This document shows, piece after piece, positions 1 through 64,000 of a DNA stretch of 64,000 nt. Both the position numbers and the translations under genes were made by a program. Location: positions 1,302,001-1,366,000 of the forward strand of contig CP102405.1 in NCBI GenBank assembly GCA_024628785.1. The letters are read 5' to 3'. Every line of letters begins with the position of its first letter. Positions within the stretch are counted from its first letter, which is position 1. The notes under the pieces were generated by a model that was not told where the DNA came from, searched no databases, and was given only the letters and a program-made list of their open reading frames with translations. The DNA is from Fusobacteria bacterium ZRK30 (lineage in GTDB: Bacteria > Fusobacteriota > Fusobacteriia > Fusobacteriales > Fusobacteriaceae).

Positions 1-2
1 AT

Positions 3-545
3 GGGATGGATATAAGAGATCTGAAAGTGAAAGAATTAAGAGATCATATAGGGATAGTTCCCCAAGAAACATTCTTATTTAGCGGTACTATCTATTCTAA
101 TATATTATATGGTGCAGGAAGAGAAGTGACGAAAGAGGATGTTATAAATGCCGCTAAGATGGCTAATGCCCATAACTTCATAATAGAGTTTGAAAATGGA
201 TATGACCAGGAAGTAGGAGAAAGAGGAACATTACTATCAGGCGGTCAAAAACAAAGGATAGCTATAGCTCGTGCACTCCTAAAAAATCCGGAGATTATGA
301 TCCTGGATGAAGCTACATCTGCTCTGGATACAGAGTCTGAAAGACTGGTTCAAGACGCTCTGGAAAAATTAATGGTGGGAAGAACAACATTTGTAATAGC
401 CCATAGATTGTCTACAATAGTCAATGCAGACAAGATCGTAGTTATGGATAAAGGAAAGATAGCAGAGGCAGGAAGCCATGAGGAGCTATTAGCCCATGGT
501 GGGATCTATAAAAAGCTATATGAAACACAATTTGGAGAGGAATAA
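3..545 (+). CDS. ABC exporter, C-terminal ATPase half (5' partial)
   Basis: This is the 3' end of an ABC transporter cut by the window edge. The reading frame is open to the first bases, so the Met at position 6 is internal rather than the start. What remains is most of a nucleotide-binding domain: Q-loop (VPQ, about residues 18-20 from that Met), signature LSGGQ (77-81), Walker B MILDEA (98-103), D-loop SALD and switch His (IAHRLST, H133). The sequence resembles MsbA/MdlB-type exporters with fused membrane and ATPase domains, but the membrane part and Walker A lie outside the window. The substrate cannot be told. Confidence is high for the family and low for the role. Confidence 0.93.
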
Positions 546-587
546 ACTTTTCATTCTTTTTTGTGGGAGATTAATCAAGGATTAAAA

Positions 588-620
588 TAATATGAGGTTA
601 TTTTATATAATCTCATATTA
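588..620 (+). repeat. 9-bp inverted repeat between the ABC gene and rph
   Basis: TAATATGAG at 588-596 is repeated inverted at 612-620 with a 15-nt spacer. No T-tract follows, so this is a weak candidate for a terminator or RNA hairpin in the rph leader. Confidence 0.35.
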
Positions 621-645
621 ATAAATTATATAGGAGAAATAAATA

Positions 646-1374
646 ATGAGTATTTTAAGAGATGACAACAGAACTAATGAAGATTTAAGACAAGTAAATT
701 TAATAACAGGATTCACTATTCATGCTGAAGGATCTGTATTGATAGAGATGGGAAATACAAAGGTAATTTGTACTGCTTCTGTAAGTGAGAGCGTACCTAG
801 ATTTTTAAAAAAATCAGGTAAAGGATGGCTTACAGCAGAATATTCTATGTTACCAAGAGCCACTGAAGATAGAAATAGAAGAGAAGCTTCAATGGGTAAA
901 TTAGGTGGAAGAACCATGGAGATCCAAAGATTAATTGGGAGATCTCTTAGAGCGTGTTTAGATATGGGTAAATTAGGTGAAAGAAGTATCACTATTGACT
1001 GTGATGTTATTCAGGCTGATGGTGGAACAAGAACAGCTTCTATAACTGGTGGGTATGTAGCTCTTGCTATAGCAATAAAGAAATTAATTGCAGATGGTAA
1101 GTTAGAAGAATCACCATTAATCTCAAATGTAGCTGCTATCAGTGTAGGAGTAGTTGGTGGAGTTCCGATGTTAGACCTTAAATATACTGAGGATGCCAAT
1201 GCAGATGTAGACATGAATGTAATAATGAACTCTAAGATGGAATTTGTAGAAGTACAGGGAACAGGAGAAGAAACTACATTTACAAGAAAAGAATTAAATG
1301 GTCTGTTGGATCTGGCAGAAAAAGGAATCAAAGAATTATTTGAGATGCAGAATGAGGCAATAAAGAAAGCATAA
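646..1374 (+). CDS. rph: Ribonuclease PH
   Basis: RNase PH is the phosphorolytic 3'-5' exoribonuclease that trims tRNA 3' ends using inorganic phosphate. The 242-residue length is normal for the family. It begins with the typical RxDxRxNxDLR-type segment ([12 protein letters not shown]) and carries [15 protein letters not shown], RxGRSLRA-type (IGRSLRAC) and [18 protein letters not shown] motifs. A GGAG ribosome-binding site lies about 8 nt before the ATG. It is followed by rdgB, a common pairing that is fused in some anaerobes; here the two are separate, with about 330 bases between them. Confidence 0.97.
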
Positions 1375-1452
1375 AAAAATTAATTTTTATACTCTCAAAA
1401 ATTTTATTTTTAGTATAGATAAGAAAAGAGAGAGATGAAAAAGAAGAAAAAT

Positions 1453-1486
1453 TATCTCCTGCATTAATTTATGGGAGATATTTTTT
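1453..1486 (+). terminator. Rho-independent terminator after rph
   Basis: TATCTCC (1453-1459) pairs with GGAGATA (1474-1480) and is followed by six T residues. Confidence 0.6.
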
Positions 1487-1569
1487 ATGTATGCCTCCTT
1501 GATGTGGTATAATTAAAATATAGTTTCAATTATAAATATTGAATTAGATTTTAATAAAAAAATAGAGTG

Positions 1570-1683
1570 ATGTTAACAGCTGGAGAGGTGACAATTATAT
1601 TTAATACTAGAGAAATAGCGATATTATTTTGGTTTGGAGTACTTTTTATTTGGTGTATCATAAATGCCAATAAAGAAGACTAG
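1570..1683 (+). pseudogene. Small membrane-protein ORF, likely an N-terminal remnant
   Basis: An open frame of 37 codons lies between rph and rdgB. It reads as a short soluble lead, then FNTREIAILFWFG and one hydrophobic helix ending INANKED before TAG. The ATG at 1570 has no good ribosome-binding site. A strong GGAGAGGTGA at about 1581-1590 instead precedes ATA at 1597, as if an original ATG had mutated. The phrase before the helix looks like the beginning of a longer membrane protein, so this is probably a truncated relic; a real one-helix microprotein is the alternative. The rest of 1375-1706 holds only the rph terminator and a TATAAT-like box near 1508. Confidence 0.3.
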
Positions 1684-1706
1684 AATGTAAATAAGGAGAA
1701 AAAAAT

Positions 1707-2285
1707 ATGAAAAAATTATTTTTAGCCACAGGAAATAAGAAAAAAATAAAAGAAATATCTGAGATCTTAAAGGGATATGAGATACTTTCAATAAACGACG
1801 GATATACAATTCCAGATGTGGTAGAGGATAGAGATACCTTTGAAGGGAATAGCCAGAAGAAGGCCTTAGAGATAGCTAAAGCTGTAGGGATGCCTGTTAT
1901 CGCAGATGACAGTGGGTTGTGCGTAGAGGCTCTAGGAGGAGCTCCTGGGATATATTCAGCTAGATATTCAGGAGAAAATGCTACAGATGAGACGAATAAT
2001 AATAAATTGATCCAGGAACTAAAGGGAAAAGAGGATAAGAGTGCTAAATTTGTATGTGTGATAACTCTTGCAAAACCAAATGGTGAATACCATAGTTTCA
2101 GAGGAGAGGTAGAAGGGGTAATAGTAGAAGAGCCAGGTGGAACAGATGGGTTTGGATATGATCCTCATTTCTATATTGAAAAATACAAAAAGACTTTTGC
2201 TGAGATTCCAGAGATAAAGAAAGAGATCAGTCATAGAGCTAATGCGTTGAAAAAATTACAGGCAGAGATTGATAAATATTTATAA
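1707..2285 (+). CDS. rdgB: dITP/XTP pyrophosphatase (RdgB/HAM1 family)
   Basis: This house-cleaning nucleotide diphosphatase hydrolyses dITP, XTP and related non-canonical purine nucleotides to monophosphates, keeping them out of DNA and RNA. The 192-residue length fits the family. Visible signatures are the N-terminal SxNxxK-like LATGNKKKIKEI, the catalytic acidic patch ADDSGLCVEALGGAPGIYSAR (about 72-92) and the substrate-binding GGTDGFGYDPHF and SHRANAL near the C-terminus. GGAG precedes the ATG. A bidirectional terminator follows at once. Confidence 0.96.
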   Translation: MKKLFLATGNKKKIKEISEILKGYEILSINDGYTIPDVVEDRDTFEGNSQKKALEIAKAVGMPVIADDSGLCVEALGGAPGIYSARYSGENATDETNNNKLIQELKGKEDKSAKFVCVITLAKPNGEYHSFRGEVEGVIVEEPGGTDGFGYDPHFYIEKYKKTFAEIPEIKKEISHRANALKKLQAEIDKYL

Positions 2286-2326
2286 AAAAAAAGAGGAGAT
2301 TCTAGTTAGAATTTCCTCTTTTTTTA
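2286..2326. terminator. Bidirectional terminator between rdgB and the PfkB kinase
   Basis: An A-rich stretch leads into AGAGGA, paired with TCCTCT before eight T residues. It serves convergent rdgB (+) and the kinase (-). Confidence 0.75.
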
Positions 2327-2350
2327 GATCTTTAATCAATAGATCTTTTT

Positions 2351-3310
2351 TTAGATAAACTTTTCTTCCCATGAAACTTCCCTCATAGTTTTAGCAATTT
2401 TCATAAGATCTATGTCAGGATGGATGGTCCCTTCATAGGAGATGGTAATGATAGACATAGTCATAGAAAATTTTACAATTTCCTCCATATCCATATCATT
2501 CATATATCCGAATCCCAGACCGGCTACAAATGAATCGCCTGCACCTGTTACATTTTTAACAACTACATCACAGGCTTTGATCTTCCCACTGGCTATTCCA
2601 TCAGTATAGTATACCCCTTCAGAATCAAGACTTATAAATACTTTTTTTACACCTAAATTTAAAAAATATTCTCCGGCTTTCTTTAGATCCTCATCTGTAT
2701 CTATAGAAAATCCAGTTAAGATCTCAGCTTCATTTTTATTTGGTTTTATTGTATGAAAATAGCCGATTAGATGTTTTATTTTATTAGCCTTTTCAGAAGA
2801 TACTGGATCTAAGATGAATTTAGTTTTACCAGTAAACTTTTTTAAGAGATACTCTAAATTCTCGGGATCATCGGCATCTAAAAATGTATATTCAGCATTT
2901 TCAATTAAATCAGATTTAGAATCAATAAAATCTGTGTTCATAGCACTGATACTTTCCATATCAGCTACTGCTGAGACCATCTCTCCAAATTGATCCAATA
3001 TAGCTAAATAACTGGGCGTTCTCCCTCCTTCTAAAATAAGAGAATCTTCCATATCATATCCTACTAATTCTGAATGATCCAACATAGCACGACCTTTTTC
3101 ATCGTCTCCTAAGATAGAAATAAACTTGGTATTTAGACCAATTCTAGCCATATTTTCTGCAATGTTTCTAGAGACACCACCAAAGGCCATCCTTACTTTA
3201 CCAGGATTAGAGTCTTTTACTCTATATTTTACTCCAACATTACAAATACCAAATATGTCTACAACTGATGCTCCAAATACCAAGATATATGGTTTTTTTT
3301 TCTTATACAT
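2351..3310 (-). CDS. PfkB/ribokinase-family kinase, pseudouridine-kinase-like
   Basis: This 319-residue sugar or nucleoside kinase belongs to the PfkB family. The N-terminal region has GASVVDI and the substrate/dimer motif GGVSRNIAENMARIG (from about residue 44). The C-terminal PfkB signature is VTGAGDSFVAG (about 260-270), which contains the catalytic Asp and anion hole. The SRNIAEN wording resembles PsuK pseudouridine kinases more than fructokinases, but no psuG glycosidase is nearby, so the substrate is inference. It is transcribed alone, between the rdgB terminator and a large hairpin at 3382-3433. Confidence 0.85.
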   Translation of the reverse strand: MYKKKKPYILVFGASVVDIFGICNVGVKYRVKDSNPGKVRMAFGGVSRNIAENMARIGLNTKFISILGDDEKGRAMLDHSELVGYDMEDSLILEGGRTPSYLAILDQFGEMVSAVADMESISAMNTDFIDSKSDLIENAEYTFLDADDPENLEYLLKKFTGKTKFILDPVSSEKANKIKHLIGYFHTIKPNKNEAEILTGFSIDTDEDLKKAGEYFLNLGVKKVFISLDSEGVYYTDGIASGKIKACDVVVKNVTGAGDSFVAGLGFGYMNDMDMEEIVKFSMTMSIITISYEGTIHPDIDLMKIAKTMREVSWEEKFI

Positions 3311-3381
3311 AAACTACTCCCTATTTCTTTATTTTAAAAAATACTATATATTTTATCATGTTTTCAAAATAATTTAAAGGC

Positions 3382-3433
3382 GTATAATATGCTGAAGACC
3401 TGTTTTTTCTAACAGGTCTTCAGCATATTATAC
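3382..3433. repeat. Perfect 23-bp hairpin with a 6-nt loop
   Basis: Left arm 3382-3404 (starting GTATAATATGCTGAAGACC) is exactly reverse-complementary to right arm 3411-3433 around the loop TTTTCT. It lies downstream of sepF and upstream of the PfkB kinase, both on the minus strand. It lacks the immediate T-tract of an ordinary terminator. Both ends carry TATAAT/ATTATA. It could be a terminator variant, a small palindromic mobile repeat or a processing signal. Confidence 0.7.
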
Positions 3434-3450
3434 TATTCATGATTAATTTT

Positions 3451-3768
3451 TTAAAAAACAGGCTTTATTTCTTCTTCTTCATCATATCTTAGATCTACTA
3501 AATTAACCTTGCTCTTGTTTTCTCCATCCTCTTCACCCCATGAAAATGAAGTTTCTTTTGGTATAGAAAGATAGATATTTTCTGCAGGATTGAGTAATTT
3601 TGCATCCTTTAGATAAACTGCTCCGCTTATAAAATCCAATACTCTTTGGTACATTTTTTTATCTGATGAAGTCAAATTGATATGTAAAATTTTATCTTCT
3701 ACAATATAATTTACTATTCTTTTAGAATCTTCAAAACTTTTAGGCTTTATAAAAATAATATCGCTCAT
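3451..3768 (-). CDS. sepF: Cell division protein SepF
   Basis: SepF binds FtsZ and tethers or bundles the Z-ring at the membrane, usually in lineages lacking a full FtsA/ZipA set. This 105-residue protein has the SepF core: IIFIKPKSFEDSKRIVNYI, then LHINLTSSDKKMYQRVLDFISGAVYLKDAKL and ENIYLSIPKE. Family members of about 150 residues have an N-terminal amphipathic membrane helix and linker. Here only a few residues precede the core, so membrane anchoring is not obvious. It is the last gene of the folate/lipoprotein run, 15 bases after the DUF799 lipoprotein. Confidence 0.88.
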   Translation of the reverse strand: MSDIIFIKPKSFEDSKRIVNYIVEDKILHINLTSSDKKMYQRVLDFISGAVYLKDAKLLNPAENIYLSIPKETSFSWGEEDGENKSKVNLVDLRYDEEEEIKPVF

Positions 3769-3783
3769 ATTGTCACTTCCTCT

Positions 3784-4611
3784 TTAATTTAATATTGGAA
3801 TAATTTCTTCCAACACCTCGATTTTTTCCTTCTCCTCTATATACATCTCATCGGTGACTATAGATTCTTTATTACTAATTTTTTCCCGGAGATATTTTAT
3901 CTCATCTTCACTTTGTTTCACATAAACGGGATCAGCCTGGCTTCCCTTTGGAATGACACTGGATAATCTTTTACTTACGAGAGCCATCTCTGGGGCCAGC
4001 TCATGATCAAATCCTGCAATAGTTGCAAACTTTATCCCTTGATGGACAGCTATATCTATTCCTGCCTGAGTCATACCATCATTTAATTGATCGGAGTCAC
4101 CATTGACTGCTCCACTAATAGTATCCAGTGCCGAGGTGACTCCAAAATATTTGATAGCGACCCTGATTGGTTTTACCCATACTAATTTTTCAAAATTATA
4201 GAGGAAAAAAGTTCCTTTGACAGACCGGGTATGATAGTAGGGATAGGTCATAAAATCTAACTCATCCAAGTCTATATACAAGAGGCCGTCTACCCCTAAA
4301 ATTTCAGCTAATTCGATAGGTCTTAAAAATTTTAATTGTCCCCCGTCTGTTATACCTGCTTCATTTAGGAGTTCATCGGTTTTTTTTATATCCTGGATAT
4401 CGTATCCACGATTATTCTGTTCAAAATTATTATAAACTACCCCTCGGAAGATAAATCCTCCAGCTACATCATTTGTGTTATTATTTATGGGTAAGATCGC
4501 CAATTTAGCTGGTGATATTGAGGGAGTAGCTTTTAATACAAAATCTTCTTTTGGTGTACAACCTATAAATATTAAGAGAATAAATAATAAAAATAACTTA
4601 TACCTCTTCAT
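3784..4611 (-). CDS. DUF799 / GNA1162-family lipoprotein
   Basis: A predicted outer-membrane lipoprotein of 275 residues. A lysine-start signal peptide ends in lipobox IFIGC (Cys18). The body matches the DUF799 (GNA1162-like) type: KLAILPINNNTNDVAGG, EAGITDGGQL, ILGVDGLLYIDLDEL and a late DHELAPEMA stretch. About 60 C-terminal residues after the domain are charged and predicted coiled (DEIKYLREKISNKES). In Neisseria this family is encoded with a CsgG-like lipoprotein, as here, where the CsgG gene ends 1 base upstream. The two probably work together in envelope assembly or secretion; the function is unknown. Confidence 0.85.
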   Translation of the reverse strand: MKRYKLFLLFILLIFIGCTPKEDFVLKATPSISPAKLAILPINNNTNDVAGGFIFRGVVYNNFEQNNRGYDIQDIKKTDELLNEAGITDGGQLKFLRPIELAEILGVDGLLYIDLDELDFMTYPYYHTRSVKGTFFLYNFEKLVWVKPIRVAIKYFGVTSALDTISGAVNGDSDQLNDGMTQAGIDIAVHQGIKFATIAGFDHELAPEMALVSKRLSSVIPKGSQADPVYVKQSEDEIKYLREKISNKESIVTDEMYIEEKEKIEVLEEIIPILN

Positions 4612-4612
4612 A

Positions 4613-5530
4613 CTACTTCATCAACTTTACTACGCCAGGAATATTGAAAGTTTCCCCTTTATACTCTAAGATAGCAGCATCTTCACCTAGATAATCTACT
4701 ACCTTTGCTTCTCCTACTTTATTCTCTTCAAATCCTAAGAATTTGCCGTTGAATTCGATTTTTTCTCCCTGTTTATAGACACCTAATTTTGTACCTATTT
4801 CTACATTACTTTTTTGACCTGCATTGATATAAAGTTTATTTCCAGAGACCTTAGCTACATTTGCCATCCAAGGTGTTTTATCGACAGTTTTTATAATGTT
4901 GTCCATAACGTTTATAGCTGCGGCTCTAAAGGCTTCTTGTTCTAGGCCTTCATCATATCCACCTGTACTCCCTATACCTAAAGTAGTTCCATACTCAACG
5001 TCTGAGACACCCTCTCCTTGATCAGAGAGAACTACTTCTCCAGTTCTTACATTTATCATCTTCATGTCAAATGAGATCTCGGCTCTTTGAGTTTTGCTGC
5101 TAGAAACGATCCCTTTATTTCCAGTTGTATTTACGGAATATTTAGTGATCGCACCTGTTATAACATAGTCTGCATCCTGGAACTTTCTTTCAGATGCTAA
5201 CTGCCCCTGTCCCAGAGTATTAGAAAAATTAATCTCCTGCATTACTTTAGATAGATCTTCCCTCTCTAAAACAATAAATCTGTTACTTTTTACCAGTTCT
5301 GTAGTGATAACATCAGTTAAGCTGCTTCCCAATCTTCTGCTGCCAAATCTAGTCTGATTCTTAAACTCAGCTATGACAACTTTTCTCTTAGGAGATACTA
5401 CCCCTTGTACAGAATCGTAATCTCTCATACTTTGGATCTTATCATCTTTCCTTACATTAGATACACCATCGTTAGAACAAGCACCTAGTGTCAATGCTAA
5501 TAGAGCAACTATTAATAGTTTTTTTTTCAT
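4613..5530 (-). CDS. CsgG/HfaB-family outer-membrane lipoprotein
   Basis: A 305-residue lipoprotein (lipobox TLGAC, Cys18) with a CsgG-type fold: KVVIAEFKNQTRFGSRRLGSSLTDVITTELVKS, FIVLEREDLSKVMQE and ADYVITGAITKYS. The glycine-rich stretch at about 180-195 (GTTLGIGSTGGYDEG) is where CsgG-like proteins have a transmembrane hairpin. About 80 extra C-terminal residues (VSGNKLYINAGQKSNVEIGTK onward) resemble a small beta-barrel domain like the one at the end of FlgT. Its start overlaps the nrnA stop by one base (TAATG). No curli subunit genes are present, so a role in curli export is not implied. Confidence 0.87.
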   Translation of the reverse strand: MKKKLLIVALLALTLGACSNDGVSNVRKDDKIQSMRDYDSVQGVVSPKRKVVIAEFKNQTRFGSRRLGSSLTDVITTELVKSNRFIVLEREDLSKVMQEINFSNTLGQGQLASERKFQDADYVITGAITKYSVNTTGNKGIVSSSKTQRAEISFDMKMINVRTGEVVLSDQGEGVSDVEYGTTLGIGSTGGYDEGLEQEAFRAAAINVMDNIIKTVDKTPWMANVAKVSGNKLYINAGQKSNVEIGTKLGVYKQGEKIEFNGKFLGFEENKVGEAKVVDYLGEDAAILEYKGETFNIPGVVKLMK

Positions 5531-6543
5531 TATTTGCCTCCTGAACTCATATTTTTAATTATTATATCCAATATTTCATGGGAACTTTTGTCGGTTTTAA
5601 ATCCAGCAGCCTTAATATGACCACCGCCTCCGAAAAGACCTGCCAAAGCATTTACATCTACAGCGTATTTAGATCTGAAACTCCCCTTGATATGACCCTT
5701 ATCCTCTTTGAGAAAGAGGGATACACTTGCATCTTCATATGAAAGAAGAAGTTCTCCTAAACCACTGGTATCATCTTTACCAGCCCCTAATTCAGCTAGT
5801 TCTGTCTCACTAATATAATAGTACACCAACTTCAGATTATCTACAAATTTAAAGTCAGACAGAACTCTTCCTGTTAACTTTAATTTCCCCATAGATTTAG
5901 TATTGAAAAAATTCTTTATAACTTCATTTGGTTCTACCCCATATTCCACTAATTCGGAAGCTATTCTAAAGACCTTCTTAGTAGTGTTTGAATGTTTAAA
6001 ATTACCGGTATCATTTACTATTCCTGTGTAGAGAGATTCTGCTATCCCATGGTCTAGTTCAATCCCAGCCTCTTTGATAAAATCGAATAAAATTTCCGAA
6101 GTAGATGAAATATCTCCAACATAGTTATAGTCTCCAAACCTGTCATTGCTGATATGGTGATCGATATTTATAACTTTAGTATCTTCACCCTTTAATTCTC
6201 CTACCCTTCCAATTCTGTCAAAATTACCACTGTCAAGGCAGATCATAAGATCAAAATCATATTTTGAGTTATAGTTTTCAAATTCTTCGATTAGAATAGA
6301 GTGGGTTAAAAACTTTAAATTTTTAGGAGTTTTATCATCTAAAATAAACCTTAAAGTTTTATCTAAATAGATTTCACCTTTCTCTTCAGTTTCTTTTCTC
6401 AAAGTTTCATTTAATTTGTTGAGAGCTAAAAGGAGAGCCAAACCACTTCCTATAGCATCTCCATCAGGGCTGGTATGTCCTGTAATTAATATTCTGTTAC
6501 TTTTTTTTATAACTTCTAATATATTACTAAACTTATTGTTCAT
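5530..6543 (-). CDS. nrnA: DHH/DHHA1 phosphoesterase, NrnA-like nanoRNase/pAp phosphatase
   Basis: NrnA-type enzymes degrade very short RNAs and dephosphorylate pAp (3'-phosphoadenosine 5'-phosphate). The 337-residue sequence has motif I TGHTSPDGDAIGSGLAL, the DSGNFDRIG metal site, DHH in NIDHHISNDRFGDYNYV, and TGIVNDTGNFKHSNT. The DHHA1 domain ends in FGGGGHIKAAGF, the RNA-binding GGGH motif. It overlaps folK-tudS by 11 bases upstream and csgG by one base downstream, so it is translationally coupled in the run. Compared with typical members of about 320 residues there is a short insertion near residue 45. Confidence 0.9.
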   Translation of the reverse strand: MNNKFSNILEVIKKSNRILITGHTSPDGDAIGSGLALLLALNKLNETLRKETEEKGEIYLDKTLRFILDDKTPKNLKFLTHSILIEEFENYNSKYDFDLMICLDSGNFDRIGRVGELKGEDTKVINIDHHISNDRFGDYNYVGDISSTSEILFDFIKEAGIELDHGIAESLYTGIVNDTGNFKHSNTTKKVFRIASELVEYGVEPNEVIKNFFNTKSMGKLKLTGRVLSDFKFVDNLKLVYYYISETELAELGAGKDDTSGLGELLLSYEDASVSLFLKEDKGHIKGSFRSKYAVDVNALAGLFGGGGHIKAAGFKTDKSSHEILDIIIKNMSSGGK

Positions 6544-7426
6544 CCTTGTTCACCTCGATTATGTCTATTCCTTTCAGCAGAAGTTTGTCTGCTGTCATTC
6601 CATTTCCGGGAATGATATTCCTCTTAAAAGTTCCATCATATATAGTATCTATTCCACAAGACGGGCTTTTTCCTTTTAATAGTGCAAGTTTTATATCATT
6701 TTTTAATGCTTTTTCCAGAGCTTTTTCTGCTCCTTTCTCAAATTCATCGGTGACGTCTATACCTTCAACATTTATTACTCTATCACCGTTTCTTTCAGCG
6801 GGCAGGCGGGGGATACTAAGCCCTCCCTCTACTTCTGGACAAGTTTCTACAAATTCAAATCTGTCCTTTAGAAGTTCAGCTACAATATAATTATAATTAG
6901 CTGAACCTTTATATGAAGTTTTTTTCCCAACAAGACAACTGCTGATTAGGAGTTTTTCTTTTTTCTGAACTCTGACACTTTTATCGTTATAATCTATGAT
7001 AGATCTGATGTAGCCTCTATCTCTAATAACGTCTAAAAGAGGGATCAGAACAAAATTTCTTTCCTTATATCTAGGATGAGGTATAACTAAATCCTTATTA
7101 TTCAGCTTGAGATTTCCAAAGGATATAATATCTATATCTAAAGTTCTAGGACCCCACCTGAATTTTCGGACCCTCTTTAACTTTAACTCTATCCTTTGAA
7201 GTTCTCTCAAAAGTTCATAGGGAAGCAGCTGGGTTTTTATCTCAATTGCACAATTTAAAAATTTATCTTGATCTAAGTATCCTACTGGGTCTGTTGAATA
7301 AAATTTTGAAATAGCAGTGACTTTAGTTTTTTTTAGTTGAGATATAGCAAAAATACCTCCTAAAAGATAGTAATATTTATTTCCTATATTAGATCCCATA
7401 CTGAGATAAACTCTAGTCCATCTCAT
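6533..7426 (-). CDS. folK: Fusion: HPPK (FolK) with a DUF523/TudS thiouracil-desulfurase domain
   Basis: Residues 1 to about 150 are 6-hydroxymethyl-7,8-dihydropterin pyrophosphokinase: YLSMGSNIGNK, FYSTDPVGYLDQDKFLNCA, FRWGPRTLDIDIISFG and HPRYKERNFVLIPL, covering the pterin and ATP/Mg sites. Residues from about 155 to 293 are a DUF523 domain, the family of the iron-sulfur 2-thiouracil desulfurase TudS, with three conserved Cys in LLISSCLVGKKTSY, FVETCPEVEGGLSIPR and GKSPSCG. Both halves look complete. The gene overlaps folB by 14 bases and nrnA by 11. The N-terminal step (dihydropterin diphosphate synthesis) follows FolB directly; why a desulfurase is attached is unknown. Confidence 0.9.
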   Translation of the reverse strand: MRWTRVYLSMGSNIGNKYYYLLGGIFAISQLKKTKVTAISKFYSTDPVGYLDQDKFLNCAIEIKTQLLPYELLRELQRIELKLKRVRKFRWGPRTLDIDIISFGNLKLNNKDLVIPHPRYKERNFVLIPLLDVIRDRGYIRSIIDYNDKSVRVQKKEKLLISSCLVGKKTSYKGSANYNYIVAELLKDRFEFVETCPEVEGGLSIPRLPAERNGDRVINVEGIDVTDEFEKGAEKALEKALKNDIKLALLKGKSPSCGIDTIYDGTFKRNIIPGNGMTADKLLLKGIDIIEVNKDEQ

Positions 7427-7787
7427 AATTTTTAGCCTCTCTGGTTATTGCTACTCCTACATAGTCAAAACTTCCATTTATAGGAGCGCCAGGTTTTCTA
7501 ATCTCTACTTCGACCTTTTCTATACTGTATTTTACCAATAAAGTATGAGCAATCATCTCAGCTAAAGCTTCTATCAATTTAAATTTTTTATTCTTTATGA
7601 TATCTTCAACATCATAATATACATCTACATAGCTGATACTTTTATTTAGGTCATCTGTAAGACCTGCCCTTTGTAATGGTTTATATAGGGTTACATCAGC
7701 ATAAAAGTTTTGTCCCAGTATATTTTCCTCAGTTAAAGCACCGTGATATCCGTATGCCTTTATATTTTTTACTATTATTTTGTCCAT
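7413..7787 (-). CDS. folB: Dihydroneopterin aldolase
   Basis: FolB converts 7,8-dihydroneopterin to 6-hydroxymethyl-dihydropterin and glycolaldehyde, the step before FolK. The 124-residue length is standard. Signatures are IKAYGYHGALTEENILGQNFYADV, ISYVDVYYDVEDII, LIEALAEMIAHTLL and the C-terminal VEVEIRKPGAPINGSFDYVGVAITR with the conserved Lys and Pro. It is the first gene of the folB-folK-nrnA-csgG-DUF799-sepF run; GGAGG precedes the ATG. Confidence 0.96.
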   Translation of the reverse strand: MDKIIVKNIKAYGYHGALTEENILGQNFYADVTLYKPLQRAGLTDDLNKSISYVDVYYDVEDIIKNKKFKLIEALAEMIAHTLLVKYSIEKVEVEIRKPGAPINGSFDYVGVAITREAKNYEMD

Positions 7788-7876
7788 TGTTCTCCTCCAA
7801 GAGTTATTATTATTATTTGGGAAATTATAACTTTTTTCAATAAATTAAAACATTATAAAGGCTCAAATAACGCTTA

Positions 7877-7907
7877 ACTGGATGCAACGTCACGTTGCTA
7901 ATCCAGT
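7877..7907. repeat. Dispersed palindromic repeat, copy 1
   Basis: The core GGATGCAACGTCACGTTGC is a palindrome. Here it is flanked by ACTGGAT and ATCCAGT, extending the hairpin. The repeat supplies the stop codon of the YitT gene (minus strand). Related copies lie at 25461, 29808, 38817 and 58348. Confidence 0.75.
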
Positions 7908-8767
7908 GATTTAAAACCCTCACCTAATACTTCATAAACTTCTGAGATGATTATAAAAGCACTTGGATCCACTTGTTTTATGAGAGCCTGAAGATCTCTG
8001 ATCTCCTTATTTTTCAAGACAGTCATAATCATTGATTTACTCTCATCTGTATAGAGTCCCTTAGCTGATACAGCTGTTCCGCCTTTTTTTATATCCTTTA
8101 ATATTATATCTCTTATAAATTCGTATTTATCACTTATAATATAGACCATCTTAGTGTATCCGACACCTTCAAAGATCTTATTGATAACTACGTTAGTTGT
8201 GAACATTGCGATGATTGCATACAATCCTTTTTCAATTCCAAAGATAGCGATTCCACTGGTTATAATAATAGTATCATTGATCATCATACAGTAACCCACT
8301 GGTATCTTAGTAATTTTATTGACCATCTGGGCTACAATATCTGTTCCCCCTGTGCTGCCACCAAATTTTAAAACCAGTCCCAGGCCTACTCCTAATAGAA
8401 TACCTCCAAAGAGTGGTGCCAATAAAAAATTACTCCCCTTTGTAAAATCTATTACGTTATCTATTCCTACAAGCTTTCTAAAAAGGTCTATATAAAATGA
8501 TAACATTATGATTCCAAACAATGTTTTTGCACCATACTCCTTACCAAAAGTTTTAACCCCTACTAAAAATAGAGGAATATTGATAAACAGCATACTGGTT
8601 CCAACAGATAGATTAAATGTATAGTATAGGATAGTTGCTATTCCTGTTACCCCGCCACTGACTATCTTTGCAGGTACGATAAATAACCCTATTCCTATTG
8701 CAGCTATAATAAGCCCTAAATTAATTACAAAATAATCTATTGCCAACGTTTTTACCTTTCTTTTCAT
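7898..8767 (-). CDS. YitT family membrane protein (DUF161/DUF2179)
   Basis: An integral membrane protein of 289 residues: about five or six hydrophobic helices (residues about 10-200) rich in Gly, with GLFIVPAKIVSGGVTGIATIL and GGSTGGTDIVAQMV motifs, then a cytosolic DUF2179 domain (about 205-289, VYIISDKYEFIRDIILKD ... GLYTDESKSMIMTVLK). The biochemical role of YitT proteins is not settled. It starts 26 bases after hprK and is probably in the same transcript. Its last codons run into the dispersed repeat. Confidence 0.9.
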   Translation of the reverse strand: MKRKVKTLAIDYFVINLGLIIAAIGIGLFIVPAKIVSGGVTGIATILYYTFNLSVGTSMLFINIPLFLVGVKTFGKEYGAKTLFGIIMLSFYIDLFRKLVGIDNVIDFTKGSNFLLAPLFGGILLGVGLGLVLKFGGSTGGTDIVAQMVNKITKIPVGYCMMINDTIIITSGIAIFGIEKGLYAIIAMFTTNVVINKIFEGVGYTKMVYIISDKYEFIRDIILKDIKKGGTAVSAKGLYTDESKSMIMTVLKNKEIRDLQALIKQVDPSAFIIISEVYEVLGEGFKSLD

Positions 8768-8793
8768 TCCCTTTTTGCCCCCCTAGTTATATC

Positions 8794-10698
8794 TTATATA
8801 AATTCTTGATGTCTTACTTTACCCTTGTATGCTTTTTCAGGATCATAACCATATTTTATAGCTATTAAGTTCATAATAGTAGTTTCTACCATGGTAGCAG
8901 CATTCCTTCCAGAACTTATATATAGTTCTGCATGGTCTACAGGATGACCTAAAACTTCGACTTCGATACCCTTAGAGGTAGAAGTTTTAGTCAGGTAATC
9001 ATCACTTTTCAATTCTTTCAGTTCTATGATTGCATCCAATCTTTTTTCTTTTCTTACAGATCCTAATCCATAAAGAGCTTTGATATCTATGATTCCGAGA
9101 CCTCTAAGTTCCATAAAATAAGGAATTTTATCGGCTTTTCCTATGACCATTCCACTGGGATGTTCATGGAAAGTTACTTTATCATCTGTAATCAATCTAT
9201 GTCCTCTATGAATTAACTCTAGAGCGGTTTCACTCTTACCAATTCCACTTTTACCAGTAAGGAGAACACCAAATCCAAACATCTCAACAAAAACTCCATG
9301 CATGGTGATTTTAGGAGCAAACTTTTTTTCTAAAAATTGGTTTAAATCTGCCGTTAGCTGGGTAGAAGTTTTATCAGAAAATAACATGATCTTCTTTTTT
9401 TCCCTGGATAGATCGATAAAACATTGTTCAATCTCATCTGCATCTGCTATTATCGTAGCAGGAAAGTCAAAATCAAAAAAATTGTTTAAATTTCTATATT
9501 TAACATCATCATCTAAACTCTTTAAAAAATTTAATTCTCCTTGGGAAAATAGTTGTAAACTCTTAGAACCATTTTGATAAAACACTTCATAAAATCCAGA
9601 AAGTGCCAAAGCAGGGTTGTGAAGTGCAGTCTTAGTTATATAAGTTGTTTCTAAAAATTCCTCTCCTGTAATAACTTTTAGATCAAATTCCTCGACTATT
9701 TTTTTTACTGTCAAAATATTTTTATTCATCTTATCACCTTTCTTATTCTCTTTATTAAAAGCGATCATTTTTTTAGTTTCCTCTAAAAAATATTCAGAAG
9801 AATTCATTCCAATTTGTTTCAACCTTTCGTTTATAGCTGCCGTTTCAATGATTACAGCTAGATTTCTTCCTCTTCGTACAGGAAGACTTAGCTTAGGAAT
9901 TTGAACTCCCAGGATCTCTTCGAATTGTTTATCGATTCCCAATCTGTCATAAAATTTTCTTTTATCCCATTTCTCCAGGTTGATATATAGGTTTATTTCC
10001 TTAGTTCTCCGAGTTGCAATGATCCCATAGTTATTGGTAATATCTATATTTTCACTGCCTGTTCCCAGATAAAAATGTGTTTTAACGTTACTCTTATCAA
10101 AACCATTTTCTCCTAAGAGGATATCGGGCCCGATTTTTTTAATGATTAAATTTTCATCTGTAATATATTTGTGGCCCCTTTCGATTAATTCCAGGGTAGA
10201 TCCAATTCTTGCATCCTCATAACCGCCTATCAAAACACCTATTCCTAGGATTTCGATTAAAACATGATCCTCTACCCTTATTTCAGGTGCTAATTTTCTT
10301 TGGAGATAATATTTTAATTTCCTTATGATAACTGCAGTTTTATTTTTAGTAGTCAAAAGAGGTTTATTGTGTTTTTTAGCATATTCTATGAAATCAGGAT
10401 GGATGTCCTTATCACAGGCTACGATGATACAAGGGAAATTATAGGAAAAATATTTTTTTAGTCTGTCCTTTCTCACTTCTGAGGAGAGGGAATCAATATA
10501 CCTCATCTCCTCTGTTCCCAAAACGTGTAGCTGCTTATTGAGTTCATCTCCCTCGACTAAAAACCCGGTTAATTCAGCTCCTACTCTATGCACTGTAGGG
10601 AGTAAGATCTTTCTTTCTAGATTATCTAATCCCCCATAGATTACAGTGAATTCAAAAGCTTTTACTAATTTTGATAATCTTACAAATTTTTTAATCAT
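8794..10698 (-). CDS. hprK: Tandem HPr kinase/phosphorylase with a degenerate N-terminal copy
   Basis: HprK/P phosphorylates and dephosphorylates HPr on Ser46 in carbon catabolite control; the usual length is about 310. This protein has 634 residues and two full-length copies. The C-terminal copy (324-634) looks active: P-loop GKSGIGKS (482-489), HRLITDD, and the signature around FMELRGLGIIDIKALYG. In the N-terminal copy (1-323) the P-loop has become GGYEDARIGST (158-168), the DD pair is DE, and the signature loop is replaced (HFYLGTGSENIDITN), so it should not bind ATP normally. Codon 324 is an ATG with its own Shine-Dalgarno. The gene follows the one-TM protein gene by 35 bases. No ptsH is in the window. 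Confidence 0.93.
   Translation of the reverse strand: MIKKFVRLSKLVKAFEFTVIYGGLDNLERKILLPTVHRVGAELTGFLVEGDELNKQLHVLGTEEMRYIDSLSSEVRKDRLKKYFSYNFPCIIVACDKDIHPDFIEYAKKHNKPLLTTKNKTAVIIRKLKYYLQRKLAPEIRVEDHVLIEILGIGVLIGGYEDARIGSTLELIERGHKYITDENLIIKKIGPDILLGENGFDKSNVKTHFYLGTGSENIDITNNYGIIATRRTKEINLYINLEKWDKRKFYDRLGIDKQFEEILGVQIPKLSLPVRRGRNLAVIIETAAINERLKQIGMNSSEYFLEETKKMIAFNKENKKGDKMNKNILTVKKIVEEFDLKVITGEEFLETTYITKTALHNPALALSGFYEVFYQNGSKSLQLFSQGELNFLKSLDDDVKYRNLNNFFDFDFPATIIADADEIEQCFIDLSREKKKIMLFSDKTSTQLTADLNQFLEKKFAPKITMHGVFVEMFGFGVLLTGKSGIGKSETALELIHRGHRLITDDKVTFHEHPSGMVIGKADKIPYFMELRGLGIIDIKALYGLGSVRKEKRLDAIIELKELKSDDYLTKTSTSKGIEVEVLGHPVDHAELYISSGRNAATMVETTIMNLIAIKYGYDPEKAYKGKVRHQEFI
9727..9741 (-). 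promoter_or_regulatory. Internal ribosome-binding site and start codon inside hprK
   Basis: On the minus strand AAAGGTGAT (9733-9741) precedes an in-frame ATG (9729-9727). This would allow separate synthesis of the catalytic C-terminal HprK copy (311 residues, the normal family length). Confidence 0.55.
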
Positions 10699-10733
10699 AA
10701 GCCCCCCTATTATTTATTGGTGTTATTCCATAG

Positions 10734-10970
10734 TTAGTTTTTCTTTTTTTTATAAAAATCATCTGGTCTGATACTTAGTTCTATCTCTTTTTCAACTGTT
10801 TTTTCATCATTTTTGTTGAGATCTATATCTTTCACTGTTTTTTTTACCTCTACTACCTGATCTCTGCTTTTGCTTTTATTCCCTGAGATCTTTTGAGTTA
10901 TAAAATATCCCCCTGAAACAACAATCAAAATTAAGATAAACCTCCAGAATAGAACTTGTTTTTTCGTCAT
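10734..10970 (-). CDS. Small single-pass membrane protein, unknown
   Basis: A 78-residue protein with an N-terminal membrane helix (about residues 8-25, VLFWRFILILIVVSGGYFI) and a highly charged Lys/Asp/Glu tail ending KKKKN. It starts 4 bases after folC and ends 35 before hprK, so it is surely co-transcribed with them. I do not recognise the family. The layout (short cytosolic start, one helix, charged exterior) suits a membrane-anchored accessory protein, but nothing indicates a function. Confidence 0.7.
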   Translation of the reverse strand: MTKKQVLFWRFILILIVVSGGYFITQKISGNKSKSRDQVVEVKKTVKDIDLNKNDEKTVEKEIELSIRPDDFYKKKKN

Positions 10971-10974
10971 GATT

Positions 10975-12207
10975 CTACCTCATTTGAATAGTTTTTTTGA
11001 ATTTGGATAACAAATAAAATGATCCGCAGATAACAATAATTTTATTTGTTTTTTTAGCTAGGTCAAAAGCTTTCATGAGATTATCTTCTACTATTTGATC
11101 TTTAAAATCAGGTACTAGATCTACTAATTCACTTCCTGAAGTCCCCCTATGAAAATCCTCTAATGATGTAAATATTATCTCATCACTAAATTTTGAAATT
11201 TCCTCTAGGATACCATCTCTGTCTTTATCTTCTAAGATAGAGACCAAAGTAACGATATCTCCCTTTCTATATTTAGATAAGATATTTTCCTTTAATCTAG
11301 ATGCAGCATCTACATTATGAGCACCGTCTAATATTATGATTGGATCCTCTTTGGAATAGATCTCAAACCTGCCAGGCCAAGAAACTTTAGATACTGCATC
11401 CTGTATATTTTGATCTGGTATTCCTATTTTTTTTAAGGCTTCATATGCTCCTAAAAAATTATTTATTTGATACTCTCCATAAAGAGACAGGTTAAATTCC
11501 ATATTATCTATATAAATTTTAGTTTTAAAATCTTCTGTCAGTTCAAATTTTACATCACCATATTTTTTTATCACATCAACATAGTCTTTAGTTTTTTCCT
11601 CAACAGCTGCTATTAATTCTGGTTTAGAATCAGCAACTATAACAGGGCTGTCTTTGATAATACCACATTTTTCAAAAGCTATATCATTCAGATTATCACC
11701 TAAAATATTTACATGATCCATGGATATATTGGTGATTATAGAAATTTCAGGATGACAAACATTGGTTGCATCAAAACGGCCTCCTAAACCGGTCTCTAAA
11801 ACCACATATTCACAGCCGCAATCTTTAAAGTAATCAAACATCATTGCAGTAGTGATCTCAAAGAAGGTTGGATGTAGATCATTGACTTCAATTAAGGTTC
11901 TTATTCTTTTATAGTAGGAGCATATTCTTTCATCTGATATTTGTTCCCTATCTACTACAATTCTTTCATTGAATTTTTCAATATGAGGTGAGGTATACTT
12001 TCCTACCTTATAACCTGCTTCTAATAGGCTGGCTTCTAAAATACTTGCTGTAGACCCCTTACCATTGGTTCCTGCAATGTGCAGGATTTTATAGCTGTCC
12101 TGGGGGTTTCCCATTAATTTTAATATATTTTTTATATTGTCTAGTCCCAACTTTATTCCCATATTAGTAAGGGAGTAAAGTTCTTCTAAGGTTTTATCTA
12201 TATTCAT
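10975..12207 (-). CDS. folC: Folylpolyglutamate/dihydrofolate synthase
   Basis: FolC adds glutamate to dihydropteroate and folates with ATP. The protein has the Mur-ligase-like P-loop HIAGTNGKGSTAS, YTSPHIEKFNERI, ETGLGGRFDATNV, ITNISMDHVNILG and WPGRFEI with DGAHN near residue 300. I place the start at the ATG of MNIDKTLEE, because AAGGAAGT sits 6 bases before it; an in-frame ATG 30 bases upstream would make a 420-residue protein but lacks such a site. mtnN lies just upstream and the small TM gene just downstream. Confidence 0.93.
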   Translation of the reverse strand: MNIDKTLEELYSLTNMGIKLGLDNIKNILKLMGNPQDSYKILHIAGTNGKGSTASILEASLLEAGYKVGKYTSPHIEKFNERIVVDREQISDERICSYYKRIRTLIEVNDLHPTFFEITTAMMFDYFKDCGCEYVVLETGLGGRFDATNVCHPEISIITNISMDHVNILGDNLNDIAFEKCGIIKDSPVIVADSKPELIAAVEEKTKDYVDVIKKYGDVKFELTEDFKTKIYIDNMEFNLSLYGEYQINNFLGAYEALKKIGIPDQNIQDAVSKVSWPGRFEIYSKEDPIIILDGAHNVDAASRLKENILSKYRKGDIVTLVSILEDKDRDGILEEISKFSDEIIFTSLEDFHRGTSGSELVDLVPDFKDQIVEDNLMKAFDLAKKTNKIIVICGSFYLLSKFKKTIQMR

Positions 12208-12255
12208 AATTTGACTTCCTTTCAACTGTTTTGTCATGAATTATACAAATTAAAA

Positions 12256-12948
12256 TTATACTCTTTTCATCATCTCTACAATTAAGTTTTTAGAGTTCTT
12301 AGCTGCTAATTTTACAAATTCTTGGAAATCTGTTTTAGCATCGTCATTTGCCTTATCTGAGATAGATCTTATGATTACAAATGGAATTTTGAATAGGTGG
12401 CACACATGAGCTACTGCTGCTCCTTCCATCTCTGTACATTCACTGTTGAAAGTTTCTCTTAACCAATTTATCTTTGCAGGTTCAGCTACAAATACATCTC
12501 CACTTACTATTCTTCCTGTATAAATATTTTTCTGGTCAAATAATTCCAGAGCACTTTTTTCTGCTATTTTAATCAATTTTTTATCGGCTTTAAAGATAGA
12601 AGTCTCCATTCTAGGAATCTCTCCATGTTTCATTCCAAAAGCTGTACAGTCAAAGTCATGCTCTATGAGTTCGTTTGAGATAACTATGTCTCCTACTTCT
12701 ATATTAGGGTTAGTTCCCCCTGCTACCCCTGTAAATATAAGCTGATCTACTTTAAATCTATCGATCAATAGAGTGGTGCATACAGATGAATTTACCTTAC
12801 CTATTCCTCCCTCTACCAATACAATATCCTTTCCTTCTAAAGTTCCTTTGAAGAAGGTAATATCTAGTATTTTCTCCTCCTCTAAATTTGAAATCATATT
12901 TTTTAATTCTATTATTTCCTCGTGCATAGCACCAATTATTCCTATCAT
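12256..12948 (-). CDS. mtnN: 5'-methylthioadenosine/S-adenosylhomocysteine nucleosidase
   Basis: MtnN (Pfs) hydrolyses MTA and SAH to adenine and the thio-sugar, recycling SAM by-products. The 230-residue length is typical. Motifs are IGIIGAMHEEI with the catalytic Glu, LIFTGVAGGTNP, the substrate loop TEMEGAAVAHVC and IRSISDKAND with the catalytic Asp. It is the first gene of the minus-strand run that continues through folC and hprK; AGGAGG precedes the ATG, and AT-rich promoter sequence lies between it and the divergent LPP20 gene. Confidence 0.95.
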   Translation of the reverse strand: MIGIIGAMHEEIIELKNMISNLEEEKILDITFFKGTLEGKDIVLVEGGIGKVNSSVCTTLLIDRFKVDQLIFTGVAGGTNPNIEVGDIVISNELIEHDFDCTAFGMKHGEIPRMETSIFKADKKLIKIAEKSALELFDQKNIYTGRIVSGDVFVAEPAKINWLRETFNSECTEMEGAAVAHVCHLFKIPFVIIRSISDKANDDAKTDFQEFVKLAAKNSKNLIVEMMKRV

Positions 12949-13094
12949 TTTTATATATCCTCCTAAATTATTTATTCTATAAAATTATAACAAATTAAAT
13001 TGAAATCACACAATTTTTTTTAATTTTAATAGGATTTTTTTTGAAATATATGTATAATGAAGTTAAATATAATATAAATTAGGAGGGTATCGTT

Positions 13095-13754
13095 ATGAAT
13101 ATAAAAAAATCTATTTTAATTTTAGCTATTTTAACTGCTACAGCATTTGGCGGTTGTAGTGCCAAGGAGACAAAACCTGAGTTAGGGAGTAATGTAAACT
13201 ATGAAAAGGTAAAGGAATATCCTAAATGGGTAATTCAGCCGACTTATGATAAGGGAATTGCCGGTGTGGGATCAGCCAAGATGACAGATCTTGGATTTGA
13301 TTTCGCAAGAAAGGAGGCTATGGCCAGTGCAAGACTTGACCTGGGAGGGCAGATCAGAACTAAAGTTGACGGATTATTTAAGTCCTATACCAGTAAAATA
13401 GGGGTAGGAGAATCTACTAGTGTGGATACTCTTTCAGAAAATGTAACAAAGGAATTAGTGAGCGTAGACCTAAAGGGAGCTTCTCTCAAAGAAACTTGGA
13501 TATCTCCTGAAGATGAATTGTTTGTTTTGATGACTGTAGATAATGAAAGGTTGATCGAGACTACAACAAAGGCAATAAATAATCCAAATAATTATACTGA
13601 CGAAAATTTAAAATTAAAAATAAAAGCTGAATCTTCACAGGCTGAACTAGAGAAGGAATTAAATACTTATTTTGGCAGCTCTAATGATGAAGACTTTCCT
13701 ACAGTGGATAAAGACGTAAAAGAAGTTGAAGAGGAAACTACAGAAACAAATTAG
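13095..13754 (+). CDS. LPP20-family lipoprotein
   Basis: A 219-residue lipoprotein with signal peptide and lipobox FGGC (Cys21). After it comes YPKWVIQPTYDKGIAGVGSAKMTDLGFDFARKEAMASARLDLGGQI, the typical LPP20/FlgP-type start in which a W-x-x-x-P segment leads into a helix rich in A-R-x-x-A. The C-terminal 40 residues are acidic and low-complexity (EVEEETTETN). It is followed after 11 bases by a second LPP20-like gene. The pair stands on the plus strand, divergent from mtnN. The function of LPP20 proteins outside flagella is mostly unknown; no flagellar genes are here. Confidence 0.82.
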   Translation: MNIKKSILILAILTATAFGGCSAKETKPELGSNVNYEKVKEYPKWVIQPTYDKGIAGVGSAKMTDLGFDFARKEAMASARLDLGGQIRTKVDGLFKSYTSKIGVGESTSVDTLSENVTKELVSVDLKGASLKETWISPEDELFVLMTVDNERLIETTTKAINNPNNYTDENLKLKIKAESSQAELEKELNTYFGSSNDEDFPTVDKDVKEVEEETTETN

Positions 13755-13765
13755 GAGGATAAAGT

Positions 13766-14773
13766 ATGAAAAAATTAATGATATTATTTTTAGGTGTTCT
13801 TATGACCATCACAAGTTTTTCTAAAACTTTGGAAGGTGTAGGGGTGGGGAACAGCGAGGTCACGGCGAAAAAAGAAGCCCTGGCAGATCTGTCCAGCCAG
13901 ATACAGGTGACCATTAAGAGTAACTTTACCAGTAATAAAAGCCTGACTAATGGGCAGTCGAATAGAGAGGTTTCCTCTGGGATATCTACTATTTCAGAAA
14001 CTAATCTTTTAGGTGTAGACTTTAAAGTCAAGAAAAAATGGTTTAGATCGGAGTATACTGCTACTGCTACCCTAGATGAAACAAAGACATCTCTATATGA
14101 GAAAAAAGCCAATGAGCTTAGAGGGCTGATCAATAGTAACTATACCCAATTTTCTCAGACAGAAGATTTAAACCTTAAAAAGAACTACTTAACTAGTGCT
14201 TTGAAGAGCTATGATGAGTTCGACTCATATAGAAATGTGGCTATCATATTGGGAAGTACTAAAATTTATAACCTGCCATATACAAAGACTCAGATAAAAA
14301 ATGATCTTCAATCGCTGGAGAAGAAGATCAATAGTGACAGTCTCTATAGCGGGGTAAATATTCTGTATGTTAAGAGCAGCGGGAAATTCAATGGTGGTTC
14401 CAAGGAGTATTTTGATAATTATTTTTACTCTATGTTAGCGTCTATCTCGCGGGAAAACGATGATAAAGTAGCTGTCAGCAGTGACAATGATTCTACAGTA
14501 AATACTCTGGTAAAAGTGGTGTTGAACAGTAATCATACATCTACTAAACCAGCAGTTTATTACAATAAAAAAATGATTACCCCTGAATCTTTTGTAACGA
14601 CACTAAATATTACAGTGGAATTATATAATAAGAAAAAAGTAGAAAATTTACTCACTATTAGTGCTACCGGAGAAGGAGTCGACGAAAATTCAAAGGAAGC
14701 TGCCTATGAAAAAGCAGTAAAAAATGGATTTGAGCAGATGAAGGAAAAATTAAAGAAGTCACTAATAAAATAA
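13766..14773 (+). CDS. Secreted LPP20-like envelope protein
   Basis: A 335-residue protein with a cleavable signal peptide (about residues 1-19, ending SFS before KTLEG) but no lipobox Cys. Residues about 20-110 are LPP20-like: LEGVGVGNSEVTAKKEALADLSSQIQV, then TSSISET-type Ser/Thr-rich segments. A second alpha/beta region at about 195-335 starts NILYVKSSGKF and ends in a helix rich in Lys (FEQMKEKLKKSLIK). It probably acts with the lipoprotein 11 bases upstream, and perhaps with the CsgG and DUF799 lipoproteins at 3784-5530, whose families co-occur with LPP20 proteins elsewhere. Its own role is unknown. Confidence 0.72.
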   Translation: MKKLMILFLGVLMTITSFSKTLEGVGVGNSEVTAKKEALADLSSQIQVTIKSNFTSNKSLTNGQSNREVSSGISTISETNLLGVDFKVKKKWFRSEYTATATLDETKTSLYEKKANELRGLINSNYTQFSQTEDLNLKKNYLTSALKSYDEFDSYRNVAIILGSTKIYNLPYTKTQIKNDLQSLEKKINSDSLYSGVNILYVKSSGKFNGGSKEYFDNYFYSMLASISRENDDKVAVSSDNDSTVNTLVKVVLNSNHTSTKPAVYYNKKMITPESFVTTLNITVELYNKKKVENLLTISATGEGVDENSKEAAYEKAVKNGFEQMKEKLKKSLIK

Positions 14774-14787
14774 ATTATAGATAGATA

Positions 14788-14819
14788 AAAAAACCTGGGT
14801 AAATATCCCAGGTTTTTTT
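14788..14819. terminator. Bidirectional terminator, LPP20 genes / pseudopilin
   Basis: AAAAAACCTGGG pairs with CCCAGGTTTTTT around AAATATA-type loop bases. It lies between convergent genes and touches the pseudopilin stop. Confidence 0.85.
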
Positions 14820-15327
14820 AATATTTATTCCATTGAATTCCTTCAGTACTGTATTTTTCTATATTGTTATGTGTATATTCAGAAAAAGGTTCAAGAGTTA
14901 TTACTTCATCGATAGGCTGAGACTGACTTTCATAAAAAATATTTTTGGTATCGTGAGTACTACCTGACATCAAATGAACTGTATCGCTATATTTTAACTC
15001 AGAAGTTAAATTTTTCTTTGATCCTCCTACCCTTAACCATCCCCATTCGTGATTGATAAGTGCAGAAGCCTTTGTGTCTAGTTTATCAAGGATTTCGCTC
15101 AGTTTAACTGTTGGAACTACAGAATCGTTGGAATTGTTAATCATTTTTTCCATAGACAAAACCTGGTATCCAGTTCTTGACGCTCCCAGAAAACTAACAA
15201 CTTTTGCATCTTTTGCTTTGGCTAATTGTTCCCTTAACTTTGGGGCTAATGTTGTGGCTAAAATACCAAGGATAGCTATAACAATGAGTAATTCAATTAA
15301 TGTAAATCCATATTTTTTATCTTGCAT
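14818..15327 (-). CDS. Type IV pilin / type II pseudopilin-like protein
   Basis: A 169-residue prepilin with a short basic leader MQDKKYG cut before Phe in G|FTLIELLIVIAILGILATTLAP, the class III signal with Glu5 of the mature protein, followed by the alpha1 helix. The globular part (about residues 40-169) contains KAKDAKVVSFLGASRTGYQ and no recognisable GspG calcium site or C-terminal disulfide. It is alone: no prepilin peptidase, ATPase or secretin gene is nearby, so it must rely on machinery elsewhere. It could be a minor pilin of a competence or secretion pilus. Confidence 0.85.
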   Translation of the reverse strand: MQDKKYGFTLIELLIVIAILGILATTLAPKLREQLAKAKDAKVVSFLGASRTGYQVLSMEKMINNSNDSVVPTVKLSEILDKLDTKASALINHEWGWLRVGGSKKNLTSELKYSDTVHLMSGSTHDTKNIFYESQSQPIDEVITLEPFSEYTHNNIEKYSTEGIQWNKY

Positions 15328-15398
15328 AAAAATTTTCCTTCATATATGATTTTCTTATATAAAGTTTATCATATGGAAATATAAAAAGTCATTTTAAT

Positions 15399-16094
15399 TT
15401 AATTCTTAACATCCTTTAATTTTTTCCCCATTAACTTTATAGTACTGACAGCTAATATTTTTGTGGGATCCAAAAACTTCCCCTCTATTTTTAATCTGTT
15501 AAAGGCTACAGGGAGTTCTGTACATCCTAAGATAATCTTGTCTACTCCTAAACCGGAAAAATAATCTAACACCTGATCTATAGGAACTTGATCTATATTA
15601 TCCTTACCTTCTTTTATATTGTAGATAAGCTCGGTCACAATTTCCTGCATATCCATAGGAGGTATTTTTACATCTATTTTGTATCTATTGAGTATATTTT
15701 CGTAGATATGTCCTTTGTAGGTTCCTTTTGTTGCCAAAAGCCCGACTTTTTTAACACCATCTAATTCTTTGGCTACCTCATCTATCATATTTATAAAGGG
15801 GATCTTTACTGCACCACAGACTTTTTCATAAAAATAATGAGCAGTATTGCATGGCATAACTATAAAACTAGCACCCATAGCTTCTAATTTTAAAGCTGAA
15901 TCTATGAGGTGCTTTTCAGGATTTTCACCCTGCCCTAAAATATAGGCAGTTCTATCGGGAATCTCTGTATAACTATCCACTAAAGTATGGATATGATCGC
16001 TGTCTTTTTTTGCATCGGTATATTCTACTATCTTATTTAATAGGTCAATTGTGGCAATGGGTCCCATCCCACCTAAAACTCCTGCTATCTTCAT
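15399..16094 (-). CDS. Aspartate/glutamate-racemase-family amino-acid racemase
   Basis: A PLP-independent racemase of the Asp/Glu racemase superfamily. The two catalytic Cys are present in MPCNTAHYFYE and ILGCTELPVAF, and the N-terminus IAGVLGGMGPIATIDLL is typical. Substrate specificity (Asp, Glu or broad-range like RacX/YgeA) cannot be told. GGGGAGGT lies 7 bases before the ATG of MKIAG, which I choose as the start; an adjacent ATG and one six codons further upstream are alternatives. It is divergent from the LysR gene, with a palindrome between them that may control both. Confidence 0.88.
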   Translation of the reverse strand: MKIAGVLGGMGPIATIDLLNKIVEYTDAKKDSDHIHTLVDSYTEIPDRTAYILGQGENPEKHLIDSALKLEAMGASFIVMPCNTAHYFYEKVCGAVKIPFINMIDEVAKELDGVKKVGLLATKGTYKGHIYENILNRYKIDVKIPPMDMQEIVTELIYNIKEGKDNIDQVPIDQVLDYFSGLGVDKIILGCTELPVAFNRLKIEGKFLDPTKILAVSTIKLMGKKLKDVKN

Positions 16095-16175
16095 CATTTG
16101 ACCTCCCCTATTCATTCGGTTAATTATTTGATATAATTATACTAAAAATATATATAAAATGAAAAGATATTAAAG

Positions 16176-16195
16176 ATATCATATTGATATGATAT
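16176..16195. promoter_or_regulatory. Palindromic candidate operator in the racemase/lysR divergent region
   Basis: ATATCATAT, spacer TG, ATATGATAT: a perfect 9-bp dyad 38 bases before the lysR start. It is a plausible LysR-type (T-N11-A class) site. Simple AT-richness is a caveat. Confidence 0.5.
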
Positions 16196-16232
16196 AGATA
16201 TAAATAAAAAAATCGTAGAAGGGAGAACTCAT

Positions 16233-17096
16233 ATGGATATCAGACAATTAAAATATTTTTTAGCCATTGCAGAGGCAAAAAATATAACTAAAGCAGCAAA
16301 AAAACTATATATTTCCCAGCCCCCATTGAGTCAGCAGTTAAAATTATTGGAGGAGGAATTAGGGGTAACCCTGTTAGAGAGAAGTACTCGAAAGATGAAG
16401 CTTACTGAAGCCGGTAAACTATTACAGCATCGAGCTAAACAGATTATTGAACTAATGGAAACTTCTGCAAAGGAGATTAAAAATTTAAATTTAGGAGTTA
16501 AGGGAATTCTTTCCATTGGATTTGTTTCTTCAGCAGGAGCCATGCTTCTGCCAGAACAAATTCATAATTTCTATAAGGAATATCCTGAGATTAATTTCCA
16601 AATGAAGGAGGGAAATACATACAAGATTTTGGACCTGTTAAACAATGGGATGATTGAGATTGGGATAGTGAGAACACCATTTAATACAGAAAATTTCAAT
16701 CTTATATATATGCCTAAGGAACCTATGGTTGCAGTAGCCAGGGAGGACCTGTTTTTTCCAAGTTCTTTAAAATCTATATCTTTAAAAGAACTAAAGGATA
16801 AACCTATAATATTAGATAAAAGATTTGAAAATTTAATTACTTCCAGCTGTCACCAAGTAGGGTTTCAGCCTAATATTATCTGTGAGGGAGAAGACAGTAA
16901 ATCCATCCTTTTATGGACATATACCGGGATGGGGATAGGAATAGTACCTAAAAGTGCAGCTAAACTTATGCCCAATAAGAATTTGAGATCGATAATAATA
17001 GAGGAAAGTGAATTAGAAACTCAAACTGTTATTGTCTGGGTAAAAAATCGTCCTTTGTCCGAAGTAGCAGAAACATTTTTACTAAATTTTAAATAA
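16233..17096 (+). CDS. LysR-family transcriptional regulator
   Basis: A 287-residue LysR regulator. The winged HTH is at residues 1-60 (MDIRQLKYFLAIAEAKNITKAAKKLYISQPPLSQQLKLLEEELG), followed by a linker helix and a two-lobe effector domain from about residue 90 (LSIGFVSSAGAMLLPEQI ... GMGIGIVPKSAA). It resembles CynR/CysB-like aromatic or small-ligand responders, but the effector is unknown. Divergence from the racemase suggests it regulates that gene. A GGGAG site precedes the ATG. Its terminator appears split by the downstream IS. Confidence 0.93.
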   Translation: MDIRQLKYFLAIAEAKNITKAAKKLYISQPPLSQQLKLLEEELGVTLLERSTRKMKLTEAGKLLQHRAKQIIELMETSAKEIKNLNLGVKGILSIGFVSSAGAMLLPEQIHNFYKEYPEINFQMKEGNTYKILDLLNNGMIEIGIVRTPFNTENFNLIYMPKEPMVAVAREDLFFPSSLKSISLKELKDKPIILDKRFENLITSSCHQVGFQPNIICEGEDSKSILLWTYTGMGIGIVPKSAAKLMPNKNLRSIIIEESELETQTVIVWVKNRPLSEVAETFLLNFK

Positions 17097-17146
17097 TAAT
17101 TGATGTAATCCTGGGTCTATTGACATAGTTAGTTAATTTCTATAAA

Positions 17147-17159
17147 AAAAGAGGCTTAT
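17147..17159. terminator. Left arm of the lysR/ridA terminator, split by the IS
   Basis: AAAAGAGGC plus TTAT. It pairs with GCCTCTTTT at 18397-18405. With the IS removed the two halves form a 9-bp stem with a TTAT/TTAA tetraloop and T-tracts in both directions. Confidence 0.6.
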
Positions 17160-17242
17160 TGATTATAATACCTTTAAAGTTCCGATTAAATAAAAAGCAT
17201 TTATGTTATTATTTAATTGAGAACTTTAGGAGGTATTTTTTT

Positions 17243-17497
17243 ATGTCAAAAAATAGAAAATGGAGCTACGAATTAAAAGTTGAAATCTGTAAACGCTTAA
17301 TTGCAGGTGAATCATATTCTTATTTAGCTAAAGAATATAACGTTAAAAGTACTGGAATGTTAGCGAATTGGAAGAAATCCTATTTAGATGGAACCCTTAC
17401 TAAAGATAGCAAACAGGGACGAAAAAAATGTGAAGTTGATGATGTTGAAATTTTAAAAAAGTGCTTTGCTCAATTGATGAAAATCCGTTCAAAATAA
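17243..17497 (+). CDS. IS150-like transposase OrfA (HTH protein)
   Basis: An 84-residue DNA-binding protein from the ATG preceded by AGGAGG. It contains a helix-turn-helix (KVEICKRLIAGESYSYLAKEYNVKSTGMLANWKKSYL), which binds the IS ends in IS3-family elements. It is shorter than the two-HTH OrfA of IS150. Translation either stops at 17497 or slips -1 into OrfB at A AAA AAG (17455-17461). Confidence 0.85.
   Translation: MSKNRKWSYELKVEICKRLIAGESYSYLAKEYNVKSTGMLANWKKSYLDGTLTKDSKQGRKKCEVDDVEILKKCFAQLMKIRSK
17455..17461 (+). promoter_or_regulatory. -1 programmed frameshift site A_AAA_AAG
   Basis: The heptamer is in the correct zero-frame phase within orfA (tta aaa aag). Slippage joins OrfA ...EILKK to VLCSIDENPF of OrfB, giving the OrfAB transposase usual for IS3 elements. 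Confidence 0.75.
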
Positions 17498-18354
17498 CTA
17501 ATATTGAAAAATATCAAATTATTGATTCTCTTAAAAAAGTTTATACTATTGAAAAATTAGCTAGTTTATTAAATATAACTTCTAGAGCTTATAGGAAATG
17601 GATTTCAAAGGGAAAACCTATAGCTAATAATTTTAATGACGACCACGCGGAATTAATATTAGTTGAGCATTTAAACAATTTTGAAGTCTATGGCACGCTG
17701 AGGCTTAAATACCATTTGTTGAAAAAACTTAATGTAAATTTTAACCATAAGAAGATCTTAAGATATAAAAATATCTTAAATTTAAAAACAATCACGCGCA
17801 AAAAGAAATCTATAAGTAGAAGAATTCAAGTTAAAAGAAATAAGTCTTATATGGCTGAAAATCTTTTAAACTGTAACTTTAAAGCAGAAAAACCCCGTAG
17901 TAAATATTCAACAGATGTTAGTTATATAAATTGTTCTGATGGTAGGTTATACCTTTCAGCTATAAAAGATTTGTATTCTAAGCAAATTATCTCATATGAT
18001 TTATCTAATAAAAATGACACCGATCTTATAATAAACACTTTAAAGGGAGTTAACCTTAGGGGGAGCATTCTCCATTCCGATCAGGGGTCATTATATTATA
18101 GCTGGAGTTATAGGAATCACTTAGAAAAGAATGAGTGTTTAAGGAGTATGTCGCGCCCAGGTGCATGTTGGGAAAACTCCCCAATAGAAAATTGGTTTTC
18201 CCAATTAAAAGAAGAACAATTACGAAGGATAGGAAAGCAGTCTAAATCTGAGACAAGAAAAAGTATAAAAAAATACGTTCAGTGGTACAACACTGAACGC
18301 ATTCAAAAAGATTTAAACTACCAATCACCTATTCAATTTTTAAATTCGAATTAG
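17461..18354 (+). CDS. IS150-like transposase OrfB (DDE catalytic domain)
   Basis: This is the catalytic half of the transposase, 297 codons from GTG and probably made mainly as an OrfAB frameshift product. The rve core has all three acidic residues: Asp in KYSTDVSYI, Asp in LHSDQGSLYYS, and Glu in ENSPIENWFSQLKEE about 35 residues later. The upstream IEKLASLLNITSRAYRKW is the usual HTH-like lead. No stop or frameshift breaks it, so the element may still be active. Confidence 0.9.
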   Translation: MLCSIDENPFKITNIEKYQIIDSLKKVYTIEKLASLLNITSRAYRKWISKGKPIANNFNDDHAELILVEHLNNFEVYGTLRLKYHLLKKLNVNFNHKKILRYKNILNLKTITRKKKSISRRIQVKRNKSYMAENLLNCNFKAEKPRSKYSTDVSYINCSDGRLYLSAIKDLYSKQIISYDLSNKNDTDLIINTLKGVNLRGSILHSDQGSLYYSWSYRNHLEKNECLRSMSRPGACWENSPIENWFSQLKEEQLRRIGKQSKSETRKSIKKYVQWYNTERIQKDLNYQSPIQFLNSN

Positions 18355-18392
18355 TTTTTTTATTAATCGGAACTTGACAGGGTATAGTATCA

Positions 18393-18405
18393 TTAAGCCT
18401 CTTTT
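18393..18405. terminator. Right arm of the lysR/ridA terminator, split by the IS
   Basis: TTAA plus GCCTCTTTT, the complement of the arm at 17147-17155. It ends 12 bases before the ridA stop. Confidence 0.6.
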
Positions 18406-18417
18406 AATTTTATGGTA

Positions 18418-18765
18418 CTATACTGTAGCTACGATAGAGATTTCTACCAATAATTCTTCTCTGGCCATTTTTGCTTCTACACATGCTCTGGCAGGAGCAA
18501 ATCCTTCATTTGTCCAGTTATCCCAAATTTCATTCATATCTTGAAATAGTGACATATCTTTAACATAGATTGTAGCAGATAAGACCTTATCTTTATTTGA
18601 CCCTACACTGGCTAATAATTCATCTATTTTTTCAAGGGTTGTAATTGTTTGATCTTTTATTCCTTTAGTAGCATCTTTGGCTACCTGCCCACATAGATAT
18701 ACTGTGTTGTTATGTACAACTACCTTACTTGTTCTTTTGTTAGTTTCATATCTTTTGATTTCCAT
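18418..18765 (-). CDS. ridA: RidA/YjgF-family enamine/imine deaminase
   Basis: RidA proteins hydrolyse reactive enamine/imine intermediates made by PLP enzymes. The 115-residue protein has the family core: [44 protein letters not shown] and [23 protein letters not shown], with the conserved Arg in PARACVE. It belongs to the short subgroup starting with a divergent N-terminus ([18 protein letters not shown]). It follows the molybdopterin-binding gene by about 73 bases and may share its transcript. The IS lies just beyond its 3' end. Confidence 0.9.
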
Positions 18766-18838
18766 ATTATTTCTCCACCTTTTTATTTATTTTTATCTCT
18801 AGTCTATCATAGCCAGACCAGAGTTGTTGCTTTATCTT

Positions 18839-19855
18839 TTATTTGCCGAAACTGCAATTTGGGTATCTGCATATATCGCAATCTTGACAAAGACCACCAT
18901 GACCATATCTCATAATATCCTCTATACTTAATTTTTCTCCGCTGAGAACTCGAGGTAAGACCAGATCAAATACAGTTTTTTTACAATACATCACACAGCC
19001 GGGAAGCCCCATAATTGAAACCCCATCCAAATATGAAAGCAGAAACATGGAGCCGGGAAGTACCGGGGATCCATAACTTACCAACTCTCCTCCCAATTCA
19101 ATTATAGAACTAGGGGTGAGATCATCTGGATCTACAGACATGCCGCCTGTACATATTACCATATTTGCTCCATTATTTATATGAGTTTTAATGGCATTCT
19201 TTATCATATCTTTATCATCGGTTACTACAATCTGGCCGATTACATTGCAATCATATTCAGTCACTTTTTTTTCAACTACAGGTCCGAACTTATCCACTAT
19301 CCTTTTATGAAAGATCTCACTTCCTGTAGTTACTATACCGATATCCATCTTTTTAAATTCTTTTACATCTATTAATTTATAAGGAGTTATTTGTTTAGCT
19401 GACTCCATCTTTTCTTTTTTTATAATAAGGGGAATTACCCTTGCCCCAGCTATCTTATCTCCTTTTTTTACAGGGGTATTTTCAGGGAGTGTAGCAAAGG
19501 AGATTTGGCCTAACATATTCAATTCAAAAAGTTTTTCTTTATTTATTTTAAGCAGTCCGTCAGCTTCTGCATAGAATTCTATCTTACCTTCTTTAATATC
19601 TTCGCTTAAATAGATATTTTCTCCACAGCCGATCTCACCTAAAATTAATGCGGCATCATTTTCATGGAGTTGGTCTTCCCCAATTTCAAAGATATAGATA
19701 TGCTCCTTTCCCAATTTCAGGAGTTTATCGATGTCCTCTTCTCTGATTATATGCCCCTTTTTAAAGGCTCGTCCCTTAAATTTCCCTGGGATTATCTCTG
19801 TTATGTCATGGGAAATAACATGGCCGACTGCATCTTTTGTATCTATCCTCTTCAT
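18839..19855 (-). CDS. Molybdopterin-binding (MoCF) protein with a Cys-rich tail
   Basis: A 338-residue protein with a MoaB/MoeA-type molybdopterin-binding domain at about 170-320 (DIGIVTTGSEIFHKRIV, VICTGGMSVDPDDLTPSSI, GSPVLPGSMFLLSYLDG, MGLPGCVMY). The N-terminal 160 residues resemble the N-terminal segments of MoeA-like proteins (GRAFKKGHIIREEDI). The tail carries CX2CX2CX4C in GLCQDCDICRYPNCSFGK, a probable metal or Fe-S site. Such proteins are found with XdhC and YqeB in selenium-dependent molybdenum hydroxylase clusters, as here. It starts 10 bases after xdhC. Confidence 0.87.
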   Translation of the reverse strand: MKRIDTKDAVGHVISHDITEIIPGKFKGRAFKKGHIIREEDIDKLLKLGKEHIYIFEIGEDQLHENDAALILGEIGCGENIYLSEDIKEGKIEFYAEADGLLKINKEKLFELNMLGQISFATLPENTPVKKGDKIAGARVIPLIIKKEKMESAKQITPYKLIDVKEFKKMDIGIVTTGSEIFHKRIVDKFGPVVEKKVTEYDCNVIGQIVVTDDKDMIKNAIKTHINNGANMVICTGGMSVDPDDLTPSSIIELGGELVSYGSPVLPGSMFLLSYLDGVSIMGLPGCVMYCKKTVFDLVLPRVLSGEKLSIEDIMRYGHGGLCQDCDICRYPNCSFGK

Positions 19856-19865
19856 AACTCAGCTC

Positions 19866-20675
19866 CTATAATTTTATGGTTTTGACTTCTCTCATATGTT
19901 TTCCTGTCCCGTTATTTTTTACTTTTAATACCTCTGCCATTATCCCCAAAGCAATTTCAGCAGGTTCACCAGTTGATATATCCAACCCCACAGGAGAATA
20001 GATCTTTAAGAGATCGCTTTTTTCTATCCCTTCATCTATAAGGTCTCTATAACTTTCAACCACTTTTTTTCGACTTCCAATCATACCTACATAGGCTGTT
20101 TTTCGTCCTACAACAGCTTTTAATGCGCTTTTATCACCAAGATGTCCACGGGTTACTATAACGAGGTAGGAGCTGTCATCTAATGGATAATCTTTTAATA
20201 TTTTTCCTATATCTCCACAGAGAAGCTCGTCGGCTTTAGGAAATCTCTCCTCGGTCACGTATTCCTCCCTATCGTCTATTATTACAGTATACATATTGAG
20301 GTATTTTCCCAGTTTATAGAGGTCTATCCCCAGGTGTCCCCCACCAGCTATAATCAACTTTTTTCTCCTTTGAAAGACCTTGATATATCCCTTGACCTTT
20401 CCACCACAGATCATATCCAGACTGCCATCTGCTGCTAATGTAAATTCAAACTCCCTATTTTTACCGATTTCCATAGCTTCTACAGCAGAATTGATCACTT
20501 GAAATTCTAAGTTTCCGCCACCTATTGTACCTAGAGTTGTTCTATCGGAAAAAACTCCCATAATGCTGCCAGATTTTCCAGGGCTAGACCCATTTACACC
20601 TATAAGAGTTACTAGGGCCACTTTTTCTCCGCTATCTATCCTTTTGGCTATCTCCTGCATGATTTTACCTTCCAT
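19866..20675 (-). CDS. xdhC: XdhC/CoxI-family molybdoenzyme maturation factor
   Basis: XdhC-type chaperones bind molybdenum cofactor, promote its sulfuration and insert it into xanthine-dehydrogenase-type hydroxylases. The 269-residue protein has the N-terminal XdhC domain (ALVTLIGVNGSSPGKSGSIMGV, GTIGGGNLEFQVI) and a C-terminal Rossmann domain (KLIIAGGGHLGIDLYKLG, VIIDDREEYVTEERFP, YLVIVTRGHLGDKSALKA, GMIGSRKKV). Two ATGs are possible: the first has AGGAGGG and the second, five codons later, GGAAGG. It sits between modB and the MoCF protein. The hydroxylase itself is not in the window. Confidence 0.9.
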   Translation of the reverse strand: MEGKIMQEIAKRIDSGEKVALVTLIGVNGSSPGKSGSIMGVFSDRTTLGTIGGGNLEFQVINSAVEAMEIGKNREFEFTLAADGSLDMICGGKVKGYIKVFQRRKKLIIAGGGHLGIDLYKLGKYLNMYTVIIDDREEYVTEERFPKADELLCGDIGKILKDYPLDDSSYLVIVTRGHLGDKSALKAVVGRKTAYVGMIGSRKKVVESYRDLIDEGIEKSDLLKIYSPVGLDISTGEPAEIALGIMAEVLKVKNNGTGKHMREVKTIKL

Positions 20676-20791
20676 ACTTCCCTCCTGTTTTACTTTATCT
20701 AAAATCTATTTGATTCATATTATAACGTTTTATTTAATTCTTACTTTATTTTGAATGTAATTATCTTCTGTTATAGTTTTGGGAGAAGAAA

Positions 20792-21466
20792 TTAAGAGTG
20801 GTCTCTCTGTTTAGAACTATTATTTAACCAATAGTGGTTATAACACCACATGACAGCAAAACTGATACAGGTTACTATAATTAGAAGGATATTAGCTGAA
20901 TGATTATCTCCTCTTTCCACTGCATAATAGATAGCCATAGGTATGGTTTGGGTTTTTCCTGGGATATTCCCGGCGATCATGAGAGTAGCCCCAAATTCCC
21001 CAAAAGATCTGCCGAAGGAAAGGACTGCACCGGCTCCAATATTTTTTCTGATCAGGGGTAAAAAGATATATCTGCACATCTCTAACTTAGTAGCTCCCAT
21101 TTCAAAGGCTGCTTCTATATGCTCTCGGTCTATCTCTAAAAAACCTGCTTTAATACATTGGTATGCCATAGGAAGGGAGACAAGAACACATGCAATGACC
21201 CCTGCTTTCCATGTAAATATCACCTCTATTCCGTAGATAGCTAAGAATCTGCCTAAAATTCCATTTTTTCCCAGGAGGATGAGGAGTATATACCCTAAAA
21301 CCGAAGGGGGAAAAAATAGTGGGAAACTTATAAACCCTTCAATCAGTTTATCTCTTTTTCGGTTCCCTTTAGAGATAAAGAGTGCCAGGATAAAACTTAA
21401 AATTATAGTTATAAGTGTAGATAAAAGAGCTATTTTTAAAGATAACTTACTTGCTTCGAATATCAT
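20792..21466 (-). CDS. modB: Molybdate ABC transporter permease
   Basis: The membrane subunit of the molybdate importer: 224 residues, five or six helices, with the permease EAA loop in EAAFEMGATKLEMCRYIFLPLI and the ModB/CysT-like FISFPLFFPPSVLGYILL. It follows modA directly (the modA stop and modB start adjoin). The expected ATPase gene modC is not next to it. The C-terminus ends in a short hydrophilic tail (NNSSKQRDHS). Confidence 0.92.
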   Translation of the reverse strand: MIFEASKLSLKIALLSTLITIILSFILALFISKGNRKRDKLIEGFISFPLFFPPSVLGYILLILLGKNGILGRFLAIYGIEVIFTWKAGVIACVLVSLPMAYQCIKAGFLEIDREHIEAAFEMGATKLEMCRYIFLPLIRKNIGAGAVLSFGRSFGEFGATLMIAGNIPGKTQTIPMAIYYAVERGDNHSANILLIIVTCISFAVMWCYNHYWLNNSSKQRDHS

Positions 21467-22192
21467 CTATCTCACCTTAAATCCATATTTTTTAAAAATT
21501 TCTATATTTTTAATCAGGTAATCGCTGAAATTTTTTCCTGAAATACTATCCGCTTTTACTCCTGACCCATATACTATTGGGGAGTGTAAGTCATTGTCGA
21601 TATAATAGATCTCTTTATCCTTTAGGAGGAGAGCATCAGTTTTATAAACTATAGAGTAATCTACCTCACCTATCTTCACATAGAAAAGTGCTGATCTGAC
21701 ATCTTTGGTCAGGAGGATATTTTCCTTAAAATCTTTCCACAGACCTGATCTTAGCAATGTTTCGCGAGCATACCTACCTGCCGGGACAAAATCAGGGTCT
21801 CCCATGGCTAGTGGTTTTTCTGTATTTATTAAAATATCTTTGAAATTATTTATTTTGTTATTTCCTATAACTACCAGACTGTTTTCCAAGAGGTATTTAC
21901 TCTCATCGACAATCTTTTTTTCTGCAAGCTGATCTATATGATCTTTAGAAGCTAAAAATATAAAATCTACCGGAGCTCCTTCCTCCATCTGTTTTCTGAG
22001 TGAACCGGATCCGCCTAAATTTATCCTAACCTCTATACCTGTGTCCCTTGTATAGTTTTTTGCAATCTCTTCGATACCATCAGTGAGACTGGCAGCGATA
22101 CTTATAGTCACACTTTTCTTTTCTTTTTTATCCTTATTACAGCTCATCAGAAATGAGATCACAATGAGGACAAGGAATATTCTTTTTATCAT
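21467..22192 (-). CDS. modA: Molybdate-binding lipoprotein
   Basis: The extracytoplasmic solute-binding protein for molybdate (or tungstate), 241 residues, with lipobox FLMSC (Cys18). Family motifs are VTISIAASLTDGIEEIAKNY, VRINLGGSGSLRKQMEEGAPVDFIFLAS, LAMGDPDFVPAGRYARETL and VDYSIVYKTDALL. These cover the oxyanion-binding Ser residues and the PAG hinge. It adjoins yqeB upstream (22192/22193) and modB downstream, so the three are one operon. Confidence 0.93.
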   Translation of the reverse strand: MIKRIFLVLIVISFLMSCNKDKKEKKSVTISIAASLTDGIEEIAKNYTRDTGIEVRINLGGSGSLRKQMEEGAPVDFIFLASKDHIDQLAEKKIVDESKYLLENSLVVIGNNKINNFKDILINTEKPLAMGDPDFVPAGRYARETLLRSGLWKDFKENILLTKDVRSALFYVKIGEVDYSIVYKTDALLLKDKEIYYIDNDLHSPIVYGSGVKADSISGKNFSDYLIKNIEIFKKYGFKVR

Positions 22193-22990
22193 CTAAATCT
22201 TTCTCCTCAGGTATAAAACTGCTTCCAAAGCTGATCCGCCAATACTTCTGGCTTTATCTGATATGGTATGGCAGTTCTGCTGCTCGTCTCTACGGGGATC
22301 TACATCTCCTATCTTAAATCCCTTAGGAACTTGATATCCATCTCTTATAAGACCTCTTAAAACACCGGTTAGAGGGGATCTGACCTCTGTATTATCTATG
22401 AGAGCAATTATCTCGCCTTTTTCTACAAGATCTCCGATCTTCCTGGTATTTTTAATTACTCCATCAACTTTACTGTAGATAACTCTTTCCCTTCCATAGC
22501 CATTTATAATTCCTGGAATACCGGTGTTCTTTTTGGCTTCACCGGAAAAAATTAAGCGCCCCAGATCGTGACCACGCATTGTTTCTATGGCAATATCGAC
22601 ATCTTGTCCTGCACTAAAACCAGGACCTATGCCTACAGTAATAGGAGCCATCTGGAGATTTGTTCCTAAGTTTCTTTTAGCTAAGATAGCATCCACTACA
22701 GCCAAAGGCTTTAATTTTTTTATTACATTACCATGAGGGTCCACAATTACAGCTATAGCTCCACCATCTAATACCTTATCGATCTCGTCTATCCTGTGAA
22801 CCAGGACAGCTTTACTTCCTTCCAGGATCACTTCTTTTTCATATATGGCTTCTCCATAACAGACCGCTCTCCTTATAAAGGACGGCTTTTCTGTCTCTAA
22901 AACTAAGACTCTAAATCCACTCCTATGAAATTTTTGTATCACACCAGAAGCAAGATCTCCTCCCCCTCTTACTATTACTAATTCAGACAT
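22193..22990 (-). CDS. yqeB: YqeB-type selenium-dependent molybdenum hydroxylase accessory protein
   Basis: A 265-residue protein starting VIVRGGGDLASGVIQKFHRSGF, a nucleotide-binding-like glycine loop, with VIVDPHGNVI, DAILAKRN, PITVGIGPGFSAGQDVDIAIETMRGHDLGR and a late biotinyl-like segment (GDLVEKGEIIALIDNTEVRSPLTGVLRGLIRDG). This order matches the EF2563/YqeB family, encoded with selenium-dependent molybdenum hydroxylases. Its exact reaction is unknown. It opens the operon yqeB-modA-modB, with xdhC and the MoCF gene following after about 116 bases. Confidence 0.87.
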   Translation of the reverse strand: MSELVIVRGGGDLASGVIQKFHRSGFRVLVLETEKPSFIRRAVCYGEAIYEKEVILEGSKAVLVHRIDEIDKVLDGGAIAVIVDPHGNVIKKLKPLAVVDAILAKRNLGTNLQMAPITVGIGPGFSAGQDVDIAIETMRGHDLGRLIFSGEAKKNTGIPGIINGYGRERVIYSKVDGVIKNTRKIGDLVEKGEIIALIDNTEVRSPLTGVLRGLIRDGYQVPKGFKIGDVDPRRDEQQNCHTISDKARSIGGSALEAVLYLRRKI

Positions 22991-23083
22991 TTTTAGTGAT
23001 TCCTCCCTCTATTTAAACTCTAATGAACCTATTAAGTAACTTTTATGCCGACATTTTAATTTTGAAATATTCTTAAAAAATAA

Positions 23084-23115
23084 ACTCCTACTGAAATAAT
23101 AGGAGTCTTCTTTTT
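23084..23115. terminator. Terminator downstream of the M23 peptidase
   Basis: ACTCCTA (23084-23090) pairs with TAGGAGT (23100-23106). There are T-rich runs on both strands just outside the stem. Confidence 0.65.
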
Positions 23116-23140
23116 GATACTTTGAGAAATCATAAAAGAA

Positions 23141-23962
23141 TTATAATTTCATAGGGTTCATAGATTGTTTTTTATATCTGATCTCATAGTGCAGGTGGGG
23201 ACCGGTAACCCTTCCGGTCTTTCCAGATTTAGCTATAACTTTACCCTTAGAGACTCTCTGTCCTTTTTTTACCAAGATTCGATTTAAGTGTGCAAATCTT
23301 GTTTCGTAGTTATTTCCATTATCTATAATAATGATCTTCCCGTATCCATTCATCCAACCAGCATAGGTAACTACTCCACTATAGGGAGAGTAAACAGGAG
23401 TATTTATAGGTGCTTTCAGGTCTACCCCTGTATGCAGTATCTTTCTGCCTAAAACAGGGTGGTCTCTATATCCATAGGGGCTGTTCACAGACATAGTCTG
23501 TAATGGCTGTCCAAAGTTTTTTAAAGTAGAACTTTTGGAATTATTTTTATATGTTGTGGAAGAAGTTGAACTATAGTTTAGGTCTCCCTTATTTACCATC
23601 TTTCCTAAGTATATTTTATTACCCCTGTAGAGTGTATTGCTTTTTAAATTGTTTATTTTTTTTAAACGATCAACTTTTACATCATATTTTTTTGAAATAC
23701 TATAGAGTGTGTCTCCAGACTTTACTATATGATAGCTGCCTTTATAATTTTTAGAAGGCTTGAGATATATCTTTTGACCGGAGTATAATAAATTACTTTC
23801 TAAGTTATTTATTCCCTTTAATTCCGAGACTGAAACATCTCTTTTTTGAGAAATGGAGTACAGTGTATCCCCTTTTTTTACAGTGTAATACTTACTGTTA
23901 GAACATGATATTAAGATAACCGAGGTTATTATTATAAAAAGTATCTTTTGTATGGGTCTCAT
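23141..23962 (-). CDS. LysM-LysM-M23 murein endopeptidase lipoprotein
   Basis: A 273-residue lipoprotein (lipobox LISC, Cys20) with two LysM peptidoglycan-binding repeats (about 25-67 and 76-118: YTVKKGDTLYSISQK and YHIVKSGDTLYSISKK), a Ser/Thr-rich linker, and a C-terminal M23 (lysostaphin/NlpD-like) domain (about 160-273). Zinc ligands are in LHTGVDLKA and the HLHYEI motif, with a further catalytic-type His in RFAHLNRI. The site looks complete, so it may be an active hydrolase rather than a NlpD-type activator. It is monocistronic. Confidence 0.93.
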   Translation of the reverse strand: MRPIQKILFIIITSVILISCSNSKYYTVKKGDTLYSISQKRDVSVSELKGINNLESNLLYSGQKIYLKPSKNYKGSYHIVKSGDTLYSISKKYDVKVDRLKKINNLKSNTLYRGNKIYLGKMVNKGDLNYSSTSSTTYKNNSKSSTLKNFGQPLQTMSVNSPYGYRDHPVLGRKILHTGVDLKAPINTPVYSPYSGVVTYAGWMNGYGKIIIIDNGNNYETRFAHLNRILVKKGQRVSKGKVIAKSGKTGRVTGPHLHYEIRYKKQSMNPMKL

Positions 23963-24028
23963 AAACTCTCCTAAGATTTAAATTTTCTATTAGATATAAA
24001 AATAATAGTTATTAAAATTATACTCTAT

Positions 24029-24054
24029 TTCATTGGTTTCTGTAAACCGATGAA
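24029..24054. promoter_or_regulatory. Inverted repeat upstream of methionine gamma-lyase
   Basis: TTCATTGGTTT and AAACCGATGAA are separated by CTGT: 11 bp with one T/G mismatch. It lies about 30 bases before a TATAAT box (24083-24088), as an operator might, and about 160 bases before the gene. A second short dyad, GTTAAA/TTTAAC, lies at about 24064-24079. Confidence 0.4.
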
Positions 24055-24214
24055 GGGAAGAATGTTAAACTTTTTTAACGGATATAATATCTTTAATAAA
24101 AATTAAAGTTAATTTTAATCAAAGAGGGCATTTATTCTAAAAAATTGCTTTTTCTAAGGAAGTGTTGTATAAATGGGGTAGGTTGAAATAACGGTTTTTT
24201 AAGGGGGCTTCAAA

Positions 24215-25405
24215 ATGAACGAGATTCAAAAAAAAGGGTTTGGAACAAAAGCGATACATGGAGGAGCAGAAAAAAATCCATTTGGAACATTAACTACACC
24301 AATATACCAAAGTTCTACATTTGTATTTGACAGTGCAGAACAAGGTGGGAGAAGGTTTGCTTTGGAGGAACCGGGATATATCTATTCAAGGTTAGGAAAT
24401 CCTACATCAAGTGTTGTAGAGAGAAAATTAGCTTTATTAGAGGGAGCAGAAGGGGCGTTAGCTACTAGTTCAGGAATGGGAGCTATATCTTCGACTATGT
24501 GGACATTATTAAAATCTGGAGATCATCTGTTGGCCGACAAAACTTTATACGGGTGTACCTATGCTTATTTCAGTCATGGATTAACTAAATTTGGAATCGA
24601 TGTAGAATTTGTGGATACCTCTGATTTGGAAGCGGTAAAAAAAGCTATGAGACCAAATACTAAGATAGTTTATTTAGAAACACCGGCAAATCCAAATTTA
24701 AAAATAGTAGACATTAAAGCAGTTTGTGACATTGCACATAAAACTGAAGGAACCAGAGTAGTTGTAGATAATACATTTGCAACACCGTATCTTCAAAGAC
24801 CAATGGAATTTGGAGCTGATCTGGTAGTTCATTCAGCTACCAAATACTTAAACGGCCATGGAGACGTAGTGGCAGGATTTGTAGCAGGAGATTTAGAAAC
24901 GGTAACTCAGATAAGATTAGTAGGTGTAAAGGATATGACTGGTTCAGTTCTTAGTCCGCAAGATGCTTTTCTTATGATTAGAGGTATGAAAACATTAGAG
25001 CTTAGAATGGCAAGACACTGTAGTAATGCATATAAGGTAGCAAAATTCTTGGATACTAACTCCATGGTGGAGAAGGTATATTATCCGGGCCTTGTATCTC
25101 ATGAGGGACATGAAATAGCAAAAGATCAGATGGATGGATATGGTGGAATAATCGCCTTTGATGTAAAGGGTGGATTAGAAGCAGGGAAGAAACTATTAAA
25201 TAGTTTGGAGCTGTGTACTCTGGCAGTAAGTTTAGGAGATACAGAAACTTTAATCCAGCATCCGGCATCAATGACTCATTCCCCTTATACAGTGGAGGCA
25301 AGAGCAGCAGCAGGAATAACTGAGGGATTGGTTAGAATGTCTGTAGGTTTAGAAGATGCAGATGATATTATAGCTGATCTGGAGCAGGGGTTGGCAAAAT
25401 TATAA
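24215..25405 (+). CDS. mgl: Methionine gamma-lyase
   Basis: A PLP enzyme of the Cys/Met metabolism family that cleaves L-methionine to methanethiol, ammonia and 2-oxobutyrate. The 396-residue length is typical. The PLP lysine is K210 in VVHSATKYLNGHGD. The methionine-lyase hallmark Cys is C114 in LYGCTYAYF, where cystathionine lyases have other residues. Other motifs are YSRLGNPTS, SSGMGAISS, VVVDNTFATPYLQ and the late DTETLIQHPASMTHS. Cystathionine or homocysteine lyase activity is the alternative. It has its own upstream region and terminator, so it is probably monocistronic. Confidence 0.93.
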   Translation: MNEIQKKGFGTKAIHGGAEKNPFGTLTTPIYQSSTFVFDSAEQGGRRFALEEPGYIYSRLGNPTSSVVERKLALLEGAEGALATSSGMGAISSTMWTLLKSGDHLLADKTLYGCTYAYFSHGLTKFGIDVEFVDTSDLEAVKKAMRPNTKIVYLETPANPNLKIVDIKAVCDIAHKTEGTRVVVDNTFATPYLQRPMEFGADLVVHSATKYLNGHGDVVAGFVAGDLETVTQIRLVGVKDMTGSVLSPQDAFLMIRGMKTLELRMARHCSNAYKVAKFLDTNSMVEKVYYPGLVSHEGHEIAKDQMDGYGGIIAFDVKGGLEAGKKLLNSLELCTLAVSLGDTETLIQHPASMTHSPYTVEARAAAGITEGLVRMSVGLEDADDIIADLEQGLAKL

Positions 25406-25413
25406 GATTATTC

Positions 25414-25446
25414 AAAGGCGGTGGGGGAAACTCTGCTGCCTTTTTT
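25414..25446 (+). terminator. Terminator after methionine gamma-lyase
   Basis: AAAGGCGG pairs with CTGCCTTT (one mismatch) before a run of six T. Confidence 0.7.
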
Positions 25447-25460
25447 ATTATTTAGGAAAT

Positions 25461-25483
25461 ACTGGATGCAACATCACGTTGCT
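25461..25483. repeat. Dispersed palindromic repeat, copy 2
   Basis: ACTGGATGCAACATCACGTT followed by GCT: one G-to-A change in the palindrome centre relative to copies 1 and 3. It lies after the methionine gamma-lyase terminator. Confidence 0.7.
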
Positions 25484-25537
25484 TTTATAAATAAATATTA
25501 AAAATTCAAGCAAAGATATCAATAGGGAGGGAATATT

Positions 25538-26923
25538 ATGTTAAACAGGGAGATTATTGAAAATATCTTTAAAACAGCTTTGGTCAGGGGAGATTTTGCG
25601 GAGATATTTTTTGAAGAGAAAGACACATTTTCACTGACTTTATCATCACAAAAAATAGAAAAAGTACTTTCTGGAAGTGATTTTGGAGTTGGGATCAGGA
25701 TTTTAGACGGATCAAATGTGGTTTATGGGTATACAAATAATTTAGATGATGAAAACTTACTTTTAATTACAAAAAAACTGGCTGATTCATTGGAAAAAAA
25801 AGAAACGTCAGCAGAGGGTAGAGTAGGAGAAGCTAAAGTGGAAACAACTCAGCATAAGATCAAAAGGATGCCGGATACAGTGCCTGTAGGAGAAAAAGTG
25901 GCATTGTTGAAAAAAATAGATAGAGTAGCCAGGGAATATGATGAAAAAATCAGCCAGGTAGAAGTCTCGTATTTTGATACTGTGCAAAATATTAAAATAA
26001 TCAATTCAGAAGGACTGAATACCAGTGATACCAGAGTTCATACTAGGATAAGTGCAAAATGTATAGCAAAAGATGGAGAAAATGTACAAACGGGATCATC
26101 TGCTCCAGGGGGCCAGAAAGGGTTTGAGTTTTATAGTGAAGATGTAGATGTAACAGAAGTTGCAAAGGAAGCTGCCAGACAGGCTCTAACACTTTTATCT
26201 GCTGATGATGCTCCCAGCAAGGAGATGACAGTTATCATGGAGAATGGATTTGGAGGGGTAATATTCCATGAAGCCTGTGGACATGGACTAGAAGCTACAT
26301 CTGTGGCTAAAAAATTATCTGTATTTACAGATAAAATTGGAAAAAAGGTAGCCAGCAGCTGTGTAACTGCCATCGATGACGGGACTATCACCAATGGATG
26401 GGGATCTATGAATATCGACGATGAAGGCAATAGGGGGCAAAAAAATATTTTGATAAAAGACGGAATACTCCAGGGGTATATGATCGACAGATTAGGAGCC
26501 AGAAGGATGAAAGGAGAGTCCACTGGTTCCGGGAGGAGAGAATCCTATAAATTTGCCCCTACTTCTAGGATGACGAATACATTTATTGCACCTGGAACTT
26601 CTACTTTAGAGAATATGTTAAAAGGGGTAGAATTTGGGCTATATGCAAAATCAATGGGGGGAGGAAGTGTAAATCCTACAACTGGTGATTTTAATTTTGC
26701 AGTTTTAGAAGGTTACCTGATAGAAAATGGAAAGATCACAACTCCTGTAAAGGGGGCTACTCTAATCGGGAATGGACCTGAAATTTTACAAAAAATCGAT
26801 ATGGTAGGAGATAACCTGTCTTATGCTCAGGGAGTTTGCGGGGCAGATAGCGGGAATATCCCGGCAGATCTAGGGCAGCCCAGGATAAGAGTTTCATCGA
26901 TTACAGTAGGAGGGAGAAAATAA
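25538..26923 (+). CDS. tldD: Metalloprotease TldD
   Basis: TldD is the catalytic subunit of the TldD/TldE zinc protease, which in E. coli processes microcin B17 and degrades unfolded peptides. The 461-residue protein has the HExxxH zinc motif HEACGH at 244-249, then GLEATS, DDGTITNGWGSMNIDDEG and the C-terminal GGGSVNPTTGDFNF and GNGPEILQKIDMVGDNL. It is followed after 2 bases by tldE, so the dimer is made from one message. No modified-peptide genes are nearby, so a housekeeping peptidase role is likelier. Confidence 0.95.
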   Translation: MLNREIIENIFKTALVRGDFAEIFFEEKDTFSLTLSSQKIEKVLSGSDFGVGIRILDGSNVVYGYTNNLDDENLLLITKKLADSLEKKETSAEGRVGEAKVETTQHKIKRMPDTVPVGEKVALLKKIDRVAREYDEKISQVEVSYFDTVQNIKIINSEGLNTSDTRVHTRISAKCIAKDGENVQTGSSAPGGQKGFEFYSEDVDVTEVAKEAARQALTLLSADDAPSKEMTVIMENGFGGVIFHEACGHGLEATSVAKKLSVFTDKIGKKVASSCVTAIDDGTITNGWGSMNIDDEGNRGQKNILIKDGILQGYMIDRLGARRMKGESTGSGRRESYKFAPTSRMTNTFIAPGTSTLENMLKGVEFGLYAKSMGGGSVNPTTGDFNFAVLEGYLIENGKITTPVKGATLIGNGPEILQKIDMVGDNLSYAQGVCGADSGNIPADLGQPRIRVSSITVGGRK

Positions 26924-26925
26924 CT

Positions 26926-28254
26926 ATGAATTATACTAATTTATTTAATATAGCTAAGGAAAAAAATATAGAGGAGCTGGAACTTTATTTTTCCAGGAGT
27001 AGTTCTACTTCAATTGAATTATTTAACTCAGAGGTGGAGGAATACAAAGTCTCCGATGTTTCGGGGATCTCATTAAAGGGTAAACACAATGGGAAAGTGG
27101 GTTCTGTGTATACTGAAGAGATCTCTGAAGAAAAGGCAGTTGAAATGCTGGATCGGTTGATATTAAACGCTACAATTGTGGAAACAAGTGAGGAGTTTAC
27201 TCTCTTTGAAGGGAGTGAAAACTACCCGGAAGTAAAAACATTTGATGAGGATATAAAAAATATAGAAACAGCTGATAAGATTGAACTACTCAAAAAAATA
27301 GATAAAAAGGTAAGGAGTTATGAAAATATAGATACCCTTCAAGGTTTGGTATTTATAGATAAAGAAAGAGAAATAAAGATAATCAACTCCAAGGATTTAA
27401 ACTTAGATAAAAGGGATAATTCTATTTTAATTTACTGTTATGCTACGGCTAAAAAGGGTGATGATATCAAAACAAGTGGAGAATTTGTCTTGACAAATGA
27501 TATTAATAGTATTGATGTAGATAAATTTGCTGAAAAAGTAGCTTTAAATACAACAAATAAGCTGGGAGGAAAAAAAGCTGATTCCGGTAAGTATAGAACT
27601 CTCCTTTCAAATGAAGTCGCAGCTGATCTATTGGAAGGAATGAGTTCTAGTTTTTCAGCTGAAAATGTCCAAAAAGGATTGTCGATGTTAGAAAGGAAGG
27701 TAGAGAATCTTGTATTTTCTAAAAAAATTACCATAACAGATAAACCACTGGTGGATTTTGGTCCTAATTCAACAGGGTTTGATGATGAGGGTGTAGCTTC
27801 ATCTGATAAGATTGTTGTTGAAAATGGAGTGTTAAAGACATTCTTGCACAATAGAAAAACAGCTGAAAAAGATGGGGTAAAAAGTACCGGGAATGGGTTT
27901 AAAGGAGACTTTAAAGGGCTGGTAGCGGTTAAACCAACTAATTTTTCAGTTGAAAAGGGAGAACTATCCTTAGAAGCGTTGACTTCCAAGGTAGGAGACG
28001 GGATCTATATAGATGATCTATCGGGAATCCATGCAGGATTAAATCCGGTTACCGGGGACTTTTCCTTACAGGCAGGGGGAGTTTTAATTAAAGACGGGAA
28101 GCTAGATCGCCCTATAAATCTAATAACAGTTGCAGGGAACTTTTTTGAGATGCTAAAAGATGTAAATGATCTTGGAGATGATTTTAAGTATAATTATTCT
28201 GGAGTGGGTTCACCGTCACTATTTATAAATGAATTGAGTATATCGGGGAAATAA
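26926..28254 (+). CDS. tldE: Metalloprotease subunit TldE/PmbA
   Basis: The partner of TldD: 442 residues with the same fold but no HExxxH, as expected for the subunit that shapes the active-site chamber. Shared features are GISLKGKHNGKVGSVYTEEIS, the region LADFGPNS-like VDFGPNSTGFDDEGVASSDK, GIYIDDLSGIHAGLNPVTGDFSLQAGG and a C-terminal GVGSPSLFINELSISGK. It begins 2 bases after the tldD stop. The unlabelled stretch to 28462 holds a terminator. Confidence 0.94.
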   Translation: MNYTNLFNIAKEKNIEELELYFSRSSSTSIELFNSEVEEYKVSDVSGISLKGKHNGKVGSVYTEEISEEKAVEMLDRLILNATIVETSEEFTLFEGSENYPEVKTFDEDIKNIETADKIELLKKIDKKVRSYENIDTLQGLVFIDKEREIKIINSKDLNLDKRDNSILIYCYATAKKGDDIKTSGEFVLTNDINSIDVDKFAEKVALNTTNKLGGKKADSGKYRTLLSNEVAADLLEGMSSSFSAENVQKGLSMLERKVENLVFSKKITITDKPLVDFGPNSTGFDDEGVASSDKIVVENGVLKTFLHNRKTAEKDGVKSTGNGFKGDFKGLVAVKPTNFSVEKGELSLEALTSKVGDGIYIDDLSGIHAGLNPVTGDFSLQAGGVLIKDGKLDRPINLITVAGNFFEMLKDVNDLGDDFKYNYSGVGSPSLFINELSISGK

Positions 28255-28361
28255 AAAGATCTATGTCATTTTAAAATTAAAGATAGAAATAGGTGGAAAG
28301 TGAACTTAGACAGATATATAATGATTGAGAGCAAGGATTGACAGAATTATAGGGTATATAA

Positions 28362-28393
28362 AGATAGTAGGGAGAGGTCTCTACTATTTTTTT
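28362..28393 (+). terminator. Terminator after tldE
   Basis: ATAGTAG...AGAG and CTCT...CTAT pair before seven T residues. Confidence 0.6.
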
Positions 28394-28462
28394 ATGAAAA
28401 AAATTATTAAGACAATCGACAGATTTATCATCTAAGTTTAAGAAAAAATACAGGAGGAGAGG

Positions 28463-29212
28463 ATGAGGAATTTATTTATAGTTGCTTTTATATTTGGTAT
28501 GGGAATTGTGTCTTGGATGAAACCTAAAAAATATAGTTATATAATTCCTGCATATATACCATTAGGAGAAAGGTTCGATCTTGATTTTGACGGGATAGCT
28601 GAATTTTCAAATAAAAACAATGTGATAATAATAGTCAATCCAAATAACGGGCCTATAAGCAGGGAGGAGAATAGATATTATTTTGAAAAATTAGAGGAGA
28701 AAATAAAACAGATACAAGATAATGGTGGAAAAGTTATCGGGTATGTGTCTACCGGTTATGGAAACAGGGATGGAAAGGAAGTAGAGAAGGATATAGATCT
28801 TTGGGAAAAGGAGTGGAATATAGACGGGATATTTTTAGACGAAGGGATGGGGAGCTGTGGTGACAATTGTGAAAGGCTGATAAAAAAATATCAGGATTAC
28901 TACGAGTATATAGGAAGTAAAATTATCGTTACAAATCCAGGATATACAGATGAGAATTATGAAAAGTTTTTAAAAGACGGGGTGATTATGATAATCTTTG
29001 AGAATACCTATAAAAAATTTATATCTCCTGATAACTATCTAAGTAATATGAATCTAAAAAAGGGGGAAAAAGGAGTTTTACTCCATACCGCTCCTAAAGA
29101 TATAGATGAGAAAGAAATAAAAAAATTATATAAAAAATATGATTTGGATTATATATACTTAACTTCTGAAAATTGGGACACCATATCATTGAAACTTTTG
29201 GAGGAGTTATAG
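28463..29212 (+). CDS. Spherulin-4-like (GH135-type) secreted protein
   Basis: A 249-residue protein with an N-terminal signal or anchor helix (about residues 1-20). The body reads like the spherulation-specific family 4 (spherulin-4) TIM barrel: YIIPAYIPLG, NVIIIVNPNNGPI, KVIGYVSTGYGNRDGKEVEKDIDLWEKEW and GIFLDEGM with the Asp-Glu pair used by the GH135/GH114 families. Characterised fungal relatives cleave galactosaminogalactan. The substrate in a bacterium is unknown; an exopolysaccharide is a reasonable guess. It ends about 30 bases before the nitroreductase gene, which may be co-transcribed. Confidence 0.75.
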   Translation: MRNLFIVAFIFGMGIVSWMKPKKYSYIIPAYIPLGERFDLDFDGIAEFSNKNNVIIIVNPNNGPISREENRYYFEKLEEKIKQIQDNGGKVIGYVSTGYGNRDGKEVEKDIDLWEKEWNIDGIFLDEGMGSCGDNCERLIKKYQDYYEYIGSKIIVTNPGYTDENYEKFLKDGVIMIIFENTYKKFISPDNYLSNMNLKKGEKGVLLHTAPKDIDEKEIKKLYKKYDLDYIYLTSENWDTISLKLLEEL

Positions 29213-29242
29213 TATACTGTAAGAAATAATGGAGGACAAATA

Positions 29243-29806
29243 ATGAATGAAATTTTAAAAATAATTAAAGAAAGAAGAACCACCAGATCTTATAAAAAAG
29301 AGATGATTACAGAGGAGGAGTTAAATAAAATAATAGAAGCGGGGATGTGGGCACCCAGTGGACACAACAGACAACCTTGGCATTTTACGGTAATAGAAAA
29401 TAAAGAGATTATGAAAAAAATAAATTTTGATACAAAGGAAGTATGTAAAAATATCGATGACCCTCTTTATTTTGGATGGGCCAATAACGATAAGTATGAT
29501 GCATTCTATGGTGCCCCGATTTTAATCTTACTTTCCTATAGTGAGAATGGATTTTCACCAATTGATGATCTGGGGGCTGTAAGTCAAAATATGGGATTAG
29601 CAGCAGAAAGTATTGGTATAGGCAGCTGCTGGATTGGGTTTATCAATAAACTATTTGAGAGTAGTGGTGAAAAACATGAAGAATATACAAAGTTACTAAA
29701 TATACCAAGTGGTTATATATTGCATCATGGAATAGTATTTGGATACCCTGCCAAAGAAAAATTAAAATCACAACCAAGAAAAGGGAGTTATAATAGGATA
29801 AAATAA
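29243..29806 (+). CDS. Nitroreductase-family FMN protein (copy A)
   Basis: A 187-residue nitroreductase-like flavoprotein: IKERRTTRSYKKE (phosphate-binding Arg), WAPSGHNRQPWHFTVI, LGAVSQNMGLAAESIGIGSCWIGF and a C-terminal GYPAKE. Members reduce nitro groups, quinones or other acceptors with NAD(P)H; the real substrate is unknown. It is clearly related to the protein at 56957-57523 (shared APSGHN-QPWHFTV and CWIG). A dispersed repeat begins just after its stop. Confidence 0.92.
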   Translation: MNEILKIIKERRTTRSYKKEMITEEELNKIIEAGMWAPSGHNRQPWHFTVIENKEIMKKINFDTKEVCKNIDDPLYFGWANNDKYDAFYGAPILILLSYSENGFSPIDDLGAVSQNMGLAAESIGIGSCWIGFINKLFESSGEKHEEYTKLLNIPSGYILHHGIVFGYPAKEKLKSQPRKGSYNRIK

Positions 29807-29807
29807 A

Positions 29808-29829
29808 AGCAGCGTGATGTCGGATCCAG
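29808..29829. repeat. Dispersed palindromic repeat, copy 4 (diverged, inverted)
   Basis: Reads AGCAGCGTGATGTCGGATCC then AG on the plus strand, which is the reverse complement of a diverged CTGGATGCAACGTCACGTTGCT. It lies directly after the nitroreductase stop. Confidence 0.55.
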
Positions 29830-29853
29830 GTAATAAAAAATGGAGGTTAAATT

Positions 29854-30489
29854 ATGAAACATAAATTAAATAAAAAAGTTGTAAGAATAATAATTTTATT
29901 ATCGGTAATATTTTTGATGTTTAATGTGATAAACTCAAAACAACCAAAGGAAGTAGGAGTAAGGGATTATATGCCAGACAAACCTATGGTTAAAATCTTT
30001 GATGGTGGATTTGAAGGGGCTGGAAGTGTAGAAGTAATAGACAAGATAAAGGGTGAATTTTATCAGAAAAAAACTATAGACACAGCTACCATGGGAGCGG
30101 CTGTTTATCGTGTAAATAAAGATGGTTATATGTTGGTATACAGGGAAGGAGAGACAGATCAGTTAAAGGATAACTATATAGATGAGAAATCGAACAATAA
30201 TTTGATCCTACTCAGATCACCTATAAAAAAAGGTATCTCTTGGATAAATGATGATAAATCGACATATAAGATCTTATCTATAGATGAAAAGATAGAATTA
30301 ATGGGAGAAGAGATAGAGGCAGTTAAATTAAGATATAGAAAGGACGGCTCTGAATATTATATCTATTTTGCAAAAGGACTAGGGATAGTCGGGATAGAGT
30401 CTGAAATGGGAAACAGTAGATTGACAGAAGTAAAGTATGATGTAAAGGATTATCTTTCAAAATTAAAAAAGGAAGAGATGAAAAACTAA
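29854..30489 (+). CDS. Exported or membrane-anchored protein, unknown
   Basis: A 211-residue protein with a basic N-terminus and one hydrophobic helix (about residues 11-26, VRIIILLSVIFLMFNVI) that is probably an uncleaved anchor. The remaining 180 residues look like beta-rich extracytoplasmic sequence (MVKIFDGGFEGAGSVEVIDK, GISWINDDKSTYKILSID, YYIYFAKGLGIVGIE), a pattern seen in many small periplasmic proteins that open with a W-x-Y-like strand. I do not recognise a named family. GGAG precedes the ATG. The dispersed repeat separates it from the nitroreductase. Confidence 0.75.
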   Translation: MKHKLNKKVVRIIILLSVIFLMFNVINSKQPKEVGVRDYMPDKPMVKIFDGGFEGAGSVEVIDKIKGEFYQKKTIDTATMGAAVYRVNKDGYMLVYREGETDQLKDNYIDEKSNNNLILLRSPIKKGISWINDDKSTYKILSIDEKIELMGEEIEAVKLRYRKDGSEYYIYFAKGLGIVGIESEMGNSRLTEVKYDVKDYLSKLKKEEMKN

Positions 30490-30574
30490 GGATAGAAGAA
30501 AACTGTACCTTAAAAAAATTCAATTGAAGAGATATAAATTCATGATATCAGTGGTTAAGGAAAGATTTCTGTGA

Positions 30575-30603
30575 TTGTTTAAGGCCAGTAAATATGATAT
30601 ACT
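30575..30603 (+). promoter_or_regulatory. Promoter of truB-hisS-aspS
   Basis: -35 TTGTTT (30575-30580), 17-bp spacer, -10 TATACT (30598-30603) with an extended TGA before it. It lies 33 bases before the truB start. Confidence 0.6.
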
Positions 30604-30636
30604 GTTATGAAAATAAATAATATAGGGTGAATAAAA

Positions 30637-31497
30637 TTGAACGGATTAATTAATGTAGACAAACCCAAAGGATATACGTCCTTTGATGTGATTAGAAAAT
30701 TGAAAAGAATATTAAATATGAAAAAAATAGGACATACGGGGACTTTAGATCCGCTGGCAACAGGGGTACTTGTAATCTGTCTTGGAAGAGCTACTAAACT
30801 AGCTAATGTGATAGAAGCCAAGGAAAAAACCTATATAGCTGACTTTATTTTAGGATCAAAAACAGATACCTACGATACTGAAGGGGAAGTTATAGATAGA
30901 AGTGATGTTAAAGTAACAGGTGAAGATGTAAAGGATGTATTATCTAAATTTAGAGGAGAGATAAAACAAGTTCCTCCTATGTATTCTGCACTAAAAGTAA
31001 ATGGTAAAAGACTCTATGAACTGGCTCGTGAAGGGGTAGTAATTGAAAGAAAAAGCAGAGATGTGGTAATATCAAAGTTAGAGTTGATGGAATTTGATGA
31101 AAAAACACAGACAGGAAAACTTTACTGTGAGGTATCGAAGGGAACTTATATCAGGTCATTGATCTTTGATATGGGGGAAGAGCTTAAAACCTATGCACAC
31201 ATGAATGGACTCAGAAGAACCCAGGTTGGAGAATACCTGGTAGAGGACGGATTTACCATTGAGCAGATGGAAGAGATGGGAGAAAATGGCGATCTCTCTT
31301 TTGTAACCAGCGTAGAGGACAGTTTTAACTTTGAAAAAGTAGAATTAAAAGATGAAAAACAGATAAAATTATTTTTAAATGGAAATACAGTGGTGTGCCA
31401 AAAACCAAATGACAGATATAGGATCTATGTAGATAAAGAATTTGTCGGGTTAGGAGAGGTCATTGATAATAGATTAAAAGGCTGGAAAGTATTTTAG
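30637..31497 (+). CDS. truB: tRNA pseudouridine-55 synthase
   Basis: TruB makes pseudouridine 55 in the T-loop of tRNAs. The 286-residue protein has GLINVDKPKGYTSFDVI, the catalytic GHTGTLDPLATGVL (Asp38), KTYIADFILGSKTDTYDTEGEV, QVPPMYSALKVNGKRLYELAREG and GTYIRSLIFDMGE, plus a C-terminal PUA-like part. The start is TTG at 30637, with AGGGTGA 6 bases before; no ATG fits. It leads the truB-hisS-aspS run rather than sitting in the rimP-infB operon, where truB often is. Confidence 0.95.
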   Translation: MNGLINVDKPKGYTSFDVIRKLKRILNMKKIGHTGTLDPLATGVLVICLGRATKLANVIEAKEKTYIADFILGSKTDTYDTEGEVIDRSDVKVTGEDVKDVLSKFRGEIKQVPPMYSALKVNGKRLYELAREGVVIERKSRDVVISKLELMEFDEKTQTGKLYCEVSKGTYIRSLIFDMGEELKTYAHMNGLRRTQVGEYLVEDGFTIEQMEEMGENGDLSFVTSVEDSFNFEKVELKDEKQIKLFLNGNTVVCQKPNDRYRIYVDKEFVGLGEVIDNRLKGWKVF

Positions 31498-31519
31498 ACA
31501 AAATTTGTGAGGTGAAAGA

Positions 31520-32761
31520 ATGAAATTGATAAAAGCAATGAGAGGGACTAGAGATATCTATGATGTAGAAGCTCTAAAATTCAACTTTATAGAAGATACA
31601 GCAAAAGAGTTATTGGAAAACTACGGTTTTGGTAGAATGATAACTCCTACATTTGAATCTACAGACTTATTCAAAAGAGGGATAGGAGAAGGAACGGATA
31701 TCGTAGACAAGGAGATGTATACATTTTCTGACCGTGGAGATAGAAGTATAACTCTAAGACCTGAGGGGACAGCTCCGGTAGTAAGATCATATTTAGAAAA
31801 TAAGACCTATGCTAAGGAAGATCTGACTAAATATTATTATATCAATAATATGTTCAGATATGAGAGACCACAGGCAGGAAGATATAGAGAGTTTTATCAG
31901 ATAGGTGTGGAAATATTAGGTAATGCATCACCTATGGCAGATGCTGAAGTTATATCTATGGGATACAGACTGATGGAAAAATTAGGAATAGAAGACCTAA
32001 AGGTTAACATAAACTCTGTAGGAGGAAATGAAACAAGAGCAAAATATAGAGATATTTTAGTGAATTATCTTACTCCTAAAAAAGAAGGATTATGTACTGA
32101 CTGCCAGACCAGGTATGAAGCTAACCCCCTTAGAGTTTTAGACTGTAAAAATAAAGGATGTCAGGAATTGACAGTAGACGCTCCAATGTTACCTGATAAT
32201 TTGAATGCTGAAGAGAAGGCACACTATGACACTGTAAAAGAGTACTTAGACATGTTTGGTGTGGAATATATAGAAAATCCAAGATTAGTTAGAGGATTAG
32301 ATTACTACTCAAGTACAGTATTTGAGATTATAACTGAAAAATTAGGATCTCAAGGAACAGTATTGGGTGGTGGAAGATACGATAACTTAATCAAACAATT
32401 AGGGGATAAGGAAGTTCCAGCAGTAGGATTTGGATCGGGCCTAGACAGACTGATGATGCTATTAGGAGAAGAGAAGATCGTAAATACTCCTGATGTATAT
32501 GTAAGCTGGGTGGGAGAAGAAAATATAGACTACGCTTTCTTAGTAGCTAATAAATTAAGGGATAATGGAGTAAAAGTTTATATTGAATATGCACCAAAAT
32601 CTGCTAATGCTCATAGAAAAAAAGCATTTAAACTGGGAGCTAAAAGGGAAATAATCATAGATGCTGATTCAAAAACTAATAAAACATTAGGATTGAAAGA
32701 ATTAAGCAGCAGAGATGTAGAGGTAGTTGCATTTGATGAGTTATTAAATAAAATAAAGTAA
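31520..32761 (+). CDS. hisS: Histidyl-tRNA synthetase
   Basis: A class II synthetase charging tRNA-His; 413 residues, as usual. It begins with KAMRGTRDIYDVE, motif 2 is YINNMFRYERPQAGRYREFYQIGVE, the histidine motif is RGLDYYSSTVFEI, motif 3 is GSGLDRLMMLLGEE, and the C-terminal anticodon-binding domain is at about 325-413. A TCTDCQTRYEANPLRVLDCKNKGC cysteine-rich insertion lies in the middle (about residues 190-215). It follows truB by 22 bases, with GAGGTGA before the ATG. Confidence 0.97.
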   Translation: MKLIKAMRGTRDIYDVEALKFNFIEDTAKELLENYGFGRMITPTFESTDLFKRGIGEGTDIVDKEMYTFSDRGDRSITLRPEGTAPVVRSYLENKTYAKEDLTKYYYINNMFRYERPQAGRYREFYQIGVEILGNASPMADAEVISMGYRLMEKLGIEDLKVNINSVGGNETRAKYRDILVNYLTPKKEGLCTDCQTRYEANPLRVLDCKNKGCQELTVDAPMLPDNLNAEEKAHYDTVKEYLDMFGVEYIENPRLVRGLDYYSSTVFEIITEKLGSQGTVLGGGRYDNLIKQLGDKEVPAVGFGSGLDRLMMLLGEEKIVNTPDVYVSWVGEENIDYAFLVANKLRDNGVKVYIEYAPKSANAHRKKAFKLGAKREIIIDADSKTNKTLGLKELSSRDVEVVAFDELLNKIK

Positions 32762-32813
32762 TAAATAGATCATAATGGTAAAAATATTTTATATAAAATA
32801 GTGAGGTATAGGA

Positions 32814-34598
32814 ATGAATATTTACAGGACCCATAAATTGGGAGAATTAAGAGCAGAAAATATCGGTGAAGTAGTAACTTTATCTGGTTGGGTAGCAACT
32901 AAGAGAGACTTAGGAGGATTAACTTTTATCGACCTTAGAGATAGAGAGGGAGTAACTCAAATAGTAGTTCCTCAAGATGCCACTGAAGAGATGAAAGAAA
33001 TAATATCTAAAGTTAGAAGTGAATATGTAATCAAAGTAACTGGAGAAGTAAAGGAAAGATTCTCTAAAAACGACAAGATGGCTACTGGAGATGTAGAGGT
33101 ATTCATCACAGATATAGAGGTATTAAACTCAGCAGAAGTATTACCATTTGAGATCTCAGATGATGCTAATGTAAACGAAAATTTAAGATTAAAATATAGA
33201 TACTTAGATATCAGAAGACCTGCTATGATGAATAATATCAGAAAAAGACACGATATGATGATGGCTATTAGAAGATTCATGGACGATAGTGAATTTATCG
33301 AAGTGGATACTCCTCTATTAACTAAGTCAACTCCTGAAGGAGCTAGAGACTTCCTAGTACCAAGTAGAATGAATAAAGGTAAGTTCCATGCATTACCTCA
33401 ATCACCACAATTATTCAAGCAATTATTGATGATTGGTGGAGTAGAAAAGTATTTCCAAATTGCTAAATGTTTCAGAGATGAAGATCTAAGAGCAGATAGA
33501 CAATTAGAATTTTTACAACTAGATATGGAGATGTCATTTGTAACAATGGATGAGGTAATGGAATATGTAGAAGGATTATGTAAGAAGGTGTTTACTAGAG
33601 TAACTGGTGAAGAAGCTAACTATTCATTCGAAAAGATGCCATACTATGAGGCTATGAGTAGATTTGGTTCTGACAAACCTGATGTTAGATTTGGAGTAGA
33701 ATTAAAAGACTTAACTTCTATAATGAAAGATTGTGGATTTAAGGCGTTCTCTGGAACTGCGAACTCAGGTGGAATAGTAAATGCTATCGTAGCACCAGGA
33801 CAAGCGACTAACTTCTCTAGAAAAGTTTTAGGAGATTTAGAAACTTATGCAAAAACTTATTTCGGAGCTAAAGGTTTAGCTTGGATCAAAGTAACTGAAG
33901 AGGGAGTAAACTCTCCAATCGCTAAATTCTTCTCAGAAGAAGAGATGGCACAAATCTTAGAGACTACAGGAGCAAAAGTAGGAGATGTTATCTTAATCCT
34001 AGCTGATAAAGCAAAAGTAGTTTATGGTGGATTAGGAGCACTTAGATTAAAATTAGGAAATGAATTGGGATTAATCAATAAAGACAGTCATAAATTCCTA
34101 TGGGTAGTAGACTTCCCTATGTTTGAGTGGAGTGAAGAGGAAGAGAGATATAAGGCTCAGCATCACCCATTCACATCTATCAAAGAAGAGGATATGGAGA
34201 TGTTCTTGGCTGGAGATCAAATGGATAAAGTAAGAACTAACTCTTATGATATCATCTTAAATGGTTTCGAAATTGGTGGAGGAAGTATTAGAATCCACGA
34301 TAGAGAAGTACAAAAAGTTGTATTTGAACAACTAGGATTAACTGAGGCTGAGATCAAAGAAAAATTTGGTTTCTTCGTAGAAGCATTTAAATATGGTGCT
34401 CCTCCCCATGGCGGATTAGCATTTGGTGTGGACAGATGGTTAATGGCAATGTTAAAGCAAGACTCTATAAGAGATGTAATTCCATTCCCGGTAACTAATA
34501 AAGGACAATGTCTGTTGACTGAAGCTCCTGGAAATGTAGATATAGATCAATTAGAAGAATTATCGCTAACTAGTACTTACGAAGAAGCGACTAAGTAA
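32814..34598 (+). CDS. aspS: Aspartyl-tRNA synthetase (bacterial type)
   Basis: Class II synthetase of 594 residues, the size of the bacterial form with a GAD insertion. The N-terminal OB fold (about 1-110: [26 protein letters not shown]) binds the anticodon. The catalytic domain has [43 protein letters not shown] (motif 2) and [15 protein letters not shown] (motif 3). GAD lies around 290-420. Whether it also charges tRNA-Asn depends on gatCAB and asnS elsewhere. A strong terminator follows, ending the truB-hisS-aspS unit. Confidence 0.97.
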
Positions 34599-34604
34599 TA
34601 AAAA

Positions 34605-34632
34605 AAAGGAGTGGTGAAAACCACTCCTTTTT
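34605..34632 (+). terminator. Terminator after aspS
   Basis: AAAGGAGTGGT-GAAA-ACCACTCCTTT followed by T residues: an 11-bp perfect stem on a GAAA tetraloop. Confidence 0.9.
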
Positions 34633-34902
34633 ATATAAGTATCAGACTTCACCTTACTTAAGAAAAAATCATAAAAAGAAGTTTTAAAGGTTTCGCCTTT
34701 AATAGGAGTTACTTTGATGCCACGAGTACTAAAATTAATTCTAATTTGTAGAATAAATTTTAAATGTGGGAAAGAAAAAGTAACGAAAAAGTTCAAGAAG
34801 GTTTTTAATTAGTGGTAAAGAAGGTCCAGAACTCTAACTTTTTTGTATCTCTTTTATATGCTATAATTATTTGGAAGAATTTAAAAAAATTAGGAGGAAG
34901 AT
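34633..34902. other. Gene-free stretch with nested inverted repeats
   Basis: No convincing gene. It contains TAAAGG-TTTCG-CCTTTA (about 34685-34701), and GTTACTTT (34708-34715) complementary to AAAGTAAC (34777-34784) some 60 bases on. An extended -10 (TGCTATAAT, TATAAT at 34862-34867) for the next gene ends it. The 76-codon minus-strand frame here is not supported by a ribosome-binding site. It could be a structured RNA or a degenerate dispersed repeat. Confidence 0.35.
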
Positions 34903-35466
34903 ATGGGGAGAGGTTTGATAACGGTGATACTTGGGATTTTAATGGGTGTCTCTGCCATGGCAGTCAATATAGCAGGAGTAGATGTAAAAGAAAATTTTAT
35001 TGCTGCAGATAAAAAAATGGTATTAAATGGTGCAGGGATCAGAAAGAAGTTATTTTTTAAACTCTATGTAGGGTCATTGTATTTACCGGAAAAGACGGTG
35101 AATGCCAAAGCTATTGTAGAAGGGCATGAAAATATGACTATTGAACTAAATATCATATCTAAATTAATCACCAGTGCCAAGTTAAAAGAAGCTTTGGAGG
35201 AGGGGTTTGCCACTGTAGAACCTGAAAAGATGGAACTCATTAAGGATAAACTAAAAATTTTTACTGGTATATTTAAAGGAGGAAAAGTTAAAAGGGGAGA
35301 TGTATTCACTTTTAATTATATAGATGGAAAAGTGGAAACATATAAAAACAAAGAGCATATTTTGACTACAGAGGGGCAGGATTTTAAAGAGGCGTTATTC
35401 GGTATCTGGCTGGGAGACAGAGCCATAGATAAAGGTTTAAAGGCAGAGATGCTGGGGAAATCTTAG
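34903..35466 (+). CDS. Chalcone-isomerase-like secreted protein
   Basis: A 187-residue protein with a signal peptide (about residues 1-20, ending SAMA) and a CHI-like domain: INGVDV-type AGVDVKENF, LNGAGIRKKLFFKLYVGSLYLPEKT, then IELNIISKLITSAKLKEALEEGF and a C-terminal LFGIWLGDRAIDKGLKAEMLG. The RKKLFFKLYVGSLYL block is the hallmark of bacterial chalcone_3 proteins. These are usually non-catalytic, secreted ligand- or lipid-binding proteins, and the role is unknown. An extended -10 promoter lies about 40 bases upstream and AGGAGG precedes the ATG. Confidence 0.85.
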   Translation: MGRGLITVILGILMGVSAMAVNIAGVDVKENFIAADKKMVLNGAGIRKKLFFKLYVGSLYLPEKTVNAKAIVEGHENMTIELNIISKLITSAKLKEALEEGFATVEPEKMELIKDKLKIFTGIFKGGKVKRGDVFTFNYIDGKVETYKNKEHILTTEGQDFKEALFGIWLGDRAIDKGLKAEMLGKS

Positions 35467-35523
35467 ATCAAAGAATGTAGATTCTATAAAAATTTTAAGT
35501 TTGTCGGAGAAACAGGAGGAAAG

Positions 35524-36507
35524 ATGAAGAAAATAAATTTTGGAATAATTGGGACTGGAAGGATAGCCCAGCAGTTTATAGATGAAGCTCAAAAAAATGA
35601 AAAAATAGATATAGTTGGTATTTGTGCCAGAAATTTTGAGAAAACGGCGGAGATAGCAAAAAAATACAATATAGAAAAACCTTATGAAAGCAGCAGTGAG
35701 ATGTTAAAAGATGAAGATATAGATGCTGTTTATATTGCTACTATGCACCCGACCCATTTTGCCTATACTATAAAAACTCTAAATGGGGGAAAGCATGTAT
35801 TGTGTGAAAAACCGGCAGTATTAAAAAAAGAGGAGTTGGAAGAGGTAATAAAGTTAGCAGAAGAAAAAAAACTCTTGTTTATGGAAGCTATGGTAGTAGG
35901 GTTTAACCCCCTTTATAAAAAGATGAAAAAGCTGATAGAAGCTGGTCAGATAGGGGCTGTAGTCCATGTAGAGTCATCTTTTGGGAGTAAAAGTACCAAA
36001 GTTCATAAGCACAATCCTAAACAGGCCGGAGGAGCCCTCTATGATATAGGGATCTATAATATATTTTTATTGACAGACCTGTTGGGGATCCCTACTGAGA
36101 TAGATGTAAGGGCAAGGAAAAACCAGTGGGGAGTAGAGGGGAGTGTGACAGGGCTCTTGGAATATGAAGGGGGAGTTAGTGGCAGTTTCTATGCTACTAT
36201 GGATTCTATCTCTGGAAACAGTGCTAAAATAATAGGTACAGATGGAATGATAGAAATCCCTGATACCTGGACTGTAGCTGAAAAATTTGTTTTGAAGAGG
36301 ATAGGAGAAGAGGATAGGAGTTTTGAGATGAAGGAAGATAAGTGGCTGGGCTATGAGATGGAATCTTTTGTAGATACTCTCCTAAATGGGAAGAGTCAAA
36401 ACGAAATTATGACTTATGAAAAATCTCTAAACCTCCACAAGACTATAGACATGGTCAAGGAGAAATTAGGGTTTAAATATGAAAATTTAGAAATAGAAGT
36501 AAATTAG
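35524..36507 (+). CDS. Gfo/Idh/MocA-family NAD(P) oxidoreductase
   Basis: A 327-residue dehydrogenase: Rossmann start FGIIGTGRIAQQFIDEA, AVYIATMHPTHFAYTIKTL, the conserved GGKHVLCEKPAVL with the catalytic-type EKP lysine, and the C-terminal alpha/beta domain (GGALYDIGIYNIFLLTDLLG, with the active-site Asp/His-like DIGIYN). The family oxidises or reduces sugars and inositols; it is close in style to the dihydrodiol/1,5-anhydrofructose-like group. No sugar operon is adjacent. GGAGG precedes the ATG, 57 bases after the CHI-like gene. Confidence 0.93.
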   Translation: MKKINFGIIGTGRIAQQFIDEAQKNEKIDIVGICARNFEKTAEIAKKYNIEKPYESSSEMLKDEDIDAVYIATMHPTHFAYTIKTLNGGKHVLCEKPAVLKKEELEEVIKLAEEKKLLFMEAMVVGFNPLYKKMKKLIEAGQIGAVVHVESSFGSKSTKVHKHNPKQAGGALYDIGIYNIFLLTDLLGIPTEIDVRARKNQWGVEGSVTGLLEYEGGVSGSFYATMDSISGNSAKIIGTDGMIEIPDTWTVAEKFVLKRIGEEDRSFEMKEDKWLGYEMESFVDTLLNGKSQNEIMTYEKSLNLHKTIDMVKEKLGFKYENLEIEVN

Positions 36508-36515
36508 GAGGAGAG

Positions 36516-36734
36516 ATGGCAGGAATAAAATTTGAGATTGAAGAAAAGTTAGGAGTACTAAGTGAAAGAAAGGGATGGACTAAGGAGTTAAATCTGGTTT
36601 CGTGGAATAATAGGAAGGCTAAAGGTGATATCAGGGAATGGGACGAAACTCATGAGAAAATGGGGAAGGGAATTACCCTTTCATGGGAAGAATTAGTGGA
36701 ATTAAAGAAAATATTAAATGATATGGATTTATAG
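36516..36734 (+). CDS. YdbC-like PC4-family single-strand DNA-binding protein
   Basis: A 72-residue protein starting FEIEEKLGVLSERKGWTKELNLVSWNNRKAKGDIREWDETHEKMGKGITLSWEELVEL. This is the YdbC type of the PC4/p15 fold, a dimer that binds single-stranded DNA or RNA through the KGWTKELNLVSWN strand. It begins 9 bases after the oxidoreductase stop, with GGAGGAG between, so the two are co-transcribed. A terminator follows. Confidence 0.88.
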   Translation: MAGIKFEIEEKLGVLSERKGWTKELNLVSWNNRKAKGDIREWDETHEKMGKGITLSWEELVELKKILNDMDL

Positions 36735-36759
36735 AAGATAGATCTGCTTTCGGTTAGGA

Positions 36760-36786
36760 AGAACGGTATTTTACCGTTCTTTTTTT
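36760..36786 (+). terminator. Terminator after the ydbC-like gene
   Basis: AGAACGGTA-TTT-TACCGTTCT followed by six T. Confidence 0.9.
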
Positions 36787-36845
36787 ATTGAAACCTAAGG
36801 CTGTGTTACAATGAAGAGGAATAAAATAAAATTTGGGGTGAAAAA

Positions 36846-37019
36846 ATGTTTTTTTAATATCTTTGTGCTGAGATTATTGGAGGAGTTATTGGTTTAATAA
36901 TAGGTGTTTTAGGTCTTCTGATAGGTGGGAGAGAGATCTTTTGGAATAAATATTTTATGAGTATAGTATTTGTAGTAGCTGTAGGAGTGGGATTAGTTGT
37001 ATTTAAGATAATAATCTAG
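36846..37019 (+). pseudogene. Small two-helix membrane protein gene interrupted by a stop at codon 4
   Basis: A good ribosome-binding site (GGGGTGA) precedes ATG-TTT-TTT-TAA. The same frame then stays open for 53 codons and reads as two glycine-rich membrane helices: EIIGGVIGLIIGVLGLLIGG, a polar turn REIFWNKYF, and MSIVFVVAVGVGLVVFKIII before TAG. A single TAA-to-sense change would restore a 57-residue protein. A one-base homopolymer error would not, since the frame is already right. Translation could otherwise start at an internal codon. Apart from the preceding terminator, the rest of 36735-37154 shows nothing definite. Confidence 0.5.
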
Positions 37020-37154
37020 TTTAAGGGTAGAGTGAAAGGGTGTAGATCCTCTCCTCTAGATTTTATGTTGGATTCGTGATAAAATTATTCTAAATGTCTG
37101 AGAATGTTTTAGTGCGTAATATAGAGAAAATTAATATATAGGAGATAAAATTTT

Positions 37155-38708
37155 ATGAGTATTTTAGATGTAAGCAGGGTAAGCCACGGATATGGGGCTA
37201 GAACAATTTTAGAGGATGCTTCCTTTAGATTGTTAAAGGGAGAGCATGTTGGTTTAGTAGGAGCTAATGGAGAGGGGAAATCAACTTTCCTAAATATAAT
37301 AACGGGGAAACTTATGCCTGATGAAGGAAGAGTAGAGTGGTGTAATCATATTACCACAGGATATTTGGACCAGTATAGTAGTCTGGAGGCGGGTAAATCT
37401 ATCAGAGATATCTTAAAGTCAGCCTTTGCTCCTATGTTTAAACTGGAACAAGAAATCATGGAACTCTATGAAAAGATGGCTACGTGCAACGAAGTTGAAA
37501 TGGAGATGATCTTGGAAGAGGTCGGAGAGATTCAGAGTATTTTAGATGGCTCAGAGTTTTATAACTTGGATTCAAAAATAGAATCCTATGCAGCCGGATT
37601 GGGATTGATGGACATAGGGCTGGAAAAAGATGTAGCAGAGTTATCTGGTGGTCAAAGGGCTAAGATTTTATTAGCTAAAGTTTTACTTGAAAACCCTATG
37701 ATCTTAATCTTGGATGAACCTACTAACTTTTTGGATGAGGATCATATTATCTGGTTGAAGAATTTTTTACAAAACTATGAAAATGCATTTATCCTGGTAT
37801 CCCATGATATTCCATTTTTAAATGATGTAACCAATGTAATCTATCATATTGAGAAAGCAGAACTGACTAGATATACAGGTGGATACCATCAATTTTTAGA
37901 GATGTATGAATTGAAAAAACGTCAAATAGAGCAGGCCTATAAAAAACAGCAAAAGGAAATAGCTCATTTAGAGGATTTTGTAGCACGTAATAAAGCTCGT
38001 ATAGCAACTACTAATATGGCTAAGAGTAGACAAAAGAAATTAGACAAAATGGATGTAATAACTCTAGAGCGGGATAAACCAAAACCACAATTTTATTTTA
38101 AAACTGCGAGGACTCCATCAAGAGAAGTTATTACAGTAAAAGATTTGGTGATCGGATATAATGAACCATTAACTCGGAAGTTGAATTTTACTATAGAAAG
38201 AAATGAGAAAATTGCAATCAAAGGAGTAAATGGGTTAGGAAAATCTACCTTGATAAATACTATATTGAGAAAAATCAAGCCTATTTCTGGTGAGATAGAG
38301 CATGGTCAATTTTTAGAAGTGGGGTACTTTAAGCAAGAGGAAGATAGTAGTGGGAAGACTGCTTTAGATGAATTTTGGGATGAGTTCCCATCGCTGACTA
38401 ATGGAGAGGTAAGATCTGCTTTAGCTAAATGTGGGTTGACTAAAGATCATATCGGGACAAAGATGAGAGCTCTGTCTGGAGGAGAAAACGCAAAAGTAAG
38501 ATTGGGTAAGATTATGAATCGTGAGATCAACTTTTTAGTATTGGACGAGCCGACTAATCATTTGGATGTAGATGCTAAGGATGAGTTGAAAAAAGCTATA
38601 AAAGAATTTAAGGGGACTGTATTTATAGTAAGTCATGAACCTGAATTTTATATGGATATAGTAACAGATGTTTGGAACGTTGAGGACTGGACAACAAAAA
38701 TCATATAA
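37155..38708 (+). CDS. ABC-F ATPase
   Basis: A soluble protein of 517 residues with two ABC ATPase domains and no membrane segment. The first has GANGEGKST, LSGGQRAKILLAK and LDEPTNFLDEDH; the second GVNGLGKST, LSGGENAKVRLGK and LDEPTNHLDVDA. The linker (about 245-320) is the charged P-site-tRNA-interaction helix pair (LKKRQIEQAYKKQQKEIAHLEDFVARNKAR). ABC-F proteins act on ribosomes, as translation factors or antibiotic-resistance factors. The sequence resembles housekeeping YbiT/YkpA types, so a resistance role is not implied. It is monocistronic. Confidence 0.93.
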   Translation: MSILDVSRVSHGYGARTILEDASFRLLKGEHVGLVGANGEGKSTFLNIITGKLMPDEGRVEWCNHITTGYLDQYSSLEAGKSIRDILKSAFAPMFKLEQEIMELYEKMATCNEVEMEMILEEVGEIQSILDGSEFYNLDSKIESYAAGLGLMDIGLEKDVAELSGGQRAKILLAKVLLENPMILILDEPTNFLDEDHIIWLKNFLQNYENAFILVSHDIPFLNDVTNVIYHIEKAELTRYTGGYHQFLEMYELKKRQIEQAYKKQQKEIAHLEDFVARNKARIATTNMAKSRQKKLDKMDVITLERDKPKPQFYFKTARTPSREVITVKDLVIGYNEPLTRKLNFTIERNEKIAIKGVNGLGKSTLINTILRKIKPISGEIEHGQFLEVGYFKQEEDSSGKTALDEFWDEFPSLTNGEVRSALAKCGLTKDHIGTKMRALSGGENAKVRLGKIMNREINFLVLDEPTNHLDVDAKDELKKAIKEFKGTVFIVSHEPEFYMDIVTDVWNVEDWTTKII

Positions 38709-38740
38709 ACTTTATTTATTAGATATAAAATGCTGAAATA

Positions 38741-38772
38741 AAAAAGGAAATCCAATTGGATTTCCTTTTTTT
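38741..38772. terminator. Bidirectional terminator, ABC-F / NSS cassette 1
   Basis: A near-perfect palindrome AAAAGGAAATCCAATTGGAT... with A and T tracts at its ends. It lies downstream of both the ABC-F gene (+) and the NSS1-metS1 unit (-). Confidence 0.88.
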
Positions 38773-38816
38773 AATCTAGGGAATTATAAAAATTATAAAA
38801 CCTAAATTATCCTTGT

Positions 38817-38838
38817 CTGGATGCAACGTCACGTTGCT
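38817..38838. repeat. Dispersed palindromic repeat, copy 3
   Basis: CTGGATGCAACGTCACGTTG then CT: an exact core match to copy 1. It lies 4 bases beyond the stop of the MetS-like microprotein gene. Confidence 0.75.
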
Positions 38839-38841
38839 TTG

Positions 38842-38940
38842 TTATTTTTTATCTTTCATTGCTATTTTTAAGCAAAGGGCGAATCCACCCCAAAGAAGGG
38901 ATATGCTGCAAACAAAAACGATGATAGCACTACTACTCAT
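38842..38940 (-). CDS. MetS-like microprotein, small subunit of NSS transporter 1
   Basis: A 32-residue single-helix protein starting MSSSAIIVFVCSISLLWGGF and ending in KDKK. It starts 40 bases downstream of the NSS1 stop, with GGAGG 7 bases before the ATG. It is 67% identical by eye to the 33-residue product at 42717-42818, with the LLWGGFA core unchanged. The pattern matches the MetS small subunit that accompanies NSS transporters such as MetPS of Corynebacterium glutamicum, where the small protein is needed for transport. Too short for ordinary gene callers. Confidence 0.85.
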   Translation of the reverse strand: MSSSAIIVFVCSISLLWGGFALCLKIAMKDKK

Positions 38941-38979
38941 ATAAATTACCTCCTAATTATTGTTTAAATGATAATTTTG

Positions 38980-40521
38980 TTATTCTAATTCTAATTCTAA
39001 TTCAAGTTCGTTGTTTATAGGTTCATTGTATATTTTATCTTCAAATTCTTGAGAACCTTTTTTCTTTGTTAGAATAAATGCTCCAATTGTCATAATTATC
39101 ATAACCCCCAGACCATAAACTCCCAATGCAGTTAAAGAATAACCGCCGTACGGACTGATGATCTCGCCTTTTATCTTAAGTGCCAGCATAACAACTAAAA
39201 TAAATGAAGTTCCTTTAATTGCCCAAACCCACCATTTTCCAACTGTGAAATCAGACAATTCATTGACATAAACTCTAACACTTTCAAGGTTGAAAACCCA
39301 ACCTAAGATAACTAATTCTAAGATACCGGCAATAACTATTCCATATTGATTAGTAGCGTAGTCTACGATATCCAATACATATAATCCGCCATTAGTGGCA
39401 ACCAGTAGTGATAAAGCTCCCGAAGCAAGTGTAAACCTATTTAAAGCCTGAACCCTGGTTAATTTAAACTTATCCGAGATAGCAGCTACTACTGCTTCCA
39501 TAATAGACATAGATGATGATAATCCTGCGAAGATAAGCGTAGAAAAGAATATTCCGCCAATTAATCCATTCATTCCTGGTAACTGATTGATGGCTTCCGG
39601 GAATACGATAAATGCTAATCCTACACCAGCAGTTGAAACTTCGGCTACACTGACACCTTGAGTTTGAGCCATAAATCCTAAGATAGAGAATACTCCGATA
39701 CCAGAGATTAAACTGAAACTACAGTTTCCTAAGCCGGTCATAAAAGCATTGTTAACAATATCTGACTTTCTAGGCAGGTAACTTGCATAAGCAATAATGA
39801 TAGAAAAGCAAATACTAAGTGAGTAAAAGATCTGACCATATGCAGCTAACCATACCTTTGGATCGGTTAATTTAGAAAAATCAGGAGTAAAGAAATAATC
39901 TAATCCAGCCATAGCACCAGGAAGGGTAACTCCTCTAACAACTATAATTAATAATGCAACAACTAAAAGCGGCATAAAGATTTTATTTGCTTTTTCCAAT
40001 CCGTTTTTTATACCTAATCTAAGAACACCATAGTTGATTCCCCATACTAATAGTACTGGAGCAGCAACTTTAAGGTTTAATCCGCCAAGATTCATAGGAG
40101 AATCTGTCAATTGTAAATAGTCACCGAATAAAAACGCCTTTGTATCTGTGCCCCATGCACCTGTAAAAGCGAAGAAAAGGTAACTGAAGGACCATCCGAT
40201 AATAACCACATAATATGTAGCTATAAAAAATGAAATAAGTGTTTGGAACCATCCAAGAGCTTCATATTTTCTGTTCAACTTTGCAAAAACTCCAGGAACA
40301 CTAGAACGAATCTTATGTCCCATAGCAAATTCTAAAATCAATAATGGTATACCTGCTGTAAATAGTGCAATTAAATAAGGGATCAAAAATGCTCCACCAC
40401 CATTACTTGCAGCTACATATGGAAATCTCCAGATATTTCCTAAACCGATTGCCGAACCTATAGCGGCAAGAATAAACCCTGAACGAGAACCCCACTGGCC
40501 TCTATTTTCTTCTTTACTCAT
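38980..40521 (-). CDS. Sodium:neurotransmitter symporter family amino-acid transporter 1
   Basis: A LeuT-fold Na+-coupled symporter, about 513 residues and 12 helices. The Na+/substrate site in helix 1 reads GSAIGLGNIWRFPYVAASNGGG; helix 6 and the Na2 region fall in AAYGQIFYSLSICF and GLSSSMSIMEAVVAA. I start it at MSKEENRGQ, which has AAGGA about 10 bases upstream; a GTG three codons earlier is the alternative. The C-terminus is an alternating NELELELELE tail coded by six-base repeats. A consensus promoter lies upstream and a MetS-like gene follows. The substrate (methionine, alanine or another neutral/aromatic amino acid) is unknown. Confidence 0.93.
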   Translation of the reverse strand: MSKEENRGQWGSRSGFILAAIGSAIGLGNIWRFPYVAASNGGGAFLIPYLIALFTAGIPLLILEFAMGHKIRSSVPGVFAKLNRKYEALGWFQTLISFFIATYYVVIIGWSFSYLFFAFTGAWGTDTKAFLFGDYLQLTDSPMNLGGLNLKVAAPVLLVWGINYGVLRLGIKNGLEKANKIFMPLLVVALLIIVVRGVTLPGAMAGLDYFFTPDFSKLTDPKVWLAAYGQIFYSLSICFSIIIAYASYLPRKSDIVNNAFMTGLGNCSFSLISGIGVFSILGFMAQTQGVSVAEVSTAGVGLAFIVFPEAINQLPGMNGLIGGIFFSTLIFAGLSSSMSIMEAVVAAISDKFKLTRVQALNRFTLASGALSLLVATNGGLYVLDIVDYATNQYGIVIAGILELVILGWVFNLESVRVYVNELSDFTVGKWWVWAIKGTSFILVVMLALKIKGEIISPYGGYSLTALGVYGLGVMIIMTIGAFILTKKKGSQEFEDKIYNEPINNELELELELE

Positions 40522-40579
40522 AAATATCACATCCTTAAATTTTTAATAATAAAATAAAAAATTACTAAATTATCGTTAT

Positions 40580-40607
40580 ATTATATACTGATTTTTTAAT
40601 ATGTCAA
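40580..40607 (-). promoter_or_regulatory. Promoter of NSS cassette 1
   Basis: On the minus strand TTGACA (40607-40602), 16-bp spacer, TATAAT (40585-40580). The flanks GTATTGACATATTA and GTATATAATATAA are shared with the promoter of cassette 3. Confidence 0.8.
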
Positions 40608-40758
40608 TACCATTTTTTAAAATTAACTAAAAAAAGTATAATTTTATTAGTATAAAAGTATTTTATTTTGTATGTGTGATGGGGTGCGAAAGAAAAGAAT
40701 CTGGTGGAGAGAGGATAGCATATGAAAGTAAAATAGGGTTTAAAAAAATTAAGCAAAT

Positions 40759-40809
40759 AAAAAAACCTGTAAAATTTGATACTTTTTAGTATCTGATTTA
40801 CGGGTTTTT
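40759..40809. terminator. Terminator of NSS cassette 2
   Basis: AAAAACC-GTAAA...GATAC and GTATC...TTTAC-GGGTTTTT pair as a long imperfect stem. A related hairpin ends cassette 3 at 42636-42682. Confidence 0.75.
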
Positions 40810-40834
40810 ATATCCTTAATTTGGTTTTATTTGT

Positions 40835-40915
40835 TTGGATTTTTTATTGCTATTTTTAAGCAGGCATCAAACCTGTCTCAGAGATAAATATCAACAATAA
40901 TAGGATTAGCATTCT
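40835..40915 (-). pseudogene. Decayed MetS-like gene of NSS cassette 2
   Basis: At the position where cassettes 1 and 3 have their microprotein gene, the minus strand reads NANPIIVDIYL, an in-frame TGA, then DRFDACLKIAIKN. The IIV, A-CLKIA-K pieces line up with AIIVFVCS...FALCLKIAMKD, but the ATG and the LLWGG core are gone. It is a clear relic rather than a working gene. The surrounding 40522-40935 holds the promoter and terminator listed here and nothing else I recognise. Confidence 0.6.
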
Positions 40916-40935
40916 TAAATTATCTCTTGATCATT

Positions 40936-42474
40936 TTATTCATCTAAATCTAATTCAAGATGATTGCCTATAGGGTCATGATAGATATTATTTTCGAATT
41001 CCTTGGATGCTTTTTTCTTTGTCATGATAAATGACCCGATTATAATGGCTGTCATAACACCTAAACCATAAACCCCCAATGCAATCCAAGGGTACCCTTC
41101 ATATGGAGTGGTAATTTCTCCTTTAATCTTGAGGATCAAGATAATAATTAGAATAAAAGAAGTCCCTTTGATTGCCCAAATCCACCATCTTCCGACTCTA
41201 AAATCGGATAGTTCGTTGACGTAAGTTCTAACACTCTCAAGGTGGAAGAACCAGCCTAAAATGATTAACTCTAAGATACCGGCAATAACTATTCCATATT
41301 GGTTGGTAGCGTAATCTACGATATCCAACACATATAATCCACCGTTAGTTGCAAACAGTAATGATAAAAGCCCGGAAGTGAGTGTGAACCTGTTTAAAGC
41401 CTGTACCCTGGTCAAATTAAATTTATCTGATATGGCTGCGACTACCGCTTCCATGATAGACATAGATGACGATAACCCGGCAAAAATAAGTGTAGAAAAG
41501 AAGAGTGCACCAATCAATCCATTCATTCCTGGTAATTGGTTTATAGCTTCCGGGAATACGATAAATGCTAACCCTACACCGGCAGTAGAAACTTCGGCTA
41601 CACTGACACCTTGTGTGTGTGCCATAAATCCAAGGATGGAGAATACTCCGATACCAGAGATTAAGCTGAAACTACAATTTCCTAGTCCGGTCATGAAAGC
41701 ATTGTTGACAATATCTGATTTCTTGGGCAGGTAACTTGCGTAGGCATACATGATAGCAAAACAAATGCTCAGGGAGAAAAAGATCTGTCCATATGCTGCT
41801 AACCATACTTTTGGGTCGGTTAATTTAGAAAAATCAGGACTAAAGAAATAATCGAGACCATCCATAGCACCGGGGAGGGTAACGCCTCTGATTACGATAA
41901 CTAATAATGCCACAACTAAAAGAGGCATAAAGACCTCATTTGCTCTTTCCAATCCATTTTTTACACCTAATCTGAGGACAGTGTAGTTGATTCCCCAAAC
42001 TAATAATAACGGTATTACAATTTTTATGTTTAACCCTCCTAAATTCATAGGAGAATCTGTCAATTTTAAATAATCGCCGAATAAAAATGCTTTTGGATCT
42101 GTTCCCCATGCCCCTGTAAAAGCAAAGAAAAGGTAACTGAATGACCAGGCGATAATAATAACATAATATGTGGCTATGGAAAATGAAATAAGTGTTTGAA
42201 ACCATCCGATAACTTCAAATTTTTTATTCAGTTTTCCGAATACACCGGGAGCACTAGAACGAATCTTATGTCCCATGGCAAACTCTAAGATTAGCAATGG
42301 AATTCCTGCTGTAAAGAGTGCAATCAGATAGGGTATTAGAAATGCTCCGCCACCATTATTTGCAGCTACATATGGAAATCTCCAAATATTTCCTAAACCG
42401 ATTGCAGAACCTATAGCAGCTAAAATGAATCCTGTACGGGATCCCCATTCCCCTCTGTTTTCTTCGGTACTCAT
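40936..42474 (-). CDS. Sodium:neurotransmitter symporter family amino-acid transporter 2
   Basis: A second NSS paralogue of about 512 residues, highly similar to its neighbours throughout the helices (GSAIGLGNIWRFPYVAANNGGG, GLSSSMSIMEAVVAA, NALYVLDIVDYATNQYG-like TNGGLYVLDIVDYATNQYG). It differs most in the C-terminal helix region and tail (HLELDLDE) and in the loop between helices 3 and 4. Start chosen at MSTEENRGE, as in copy 1. Its own MetS-like gene is decayed and its upstream region lacks the clean TTGACA/TATAAT promoter of copies 1 and 3, so it may be less expressed or use a partner from a sister cassette. Confidence 0.92.
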   Translation of the reverse strand: MSTEENRGEWGSRTGFILAAIGSAIGLGNIWRFPYVAANNGGGAFLIPYLIALFTAGIPLLILEFAMGHKIRSSAPGVFGKLNKKFEVIGWFQTLISFSIATYYVIIIAWSFSYLFFAFTGAWGTDPKAFLFGDYLKLTDSPMNLGGLNIKIVIPLLLVWGINYTVLRLGVKNGLERANEVFMPLLVVALLVIVIRGVTLPGAMDGLDYFFSPDFSKLTDPKVWLAAYGQIFFSLSICFAIMYAYASYLPKKSDIVNNAFMTGLGNCSFSLISGIGVFSILGFMAHTQGVSVAEVSTAGVGLAFIVFPEAINQLPGMNGLIGALFFSTLIFAGLSSSMSIMEAVVAAISDKFNLTRVQALNRFTLTSGLLSLLFATNGGLYVLDIVDYATNQYGIVIAGILELIILGWFFHLESVRTYVNELSDFRVGRWWIWAIKGTSFILIIILILKIKGEITTPYEGYPWIALGVYGLGVMTAIIIGSFIMTKKKASKEFENNIYHDPIGNHLELDLDE

Positions 42475-42635
42475 AAATATCACATCCTTTTTTAATATAC
42501 AATATAATAGAAGTTCTCATACCAATTGATTTTTGATGATTTTTTTATTACAACTAATTATACAATATAGGATAGGAAATTCCTTTTGAGGAGATGAAAA
42601 AAGTCAATATATTAATCTTTATTTTTAGTATAGAA

Positions 42636-42682
42636 AAAACCTGTAAACTTTGGCACTTTTAAGCGCCTAATTTACAGGTTAC
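42636..42682. terminator. Terminator of NSS cassette 3
   Basis: AACCTGTAAA (42638-42647) pairs with TTTACAGGTT (42671-42680), with further pairing of GGC/GCC inside. It is homologous to the hairpin at 40759-40809. Confidence 0.7.
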
Positions 42683-42716
42683 AATTCATTTTATTTTGAT
42701 TCTTTTCTGCTTACTT

Positions 42717-42818
42717 TTATTTGTTTTCATCTCTCATTGCTATTCTTAAACAAGTAGCAAATCCACCCCAAAGAAGAGTTAAACTGCAAACAGCAACGAT
42801 AATAGCTCCTGTACTCAT
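42717..42818 (-). CDS. MetS-like microprotein, small subunit of NSS transporter 3
   Basis: A 33-residue one-helix protein starting MSTGAIIVAVCSLTLLWGGF and ending RDENK. AGGAGG lies 7 bases before the ATG. It begins 40 bases after the NSS3 stop, the same spacing as in cassette 1. The conservation of spacing, ribosome-binding site and LLWGGFA core across two diverged cassettes is strong evidence that it is translated and is an obligate or modulatory partner, as MetS is for MetP. Confidence 0.87.
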   Translation of the reverse strand: MSTGAIIVAVCSLTLLWGGFATCLRIAMRDENK

Positions 42819-42857
42819 ATAAATACCTCCTAATTATTATTTAAATAATGTTTTTTA

Positions 42858-44420
42858 TTAGTCTAAATCTAAATCCAACTCAAGTTCGTTATTGATAGGT
42901 TCACTGTATATTTTGTCTTCAAATTCCTGAGAACCTTTTCTCTTTGCTAAAATAAATGATCCGGCTGTTATGATAAGCATAACTCCTAATCCGTATACTC
43001 CCAATGCAGTCCAAGAATAACCTTCGTATGGAGCAGCAATTTCACCTTTTATCTTAAGTGCTAAGATAATTACTAGAAGGACAGAAGTTCCTTTGATTGC
43101 CCAAATCCACCATTTTCCAACTCTGAAATCAGATAATTCATTGACATAAGTTCTAACACTCTCAAGGTTGAAGAACCAACCTAAGATAACTAATTCTAAT
43201 ATACCAGCAATAACAATTCCGTATTGGTTAGTAGCATAGTCTACGATATCTAATACATATAATCCACCATTAGTTGCAACTAATAGTGATAAGATTCCAG
43301 AAGTAAGTGCAAATCTATTTAAAGCTTGTACTCTAGTTAATTTAAACTTATCAGAGATAGCAGCTACTACTGCTTCCATGATAGACATAGATGATGATAA
43401 TCCTGCAAAGATAAGTGTGACGAAGAAGATTCCACCGATCAATCCATTCATTCCTGGTAACTGGTTTATAGCTTCCGGGAATACGATAAACGCTAACCCT
43501 ACACCGGCAGTAGAAACTTCAGCTACACTGACACCTTGAGTGTGAGCCATAAATCCTAGGATAGAGAATACTCCGATACCAGAGATTAAACTGAAACTAC
43601 AGTTCCCTAACCCAGTCATAAATGCGTTGTTGACAATATCTGATTTCTTAGGCAGGTAACTTGCATAAGCATACATGATAGCAAAACAAATACTAAGTGA
43701 GAAAAAGATTTGTCCATATGCAGCTAACCATACTTGCGGATCAGTTAATTTAGAAAAATCAGGGGTAAAGAAATAATCTAACCCAGCCATAGCACCAGGA
43801 AGTGTAACTCCCCTAACTACGATAACTAATAACGCCATAATTAAAAGTGGCATGAAGATCTTGTTTGCTTTTTCCAATCCATTTTTTACACCCATTCTAA
43901 GAACACTGTAGTTTACTCCCCATACCAGTAACAACGGAAGTGCGACTTTGAGGTTTAGTCCTCCTAAGCTGGCACCTAAGTTACCTAAGGTACTAGGAGC
44001 ATCTCCTAATTTTAAATACTCACCGAATAAAAATGCTTTTGGATCTGTTCCCCATGCTCCTGTAAAAGCGAAGAAAAGGTAACTGAATGACCAAGCGATA
44101 ATAACAACATAATATGTAGTTATGAAAAATGCAATAAGTGTTTGAAACCATCCGATGGCTTCATATTTTTTGTTTAACTTTGCAAATACTCCGGGAGCAC
44201 TAGAACGAATCTTGTGTCCCATGGCAAACTCTAATATTAATAACGGTATACCTGCTGTAAATAGTGCAACCAGGTAAGGAATTAAAAATGCTCCTCCACC
44301 ATTACTTGCAGCGACATATGGAAATCTCCATATATTTCCTAAACCGATTGCCGAACCTATAGCGGCAAGAATAAACCCTGAACGAGAACCCCATTGGCCT
44401 CTGTTTTCTTCCTTACTCAT
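42858..44420 (-). CDS. Sodium:neurotransmitter symporter family amino-acid transporter 3
   Basis: The third NSS paralogue, about 520 residues from MSKEENRGQWGS; a long upstream open frame would add 19 residues but is not conserved in copies 1 and 2. Helix 1 keeps GSAIGLGNIWRFPYVAASNGGG. An eight-residue insertion (SLGNLGASLGG-like, APSTLGNLGASLGGLN) lies in the loop before helix 4, absent from the other two. The tail is NNELELDLDLD. Two tandem promoters lie upstream and a MetS-like gene downstream. It is closest to copy 1 in sequence and control region. Confidence 0.93.
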   Translation of the reverse strand: MSKEENRGQWGSRSGFILAAIGSAIGLGNIWRFPYVAASNGGGAFLIPYLVALFTAGIPLLILEFAMGHKIRSSAPGVFAKLNKKYEAIGWFQTLIAFFITTYYVVIIAWSFSYLFFAFTGAWGTDPKAFLFGEYLKLGDAPSTLGNLGASLGGLNLKVALPLLLVWGVNYSVLRMGVKNGLEKANKIFMPLLIMALLVIVVRGVTLPGAMAGLDYFFTPDFSKLTDPQVWLAAYGQIFFSLSICFAIMYAYASYLPKKSDIVNNAFMTGLGNCSFSLISGIGVFSILGFMAHTQGVSVAEVSTAGVGLAFIVFPEAINQLPGMNGLIGGIFFVTLIFAGLSSSMSIMEAVVAAISDKFKLTRVQALNRFALTSGILSLLVATNGGLYVLDIVDYATNQYGIVIAGILELVILGWFFNLESVRTYVNELSDFRVGKWWIWAIKGTSVLLVIILALKIKGEIAAPYEGYSWTALGVYGLGVMLIITAGSFILAKRKGSQEFEDKIYSEPINNELELDLDLD

Positions 44421-44480
44421 AAATATCACATCCTTAATTTTTTTAAATGATAAAATAAACTTTAATGAAATTATCATTAT

Positions 44481-44508
44481 ATTATATACTATTTTTCTAA
44501 TATGTCAA
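44481..44508 (-). promoter_or_regulatory. Proximal promoter of NSS cassette 3
   Basis: Minus-strand TTGACA (44508-44503), 16-bp spacer, TATAAT (44486-44481). Nearly identical to the promoter at 40580-40607. Confidence 0.8.
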
Positions 44509-44564
44509 TACTAAATTTTGAAACACCCATTTGAAATAGTAAAATAAACGACTTTCTTATTAGA

Positions 44565-44592
44565 AGTATATACTATAATTTTGATATGTCAA
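44565..44592 (-). promoter_or_regulatory. Distal promoter of NSS cassette 3
   Basis: Minus-strand TTGACA (44592-44587), 16-bp spacer, TATACT (44570-44565), inside the same GTATTGACATAT / AGTATATA frame. It looks like a tandem copy of the proximal promoter 84 bases away. Confidence 0.65.
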
Positions 44593-44779
44593 TACTGAAA
44601 AACTAATTCATTTTTTCACATAGTACAGAAAAGGTAAAAAAAGTCTGCTAAAAGTACACGATGTTAAGAGTGTTAAGAAATACTAAAATAGTAATAAAAA
44701 ATAAATTAAATTGAAAAAAAGTAAAGAATTTTGTACGTATTTTGTACCTAGTTATTCTCTAGAAAAAGAATAAGAAATC

Positions 44780-44808
44780 TTGCTATTTGGTGTTATTTAT
44801 GTTAAAAT
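44780..44808 (+). promoter_or_regulatory. Promoter of the rimP-nusA-infB operon
   Basis: TTGCTA (44780-44785), 17-bp spacer, TAAAAT (44803-44808). Between this and the NSS3 promoters (44593-44779) I see only AT-rich sequence with a TTTTGTAC direct repeat. Confidence 0.6.
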
Positions 44809-44838
44809 CTAGGAAAGAATTAAAATAAATAATAAAGG

Positions 44839-44866
44839 AGGGAGAGAGCTGAGAGGTTCTCTCCCT
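44839..44866 (+). promoter_or_regulatory. Leader hairpin before rimP
   Basis: AGGGAGAGA pairs with TCTCTCCCT: 9 bp with a 10-nt loop. The left arm overlaps a strong AAAGGAGG sequence (44834-44841) that has no start codon at the proper distance. It may be a leader RNA structure for control of the nusA operon. No T-tract follows, so it is not an ordinary terminator. Confidence 0.45.
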
Positions 44867-44893
44867 ATTTGTTACAAAAGAGAGGTGAAAAAT

Positions 44894-45370
44894 ATGGCAA
44901 AAAAAGTGGATGAAAAACTATTGGAAAGGGTAGAAAAATTACTAGTTCCAGTATTAAAACCCATAGAATTAGAATTGGTTGATATGGAATATGTTCAAGA
45001 TGGAGCCTATTGGTTTTTAAGAATATACTTAGAAAAAATTGATGGTGAAATTACTTTAGATGAATGTGCTAAGGTGAGCAATAGTATTTCAGAAGATGTA
45101 GACAAGATGATAGAGGATAAATTTTTCTTAGAGGTGTCTTCGCCAGGTTTAGAGAGACCACTCAAAAAAGAGAAGGATTTTGTAAGATTTGCTGGGGAAA
45201 AAATCAAAGTTATACTAAAGCATAAACTTGAAGATTCGAGAAATTGGACTGGAGAATTGGAAAAACTAGAAGGATCTGTAGTTTATTTAAATACTGAGAA
45301 AAAAACTTTAGAAATTCCTTTTGAGGAAATAAAAAAAGCTAATATAGTTTTTGAATTTAAAGATAAATAG
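44894..45370 (+). CDS. rimP: Ribosome maturation factor RimP
   Basis: RimP assists 30S subunit assembly. The protein has 158 residues from the ATG of MAKKVDEKLLE, which AGAGGTG precedes; a GTG three codons upstream is less well placed. Motifs are the N-terminal ELVDMEYVQDGAYWFLRIYLE, ITLDECAKVSNSISEDVD and FFLEVSSPGLERPLKKEKDFVRFAGE, then a C-terminal SH3-like barrel. It leads the conserved rimP-nusA-ylxR-infB-rbfA operon. Confidence 0.95.
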   Translation: MAKKVDEKLLERVEKLLVPVLKPIELELVDMEYVQDGAYWFLRIYLEKIDGEITLDECAKVSNSISEDVDKMIEDKFFLEVSSPGLERPLKKEKDFVRFAGEKIKVILKHKLEDSRNWTGELEKLEGSVVYLNTEKKTLEIPFEEIKKANIVFEFKDK

Positions 45371-45390
45371 AGATAAGTAGGAGGTCAAAA

Positions 45391-46530
45391 GTGACAAAAA
45401 AAGATTTTAAAATTTTCTTAGAAGCTTTAGATGAGTTAGAAAAAGAAAAAGGGATTAGTAAGGAAGAATTAATAGAAACAATAGAGCAAGCTATCCTTGC
45501 AGCATATAAGAAAAATTATGGTGAGTACGATAATTTATCAGTAAGAATAGATGAAAAGAAAGCAAAAATAATTATTTTTGTTCCTAAAACAGTAGTAACA
45601 AGTGTTCAAGATGATGAGTTAGAGATAGAATTATCTGAAGCTCAAATGATACCTGGAAAGAAAAGATCAAAGATCGGTGACGTAGTAGAGATCGAAGAAA
45701 ATTGTGAAGAGTTCAAGAGAAATGCTATCCAAAATGGAAAACAAATTGTTATCCAAAAAGTAAGGGAAGCAGAGAGACAACATCTATATGATAACTTCAA
45801 AGAAAATGAACATGAGATGTTAAATGGTATCATCAGAAGAATAGATGAAAGAAGAAACATCCATATTGAGTTTGACATGAAAGAAGCTGTATTAACTATA
45901 CAAGAGCAATCACCAGCTGATTTATACAGAGTTGGAGACAGACTTAAGGTATATGTATCTGAAGTTGAAAAAACAAATAAATATCCTAAGATAATAATTT
46001 CTAGAAAGCATGATGACTTCTTAAGAAAATTATTTGAATTAGAAGTTCCTGAGATAGAAGAGGGAATAATAGAGTTAAAATCAGTAGTAAGAGAAGCGGG
46101 GTCAAGAGCTAAAGTAGCAGTATACTCAGACAATGAAGATATTGACACTGTAGGAGCCTGTATCGGTCAAAGAGGACTTAGAATCAAGAATATAGTTACT
46201 GAACTTAATGGTGAAAAGATAGATATCATCGAGTGGAAAGAGGATAAAAAAGAGTTCGTTAAAGCTGCTCTTAGTCCGGCTAAAGTAGAATCTGTAGAGA
46301 TCTTAGACGATGAAGAAACAGCAAGAGTAATAGTAGAAAAGAGTCAACTATCTCTTGCTATCGGTAAAGCAGGTCAAAACGCAAGATTAGCAGCTAAATT
46401 AACAGGAATGAGAGTAGACATTAAAACTCTTGAAGATGTAATGGCTGCTGAAGAGGAAGCGAAATTATCTGAAGAACTTTCTTTAGAAGATAACAAGATA
46501 GAGGAAACAGTTGAGGGAGAAAATGAATAA
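45391..46530 (+). CDS. nusA: Transcription factor NusA
   Basis: NusA binds RNA polymerase and nascent RNA and modulates pausing, termination and antitermination. 379 residues from GTG, with AGGAGG 7 bases upstream. In order: N-terminal polymerase-binding domain (about 1-125), S1 domain (about 135-200, MLNGIIRRIDERRNIHIEF), KH1 and KH2 (about 205-345, with GACIGQRGLRIKNIV and SLAIGKAGQNARLAAKLTG). A short acidic tail replaces the longer C-terminal repeats of enteric NusA. Its last 8 bases overlap the ylxR start. Confidence 0.97.
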   Translation: MTKKDFKIFLEALDELEKEKGISKEELIETIEQAILAAYKKNYGEYDNLSVRIDEKKAKIIIFVPKTVVTSVQDDELEIELSEAQMIPGKKRSKIGDVVEIEENCEEFKRNAIQNGKQIVIQKVREAERQHLYDNFKENEHEMLNGIIRRIDERRNIHIEFDMKEAVLTIQEQSPADLYRVGDRLKVYVSEVEKTNKYPKIIISRKHDDFLRKLFELEVPEIEEGIIELKSVVREAGSRAKVAVYSDNEDIDTVGACIGQRGLRIKNIVTELNGEKIDIIEWKEDKKEFVKAALSPAKVESVEILDDEETARVIVEKSQLSLAIGKAGQNARLAAKLTGMRVDIKTLEDVMAAEEEAKLSEELSLEDNKIEETVEGENE

Positions 46531-47041
46531 TACTCCTACTAGAACTTGTCTTGTATGCAGGGAAAAAAAAGATAAAAGTGAACTTTTTAGGGTTGTAGAG
46601 ATAGATGGTCAGTATGTATTTGATGAAAATCAAAAAATGCAGGCAAGGGGAACATATGTGTGTAAAACCCATGAGTGCATCAAAAGGCTGTCTAAAAATA
46701 AAAAAATAAATCTGTCTAATGAAGACCTGTATAAGATGGCTATAACAGTAAAAAAAGCTCAAAAAGATTATTTGAGTTTATTAGAAACTATGAAACGTTC
46801 GGAATTTTTAAGTTTTGGAATCAACATGGTTACAGAGGATATAAAAAGGATACATTTTTTAATAATTGCTGAAGATATCAGTGAAAAAAATGATAAAAGA
46901 ATTATGAGATTAGCACGAGAGAATAATATAAAATTTATTCATTACGGATCGAAAGCACAGTTAGGTGCTATTTTTGATAAACCTGAGGTAAATTTGATAG
47001 GTATCAAAAGTAAGAAGGTGGCTCGTGGTATGACGGAATAG
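46523..47041 (+). CDS. Fusion of YlxR (DUF448) and a YlxQ/L7Ae-like domain
   Basis: About 172 residues from the ATG of MNNTPTRTC, which overlaps the nusA stop and has GAGGGAG before it. The N-terminal part is YlxR: TRTCLVCREKKDKSELFRVV with CxxC, RGTYVCKTHECIKRL with further Cys/His. From about residue 85 comes an L7Ae/YlxQ-like RNA-binding domain (INMVTEDIKRIHFLIIAEDISEKNDKRIMRLARENNIKFI, KAQLGAIFDKPEVNLIGIK). In Bacillus these are two adjacent genes; here they are one. YlxR-type proteins bind RNA and have been linked to RNase P. The role here is inferred from operon position only. Confidence 0.88.
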   Translation: MNNTPTRTCLVCREKKDKSELFRVVEIDGQYVFDENQKMQARGTYVCKTHECIKRLSKNKKINLSNEDLYKMAITVKKAQKDYLSLLETMKRSEFLSFGINMVTEDIKRIHFLIIAEDISEKNDKRIMRLARENNIKFIHYGSKAQLGAIFDKPEVNLIGIKSKKVARGMTE

Positions 47042-47057
47042 ATACTAGGAGGTATAT

Positions 47058-49163
47058 ATGAGAGTACATGAAATAGCAAAAAAATATGAAAAAACAAGCA
47101 AAGAATTCTTAGAGATATTAAACGAATTAGGTATAGAGGGTAAAAAAAGTGTTTCTGGATTAAATGAAGACGAGGTGGCTAAAGTAGAAGCTCACTTCAA
47201 TTCAGAACAGGAAACTACAGAAACAGTAGAAAAAAAAGGTAAGAAGAAAAAAAAGAAAACAACTAAAGTAAAAGAAAAGAAAGAGAAAGTAGTAAAAGAA
47301 AAAAAAGAAAAAAAGAAAAAAGGTAAAAGAAACGAATTTACTATGAATAAAGCAGAAGAAGTAGAAGATGAAGTTATCGAAGAAGATGGAGTAAAATTAA
47401 TAAAGGTAAGAGGTGAAATCACATTAGGTAATTTCGCTGAAAAATTAGGGGTTAATGCTTCTGAACTTATCAAAAAGTTATTCTTAAAGGGACAAATGTT
47501 AACTATCAACAGTGTTATAGACATGGAATTAGCTGAAGAGTTAGCTGATGATTATGATGCTATGGTAGAACAGGAAGAGATAGAAGAGATGGCATTTGGA
47601 GATAAATTTAACCTAGAGATAGGAGATAAAGAATCTGATCTTGTAGAAAGAGCTCCAATCATCACTATCATGGGACATGTTGACCATGGAAAGACTTCAT
47701 TACTAGATGCTATCAGAGAAGCTAATGTAGCAGATGGAGAAGCTGGTGGAATCACTCAAAAAATCGGTGCTTACCAAATAGTAAAAGACGGTAAAAAAAT
47801 ATCTTTCGTAGATACTCCAGGACATGAGGCGTTTACAGAGATGAGAGCAAGAGGAGCACAAGTTACTGATATAGCTATCTTAGTAGTAGCAGCAGATGAT
47901 GGTGTAATGCCTCAGACTGTAGAAGCTGTAGCCCATGCAAAATCAGCTGACGTGCCTATTATAATTGCAGTAAACAAGATCGACAAAGAGGGAGCAGATC
48001 CATCTAGAGTTAAAAATGAATTAATGGAACATGGATTAGTACCAGTTGAGTGGGGTGGAGATGTAGAATTCATCGAAATTTCTGCTAAATTCAAACAAAA
48101 CTTAGAAGGAATCTTAGATACTATTTTAATCACAGCAGAGATGTTAGAATTAAAAGGTAATCCAAAGAAAAGAGCAAAAGGTGTAGTTATGGAATCTAGA
48201 TTAGATCCAAAAGTAGGACCAATTGCCGATATCTTAGTACAAGAGGGAACTCTTAAAGTTGGAGATATAATCGTAGCGGGAGAATCTTATGGAAAAGTAA
48301 GAGCGTTACTTAATGATAAAGGTGAAAAAGTAGAAGATGCTTCACTTTCTCAACCAGCTGAAGTTATAGGATTCAATACAGTTCCAGAAGCTGGAGATGT
48401 AATGTATGTAGTTCAAAATGAACAGCATGCTAGAAGAATCGTAGAAGAGGTAGAAAAAGACAGAAAATTAAACGATCAAAACAAGAAAAAACATATCTCT
48501 TTAGAAGTTTTATCTCAACATATGGATGAGATAAACTTAAAAGAATTAAACCTTATCATAAGAGCTGATTCAAAAGGTTCTGTACAAGCTCTTAAGGAAT
48601 CATTAAATAAATTATCTACATCAGAAGTAGCGGTAAATATCATCCAGGCTACATCTGGAGCAATATCTGAAAATGATATCAGACTTGCAGAAGCATCAAA
48701 TGCAATCATCCTTGGATTTAACGTAAGACCAACTACAAAAGCCATGAGAGATGCAGAAAAAGCTGGTGTAGAGATCAGAACTTCTAGTATCATCTATCAA
48801 ATTGTAGAAGATATCGAGCAAGCTTTATCAGGAATGTTAGACCCTGAATATAAAGAAGTTTACTTAGGAAGAATCGAGATCAAAAAAGTATTTAAAGTAT
48901 CTAAAATTGGAAACATAGCTGGTTGTTATGTAGAAGATGGAAAGATCTATGCTGATTCAAAGATCAGAATTCTTAGAAATGGTGTAATGGTATATGACGG
49001 AGAATTAGCTTCATTAAAGAGATATCAAGATGATGCTAAAGAAGTTATCGTAGGACAAGAATGTGGATTAAATATCAAGAACTTTAATGACATTAAAGAG
49101 GGAGATATTGTAGAAGCATACAAGATTGACGAAATCCAAAGAACACTAAAAGATGTGAAATAA
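47058..49163 (+). CDS. infB: Translation initiation factor IF-2
   Basis: IF-2 is the GTPase that brings initiator tRNA to the 30S subunit. 701 residues. A short IF2_N domain (about 1-50, [21 protein letters not shown]), a Lys-rich low-complexity linker (about 55-100, [17 protein letters not shown]), a second IF2_N (about 120-180), then the G domain with [25 protein letters not shown] and NKIDKEG, and domains II-IV ending in the tRNA-binding module. The linker is shorter than in enteric IF-2. It lies between ylxR and rbfA. Confidence 0.97.
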
Positions 49164-49165
49164 TT

Positions 49166-49519
49166 ATGAGAAAACAAAGATTATTAGGCATTGAAAAACA
49201 AATGACAAGAATAATATCGACAGCTTTATTTATGGAAGTAAAAAATCCAAAAATTCAAGGTATGGTATCTGTAACTAAGATAGAAGTTACTCAAGACCTA
49301 AGGTATGCAGATGCATACTTTAGTGTTTTATCTGTTGGAGATAATAAAGTAGATGAACTTATGGTTTTAGAAGGATTAAATGAGATCAGAAAATACTTAA
49401 GAAAAAGAGTATCTGAAGAAACTAACCTTAGATATGTGCCAGAGATCAGAGTATTTTTAGATGATACAGTGGCTAGAGCGATAAAAATATCTAACTTAAT
49501 TGATAAAGTTAACAATTAG
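49166..49519 (+). CDS. rbfA: Ribosome-binding factor A
   Basis: RbfA is a KH-like protein that binds 16S rRNA helix 1 in 30S maturation. 117 residues: RLLGIEKQMTRIISTALFMEVKNPKIQGMVSVTKIEVTQDLRYADAYFSVL, a central helix and LRYVPEIRVFLDDTVARAIKISNLID. It starts 2 bases after the infB stop, so translation is probably coupled. Confidence 0.96.
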   Translation: MRKQRLLGIEKQMTRIISTALFMEVKNPKIQGMVSVTKIEVTQDLRYADAYFSVLSVGDNKVDELMVLEGLNEIRKYLRKRVSEETNLRYVPEIRVFLDDTVARAIKISNLIDKVNN

Positions 49520-49530
49520 GAGGATATGGT

Positions 49531-51222
49531 ATGTATTGGGAATATAATACATATGATGAGTCCCAGGTGAAAGACAAAGTTGAGAAGCATAATTTATCCA
49601 CAGAAGTGGTAAAACTCCTGCTATCACGGGGGATTGATTCCGATGACGATATCCAGAAATTTTTAAATGCAGGTGTAGAAGATCTAGAAGATCCATTTGA
49701 TTTTGAGAGGATGGAGGAGGTCGTAGAAAAGGTAATCAGGGCTAGAGATAGTAAAAGCAAGGTATTTATCTATGGCGATTATGATGTAGATGGTATAACA
49801 GCCTCTGTTTATCTGACTATTGTTTTTAATCTTATCGGGATAGGAACCTCGTATTATATTCCAAATCGTATGGATGAAGGGTATGGTCTGAATAGGCAGG
49901 CAATAGATTATGTCAATGAAAGAAGTGGAAAGGTAATCATAACGGTAGATACAGGAATTAATTCAGTAGAAGATTTTGAATATGCAAAATCTCTGGGTAT
50001 CGATGTTATAATTACCGATCATCATAAAATAATAAAAGATAAAAAAGAAAAACTTTTAGTAATTAACCCTAAATTAAGTAAAAATTACAGATTTAAATAT
50101 CTATCTGGTGCTGGAGTAGCTTTTAAAGTAGCTTGTGCTGTATATAAGAAATTAAATATCGATCCAAAAGATCTATATGAACATTTGGACATAGTGATGA
50201 TAGGAACTATAGCAGACGTGATGCCTTTAACGGATGAAAACAGAGTTATAGTAAAAAATGGATTGATAGCTTTGAAAAACACTAAGATAAAGGGACTAAG
50301 GTCCCTTCTCAGATATTTGAAGTTATCACCTAAGGATATCAGCACAACAGATATCAGCTTTTTTATATCACCATTATTAAATGCTTTGGGAAGGATTGGA
50401 AAATCAAGAACAGGAGCAGACTTCTTTTTAGAAGGAAATGATAGTGAACTTTATTCAATTATAGAGGATATGAAAAAATCCAACAATAAAAGACGTATTT
50501 TAGAAAGAAAAATTTTTAATGAGATCAATGATGAAGTGGAGAAAATAGAGGATAAAAATAATTTGAAATATCTATTTTTAAAATCCCATGATTGGCACCC
50601 AGGTGTTATCGGGGTTGTAGCCAGCAGACTTTCTGTCAGGTATAATATTCCGGTTATCCTTATCTCGTTGCAAAATAATTTTGGGAAGGCATCTTGTAGA
50701 AGTGTAGCAGGAATAAATATATTTAATATATTAAATAATATGTCTGATACCTTGATCAGATTTGGAGGGCATGATTTGGCCGCTGGATTTATAGTGGCTA
50801 AAGATAAACTGGAAACAGTTGAAAAGGCTATTGCCAAAGGTATTGGAGAATCTACAAAAAAGTATAAAAAAGATATTATAAAGATAGATTATAACTATCC
50901 ATTAGAAATGGTAGATGATAACTTTATAGGTGAACTTGCCAAGATATCACCTTTTGGAGCTGCTAATCCATATCCATTGTTTGTAGACAGAGACCTAAAA
51001 TTTGTCAGGGTGAAAAAATTTGGAGTTGAAGACAAACATTTTAAAACTTTTTTAGAAAAAAATGGTAAACTTTACTCTGCTGTAGGATTTAACCTGGCTC
51101 ATAAGATTGATGAAGATAATTATATAGATAAAATATATGAAATAGCATACTATCCAGAAAAAATTTGTTATAATAATAATAAAATTATTCAAATTAAGAT
51201 AAAAGACATACGAAGCAATTAA
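49531..51222 (+). CDS. recJ: Single-strand DNA exonuclease RecJ
   Basis: RecJ degrades single-stranded DNA 5' to 3' in recombination and mismatch repair. 563 residues. DHH motifs: KVFIYGDYDVDGITASVYL, IITVDTGINSVEDFEYA, VIITDHHKI, VMIGTIADVMPLTDENR; the DHHA1 part has FGGHDLAAGF and a C-terminal OB-like domain follows (FGAANPYPLFVDRDLKFV). It follows rbfA by 11 bases with AGGAGG. It occupies the operon place where truB is often found. Confidence 0.95.
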   Translation: MYWEYNTYDESQVKDKVEKHNLSTEVVKLLLSRGIDSDDDIQKFLNAGVEDLEDPFDFERMEEVVEKVIRARDSKSKVFIYGDYDVDGITASVYLTIVFNLIGIGTSYYIPNRMDEGYGLNRQAIDYVNERSGKVIITVDTGINSVEDFEYAKSLGIDVIITDHHKIIKDKKEKLLVINPKLSKNYRFKYLSGAGVAFKVACAVYKKLNIDPKDLYEHLDIVMIGTIADVMPLTDENRVIVKNGLIALKNTKIKGLRSLLRYLKLSPKDISTTDISFFISPLLNALGRIGKSRTGADFFLEGNDSELYSIIEDMKKSNNKRRILERKIFNEINDEVEKIEDKNNLKYLFLKSHDWHPGVIGVVASRLSVRYNIPVILISLQNNFGKASCRSVAGINIFNILNNMSDTLIRFGGHDLAAGFIVAKDKLETVEKAIAKGIGESTKKYKKDIIKIDYNYPLEMVDDNFIGELAKISPFGAANPYPLFVDRDLKFVRVKKFGVEDKHFKTFLEKNGKLYSAVGFNLAHKIDEDNYIDKIYEIAYYPEKICYNNNKIIQIKIKDIRSN

Positions 51223-51311
51223 TAGAGATGATTTATTGATTGCCTATACAAAGTAATAAGTGCCGAGAGCATTTAAATATATATAATCACATACAAGGAG
51301 GAACAAAGAAC

Positions 51312-52601
51312 ATGAATTATGAAGTAAAAAAATTAGATAACTCAGTAGTTGAAATCACATTAAAGGTAGAAGGTGCAGAAGTATCTACTGCTAAGAAAGA
51401 CGCTGTAAAAAAAATAGCTAAGGATGCTGAAATTCCAGGATTCAGAAAGGGACATGCACCTGCATCAGCTATCGAATCTCATTATGAAGGAGTAATCAAA
51501 GAAGAGATTACTGACGCTATCTTAAAAGCTCACTATGAAGCTATCTTAAAGGACGGGCAAATCAATCCTGTAGATTACATAAAGACAACTAAAGTAGACT
51601 TAGATGGAGAAAAATTTGCTGTTACATTTATGGTAGATGTATTCCCTGAGATCAAATTAGGAGAATACAAAGGTTTAGAAGCTACAAAAGAAGCATTCGA
51701 AATGAATGACGAAATTGTAAACAAAGAGATCGAAATGATGGTATCAGCTAAGGCTAACTTAGAAGATGCTGCTGAAGGTCACAAAGCTGAAATGGGAGAC
51801 ACTGTAGATCTTGCATTTGAAGGATTTGTTGATGGTGTAGCTTTCGAAGGTGGAAAATCTGAATCACACATGTTAAAATTAGGAACTAAATCTTTCATAG
51901 ATACATTTGAAGAGCAATTAGTAGGATATGAAAAAGATCAAGAGGGAGAAATAGTAGTAACTTTCCCAACTGAGTACAATGCAGAACATTTAGCTGGAAA
52001 GGAAGCGACTTTCAAAGTTAAAATAAACGCAATAAAAGTAACTGCTACACCTGAATTAAATGAAGAATTCGCAAAGGAAGCAGGATTTGAATCTGTAGAA
52101 GATTTAAAAGCTAAGAAAACTGAAGAGATTCAAAAGAGAGAAGAAGCTAGAGTAGAGGGAGAATACAGACAAACTTTATTAAACCAAATTTTAGCTAACA
52201 CTGAAATGACTTTACCTTTATCTATGGTAGCTAGAGAGATCAAAGGAAGAATTTCTGAGATGGAAAACCAATTAAAATCTCAAGGAATGAACTTAGAGAT
52301 GTACTTACAAATGTCAGGATCTACAATGGAGCAATTAACTGAGCAAGTTAGACCTATGGCAATTGAAAAGATCAAATTAGACCTTATCTTAGATGAGATC
52401 GCAAAGATTGAAAAGATTGAATTAACTGATGAAGAGTTAGAAACTAAATTAGTTGAAGTTGCTTCTATGTACAAGATGGATGCAGAGAAGTTAAAGGAAG
52501 AGTTAACTAAGGCAAACAACTTAGAGAACTTCACAACTAACTTAAGAGTAGATGCTACTATGCAAAAAACTGTTGAGTTCATTCAAGCACAAGCTAAATA
52601 A
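51312..52601 (+). CDS. tig: Trigger factor
   Basis: The ribosome-bound chaperone and peptidyl-prolyl isomerase. 429 residues from the ATG of MNYEVKKLDN, preceded by AAGGAGG; an ATG 72 bases earlier gives an extension unlike the family. The N-terminal ribosome-binding domain carries the signature GFRKGHAPAS; the FKBP-like domain is at about 155-240 (MGDTVDLAFEGFVDGVAFEGG, LVGYEKDQEGEIVVTFPTEYNAEHLAGK); a long helical C-terminal domain follows. It opens the tig-clpP-clpX-lon proteostasis cluster. Codons are strongly biased, as in highly expressed genes. Confidence 0.97.
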   Translation: MNYEVKKLDNSVVEITLKVEGAEVSTAKKDAVKKIAKDAEIPGFRKGHAPASAIESHYEGVIKEEITDAILKAHYEAILKDGQINPVDYIKTTKVDLDGEKFAVTFMVDVFPEIKLGEYKGLEATKEAFEMNDEIVNKEIEMMVSAKANLEDAAEGHKAEMGDTVDLAFEGFVDGVAFEGGKSESHMLKLGTKSFIDTFEEQLVGYEKDQEGEIVVTFPTEYNAEHLAGKEATFKVKINAIKVTATPELNEEFAKEAGFESVEDLKAKKTEEIQKREEARVEGEYRQTLLNQILANTEMTLPLSMVAREIKGRISEMENQLKSQGMNLEMYLQMSGSTMEQLTEQVRPMAIEKIKLDLILDEIAKIEKIELTDEELETKLVEVASMYKMDAEKLKEELTKANNLENFTTNLRVDATMQKTVEFIQAQAK

Positions 52602-52624
52602 TTAAATTAAGTGTATAGACTTTT

Positions 52625-52645
52625 GGGACAAATTTTATTTGTCCC
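52625..52645 (+). terminator. Hairpin after tig
   Basis: GGGACAAA-TTTTA-TTTGTCCC, a perfect 8-bp stem 23 bases after the tig stop. It lacks a clean T-tract, so it may attenuate rather than end transcription into clpP. Confidence 0.5.
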
Positions 52646-52714
52646 TTAAGCTATATATATAGACCACCATTTTTGCTATAAATTATATTGATTTTTTTAT
52701 TAGAAAAGGTGGGT

Positions 52715-52759
52715 TTATCATATAAATTATTAAATATTATTTGATAATTTATATGATAA
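52715..52759 (+). promoter_or_regulatory. 16-bp AT-only dyad before clpP
   Basis: TTATCATATAAATTAT (52715-52730) is repeated inverted at 52744-52759 with a 13-nt spacer. It ends about 27 bases before the clpP start. Candidate operator or leader hairpin for the clpP-clpX-lon unit. Confidence 0.5.
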
Positions 52760-52786
52760 ATAAAAAACATTTGGAGGTAAAAATTT

Positions 52787-53371
52787 ATGTATAATCCAAC
52801 AGTTATTGAAAATAACGGAAAAGGTGAAAGAGCCTACGACATATATTCGAGATTATTAAAGGATAGAATAATCTTTTTAGGAACAGAGATAAACGATCTA
52901 GTAGCTAACTCAATAGTAGCACAATTATTATTTTTAGAGGCAGATGCCCCAGAAAAAGATATAATTATGTACATTAACAGCCCGGGAGGAGTTATTACCT
53001 CAGGAATGGCAATATACGATACTATGAAGTATATCAAACCAGATGTACAGACTGTGTGTATAGGTCAGGCTGCGTCTATGGGAGCACTACTATTAACAGC
53101 AGGAGCAAAGGGTAAAAGATTTGCTCTGCCAAATGCCAGAGTAATGATCCATCAGCCATTAGGAGGAGCTCAAGGTCAGGCTACTGATATCCAAATTCAA
53201 GCTAAAGAGATCCAAAGAATGAAAGAATTAACTTCTAAAATAATATCTGAAACGACAGGGAAAAGTATAGAAGAAGTAAAGAGGGATACTGAAAGAGATA
53301 ATTTTATGACAGCTGAAGAAGCTATGGAATATGGATTAATTGACAGAGTATTCGCAGAAGGGGAGAGATAG
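52787..53371 (+). CDS. clpP: ATP-dependent Clp protease proteolytic subunit
   Basis: ClpP is the serine peptidase barrel fed by ClpX. 194 residues, with the catalytic triad Ser97 (GQAASMGA), His122 (MIHQPLGG) and the Asp in [12 protein letters not shown] (about 171). The N-terminal [30 protein letters not shown] and the [18 protein letters not shown] loop are standard. GGAGG precedes the ATG. clpX starts one base after its stop. Confidence 0.97.
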
Positions 53372-53372
53372 A

Positions 53373-54620
53373 ATGAAAAGAGAAATACAAAAATGTTCAT
53401 TTTGTGGAAAATCAGAAAATGAAGTAGCAAAATTAATAACTGGTCCAGATGCAAATATATGTGATGAGTGTATAGAAGCTTGTGGGATGCTTATAGAAGA
53501 TATGCAGATAGAGATGGGAGAATCTGTAGAAGATAACAGTTTTGATGATGTTACTCTGATGACTCCTAAAGAGATAAAGGCAAAATTAGATGACTATGTA
53601 ATAGGACAAGAAGCTGCAAAGAAAGTATTGGCAGTATCGGTATATAACCACTATAAAAGAATCAGACATAGAGGAAAAACTGGAGATGTAGAGTTACAAA
53701 AATCAAATGTTTTACTTATTGGTCCTACAGGAACAGGTAAGACACTTTTAGCTGAAACTTTAGCTAAAACTCTTCATGTACCATTTGCTATAGCAGATGC
53801 AACTACCCTTACAGAAGCAGGATATGTAGGAGATGACGTAGAGAATGTATTGGTAAGGTTATTACAGGCAGCTGACTATGATGTAGCAGCAGCAGAGAGA
53901 GGAATAATCTATATAGATGAGCTGGATAAGGTAGCCAGAAAATCAGAAAATACCTCTATAACTCGTGATGTATCAGGAGAAGGAGTACAACAGGCACTTC
54001 TTAAAATAGTAGAAGGGACTGAAGCACAAGTTCCTCCTCAAGGTGGGAGGAAGCATCCGAATCAAGAGTTGGTAAAGATAAATACAAAAAATATCCTATT
54101 TATTGTAGGAGGAGCTTTTGAAGGACTGGAGAAGGTAATCAAATCCAGATCCAATAAAAAAGTTATGGGATTCGGCGCTACTGTAATAAATGAAAAAAAT
54201 GAATCTGAAGGAGAAGCTTTCATGAGAGTTTTACCAGAAGACCTAGTAAGACAAGGAATAATTCCTGAACTTATAGGTAGATTCCCGGTAATTACTACTT
54301 TAGCTAACTTAGATGAAGAAGCTTTGATGAAGATATTAACTGAACCTAAGAATGCATTGGTAAAACAATATAAAACGTTCTTTGAATTAGAAAATGTAGA
54401 GTTGGAATTTGAAGAAGAAGCCCTTAGAAAAATGGCAGAGTTAGCTCTAAAAAGAAAGATAGGAGCCAGAGGACTACGTGCACTTATGGAAAGTGCAATG
54501 TTAGATCTAATGTATGAGATCCCGTCTAACCCTGCTGTGGAAAAAGTAAGAATAACAGAGGAATCAGTGATGGATAATAGCAAAGCACTGATAATAGAAA
54601 AAACTAAAAAACTAAAATAA
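53373..54620 (+). CDS. clpX: Clp protease ATPase subunit ClpX
   Basis: ClpX unfolds substrates and feeds them to ClpP. 415 residues from MKREIQK, with GGGGAGAG upstream inside the clpP end; a longer frame starting 33 bases earlier is an artefact of clpP overlap. The N-terminal zinc finger is CSFCGKSE...CDECIEAC; the AAA+ core has [27 protein letters not shown], the ClpP-binding loop near [11 protein letters not shown]-type [13 protein letters not shown], and [18 protein letters not shown]-terminal helical domain ends it. Confidence 0.97.
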
Positions 54621-54638
54621 TGATCGGGAGGGAAAACG

Positions 54639-56945
54639 ATGACAAAGATTACATTTATACCTACTAGAGATCTAGTGGTTTTTCCGGGAGCTATAATGCC
54701 TCTTTATATAGGGAGAGAAAAAAGTGTTAATACATTGGAAAAATCACTGGCTGAGGACAGTAAACTAATCCTGTGTATGCAAAAAGACTTTTTAGTGGAA
54801 GAACCAAATTATACAGATGATATACATAAAATAGGGGTAGAAGCTACTATTTTACAGACAGTAAAGATGCCGAATAATACTGTAAAAGTGTTGGTAGAAG
54901 CTTCTCATAGAATTATTTTAGGTGATATAGAGGAAACCGATGGAGTAATCTATGCTGAATCTACAGCTGTTGAGACAGAGGAATTATCCGAAAATGTAGG
55001 AGAAGCTATAGTTAGAAGGGTATTAAAATCATTTGAAAGATATGCTAAATTAAGTGGTAAGATCCTACCGGATCTTTTAGTTAGCATAAAATCTATGAAA
55101 GATACAGACAAAAAATTCGACTTGATAAGTGGAAATTTAAATATTACATCTGAAGAAAAACAAAAACTTTTAGAGATATTTAATTTAGAGGAAAGAGGTT
55201 ATAAACTAATAGAGATCTTAAAAAAAGAATTAGAGATCCTAAACTTAGAGAAAAAGATAGAAAATAAAGTGAAAGAAAAGATGAACTCAGCTCAAAGATC
55301 TTATTTCTTGAAGGAAAAATTAAGTGCTATAAAGGAAGAACTAGGAGAAGATCAGTCTGATGACGATGATATCTTAGAATTAAAAAAATTAATAAAGAGC
55401 AAAAAACTTCCAAAAGAAGTAAAGAAAAAAGTTGAAAAAGAGGTCTCTAAATTATCTAAGATGCCGGCATTCTCAGCGGAAGCCAGTGTAGTACGTAACT
55501 ATGTAGAGACAGTATTAGACCTGCCTTGGAGCAAGAAAACAAAGGATATCTTAGATATAAAAAAAGCTCATGATAAGTTAGAGGAAGACCACTATGGGTT
55601 AAAGGAGATAAAAGAAAGGATCTTAGAATATTTGGCCGTTAAAAAATTAAATCCAAATATGAAGGGTACAATACTTTGCTTAGTAGGACCTCCAGGTGTA
55701 GGTAAAACTTCACTGGCTAAATCTGTGGCAGATGCCATGGGAAGAAATTTTTCAAGAATTTCTCTAGGTGGAGTAAGAGATGAATCAGAGATCAGAGGAC
55801 ATAGAAGAACTTATATTGGTTCTATGCCAGGTAAATTAATAAAAGCAATGAAACAGGCTAAAACTAAAAATCCGCTTATTTTATTGGATGAGATTGACAA
55901 GATGTCCAGCGATGCCAAGGGAGATCCTAGTTCTGCAATGTTAGAGGTACTTGACCCAGAACAAAACAAGAACTTTGAAGATCACTATCTGGATCTGCCA
56001 TTTGATCTTTCCAGTGTATTTTTTATAGCTACAGCCAATGATTTGAGAGGTATCCCAGGACCACTTAGAGACAGGATGGAAATTATTAATTTAAATTCAT
56101 ATACTGAGTTTGAAAAGATGCACATAGCTAAAAAATATCTATTAGATGAAGCTAAGGCAGATAATGGGCTGTCTGAAATAGATGTAAAGGTATCTGATGA
56201 AGCACTCCTAAGAATAATAAACGAATATACCAGGGAAGCTGGCGTAAGAAATCTAAAGAGAGAAATTCACAGCCTGTATAGAAAATTGGCTAAGTTAGTC
56301 TTAGAAAAAAACAGGAAAAAAATAGCTGTAACAGTAAAAAATCTGGAAACATATCTTGGAAAGGTAAAATACAGACCTGATAAGATCAAGGAAAAAGAAC
56401 CTAAATTAGGTGTAGTCACTGGGTTGGCATGGACAAGTGTAGGAGGAACTACATTGGAAGTACAGTCAGTATCTATGAAGGGTAAGGGTAAGATCTTATT
56501 AACTGGTAAATTAGGAGATGTAATGAAGGAATCGGCACATGTGGCTTATTCTTATGTAAGATCCGTTGCCGGTGATTTAGAAATAGATGAGAAATTCAAT
56601 GAAAATACAGATGTACATCTTCACTTTCCAGAGGGAGCTGTACCAAAAGATGGTCCATCTGCAGGTGTGACTATTACAACAGCTTTAATCTCAGTATTGA
56701 CAAAGAGAAAGATAAGACAGGATATAGCCATGACTGGAGAGATTACAATTACTGGAGAAGTATTACCAGTAGGAGGAATCAAGGAAAAGGTAATCGGAGC
56801 ACATAGAATTGGAATTCACGAGGTAATATTACCATTAGACAATGAGTCTGATGTAGATGAACTACCTAGAGAAGTAAAGAAAGATATGACTATTCATTTT
56901 GCAAAAACTTATGAAGATGTCAAAAAAATAGCATTTGAAAGATAA
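54639..56945 (+). CDS. lon: ATP-dependent protease Lon
   Basis: A hexameric AAA+ protease that degrades damaged and regulatory proteins. 768 residues: N-terminal substrate domain (about 1-190), coiled coil (KLSAIKEELGEDQ), AAA+ with GPPGVGKTSLAKSVADAMG and ILLDEIDKM, and the C-terminal peptidase with the Ser-Lys dyad S674 in PKDGPSAGVT and K717 in GGIKEKVIGAHR. It follows clpX by 18 bases (GGGAGG). The C-terminal end runs into the nitroreductase gene 11 bases later. Confidence 0.97.
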   Translation: MTKITFIPTRDLVVFPGAIMPLYIGREKSVNTLEKSLAEDSKLILCMQKDFLVEEPNYTDDIHKIGVEATILQTVKMPNNTVKVLVEASHRIILGDIEETDGVIYAESTAVETEELSENVGEAIVRRVLKSFERYAKLSGKILPDLLVSIKSMKDTDKKFDLISGNLNITSEEKQKLLEIFNLEERGYKLIEILKKELEILNLEKKIENKVKEKMNSAQRSYFLKEKLSAIKEELGEDQSDDDDILELKKLIKSKKLPKEVKKKVEKEVSKLSKMPAFSAEASVVRNYVETVLDLPWSKKTKDILDIKKAHDKLEEDHYGLKEIKERILEYLAVKKLNPNMKGTILCLVGPPGVGKTSLAKSVADAMGRNFSRISLGGVRDESEIRGHRRTYIGSMPGKLIKAMKQAKTKNPLILLDEIDKMSSDAKGDPSSAMLEVLDPEQNKNFEDHYLDLPFDLSSVFFIATANDLRGIPGPLRDRMEIINLNSYTEFEKMHIAKKYLLDEAKADNGLSEIDVKVSDEALLRIINEYTREAGVRNLKREIHSLYRKLAKLVLEKNRKKIAVTVKNLETYLGKVKYRPDKIKEKEPKLGVVTGLAWTSVGGTTLEVQSVSMKGKGKILLTGKLGDVMKESAHVAYSYVRSVAGDLEIDEKFNENTDVHLHFPEGAVPKDGPSAGVTITTALISVLTKRKIRQDIAMTGEITITGEVLPVGGIKEKVIGAHRIGIHEVILPLDNESDVDELPREVKKDMTIHFAKTYEDVKKIAFER

Positions 56946-56956
56946 AAAGGAGAAAT

Positions 56957-57523
56957 ATGAACACAGTATTAGAAAACATAAAAAAACGTAGGTCTATTAG
57001 AAAATATAAGGATATGCAGATAGAGCAAGAAAAAATTGAAGCTATTATCGAAGCGGGACTTTATGCTCCTAGTGGTCATAATGCTCAACCATGGCATTTT
57101 ACTGTATTGCAAAATAAAGAGATAATAGATCAAATAAGTGTAGGAACAAAGGAAGCATTAAAAGATTGTGAAACACCGTTATTCAGAAGGATGGCAAGAA
57201 ACGAAAGTTTTCATATCCTATATGATGCACCTACAGTAATAGTTGTAGCTGGTAAAAAAGAGGGAGCTTATTCTATGAAGGCAGACTTAGGCGCTGCTAC
57301 ACAAAATATGCTTTTAGCTGCTGAATCATTGGGAGTTTCGACTTGCTGGATAGGATTGGTAGTTGAATATTTCAAAGGTGAAGAGAAAGAGAAAAGAAAT
57401 GAAGAAATGGGAATTCCTGAGGGATATGAAGTTCAATATGCTGTAACTTTAGGTTATTCATCACTAGAGGGAACTCCAAAGCCCCACGCAAGAAAAGAAA
57501 ATACAGTAAATTATATTAAATAA
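56957..57523 (+). CDS. Nitroreductase-family FMN protein (copy B)
   Basis: A 188-residue nitroreductase-like flavoprotein: IKKRRSIRKYKDMQIEQE, YAPSGHNAQPWHFTVL, DLGAATQNMLLAAESLGVSTCWIGLV and a C-terminal GYSSLEGTPKPHARK. It is a paralogue of 29243-29806. It lies between lon and engB, a position where no redox gene is usual, and starts 11 bases after the lon stop, so it is expressed with the protease operon. A role in redox or nitro/quinone stress along with quality control is possible but not shown. Confidence 0.93.
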   Translation: MNTVLENIKKRRSIRKYKDMQIEQEKIEAIIEAGLYAPSGHNAQPWHFTVLQNKEIIDQISVGTKEALKDCETPLFRRMARNESFHILYDAPTVIVVAGKKEGAYSMKADLGAATQNMLLAAESLGVSTCWIGLVVEYFKGEEKEKRNEEMGIPEGYEVQYAVTLGYSSLEGTPKPHARKENTVNYIK

Positions 57524-57619
57524 TTGAAATTTAGGATTTAAGAATTCAATATTGGTTAGATCTATAGAAAAGTTTAATCTTTATAGTTTTAACCAAAATT
57601 GGATAGAGGAGAATAAAAA

Positions 57620-58258
57620 ATGGAAATAAAAAAATCTGATTTTGTAAAATCGGCAGTATTTGAAGCTGATTATCCAGAACCAATAAATAATTTAGAGTTT
57701 GCCTTTGTAGGTAGATCAAATGTAGGGAAATCATCTTTAATAAACAGTTTAACAAACAGAAAAAAAATGGCCAGAACTTCAAAGACACCAGGAAGAACTC
57801 AACTGATAAACTACTTCATCATAAATGATGAAACTTATCTAGTAGACCTTCCTGGATATGGATTTGCCAAAGTTCCAAAGGCTGTAAAGCAAGCTTGGGG
57901 AAATACTATGGAGAGATACCTGGCTTCTAAAAGAAGTAAATTAGTATTTGTATTACTAGATATTAGAAGAGTTCCAAGTGGAGAAGATCTTGATATGTTA
58001 GAATGGTTAGATTATTATGACGTACCATATAAGATTATCTTTACTAAGGTAGATAAGATGTCTAATAATGAAAAATTTAAGCAGTTAAAAGATATTAAAA
58101 AGAAGATAGAGTTTAAAAACAGTGATGTATTATTCTATTCTGCACTGTCTCATAAAGGGAGAGAGGAATTAGCTGAGTATTTAGATGAGGCTTTAGAAGA
58201 GTATAAAAATCATGTTGCTCCTGTAATCGATCAGGAAGATGAAAATATAGAAGATTAA
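57620..58258 (+). CDS. engB: Ribosome-biogenesis GTPase EngB (YsxC/YihA)
   Basis: EngB is a small GTPase needed for late 50S assembly. 212 residues: VGRSNVGKSSLINSL (G1), KTPGRTQLINYF (G2/switch I), LVDLPGYGFAKV (G3), IFTKVDKMSNNE (G4) and YSALSHKGREEL (G5). It is separated from the nitroreductase by 96 AT-rich bases with a GGAG site before the ATG. The lon-engB neighbourhood is widely conserved. An acidic tail ends it (QEDENIED). Confidence 0.96.
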   Translation: MEIKKSDFVKSAVFEADYPEPINNLEFAFVGRSNVGKSSLINSLTNRKKMARTSKTPGRTQLINYFIINDETYLVDLPGYGFAKVPKAVKQAWGNTMERYLASKRSKLVFVLLDIRRVPSGEDLDMLEWLDYYDVPYKIIFTKVDKMSNNEKFKQLKDIKKKIEFKNSDVLFYSALSHKGREELAEYLDEALEEYKNHVAPVIDQEDENIED

Positions 58259-58300
58259 AAAAAAGCTAACCATGAAAATTTACATGGTTAGCTTTTTTAG
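58258..58300. terminator. Bidirectional terminator, engB / EamA transporter
   Basis: AAAAAGCTAACCATG pairs with CATGGTTAGCTTTTTT around an 8-nt loop. Confidence 0.92.
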
Positions 58301-58344
58301 TTTTAGAAATTTTTAATGAATAAGAGTTTTCAATCTTGTTTTCT

Positions 58345-59244
58345 TTAACTAGATGCAACGTCACGCTGTTTTTTTCTCAGGAATTCCCACTTAGTTTCAG
58401 CAGTGATAATAGCCATAAAGATAGCTGCTCCTCCTATAATCATCTTAAATGTAAGGATTTCACCTAAAAGGATGATGGAAAAAAGTGTTCCAAAGAGTGC
58501 CTCTGTAGATAAGATGATAGCAGTTCTAGAAGCAGTAGTATGTTTTTGTGCTGTAGTCTGAAGGAAGAAAGCAATCATAGTACTAAAAATCCCCAGGTAG
58601 ATTACAGCTAAAACACCAGTAGATCCAACCTCTGTAGGGAGAGTTTCAAAGAAGAAACCAGATACAAAGGACAGGATAGCAGCTACAACCATCTGTATAA
58701 GTGTAAGAAGGGTAGTGTCGACTTTTTTACTGTAGTACCCGGTCATACTGATGTGACAGGCAAAACCAACGGCACAGATAAGAGACAGAGTGTCTCCAAA
58801 CCCAAGGGAGAAGTTTCCGTCAAAAGAGAGGAATCCTATCCCTAAAAAACACATTACAGCTGCAAGAAGGGACCACATATCTGGCTTTATCTTTGTTATA
58901 GCCCAAAAGATAAAGGGAACCATAACTACATTGGTACCTGTTAAAAATGCATTTTTAGAAGCTGTTGTAAATTGCAGTCCTACTGTCTGGGTAGCGAAGG
59001 CAAAAAAGAGGAAAAATCCAACAACAGATCCTGCTATAAGATCTTTTTTTTCGATTTTCTTTATCTTTTTATAGAAAATAATTCCCATAATAGCTGCTGC
59101 AATCAAGAATCTGAATGCCATCATATAAAATGGACCCAGTCCGCTGTCTAGTGCCATCTTAGAAGCAGTAAATCCTGATCCCCATATGATAGCTACAATA
59201 ACAAGGGTAAGATCCGCTATTATATGTTTTTTGTTTTTTTCCAT
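58345..59244 (-). CDS. EamA/DMT-family transporter
   Basis: A ten-helix drug/metabolite transporter of 299 residues made of two EamA repeats: ADLTLVIVAIIWGSGFTASKMAL with FRFLIAAAIMGII in the first half and AVGFACHISMTGYYSKKV, STMIAFFLQTTAQKHTTASRTAII, STEALFGTLFSIILLGEILT in the second. Substrate unknown (amino-acid or metabolite efflux is typical). The last codons (KQRDVASS) are supplied by copy 5 of the dispersed repeat, so the end of the protein has been rewritten by it. An (AT)n tract lies 40 bases upstream of the start. Confidence 0.92.
   Translation of the reverse strand: MEKNKKHIIADLTLVIVAIIWGSGFTASKMALDSGLGPFYMMAFRFLIAAAIMGIIFYKKIKKIEKKDLIAGSVVGFFLFFAFATQTVGLQFTTASKNAFLTGTNVVMVPFIFWAITKIKPDMWSLLAAVMCFLGIGFLSFDGNFSLGFGDTLSLICAVGFACHISMTGYYSKKVDTTLLTLIQMVVAAILSFVSGFFFETLPTEVGSTGVLAVIYLGIFSTMIAFFLQTTAQKHTTASRTAIILSTEALFGTLFSIILLGEILTFKMIIGGAAIFMAIITAETKWEFLRKKQRDVASS
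58348..58370. repeat. Dispersed palindromic repeat, copy 5 (inside a coding end)
   Basis: ACTAGATGCAACGTCACGCT then GTT: three differences from copy 1. It encodes the C-terminal QRDVASS of the EamA protein. Confidence 0.7.
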
Positions 59245-59281
59245 TATCTTTCCTCCTTTTGAAAGTTTTTAGATATCTATC

Positions 59282-59330
<49 letters not shown>

Positions 59331-59515
59331 TACCTTAATTATAACTTTTTTGTAATATCGATATAAGTGAATTAAGCTTAAAAATCTTTCTATATCTTTT
59401 ATTTCACCTTTATATTTATGAAAAGATACTTAGTTTCCTTGATCAATTTTTTATGAGAGTTCATTTAATCTATTCTATAGATTAACATTCCTTATTTGTT
59501 TTTCTACAAGTCTAG

Positions 59516-60874
59516 TTATATATTTAATGGTTTAGCTTTTCCTTCTTTTTCTAACTGTTCTAACTTCTTATTAAATGAGAACAGTATTCCTGCAATAACT
59601 AATAGATATATTACTATCGATATAAATGCCTGTAATGCTCCTAATTTTTCAACGAATAATTGAACATATCCACTTAATTTACTTGCAACCATTACTGATA
59701 AGAAGAATACGGACATCATTAATCCTTTAAGTCTAGAGGGGGCTAATTTGTCTACCATAGAATATGCTATTGGTGAGAATGATAACTCACCCATTGTCAT
59801 TAAGACTATAAATCCTATTAGCCATAATATAGAAGCTTTTCCGCCTCCAATAGTTTGAAGCATGGATACAGCCATTAATGCAAATGACGAAGCTAATAAT
59901 ACGAAACCGATAGTTATCTTAGTAGCCATATTAAAATCTCCATTCTTGGTGGTTGCTTTCCATTGCCAAAACTTAGCAAATACTCCGGCTAATACTACAC
60001 ATAATATTGCATTTAATGTGTCCATCCATGTAAGAGGTATTTCAAATCCACCATATGTTAACTGTATATGATTTCTAGCATATAGTACTACTGATAATGC
60101 ATTTTGATAATATGCAATCCAAAAGAAACTGGCTACAAATGATACGATACATATAACTAATATATTTTTTTTCTCTGCTTCAGTAAGAGGTTCTTTAATA
60201 CCATTCTTTTTCTTAGCTGCTAATGGTTTAATACCTTTTCCATTAAGGCATGAGTTCTGTAATGTCGATAATAATATAGTGGCTAATAATAGAACCATTG
60301 ATATGGTTAAGAATACATATTTATAACCATATATTGCTACTGATCCGTCAGTATTAAATGTAGCCATCCATTTAGTGGCTATAAGACCACATACTAAAGT
60401 TCCTATGAATATACCTACATTAATATAAGAGTATACTATAGAGAATCCTGCATCTTTCATACTTTCTTCATCTTCATTATACATGAGTCCAAGCAGATTT
60501 AATAAATTTCCTTTATATAGTCCTGCTCCCAATGCTACTAATCCTGTCATTATATAAATACCATTAATACTATTATATATAAATCCTGTAAAATATCCTA
60601 TGGTACACAATATAAATCCTATCAATGTAGTCTTTCTAAATCCCAGAACATTATCTGCTAACCATCCACCTAACATAGGTGTAAGATATGCAAGAGCCAT
60701 ATATGTTGCTAATATGGAAGCCCCCTGTGTATTCATAAGTCCCAATCCACCATGTTCAATACCTGTTACCATAAATAGTAACATTACTATTCTGCTTCCA
60801 TAGTATCCAAAATTAGAACACATCATTAATGATCCTAATAAGTATAAACCTTTAGGTTGTTTTTTCTTATTCAT
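59516..60874 (-). CDS. POT/PTR-family peptide transporter, divergent
   Basis: A 12-helix MFS transporter of about 452 residues from MNKKKQPKG, with GGGAGGGTGA upstream (an ATG five codons earlier overlaps that site). The family is shown by NFGYYGSRIVMLLFM in helix 1, LGGWLADNVLGFRKTTLIG, a GAGLYKGNLLNLLG variant of the GxGxxKxN motif, and SYINVGIFIGTL with the PTR2-like NxG. In helix 1 the usual ExxER before FxYYG is MMCSN, so the conserved proton-coupling Glu and the Arg are missing. It probably moves di- or tripeptides or a related solute by other coupling. Confidence 0.87.
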   Translation of the reverse strand: MNKKKQPKGLYLLGSLMMCSNFGYYGSRIVMLLFMVTGIEHGGLGLMNTQGASILATYMALAYLTPMLGGWLADNVLGFRKTTLIGFILCTIGYFTGFIYNSINGIYIMTGLVALGAGLYKGNLLNLLGLMYNEDEESMKDAGFSIVYSYINVGIFIGTLVCGLIATKWMATFNTDGSVAIYGYKYVFLTISMVLLLATILLSTLQNSCLNGKGIKPLAAKKKNGIKEPLTEAEKKNILVICIVSFVASFFWIAYYQNALSVVLYARNHIQLTYGGFEIPLTWMDTLNAILCVVLAGVFAKFWQWKATTKNGDFNMATKITIGFVLLASSFALMAVSMLQTIGGGKASILWLIGFIVLMTMGELSFSPIAYSMVDKLAPSRLKGLMMSVFFLSVMVASKLSGYVQLFVEKLGALQAFISIVIYLLVIAGILFSFNKKLEQLEKEGKAKPLNI

Positions 60875-60922
60875 TTTCACCCTCCCCATTTAATTTTTTT
60901 AATATCATGATCAACTTCCTTG

Positions 60923-61753
60923 CTATTCTTTCAATGCTCCGCCTAATATTCCGGATATAAATTGTTTTTGAAGAATTAAAAATATCGCAATAACAGGAAG
61001 AGTAGATAAACTAGCTCCTAAAAGTACTTGTCCATAGTCAACTCTAGACAGCCCAACAAGTGATGAAAGGGCTACAGGTAAAGTTTTCATACTAGAATCA
61101 TTGAGAACGATAAGCTGCCACATAAAATTTCCCCACTGAGCCATAAACATATATATCCCTAGTGCTGCAATAGATGGTCTCATAGTAGGAAGAACTATCT
61201 TGTAGAAAATAGCGAACTCCCCGCAACCGTCGATTCTGGCAGCTTCGATAAGTGAATCAGGAACTTTCAACATATTCTGACGCATTAAAAATATACCGAA
61301 GGCACTTGCAATCCCAGGAATGATGACAGCTTTATATGAATTTAACCATCCAAAGGCTTTCATAATATCAAAAAGAGGTATCATAGTAGCCTGTCCCGGG
61401 AGCATCATAGTTAAAAGGATAGCTCCAAATAAATAATTTCTACCTTTAAATTCAAATTTCGCAAAGGCATACCCGGTAATACTACTGAGGGCCAGAGTGA
61501 ATATAGTGTATGTTATAGCTACAAAAAATGAATTAAAGATAACTCTCTGAAGATCAATTTGCTCATTTAAGGCAGATAGATTTTTCATAAAACTTTTTCC
61601 GGGAACCATCTTAGGAGGGAATGAAAATATATCTGCTGAGGAGTTAGTGGCGCCTATAAACATCCAATAGAATGGGAAAAGTGAAACAATAACTCCTATG
61701 ATAATTATACTGTAACTTAATATTGTTTTTATTTTATTTTTAGAGTCCACCAT
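60923..61753 (-). CDS. Carbohydrate ABC transporter permease (MalG-type)
   Basis: One of two membrane subunits of a CUT1 sugar importer, 276 residues and six helices, with the EAA loop in EAARIDGCGEFAIFYKIVLPTMRPSIAALGIY. It overlaps the upstream permease gene by 14 bases, as usual for these pairs. The N-terminal YSIIIIGVIVSLFPFYWMFIGATNSS is typical. The ATPase is not in the window. Confidence 0.94.
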   Translation of the reverse strand: MVDSKNKIKTILSYSIIIIGVIVSLFPFYWMFIGATNSSADIFSFPPKMVPGKSFMKNLSALNEQIDLQRVIFNSFFVAITYTIFTLALSSITGYAFAKFEFKGRNYLFGAILLTMMLPGQATMIPLFDIMKAFGWLNSYKAVIIPGIASAFGIFLMRQNMLKVPDSLIEAARIDGCGEFAIFYKIVLPTMRPSIAALGIYMFMAQWGNFMWQLIVLNDSSMKTLPVALSSLVGLSRVDYGQVLLGASLSTLPVIAIFLILQKQFISGILGGALKE

Positions 61754-62660
61754 TATCTTTTCCTCCTGCTTTCATTTGTATAAAGGACATGACAGCTGTG
61801 ATTATTAACAGTACAACTGAGATTGCTGAGGCATATCCAAAATTTAAATTCATAAATCCTTGATTATAGAGGTAAAGTCCTAAAGATATAGTTGAGTTAC
61901 TGGGACCACCCTTAGTAAGGATAAATGGTTCACTGAATAGGTTAATAGTACCTATTGTAGACATGAGCATGGAAAATAAGATGATAGGCTTCATTTGAGG
62001 GACCGTTATATGGAGAAATTGTTGAAATTTAGAAGCACCGTCAATTTCTGCAGCTTCATATAATGTATCTGAAATTCCCTGTAAACCTGCAAGCATGATG
62101 ATCATATTATACCCAGTCCACCTCCAAGTAAGAGCCGCCATGATGGATACTTTAGCCCAAAAAGGATGGACCAGCCAAGGGATAGATTCAATTCCCAATA
62201 TAGATAAAAGGTAGTTTAACAGCCCTTTGTCGCTTAAAAAAAGTGAAAATATTATTGAATATGCGATCATCTCTGTTACAGAAGGCAGAAAAAATGCAAT
62301 CCTAAATTGAGATTTCCATTTAATGATCTTTGAATTTAAAGCAACTGCTAAAATCAAAGATAATGTAGACATAAGGGGTACCTGTATCAGAAGGTATGTA
62401 AAGGTATTTGAAAGAGCTTTAAAGAAAATAGCATCTGAAAAAAGCCTTTGATAATTTGAAATACCAGAATAAACATAACTTCCTCTTTGATAGCTATAGA
62501 AACTCAATAAGATTGTTCTAAAAAAAGGATACAGGGTAAATAATAGAAAGAGTGCTACTGCCGGGGCTATAAAATAATAGGGAGCAGTCCTCTTATTTAG
62601 TTTGAATTTAGAGAGAAGGTTACTCCTTCTCTCTTTCTCTCTTGTGATACTTATATCCAT
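61740..62660 (-). CDS. Carbohydrate ABC transporter permease (MalF/UgpA-type)
   Basis: The other membrane subunit: 306 residues with PYYFIAPAVALFLLFTLYPFFRTILLSFYSY, an EAA loop EAAEIDGASKFQQFLHITVPQMKPIILFSM and LTKGGPSNSTISLGLYLYNQGF. It starts 9 bases after the binding-protein gene and overlaps the MalG-type gene. The substrate is unknown; the family includes importers for maltose, glycerol-3-phosphate, lactose and many oligosaccharides. Confidence 0.94.
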   Translation of the reverse strand: MDISITREKERRSNLLSKFKLNKRTAPYYFIAPAVALFLLFTLYPFFRTILLSFYSYQRGSYVYSGISNYQRLFSDAIFFKALSNTFTYLLIQVPLMSTLSLILAVALNSKIIKWKSQFRIAFFLPSVTEMIAYSIIFSLFLSDKGLLNYLLSILGIESIPWLVHPFWAKVSIMAALTWRWTGYNMIIMLAGLQGISDTLYEAAEIDGASKFQQFLHITVPQMKPIILFSMLMSTIGTINLFSEPFILTKGGPSNSTISLGLYLYNQGFMNLNFGYASAISVVLLIITAVMSFIQMKAGGKDNGGL

Positions 62661-62669
62661 GAAATCCTC

Positions 62670-63980
62670 CTAATTAGCAATAGATCTGCCAGTTGCAGTT
62701 TTTATAGCTTCTGCTGCACCTTTTAATACTTTGTCTACATCAGCATTTCCAGTAAGTACAGCTGCTTGAGCATCCAATAAATAGTCGCTGGCTTCAGAAT
62801 CATCTTCAGTACCATACTTTTTATTGATCAAAGGAACCATGTCAGCAAAAAGTTCAGATACTTTTTGACCTGCAAAATATGGATCCCCTTTTTTGAAATA
62901 CTCATCTTCAAATGCCGGTAAATATGATGGGAAAAGATCATACTTTTTATACATCATAACTTGGTTTTCCTTGGTAGCTACAGCGTTTTTAATAAATTCC
63001 CATGCTAATTCAGCATTTTTAGATTGAGAAGGAATAGCTAAAGACGCTCCTCCTGCATAACTTACCCTTTTATCACCTTCTTCAAAACTAGGGATTGGAA
63101 TAACTCCCCATTTACCATTTTGCTCCGGCATCTGATCTTTTAGAGTTCCACCCCACCATCCGCCATAAAGGACAGTAGCTACTTCATTATTTTTAGTAGC
63201 AATAACTAGAGTGTTCCAAGAATCGGCATTATATGAAATGTCTTCGTCGATAAATTTTTTCTGCATCTTTAAAGCTTTTATATTACTTTTATCTGCTACA
63301 GTGATTTCACCTTCACTGTTAAAACTTCCAGATCCAAGAGAATTGACCATCATAGAGTGGATAGCGGTCCCCTTAGCATAGTTGATCGGGATCATCTTAA
63401 CCCCAGGATTAGCAACTTGTACTTTTTTACCAGCTTCTATAAAATCATCCCAAGTTTTTATATTATTTGGATCTATTCCTGCATTTTCAAAAAAATCTCT
63501 TCTGTAGAAGATTCCGGCAGGAGCTGAGTCCCACGGAAGTGCATAGAGTTTGTTTTCATACATACCCAGCTGCCATTTACTCGGATCAAAATCATTTTTT
63601 AAATCGGTACTTACCTTAGTGAGGTCATAAAATCCATTTGGAAAATTAGGTGGATATTTTATAAAAGCATCGGTTTCAATAGTCATAATATCAGGTAGTC
63701 CTGTATTAGAATTTAAACCGATAGTTAATTTCTGATATGTGTCGCCAGTTCCTACTTCCTCGACAATAACTTTTACATTTGGATACTTTTCATTAAAACT
63801 AGGTATAGTATCTTTAAGCCCTAGTGCAGCTACGTCCCACGACCAAATCTTTATTTCGGCCTTTATATCGCTCTTGATCTCTTTACCTGTTATTTCTGAA
63901 GTTTCCACAGGTTTAGAACCGCCACAACCAGTTAAAAATACGGCAACCAATCCTACAATTAAAAAAAATATTTTCTTCAT
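62670..63980 (-). CDS. Extracellular sugar-binding lipoprotein (CUT1)
   Basis: The solute-binding protein of the importer: 436 residues, lipobox FLTGC (Cys19), family-1 SBP fold with EIKIWSWDVAALGLKDTIPSFNEKYPNVKVIVEEVG, LPDIMTIETDAFIKY, LYALPWDSAPAGIFYRRDFFENAGID and SYAGGASLAIPSQSKNAELAWEFIKNA. AAGGGGGAG precedes the ATG; the promoter is at or past the window edge. Order SBP-permease-permease; ATP hydrolysis is probably by a shared MsmK/UgpC-type ATPase encoded elsewhere. Confidence 0.95.
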   Translation of the reverse strand: MKKIFFLIVGLVAVFLTGCGGSKPVETSEITGKEIKSDIKAEIKIWSWDVAALGLKDTIPSFNEKYPNVKVIVEEVGTGDTYQKLTIGLNSNTGLPDIMTIETDAFIKYPPNFPNGFYDLTKVSTDLKNDFDPSKWQLGMYENKLYALPWDSAPAGIFYRRDFFENAGIDPNNIKTWDDFIEAGKKVQVANPGVKMIPINYAKGTAIHSMMVNSLGSGSFNSEGEITVADKSNIKALKMQKKFIDEDISYNADSWNTLVIATKNNEVATVLYGGWWGGTLKDQMPEQNGKWGVIPIPSFEEGDKRVSYAGGASLAIPSQSKNAELAWEFIKNAVATKENQVMMYKKYDLFPSYLPAFEDEYFKKGDPYFAGQKVSELFADMVPLINKKYGTEDDSEASDYLLDAQAAVLTGNADVDKVLKGAAEAIKTATGRSIAN

Positions 63981-64000
63981 TTTGTTTCTCCCCCTTTTTA

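Follow-up and report, generated by a model that had tools for sequence, protein, structure and literature searches.

A folK::tudS gene fusion in Fusobacteriota joins the folate enzyme HPPK to a TudS-family domain

The window analysed here is a stretch of 64,000 nucleotides from Fusobacteria bacterium ZRK30. It carries a gene, folK::tudS, in which HPPK (FolK) runs on in the same frame into a TudS domain (Table 1). The parts of this fusion are ordinary, and their combination is unusual. The original prediction placed HPPK and TudS/DUF523 together in a single open reading frame at 6533-7426; the frame lies on the minus strand, and both domains indeed score above their curated cut-offs. The predicted overlaps with folB (7413-7426) and with the nrnA-like gene (6533-6543) are also present.

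Table 1. Features of the folK::tudS locus; positions are those of the window.
Feature	Position	Strand	Description
folK::tudS fusion gene	6533..7426	-	297 aa, ATG start, no internal stops
HPPK (FolK) half	6962..7426	-	aa 1-155; Pfam, NCBIfam and fold match
TudS (PF04463) half	6533..6961	-	aa 156-297; Pfam, alignment and fold match
C164 codon	6935..6937	-	equivalent to cluster ligand Cys10 of TudS_A
C196 codon	6839..6841	-	equivalent to cluster ligand Cys43 of TudS_A
C257 codon	6656..6658	-	equivalent to cluster ligand Cys104 of TudS_A
folB, dihydroneopterin aldolase	7413..7787	-	PF02152 1.2e-34, TIGR00525 above cut-off; 14-base overlap with fusion gene
nrnA-like DHH/DHHA1 phosphoesterase	5530..6543	-	PF01368 and PF02272 above cut-off; 11-base overlap with end of fusion gene
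yitT-family membrane protein, conserved neighbour	7898..8767	-	PF02588 7.3e-57
hprK, duplicated HPr kinase/phosphatase, conserved neighbour	8794..10698	-	domain matches and gene order
folC, same cluster	10975..12237	-	TIGR01499 344 bits, cut-off 162.65; upstream of hprK

The assignment of the two halves is supported by independent profile collections. In Pfam, HPPK (PF01288) matches residues 7-133 of the fusion protein (1e-36; 126.3 bits against a gathering score of 25.7), and 2-thiour_desulf (PF04463), the family formerly called DUF523, matches residues 160-291 (2.7e-38; 131.6 bits against 34.7), with the TudS half covering positions 2-138 of the 141 in the profile. The NCBIfam folK model TIGR01498 scores 142.7 bits, the cut-off being 54.1. 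These two families are the sole Pfam matches at E 0.001, and DUF1722 is not among them. The genome of the window has a single HPPK and a single TudS, both encoded by the fusion gene. Between the halves, a linker at residues 137-157 is variable in a 16-row alignment.

An AlphaFold model of the fusion protein, built with an alignment of 16 fusions (A1), has a mean pLDDT of 90.5 and a pTM of 0.90. Residues 2-155 of the model match the HPPK structure 4crj (Z 25.4, 153 residues, rmsd 1.5, 40% identity), and residues 157-296 match the TudS structure 6z93_A (Z 23.2, 140 residues, rmsd 2.4, 40% identity). The gene is one intact frame, and its product is predicted to hold two complete folds, end to end. 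On the pTM value, the model confidently puts the halves in a fixed, compact relative placement.

Both halves keep their catalytic residues, as had been predicted. In the HPPK half, R85, R87, W91, R94, D97, D99, H117 and R123 are invariant across the 16 aligned fusions. In a mapping of our own, with E. coli residue numbers taken from PDB titles, the E. coli residues R82, W89, R92, D95, D97 and H115 correspond to R85, W91, R94, D97, D99 and H117, all of them invariant in the 16 fusions. In the TudS half, the three DUF523 cysteines C164, C196 and C257 are invariant in 16 of 16 fusions together with E198, S254 and S256, the last three aligning with Glu45, Ser101 and Ser103 of TudS_A. The available text of PMC10611767 gives Cys10, Cys43 and Cys104 as the cluster ligands of TudS_A and has Tyr18, Pro102 and Tyr110 sandwiching the docked nucleoside; the equivalents of these last residues, Y172, P255 and Y263, are kept in the fusions.

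Fused and single-domain TudS differ at several positions between 171 and 181, and positions 181, 190 and 192 hold more hydrophobic residues in fused than in single-domain TudS. Combined with the pTM of 0.90, the latter suggests a packed contact between the domains. Such a contact, the compact model and the predicted cluster with its exposed iron would suit a regulatory coupling, in which the Fe-S half acts as a sensor of oxygen, sulfide or thionucleotides and tunes HPPK activity, making folate synthesis track the sulfur or oxygen status of the cell. We consider this unlikely. Positions 190 and 192 lie within a strand of the model and may belong to the core instead of a contact, and all desulfuration residues are invariant, which is beyond the needs of a sensor. 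Additionally, TudS activity is redox-independent and not inhibited by sulfide, as far as the available text of PMC10611767 goes.

The surroundings of the gene are conserved too. At all 15 fusion loci with flanking sequence (15 of the 19 genomes that carry the fusion), folB lies directly upstream and the nrnA-like gene directly downstream. Further upstream, hprK is found at 15 of 15 loci, split over three frames in L066, and yitT at 14 of 15; in L071 its place is taken by a gene which we take to be PHP-like. An adjacent but unfused folK-tudS pair was not seen. All 19 fused genomes, that of the window included, have DHPS/folP, and the HPPK half therefore has a pathway to serve. The nrnA-like protein scores 108 bits against the NCBIfam NrnA model, whose cut-off is 350, so the name nrnA is likely and not certain. 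As a DHH/DHHA1 protein, this neighbour fits RNA turnover better than pterins.

Some minor features of these loci may be recorded here. The hprK product of the window has 634 aa with two matches each to the N- and C-terminal HPr-kinase domains, an apparent internal duplication, and hprK is of similar length at the other fused loci except for the broken copy in L066. Window positions 3784-5530 on the minus strand encode a CsgG-like protein (4613-5530) and then a weak GNA1162-like lipoprotein (3784-4611), a pair that follows the nrnA-like gene at the majority of fused loci. The DHPS of some fused genomes has about 404 aa (L202:3473-4687(-), L203:2920-4134(+), L205:3288-4499(-)), against about 277 aa in others; the longer frames have an extra N-terminal stretch of undefined kind.

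The fusion is real, old and conserved in three families. A census with the A1 profile at E 1e-58 found it in 19 of 98 Fusobacteriota genomes, in 9 of 29 genera and in the families f1, f2 and f3; the earlier concern that it might be unique to the assembly of the window does not hold. A frameshift hiding two genes had also been considered, and all 19 rows are free of internal stops, two of them (G061, G047) running off contig ends. With 19 genomes and no internal stop, an artefact of frameshift or misassembly is ruled out. Within the genus of the window, one genome without a fusion found (G060) is 76% complete, and it carries a 173-aa distant relative of PF04463 (L210:1057-1578(+); 21.6 bits against a gathering score of 34.7).

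Outside Fusobacteriota, the same query and cut-off, for which the 19 of 98 Fusobacteriota genomes serve as positive control, gave no fusion in samples of four other phyla, here named after their centre locus: 0 of 398 genomes in the phylum of L084 (Siminovitchia), 0 of 103 in that of L132 (Thermotogae), 0 of 398 in that of L143 (Legionella) and 0 of 198 in that of L150 (Deltaproteobacteria). A wide spread of the fusion beyond Fusobacteriota was thus not found in these samples at E 1e-58, with a profile that is blind to an independent fusion in reverse domain order. In the phylum of L080, whose sample looks to be the same 398 genomes as that of L084, the best match at E 0.001 was 1.7e-54, and none among the matches listed spanned both domains. 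A scan of genome contigs with an HPPK pattern gave, among at least 80 loci, L074 and L075 as fusions, both from Fusobacteriaceae and already counted. Among 137 matching plasmid records, none contained a match that spans 80% of the query.

HPPK takes other forms in related genomes. With the exception of G025, Fusobacteriota genomes that have HPPK give one HPPK match apiece. In most Fusobacteriaceae without the fusion, HPPK lies in frames of about 274-296 aa, and those inspected are FolB-FolK fusions, with folE and folP as neighbours in two of the loci by Pfam. The genus g2 holds one genome with folK::tudS and one with FolB-FolK; exchange or loss of these states has therefore taken place inside a single genus.

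Phylogeny points to a shared origin for the fused HPPKs. In a tree of 73 HPPK rows, all 19 fused rows group in one clade (100/99), set off by a branch in 99% of bootstrap trees, and the FolB-FolK HPPKs of the same family (26 folBK rows) stand separate from it; this tree took 23 chosen loci from the HPPK-pattern scan and 2 of the 10 loci from the search in the phylum of L080, and left out rows shorter than 110 residues and identical rows. In a TudS tree of 48 rows, from which the truncated rows L044 and L073 had been removed beforehand, the fused label needs 3 changes; the tree does not itself show a single clade, and the AU test does not reject one (p 0.237). There the G062 fusion adjoins single-domain rows, and two single-domain rows from g4 and one from G034 sit among the fused rows; in the g4 pair the TudS half may have separated again later. 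A single origin is the simplest reading. The fusion probably arose once, before several Fusobacteriota lineages diverged from a common ancestor; adjacent genes in the order folB-folK-tudS-nrnA would have been joined, and the joined gene would have replaced a separate tudS gene.

In eight close pairs, dN/dS ranges over 0.051-0.136 in the HPPK half and 0.121-0.200 in the TudS half. Both halves are thus under purifying selection, which is less strict on the TudS half. Neighbouring genes of an operon could have lost a stop codon and stayed joined without a selected advantage. Such an accident would differ from the reading favoured below, two independent enzymes in one chain, solely by giving the joint no importance of its own. 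The order of the neighbouring genes and the variable linker at residues 137-157 fit such an accident, and so do the FolB-FolK joints of other Fusobacteriaceae, which indicate that folate genes join easily in this group. However, 19 genomes from three families retain the fusion, its TudS half is under purifying selection, and an accident without advantage seems to us improbable. An internal start that would yield TudS on its own was also considered and is not general: in-frame ATG, GTG or TTG codons are missing from the 30 codons scanned before the TudS motif in 11 of 17 fusions.

An indication of what the TudS half does comes from genomes in which TudS stands on its own. By hand count, open frames of 144-165 aa above the cut-off, that is single-domain TudS, occur in 28 of 98 Fusobacteriota genomes: in 0 of the 19 with the fusion and in 28 of the 79 others, a count over related genomes and not over independent events. 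Since the two forms are never together in a genome, they seem to be alternatives for one job. Loci of single-domain tudS, 18 in all and drawn from 17 of the 28 genomes, lack folK, folB and the nrnA-like gene within five genes on either side. The job of TudS thus seems to need no folate neighbours, and the link to nrnA was seen with the fusion alone. Most likely, the TudS half does the work of an ordinary single-domain TudS, the salvage of 4-thiouridine nucleotides.

We therefore favour, as a rather probable reading that leaves considerable room for doubt, two independent enzymes in one chain, an HPPK and a housekeeping TudS desulfidase. The N-terminal half, as the only HPPK of the cell, would make 6-hydroxymethyl-dihydropterin diphosphate for folate. 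In the C-terminal half, the three cysteines would carry a [4Fe-4S] cluster. Its free iron would accept the sulfur from a base of the 4-thiouracil type, and Glu198 and Ser254/Ser256 would assist the water that takes the place of this sulfur. The likely substrate would be 4-thiouridine or its nucleotide from tRNA degradation, and the NrnA-like exonuclease next door could be among the sources of these mononucleotides. The original prediction had named 2-thiouracil as the substrate, a view that is now outdated: according to the available text of PMC10611767, 4-thio-UMP is the preferred substrate of TudS enzymes, and specific binding of 2-thiouracil is not seen. Its hint at a link between pterin synthesis and sulfur handling is unsupported, as the genome pattern of fused and single-domain TudS fits two separate jobs. 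Its remark that the domain pair was undescribed stands for the literature searched, where no discussion of DUF523/TudS paired with HPPK or folK was found; the pair may be listed by database annotators.

One residue counts against this two-enzyme explanation. In the available text of PMC10611767, Arg17 of TudS_A is docked against the phosphate of 4-thio-UMP. Its equivalent is Arg in none of the 19 fusions (S in 7, K in 7, N in 4, T in 1; S in the window), and in 31 single-domain rows it is R in 17, K in 11 and N in 3. Because 14 of 31 single-domain rows also do without Arg, it is no membership feature of TudS. The nucleotide preferred by the fusions may therefore differ from 4-thio-UMP.

The missing Arg is also the sole positive evidence for a thio-pterin substrate, which is possible and a long shot. 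The 2-amino-4-oxo ring of pterin resembles uracil. A retuned TudS half might strip the position-4 sulfur of a thio-pterin formed in sulfidic cells and pass the product to the attached HPPK; we hold this to be quite unlikely. The single covalent chain, the one HPPK clade, the confidence with which the model places the halves relative to each other (pTM 0.90), the differences at several positions of 171-181 and the presence of folB and folC in the cluster would all agree with it. Against it, the equivalents of the residues that hold the uracil nucleoside (Tyr18, Pro102, Tyr110) are kept, single-domain rows often lack the Arg as well, fused and single-domain TudS substitute for each other across genomes, and no thio-pterin paper was found in the literature searched. 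To our knowledge, TudS has no pterin substrate. A dedicated thio-pterin desulfidase of sulfide-rich anaerobes, repairing 4-thio-pterins or thio-GTP-derived pterin precursors and handing the repaired pterin to the attached HPPK, appears very improbable; if true, it would add a repair step to folate synthesis and a new class of substrate for Fe-S desulfidases.

Each half has known relatives. The fusion shares with HPPK (FolK; 4crj, 1cbk, 1hq2) the fold over residues 2-155 and the catalytic residues, but continues past the C-terminus of HPPK into TudS. FolB-FolK fusions (2cg8, and those of other Fusobacteriaceae) likewise join HPPK to a second enzyme in the same bacterial family; there, however, the partner is the previous enzyme of the pathway, attached at the other end, and the HPPK belongs to a separate clade. 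HPPK-DHPS fusions (4pzv, 3mcm, 2bmb, 7mpy) are bifunctional HPPK chains too, with HPPK ahead in 4pzv and 3mcm, and their DHPS uses the product of HPPK, unlike the TudS partner here. Single-domain TudS (PDB 6z92-6z96, 6zw9; PMC10611767, as far as its available text goes) shares the fold over residues 155-297, the three Cys, the Glu and the two Ser, whereas the fusion has HPPK in front and never an Arg at the Arg17 equivalent.

The closest precedent for an enlarged TudS is RudS (TudS-DUF1722), where, in the available text of PMC11417400, the added domain directs TudS to 4-thiouridine in whole tRNA; a fused domain can thus send TudS to a new substrate. In folK::tudS the added domain is an N-terminal HPPK, and a DUF1722 match is absent at E 0.001. 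The same partial text puts reported TudS sequences at 58.9% single-domain and 40.1% TudS-DUF1722, so that other architectures make up about 1% (PMC11417400). The fusion is another TudS architecture, present in three families and undiscussed in the literature searched, and through it an Fe-S enzyme becomes linked with an enzyme of the folate pathway in anaerobes. Most likely it packages two separate jobs and not a new sulfur-vitamin pathway.

Further TudS-family arrangements were seen in Fusobacteriota. Frames of 306-311 aa (L207:1093-2028(-), L208:1208-2128(+), L209:1474-2403(+)) represent a second architecture, with TudS in the first half and a second half that is not DUF1722, has no NCBIfam match and has no Pfam match except one below cut-off. 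Long TudS frames of 300-327 aa occur in several fused genomes as well; an identification of such frames as RudS was set aside, as the three tested have neither DUF1722 in Pfam nor an NCBIfam match. In the genera g5 and g25, single-domain tudS is preceded by a gene of 131-134 aa, with one frame of 180 aa (L171:6143-6538(+), and similar genes in L170, L172, L179-L181, L184 and L185). The copy in L171, the one scanned, is 4HBT_2 thioesterase-like.

What the first reader, a model, noticed from the sequence alone, without database searches (positions are those of the whole stretch)
8794..10698. Double HPr kinase: dead N-terminal copy fused to a live C-terminal copy
Both halves align over the full HprK length, but the first has lost the P-loop lysine and serine (GGYEDARIGST instead of GKSGIGKS), one Asp of the DD pair and the signature loop. 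HprK is a hexamer, so a covalently attached pseudokinase could act as a sensor or regulatory ring. I cannot tell whether this is peculiar to this strain or common in the lineage.
Basis: partly seen in the sequence, partly recalled or inferred. Interest (0 to 1): 0.7.

Follow-up and report, generated by a model that had tools for sequence, protein, structure and literature searches.

The report
Twin HPr kinase sharing one active site
In Fusobacteria the enzyme that controls sugar uptake by tagging the protein HPr is a doubled chain in which each copy has kept one half of the shared active site and lost the other, so the supposedly dead first copy is most likely a working half of the enzyme.

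Summary
Minus-strand ORF 8794-10698 (634 aa) holds two full-length HprK copies, and copy 1 has a broken P-loop, DD pair and signature. It is not strain-specific: of 98 Fusobacteriota genomes searched, 69 have hprK, and wherever the gene is complete it is double (one genome has a shortened double). A tandem HPrK in F. nucleatum was reported in 2008.

The reading "dead copy plus live copy" is incomplete. Copy 2 has itself lost the other half of the active site: Arg245, the proline and arginine of the K3 loop, and the C-terminal HPr-docking helix. A published structural description places those parts on the neighbouring subunit of the hexamer. All 60 double proteins show the same clean swap; 87 of 93 single HprKs keep both halves. 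So each fused chain has kept one of two reciprocal composite sites and abandoned the other.

Support: a relative reduced to 269 aa keeps only copy 1's donor half and copy 2's acceptor half. Where HprK is lost, the target HPr has Asn instead of Ser46 (20 of 21).

A conserved ribosome-binding-like site at the junction suggests that free copy 2 is also made (inferred). No biochemistry was done.

The parts
8794..10698 (-). hprK, fused double HPr kinase/phosphorylase, 634 aa
10303..10683 (-). copy 1 N-terminal domain (Hpr_kinase_N, residues 6-132)
   Evidence: fold matches DRTGG regulatory domains 3l31/3l2b at Z about 10.7
9748..10287 (-). copy 1 kinase-fold domain (residues 138-317): keeps the whole fold, lost nucleotide-binding residues
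   Evidence: AF2 model to 1kkm_A Z 18.1, rmsd 1.7, 174 aligned
10195..10227 (-). degenerate P-loop of copy 1, GGYEDARIGST, one residue shorter than a canonical P-loop in every copy 1 aligned
9937..9951 (-). copy 1 YDRLG with the Arg245 equivalent (R252), donor element kept 60/60
   Evidence: role from PMC9399212
9862..9882 (-). copy 1 K3 loop PVRRGRN, donor element
   Evidence: role from PMC9399212 and PMC2937029
9742..9861 (-). copy 1 post-K3 stretch and C-terminal helix (HPr docking side); Phe and Ile of the helix 60/60 in copy 1
9727..9738 (-). possible internal ribosome-binding site and start: GGTGAT-aag-ATG (M324) at the first residue of copy 2
8797..9729 (-). copy 2 (residues 324-634), full-length HprK
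   Evidence: AF2 model to 1ko7_A Z 25.6, 283 aligned
9298..9300 (-). copy 2 His140 equivalent (H467)
   Evidence: 60/60 in copy 2, 0/60 in copy 1
9232..9255 (-). copy 2 intact P-loop GKSGIGKS
9181..9186 (-). copy 2 Asp-Asp pair (D178/D179 equivalents)
   Evidence: 60/60
9088..9114 (-). copy 2 HprK signature MELRGLGII with the Glu204 equivalent
   Evidence: 60/60 for E, R, G, G
8902..8922 (-). copy 2 degenerate K3 loop YISSGRN (Pro and first Arg lost; GRN kept)

Best explanation
The protein is an HPr Ser46 kinase/phosphorylase whose two fused copies have divided one composite active site. In canonical HprK, a hexamer, each active site is built from one subunit's P-loop, His140, Asp179, signature and Glu204 (the acceptor side) and a neighbour's Arg245 loop, K3 loop and C-terminal helix (the donor side). 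In the fusion, copy 2 is the acceptor and copy 1 the donor. All losses fall in the other, reciprocal site, which is dead. A ring of three chains would then carry three working sites instead of six. Shown here: the residue partition, its conservation across the lineage, the single origin of each copy, and the reduced relative that keeps exactly the two halves. Taken from papers: which subunit supplies which residue. Inferred: the trimer-of-fusions assembly, that copy 1 donates to copy 2 of its own or an adjacent chain, and activity on HPr Ser46.
For: Acceptor residues in copy 2 vs copy 1 of 60: His140 60/0, Ser157 60/2, Gly160 60/0, Ser162 60/0, Asp179 60/8, Arg206 60/2. Donor residues in copy 1 vs copy 2: Trp235 59/0, Arg245 60/3, Gly247 60/2, Pro266 60/0, Arg/Lys268 60/0. 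The 97 single rows keep both at about 92-100%. Per protein, all 60 show copy 1 with at most 1/6 acceptor and 5/5 donor, and copy 2 with 6/6 acceptor and at most 1/5 donor. Conservation swaps between the halves (Mann-Whitney p 2.8e-12). phmmer of the whole chain against single HprKs splices copy 2's front half to copy 1's back half. Helix Phe 60/60 vs 5/60; 9 of 60 copy 2s end before the helix. Subunit roles from PMC9399212; D3 hexamer with HPr at subunit overlaps from PMC9138534. Mini-form L054: 269 aa, profile positions 98-169 then 6-118, AF2 pTM 0.83. HPr: Ser46 in 16/16 HprK+ genomes sampled, Asn in 20/21 of HprK-less ones.
Against: No assembly, kinase or phosphorylase data exist here. No coordinates were available, so donor-to-acceptor contacts in the model were not measured. 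The subunit assignment rests on one full-text source. The HPr correlation is one evolutionary event, because the HprK-less genomes with this HPr form one clade on rpoB. Gly270, Arg271 and Asn272 of the K3 loop are kept in both copies. Alpha-proteobacterial HprK lacks the C-terminal donor region and still acts as a kinase (PMC2937029), so copy 2 might manage the kinase step alone.
Confidence: 0.78

Rival explanations
1. Copy 1 is a regulatory pseudokinase or sensor ring, and copy 2 is a self-sufficient kinase.
For: Copy 1 has lost nucleotide-binding residues in all 60 sequences. Copy 1 keeps its N-terminal domain, whose fold resembles DRTGG regulatory domains. Alpha-proteobacterial HprK without the donor region still phosphorylates its substrate (PMC2937029).
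Against: It does not explain why copy 1 keeps exactly the donor residues at 59-60/60 while copy 2 loses them, nor why the 269-aa relative discards copy 1's N-terminal domain and P-loop region but keeps its donor half.
Confidence: 0.12
2. Division of labour by reaction: copy 2 alone is a kinase, and copy 1 is added in trans mainly to allow phosphorolysis of P-Ser-HPr. This is a weaker form of the best explanation and overlaps with it.
For: The C-terminal/K3 region is described as important for phosphorylase activity, and enzymes without it are kinases with barely any phosphorylase activity (PMC2937029).
Against: Arg245 and the C-terminal helix also contact HPr in the canonical enzyme (PMC9399212), so the kinase step should also be weakened.
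Confidence: 0.3
3. Domain swap: copy 1's back half folds into copy 2's front half to make one permuted domain, rather than lending residues across an interface.
For: The reduced relative is nearly a permuted single domain (profile positions 98-169 then 6-118).
Against: In the model each copy matches a complete HprK catalytic domain on its own: copy 1 residues 138-317 to 1kkm_A Z 18.1, copy 2 residues 328-629 to 1ko7_A Z 25.6.
Confidence: 0.07
4. An artefact: two separate genes joined by a sequencing or assembly error.
For: None found; one incomplete genome (G003) has a broken frame in this gene.
Against: The same fused frame is open in about 60 independent genomes.
Confidence: 0

Closest known systems
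Canonical HPr kinase/phosphorylase (L. casei 1JB1/1KKL, S. xylosus 1KO7, M. pneumoniae 1KNX)
   Same: Both copies carry the N and C domains; copy 2 has P-loop, DD and signature; copy 1 has Arg245, K3 loop and C-terminal helix.
   Different: Canonical chains are about 310 aa and every subunit is both donor and acceptor; here the roles are fixed on two fused copies.
Tandem HPrK of Fusobacterium nucleatum (Comas et al. 2008, PMC2405797)
   Same: The same architecture, reported as a fusion of two HPrK domains in tandem.
   Different: In the passages retrieved the paper does not describe the reciprocal loss of active-site residues, its conservation, the reduced form, or the link to HPr Ser46.
Truncated alpha-proteobacterial HprK (Brucella, PMC2937029)
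   Same: Lacks the conserved C-terminal donor region, as copy 2 does in effect.
   Different: No fused copy supplies it; phosphorylase activity is poor. It also lacks the N-terminal domain.
ABC transporters with one degenerate composite ATP site, such as CFTR (from general knowledge, not tested here)
   Same: Two fused P-loop domains form two composite sites and the losses fall in one of them.
   Different: Unrelated fold and function.

Membership tests
HPr kinase/phosphorylase (TIGR00679 / PF07475 + PF02603) | Profile match over curated cut-off | tested here: met
   TIGR00679 505.6 bits against a cut-off of 240; PF07475 292.8 bits; PF02603 195 bits
HPr kinase/phosphorylase (TIGR00679 / PF07475 + PF02603) | Walker A GxxGxGKS, DD pair and signature [ILM]E[IV]RGxG[IV] | tested here: met
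   Met in copy 2 (60/60 at the key positions); not met in copy 1
HPr kinase/phosphorylase (TIGR00679 / PF07475 + PF02603) | Arg245, K3 loop PV[RK]xGR and C-terminal helix | tested here: met
   Met in copy 1 (60/60); not met in copy 2, which keeps only GRN of the K3 loop
HPr kinase/phosphorylase (TIGR00679 / PF07475 + PF02603) | Fold of the solved enzymes | tested here: met
   1ko7_A Z 25.6 for copy 2; 1kkm_A Z 18.1 for copy 1's kinase domain
HPr kinase/phosphorylase (TIGR00679 / PF07475 + PF02603) | Substrate HPr with Ser46 in the same genome | tested here: met
   HPr with NGKSIMG beside ptsI, and a second HPr with KGTSLLK
HPr kinase/phosphorylase (TIGR00679 / PF07475 + PF02603) | Hexameric assembly and kinase/phosphorylase activity | not testable with these tools
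   No assembly or enzyme data; AF2 run on the single chain only
Gram-positive type catabolite repression (HprK, HPr and CcpA) | CcpA equivalent | tested here: not met
   No protein in the genome passes the TIGR01481 cut-off of 442 bits; best LacI-type hit 189.6

The most novel reading that the evidence does not exclude
One gene makes two proteins, the donor-acceptor fusion and, from an internal start at the copy 1/copy 2 junction, free acceptor copy 2, so that the cell can set the ratio of complete (donor-equipped) to donor-less sites in an asymmetric HprK ring and thereby its kinase-to-phosphorylase balance.
Probability: 0.3. Interest if true: 0.75.

Novelty: new variant of a known kind. Interest (0 to 1): 0.6.

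Why it matters
HprK is the switch of sugar regulation in many bacteria, and its six identical sites at subunit interfaces have been hard to take apart. Fusobacteriota carry a natural version in which donor and acceptor roles are fixed on separate, fused domains, so the contribution of the neighbouring subunit to kinase, phosphorylase and cooperativity becomes directly testable by mutating one copy at a time. It also shows a pseudokinase-like domain that is most likely half of an active site rather than a bystander, and a reduced relative that marks the minimal set. The genus Fusobacterium includes common human commensals and opportunists, where carbon regulation is poorly known.

Tried and rejected
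Assembly or sequencing error joining two genes: rejected. Copy 1 acquired from another lineage: not supported; each copy is one clade (100/99 and 100/98), and once long branches are left out the two fall together but with weak support (61/21), so sisterhood of the copies is not shown. Doubles outside Fusobacteriota: none seen among the single HprKs gathered from Bacillota, Chlamydiota and Mycoplasmatota or in phage and plasmid records, but other phyla were not surveyed. Viral contigs: no relative. One control row (L157) was a wrong ORF (RapZ) and two (L154, L158) were truncated; these explain a few of the deficits among the 97 rows, and one search leaves L157 out. Weak third PF07475 hits in G066 and G068: the G066 one lies on a protein that reads as a MiaA-type enzyme and was not followed. 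Key structure papers (Fieulaine 2001 and 2002) are not held, so the subunit assignment comes from PMC9399212. The HPr Ser46 link is one event, not many, on the rpoB tree; the RecA tree places the mini-form with Sebaldella (98/96) and does not reject one clade of HprK-less genomes (p 0.21).

Full report
Observation. The minus-strand ORF at 8794-10698 encodes 634 aa, starting at ATG behind a GGGGGG ribosome-binding site. Pfam and NCBIfam see two complete HprK copies, each with N and C domain. Copy 1 reads GGYEDARIGST where copy 2 reads GKSGIGKS, has DE instead of DD, and lacks the signature.

How widespread. All 98 Fusobacteriota genomes held were searched. Of these, 69 have hprK. Wherever the gene is complete it is double, with an open frame of about 605-675 aa, except one shortened form (G080); a few more are cut by contig ends and one incomplete genome (G003) has a broken frame. 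Doubles occur in the window's own family, in two other families of the order, in Sebaldella termitidis (G092, identified by its exact chromosome length of 4,418,842 bp; PMC3035275), and in a class-level outlier (G097). The relatives of Sebaldella mostly lack hprK. A named member is Fusobacterium vincentii. The tandem architecture itself was reported for F. nucleatum in 2008 (PMC2405797). Each copy is one clade (100/99 and 100/98), so the duplication is older than the split of these lineages. That the two copies are sisters is likely but weakly supported.

The reciprocal loss. A search of the whole protein against solved structures already hinted at it: the best alignment to a single HprK takes the front half from copy 2 and the back half from copy 1. 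Aligning 60 doubles with 97 rows of single HprKs (one row, L157, is a wrong ORF) shows two sets of residues. The acceptor set (His140, Ser157, Gly160, Ser162, Asp179, Arg206 and others) is complete in copy 2 in 60/60 and nearly absent in copy 1. The donor set (Trp235, Tyr/Phe243, Asp/Glu244, Arg245, Gly247, Pro266, Arg/Lys268) is kept in copy 1 in 59-60/60 and lost in copy 2 (0-3/60). Scored per protein, all 60 show this pattern, while 87 of 93 single HprKs carry both sets in full. Conservation follows the same swap: the front half of the kinase domain is better conserved in copy 2 and the back half in copy 1 (p 2.8e-12; columns are not fully independent). The C-terminal helix follows too: its Phe is 60/60 in copy 1 and 5/60 in copy 2, and 9 of 60 copy 2s end before it.

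Why the split falls there. In the canonical hexamer one HPr touches two adjacent subunits. One supplies the catalytic site (His140, Lys161, Ser162, Asp179, Glu204). The other supplies its C-terminal helix and Arg245, and the K3 loop of an adjacent subunit sits next to the P-loop (PMC9399212). The hexamer has a three-fold axis crossed by two-fold axes, and HPr binds where two subunits overlap (PMC9138534). If the two copies pair reciprocally, they form two composite sites: one from copy 2's P-loop side and copy 1's donor side, which is intact, and one from copy 1's P-loop side and copy 2's donor side, in which every element is degraded. That single statement accounts for all the losses. The pairing geometry is an inference; no coordinates were available to measure it.

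Models. AF2 of the window protein (51 sequences) gives mean pLDDT 84.3 and pTM 0.70. Copy 2 matches full-length S. xylosus HprK (Z 25.6, 283 residues) and copy 1's kinase domain matches L. casei HprK (Z 18.1, rmsd 1.7, 174 residues). So copy 1 keeps the complete fold without nucleotide-binding residues, which argues against a domain swap.

A natural reduction. In G080 the gene codes for only 269 aa. It consists of a remnant of copy 1 that lacks the N-terminal domain and the P-loop region but keeps FDRLG, IPIKKGR and the C-terminal helix, followed by copy 2's kinase domain without its N-terminal domain. Profile positions are 98-169 followed by 6-118, that is, the donor half and then the acceptor half. 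Even the GRN that copy 2 keeps elsewhere is gone. It lies in the same gene neighbourhood, mtnN upstream and a DHH-family gene downstream, and RecA places the genome beside Sebaldella (98/96), so it derives from a double. It is a single case in an 88%-complete assembly.

Substrate. The window's genome has an HPr with NGKSIMGLMLLAAEQG (Ser46) directly after ptsI and a second HPr. In the first type, Ser46 is present in 16 of 16 sampled genomes with a double or reduced HprK, and is Asn in 20 of 21 HprK-less relatives; several others have no such HPr. On the rpoB tree these HprK-less genomes are one clade, so this is one correlated event. It still says that the target serine lost its use when the kinase was lost, and that the reduced form is probably active. 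No protein in the genome reaches the CcpA cut-off, so what P-Ser-HPr controls here is open.

Possible second product. At the junction, an in-frame start codon with an SD-like sequence is found in all 60 genes. In the main test (ATG/GTG only) mean pairing energy with the anti-SD is -8.2 kcal/mol, close to the genes' own starts (-8.8); 97% reach -4 or lower, against 10% of equal-sized control windows. Part of this comes from the amino acids of the linker: shuffling synonymous codons still gives -5.8 to -6.9, and the remaining difference has p 8e-4 over 19 groups, uncorrected for descent beyond that grouping and with several groups showing no difference. In one genus all 11 species use GTG there. 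In the window the site is GGTGAT-aag-ATG at 9727-9738. This suggests that free copy 2 may also be made; it is not proof.

Verdict. Real, lineage-wide, and architecturally known. The new element is the reciprocal division of the active site, which turns the "dead" copy into the likely donor half and the "live" copy into an enzyme that lacks its own donor side. I found no earlier description of this in the library, which lacks most subscription journals.

Noticed in passing
9727-9738 (-); same junction in 60 relatives: A ribosome-binding-like sequence and in-frame start codon at the first residue of copy 2, as strong as the gene's own start.
   Followed up: partly
L212-L228 and L237-L243 (HPr genes of HprK-less genomes): Where HprK is lost, the HPr of the ptsI-linked type has Asn instead of Ser46 (20 of 21); several genomes have lost this HPr altogether.
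   Followed up: yes
L054:1112-1921 (+): A 269-aa reduced HprK made of copy 1's donor half and copy 2's acceptor half, without either N-terminal domain.
   Followed up: yes
window 5530-12948; L054; L152: Conserved neighbourhood: an mtnN-type and (not in L054) a folC-type gene upstream of hprK and a DHH-family gene downstream; the window has a YitT-type and fol genes in between hprK and the DHH gene.
   Followed up: no
   Followed up: no
L069 / L027 (G003): The hprK frame is broken in this incomplete genome; a real lesion or an assembly error was not decided.
   Followed up: no
records NZ_CP084075, NZ_CP154629 and MT835632-MT838421: Chromosome-sized replicons filed as plasmids, and 'Bacteriophage sp.' faecal records that carry an hprK and may be bacterial contamination.
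   Followed up: no
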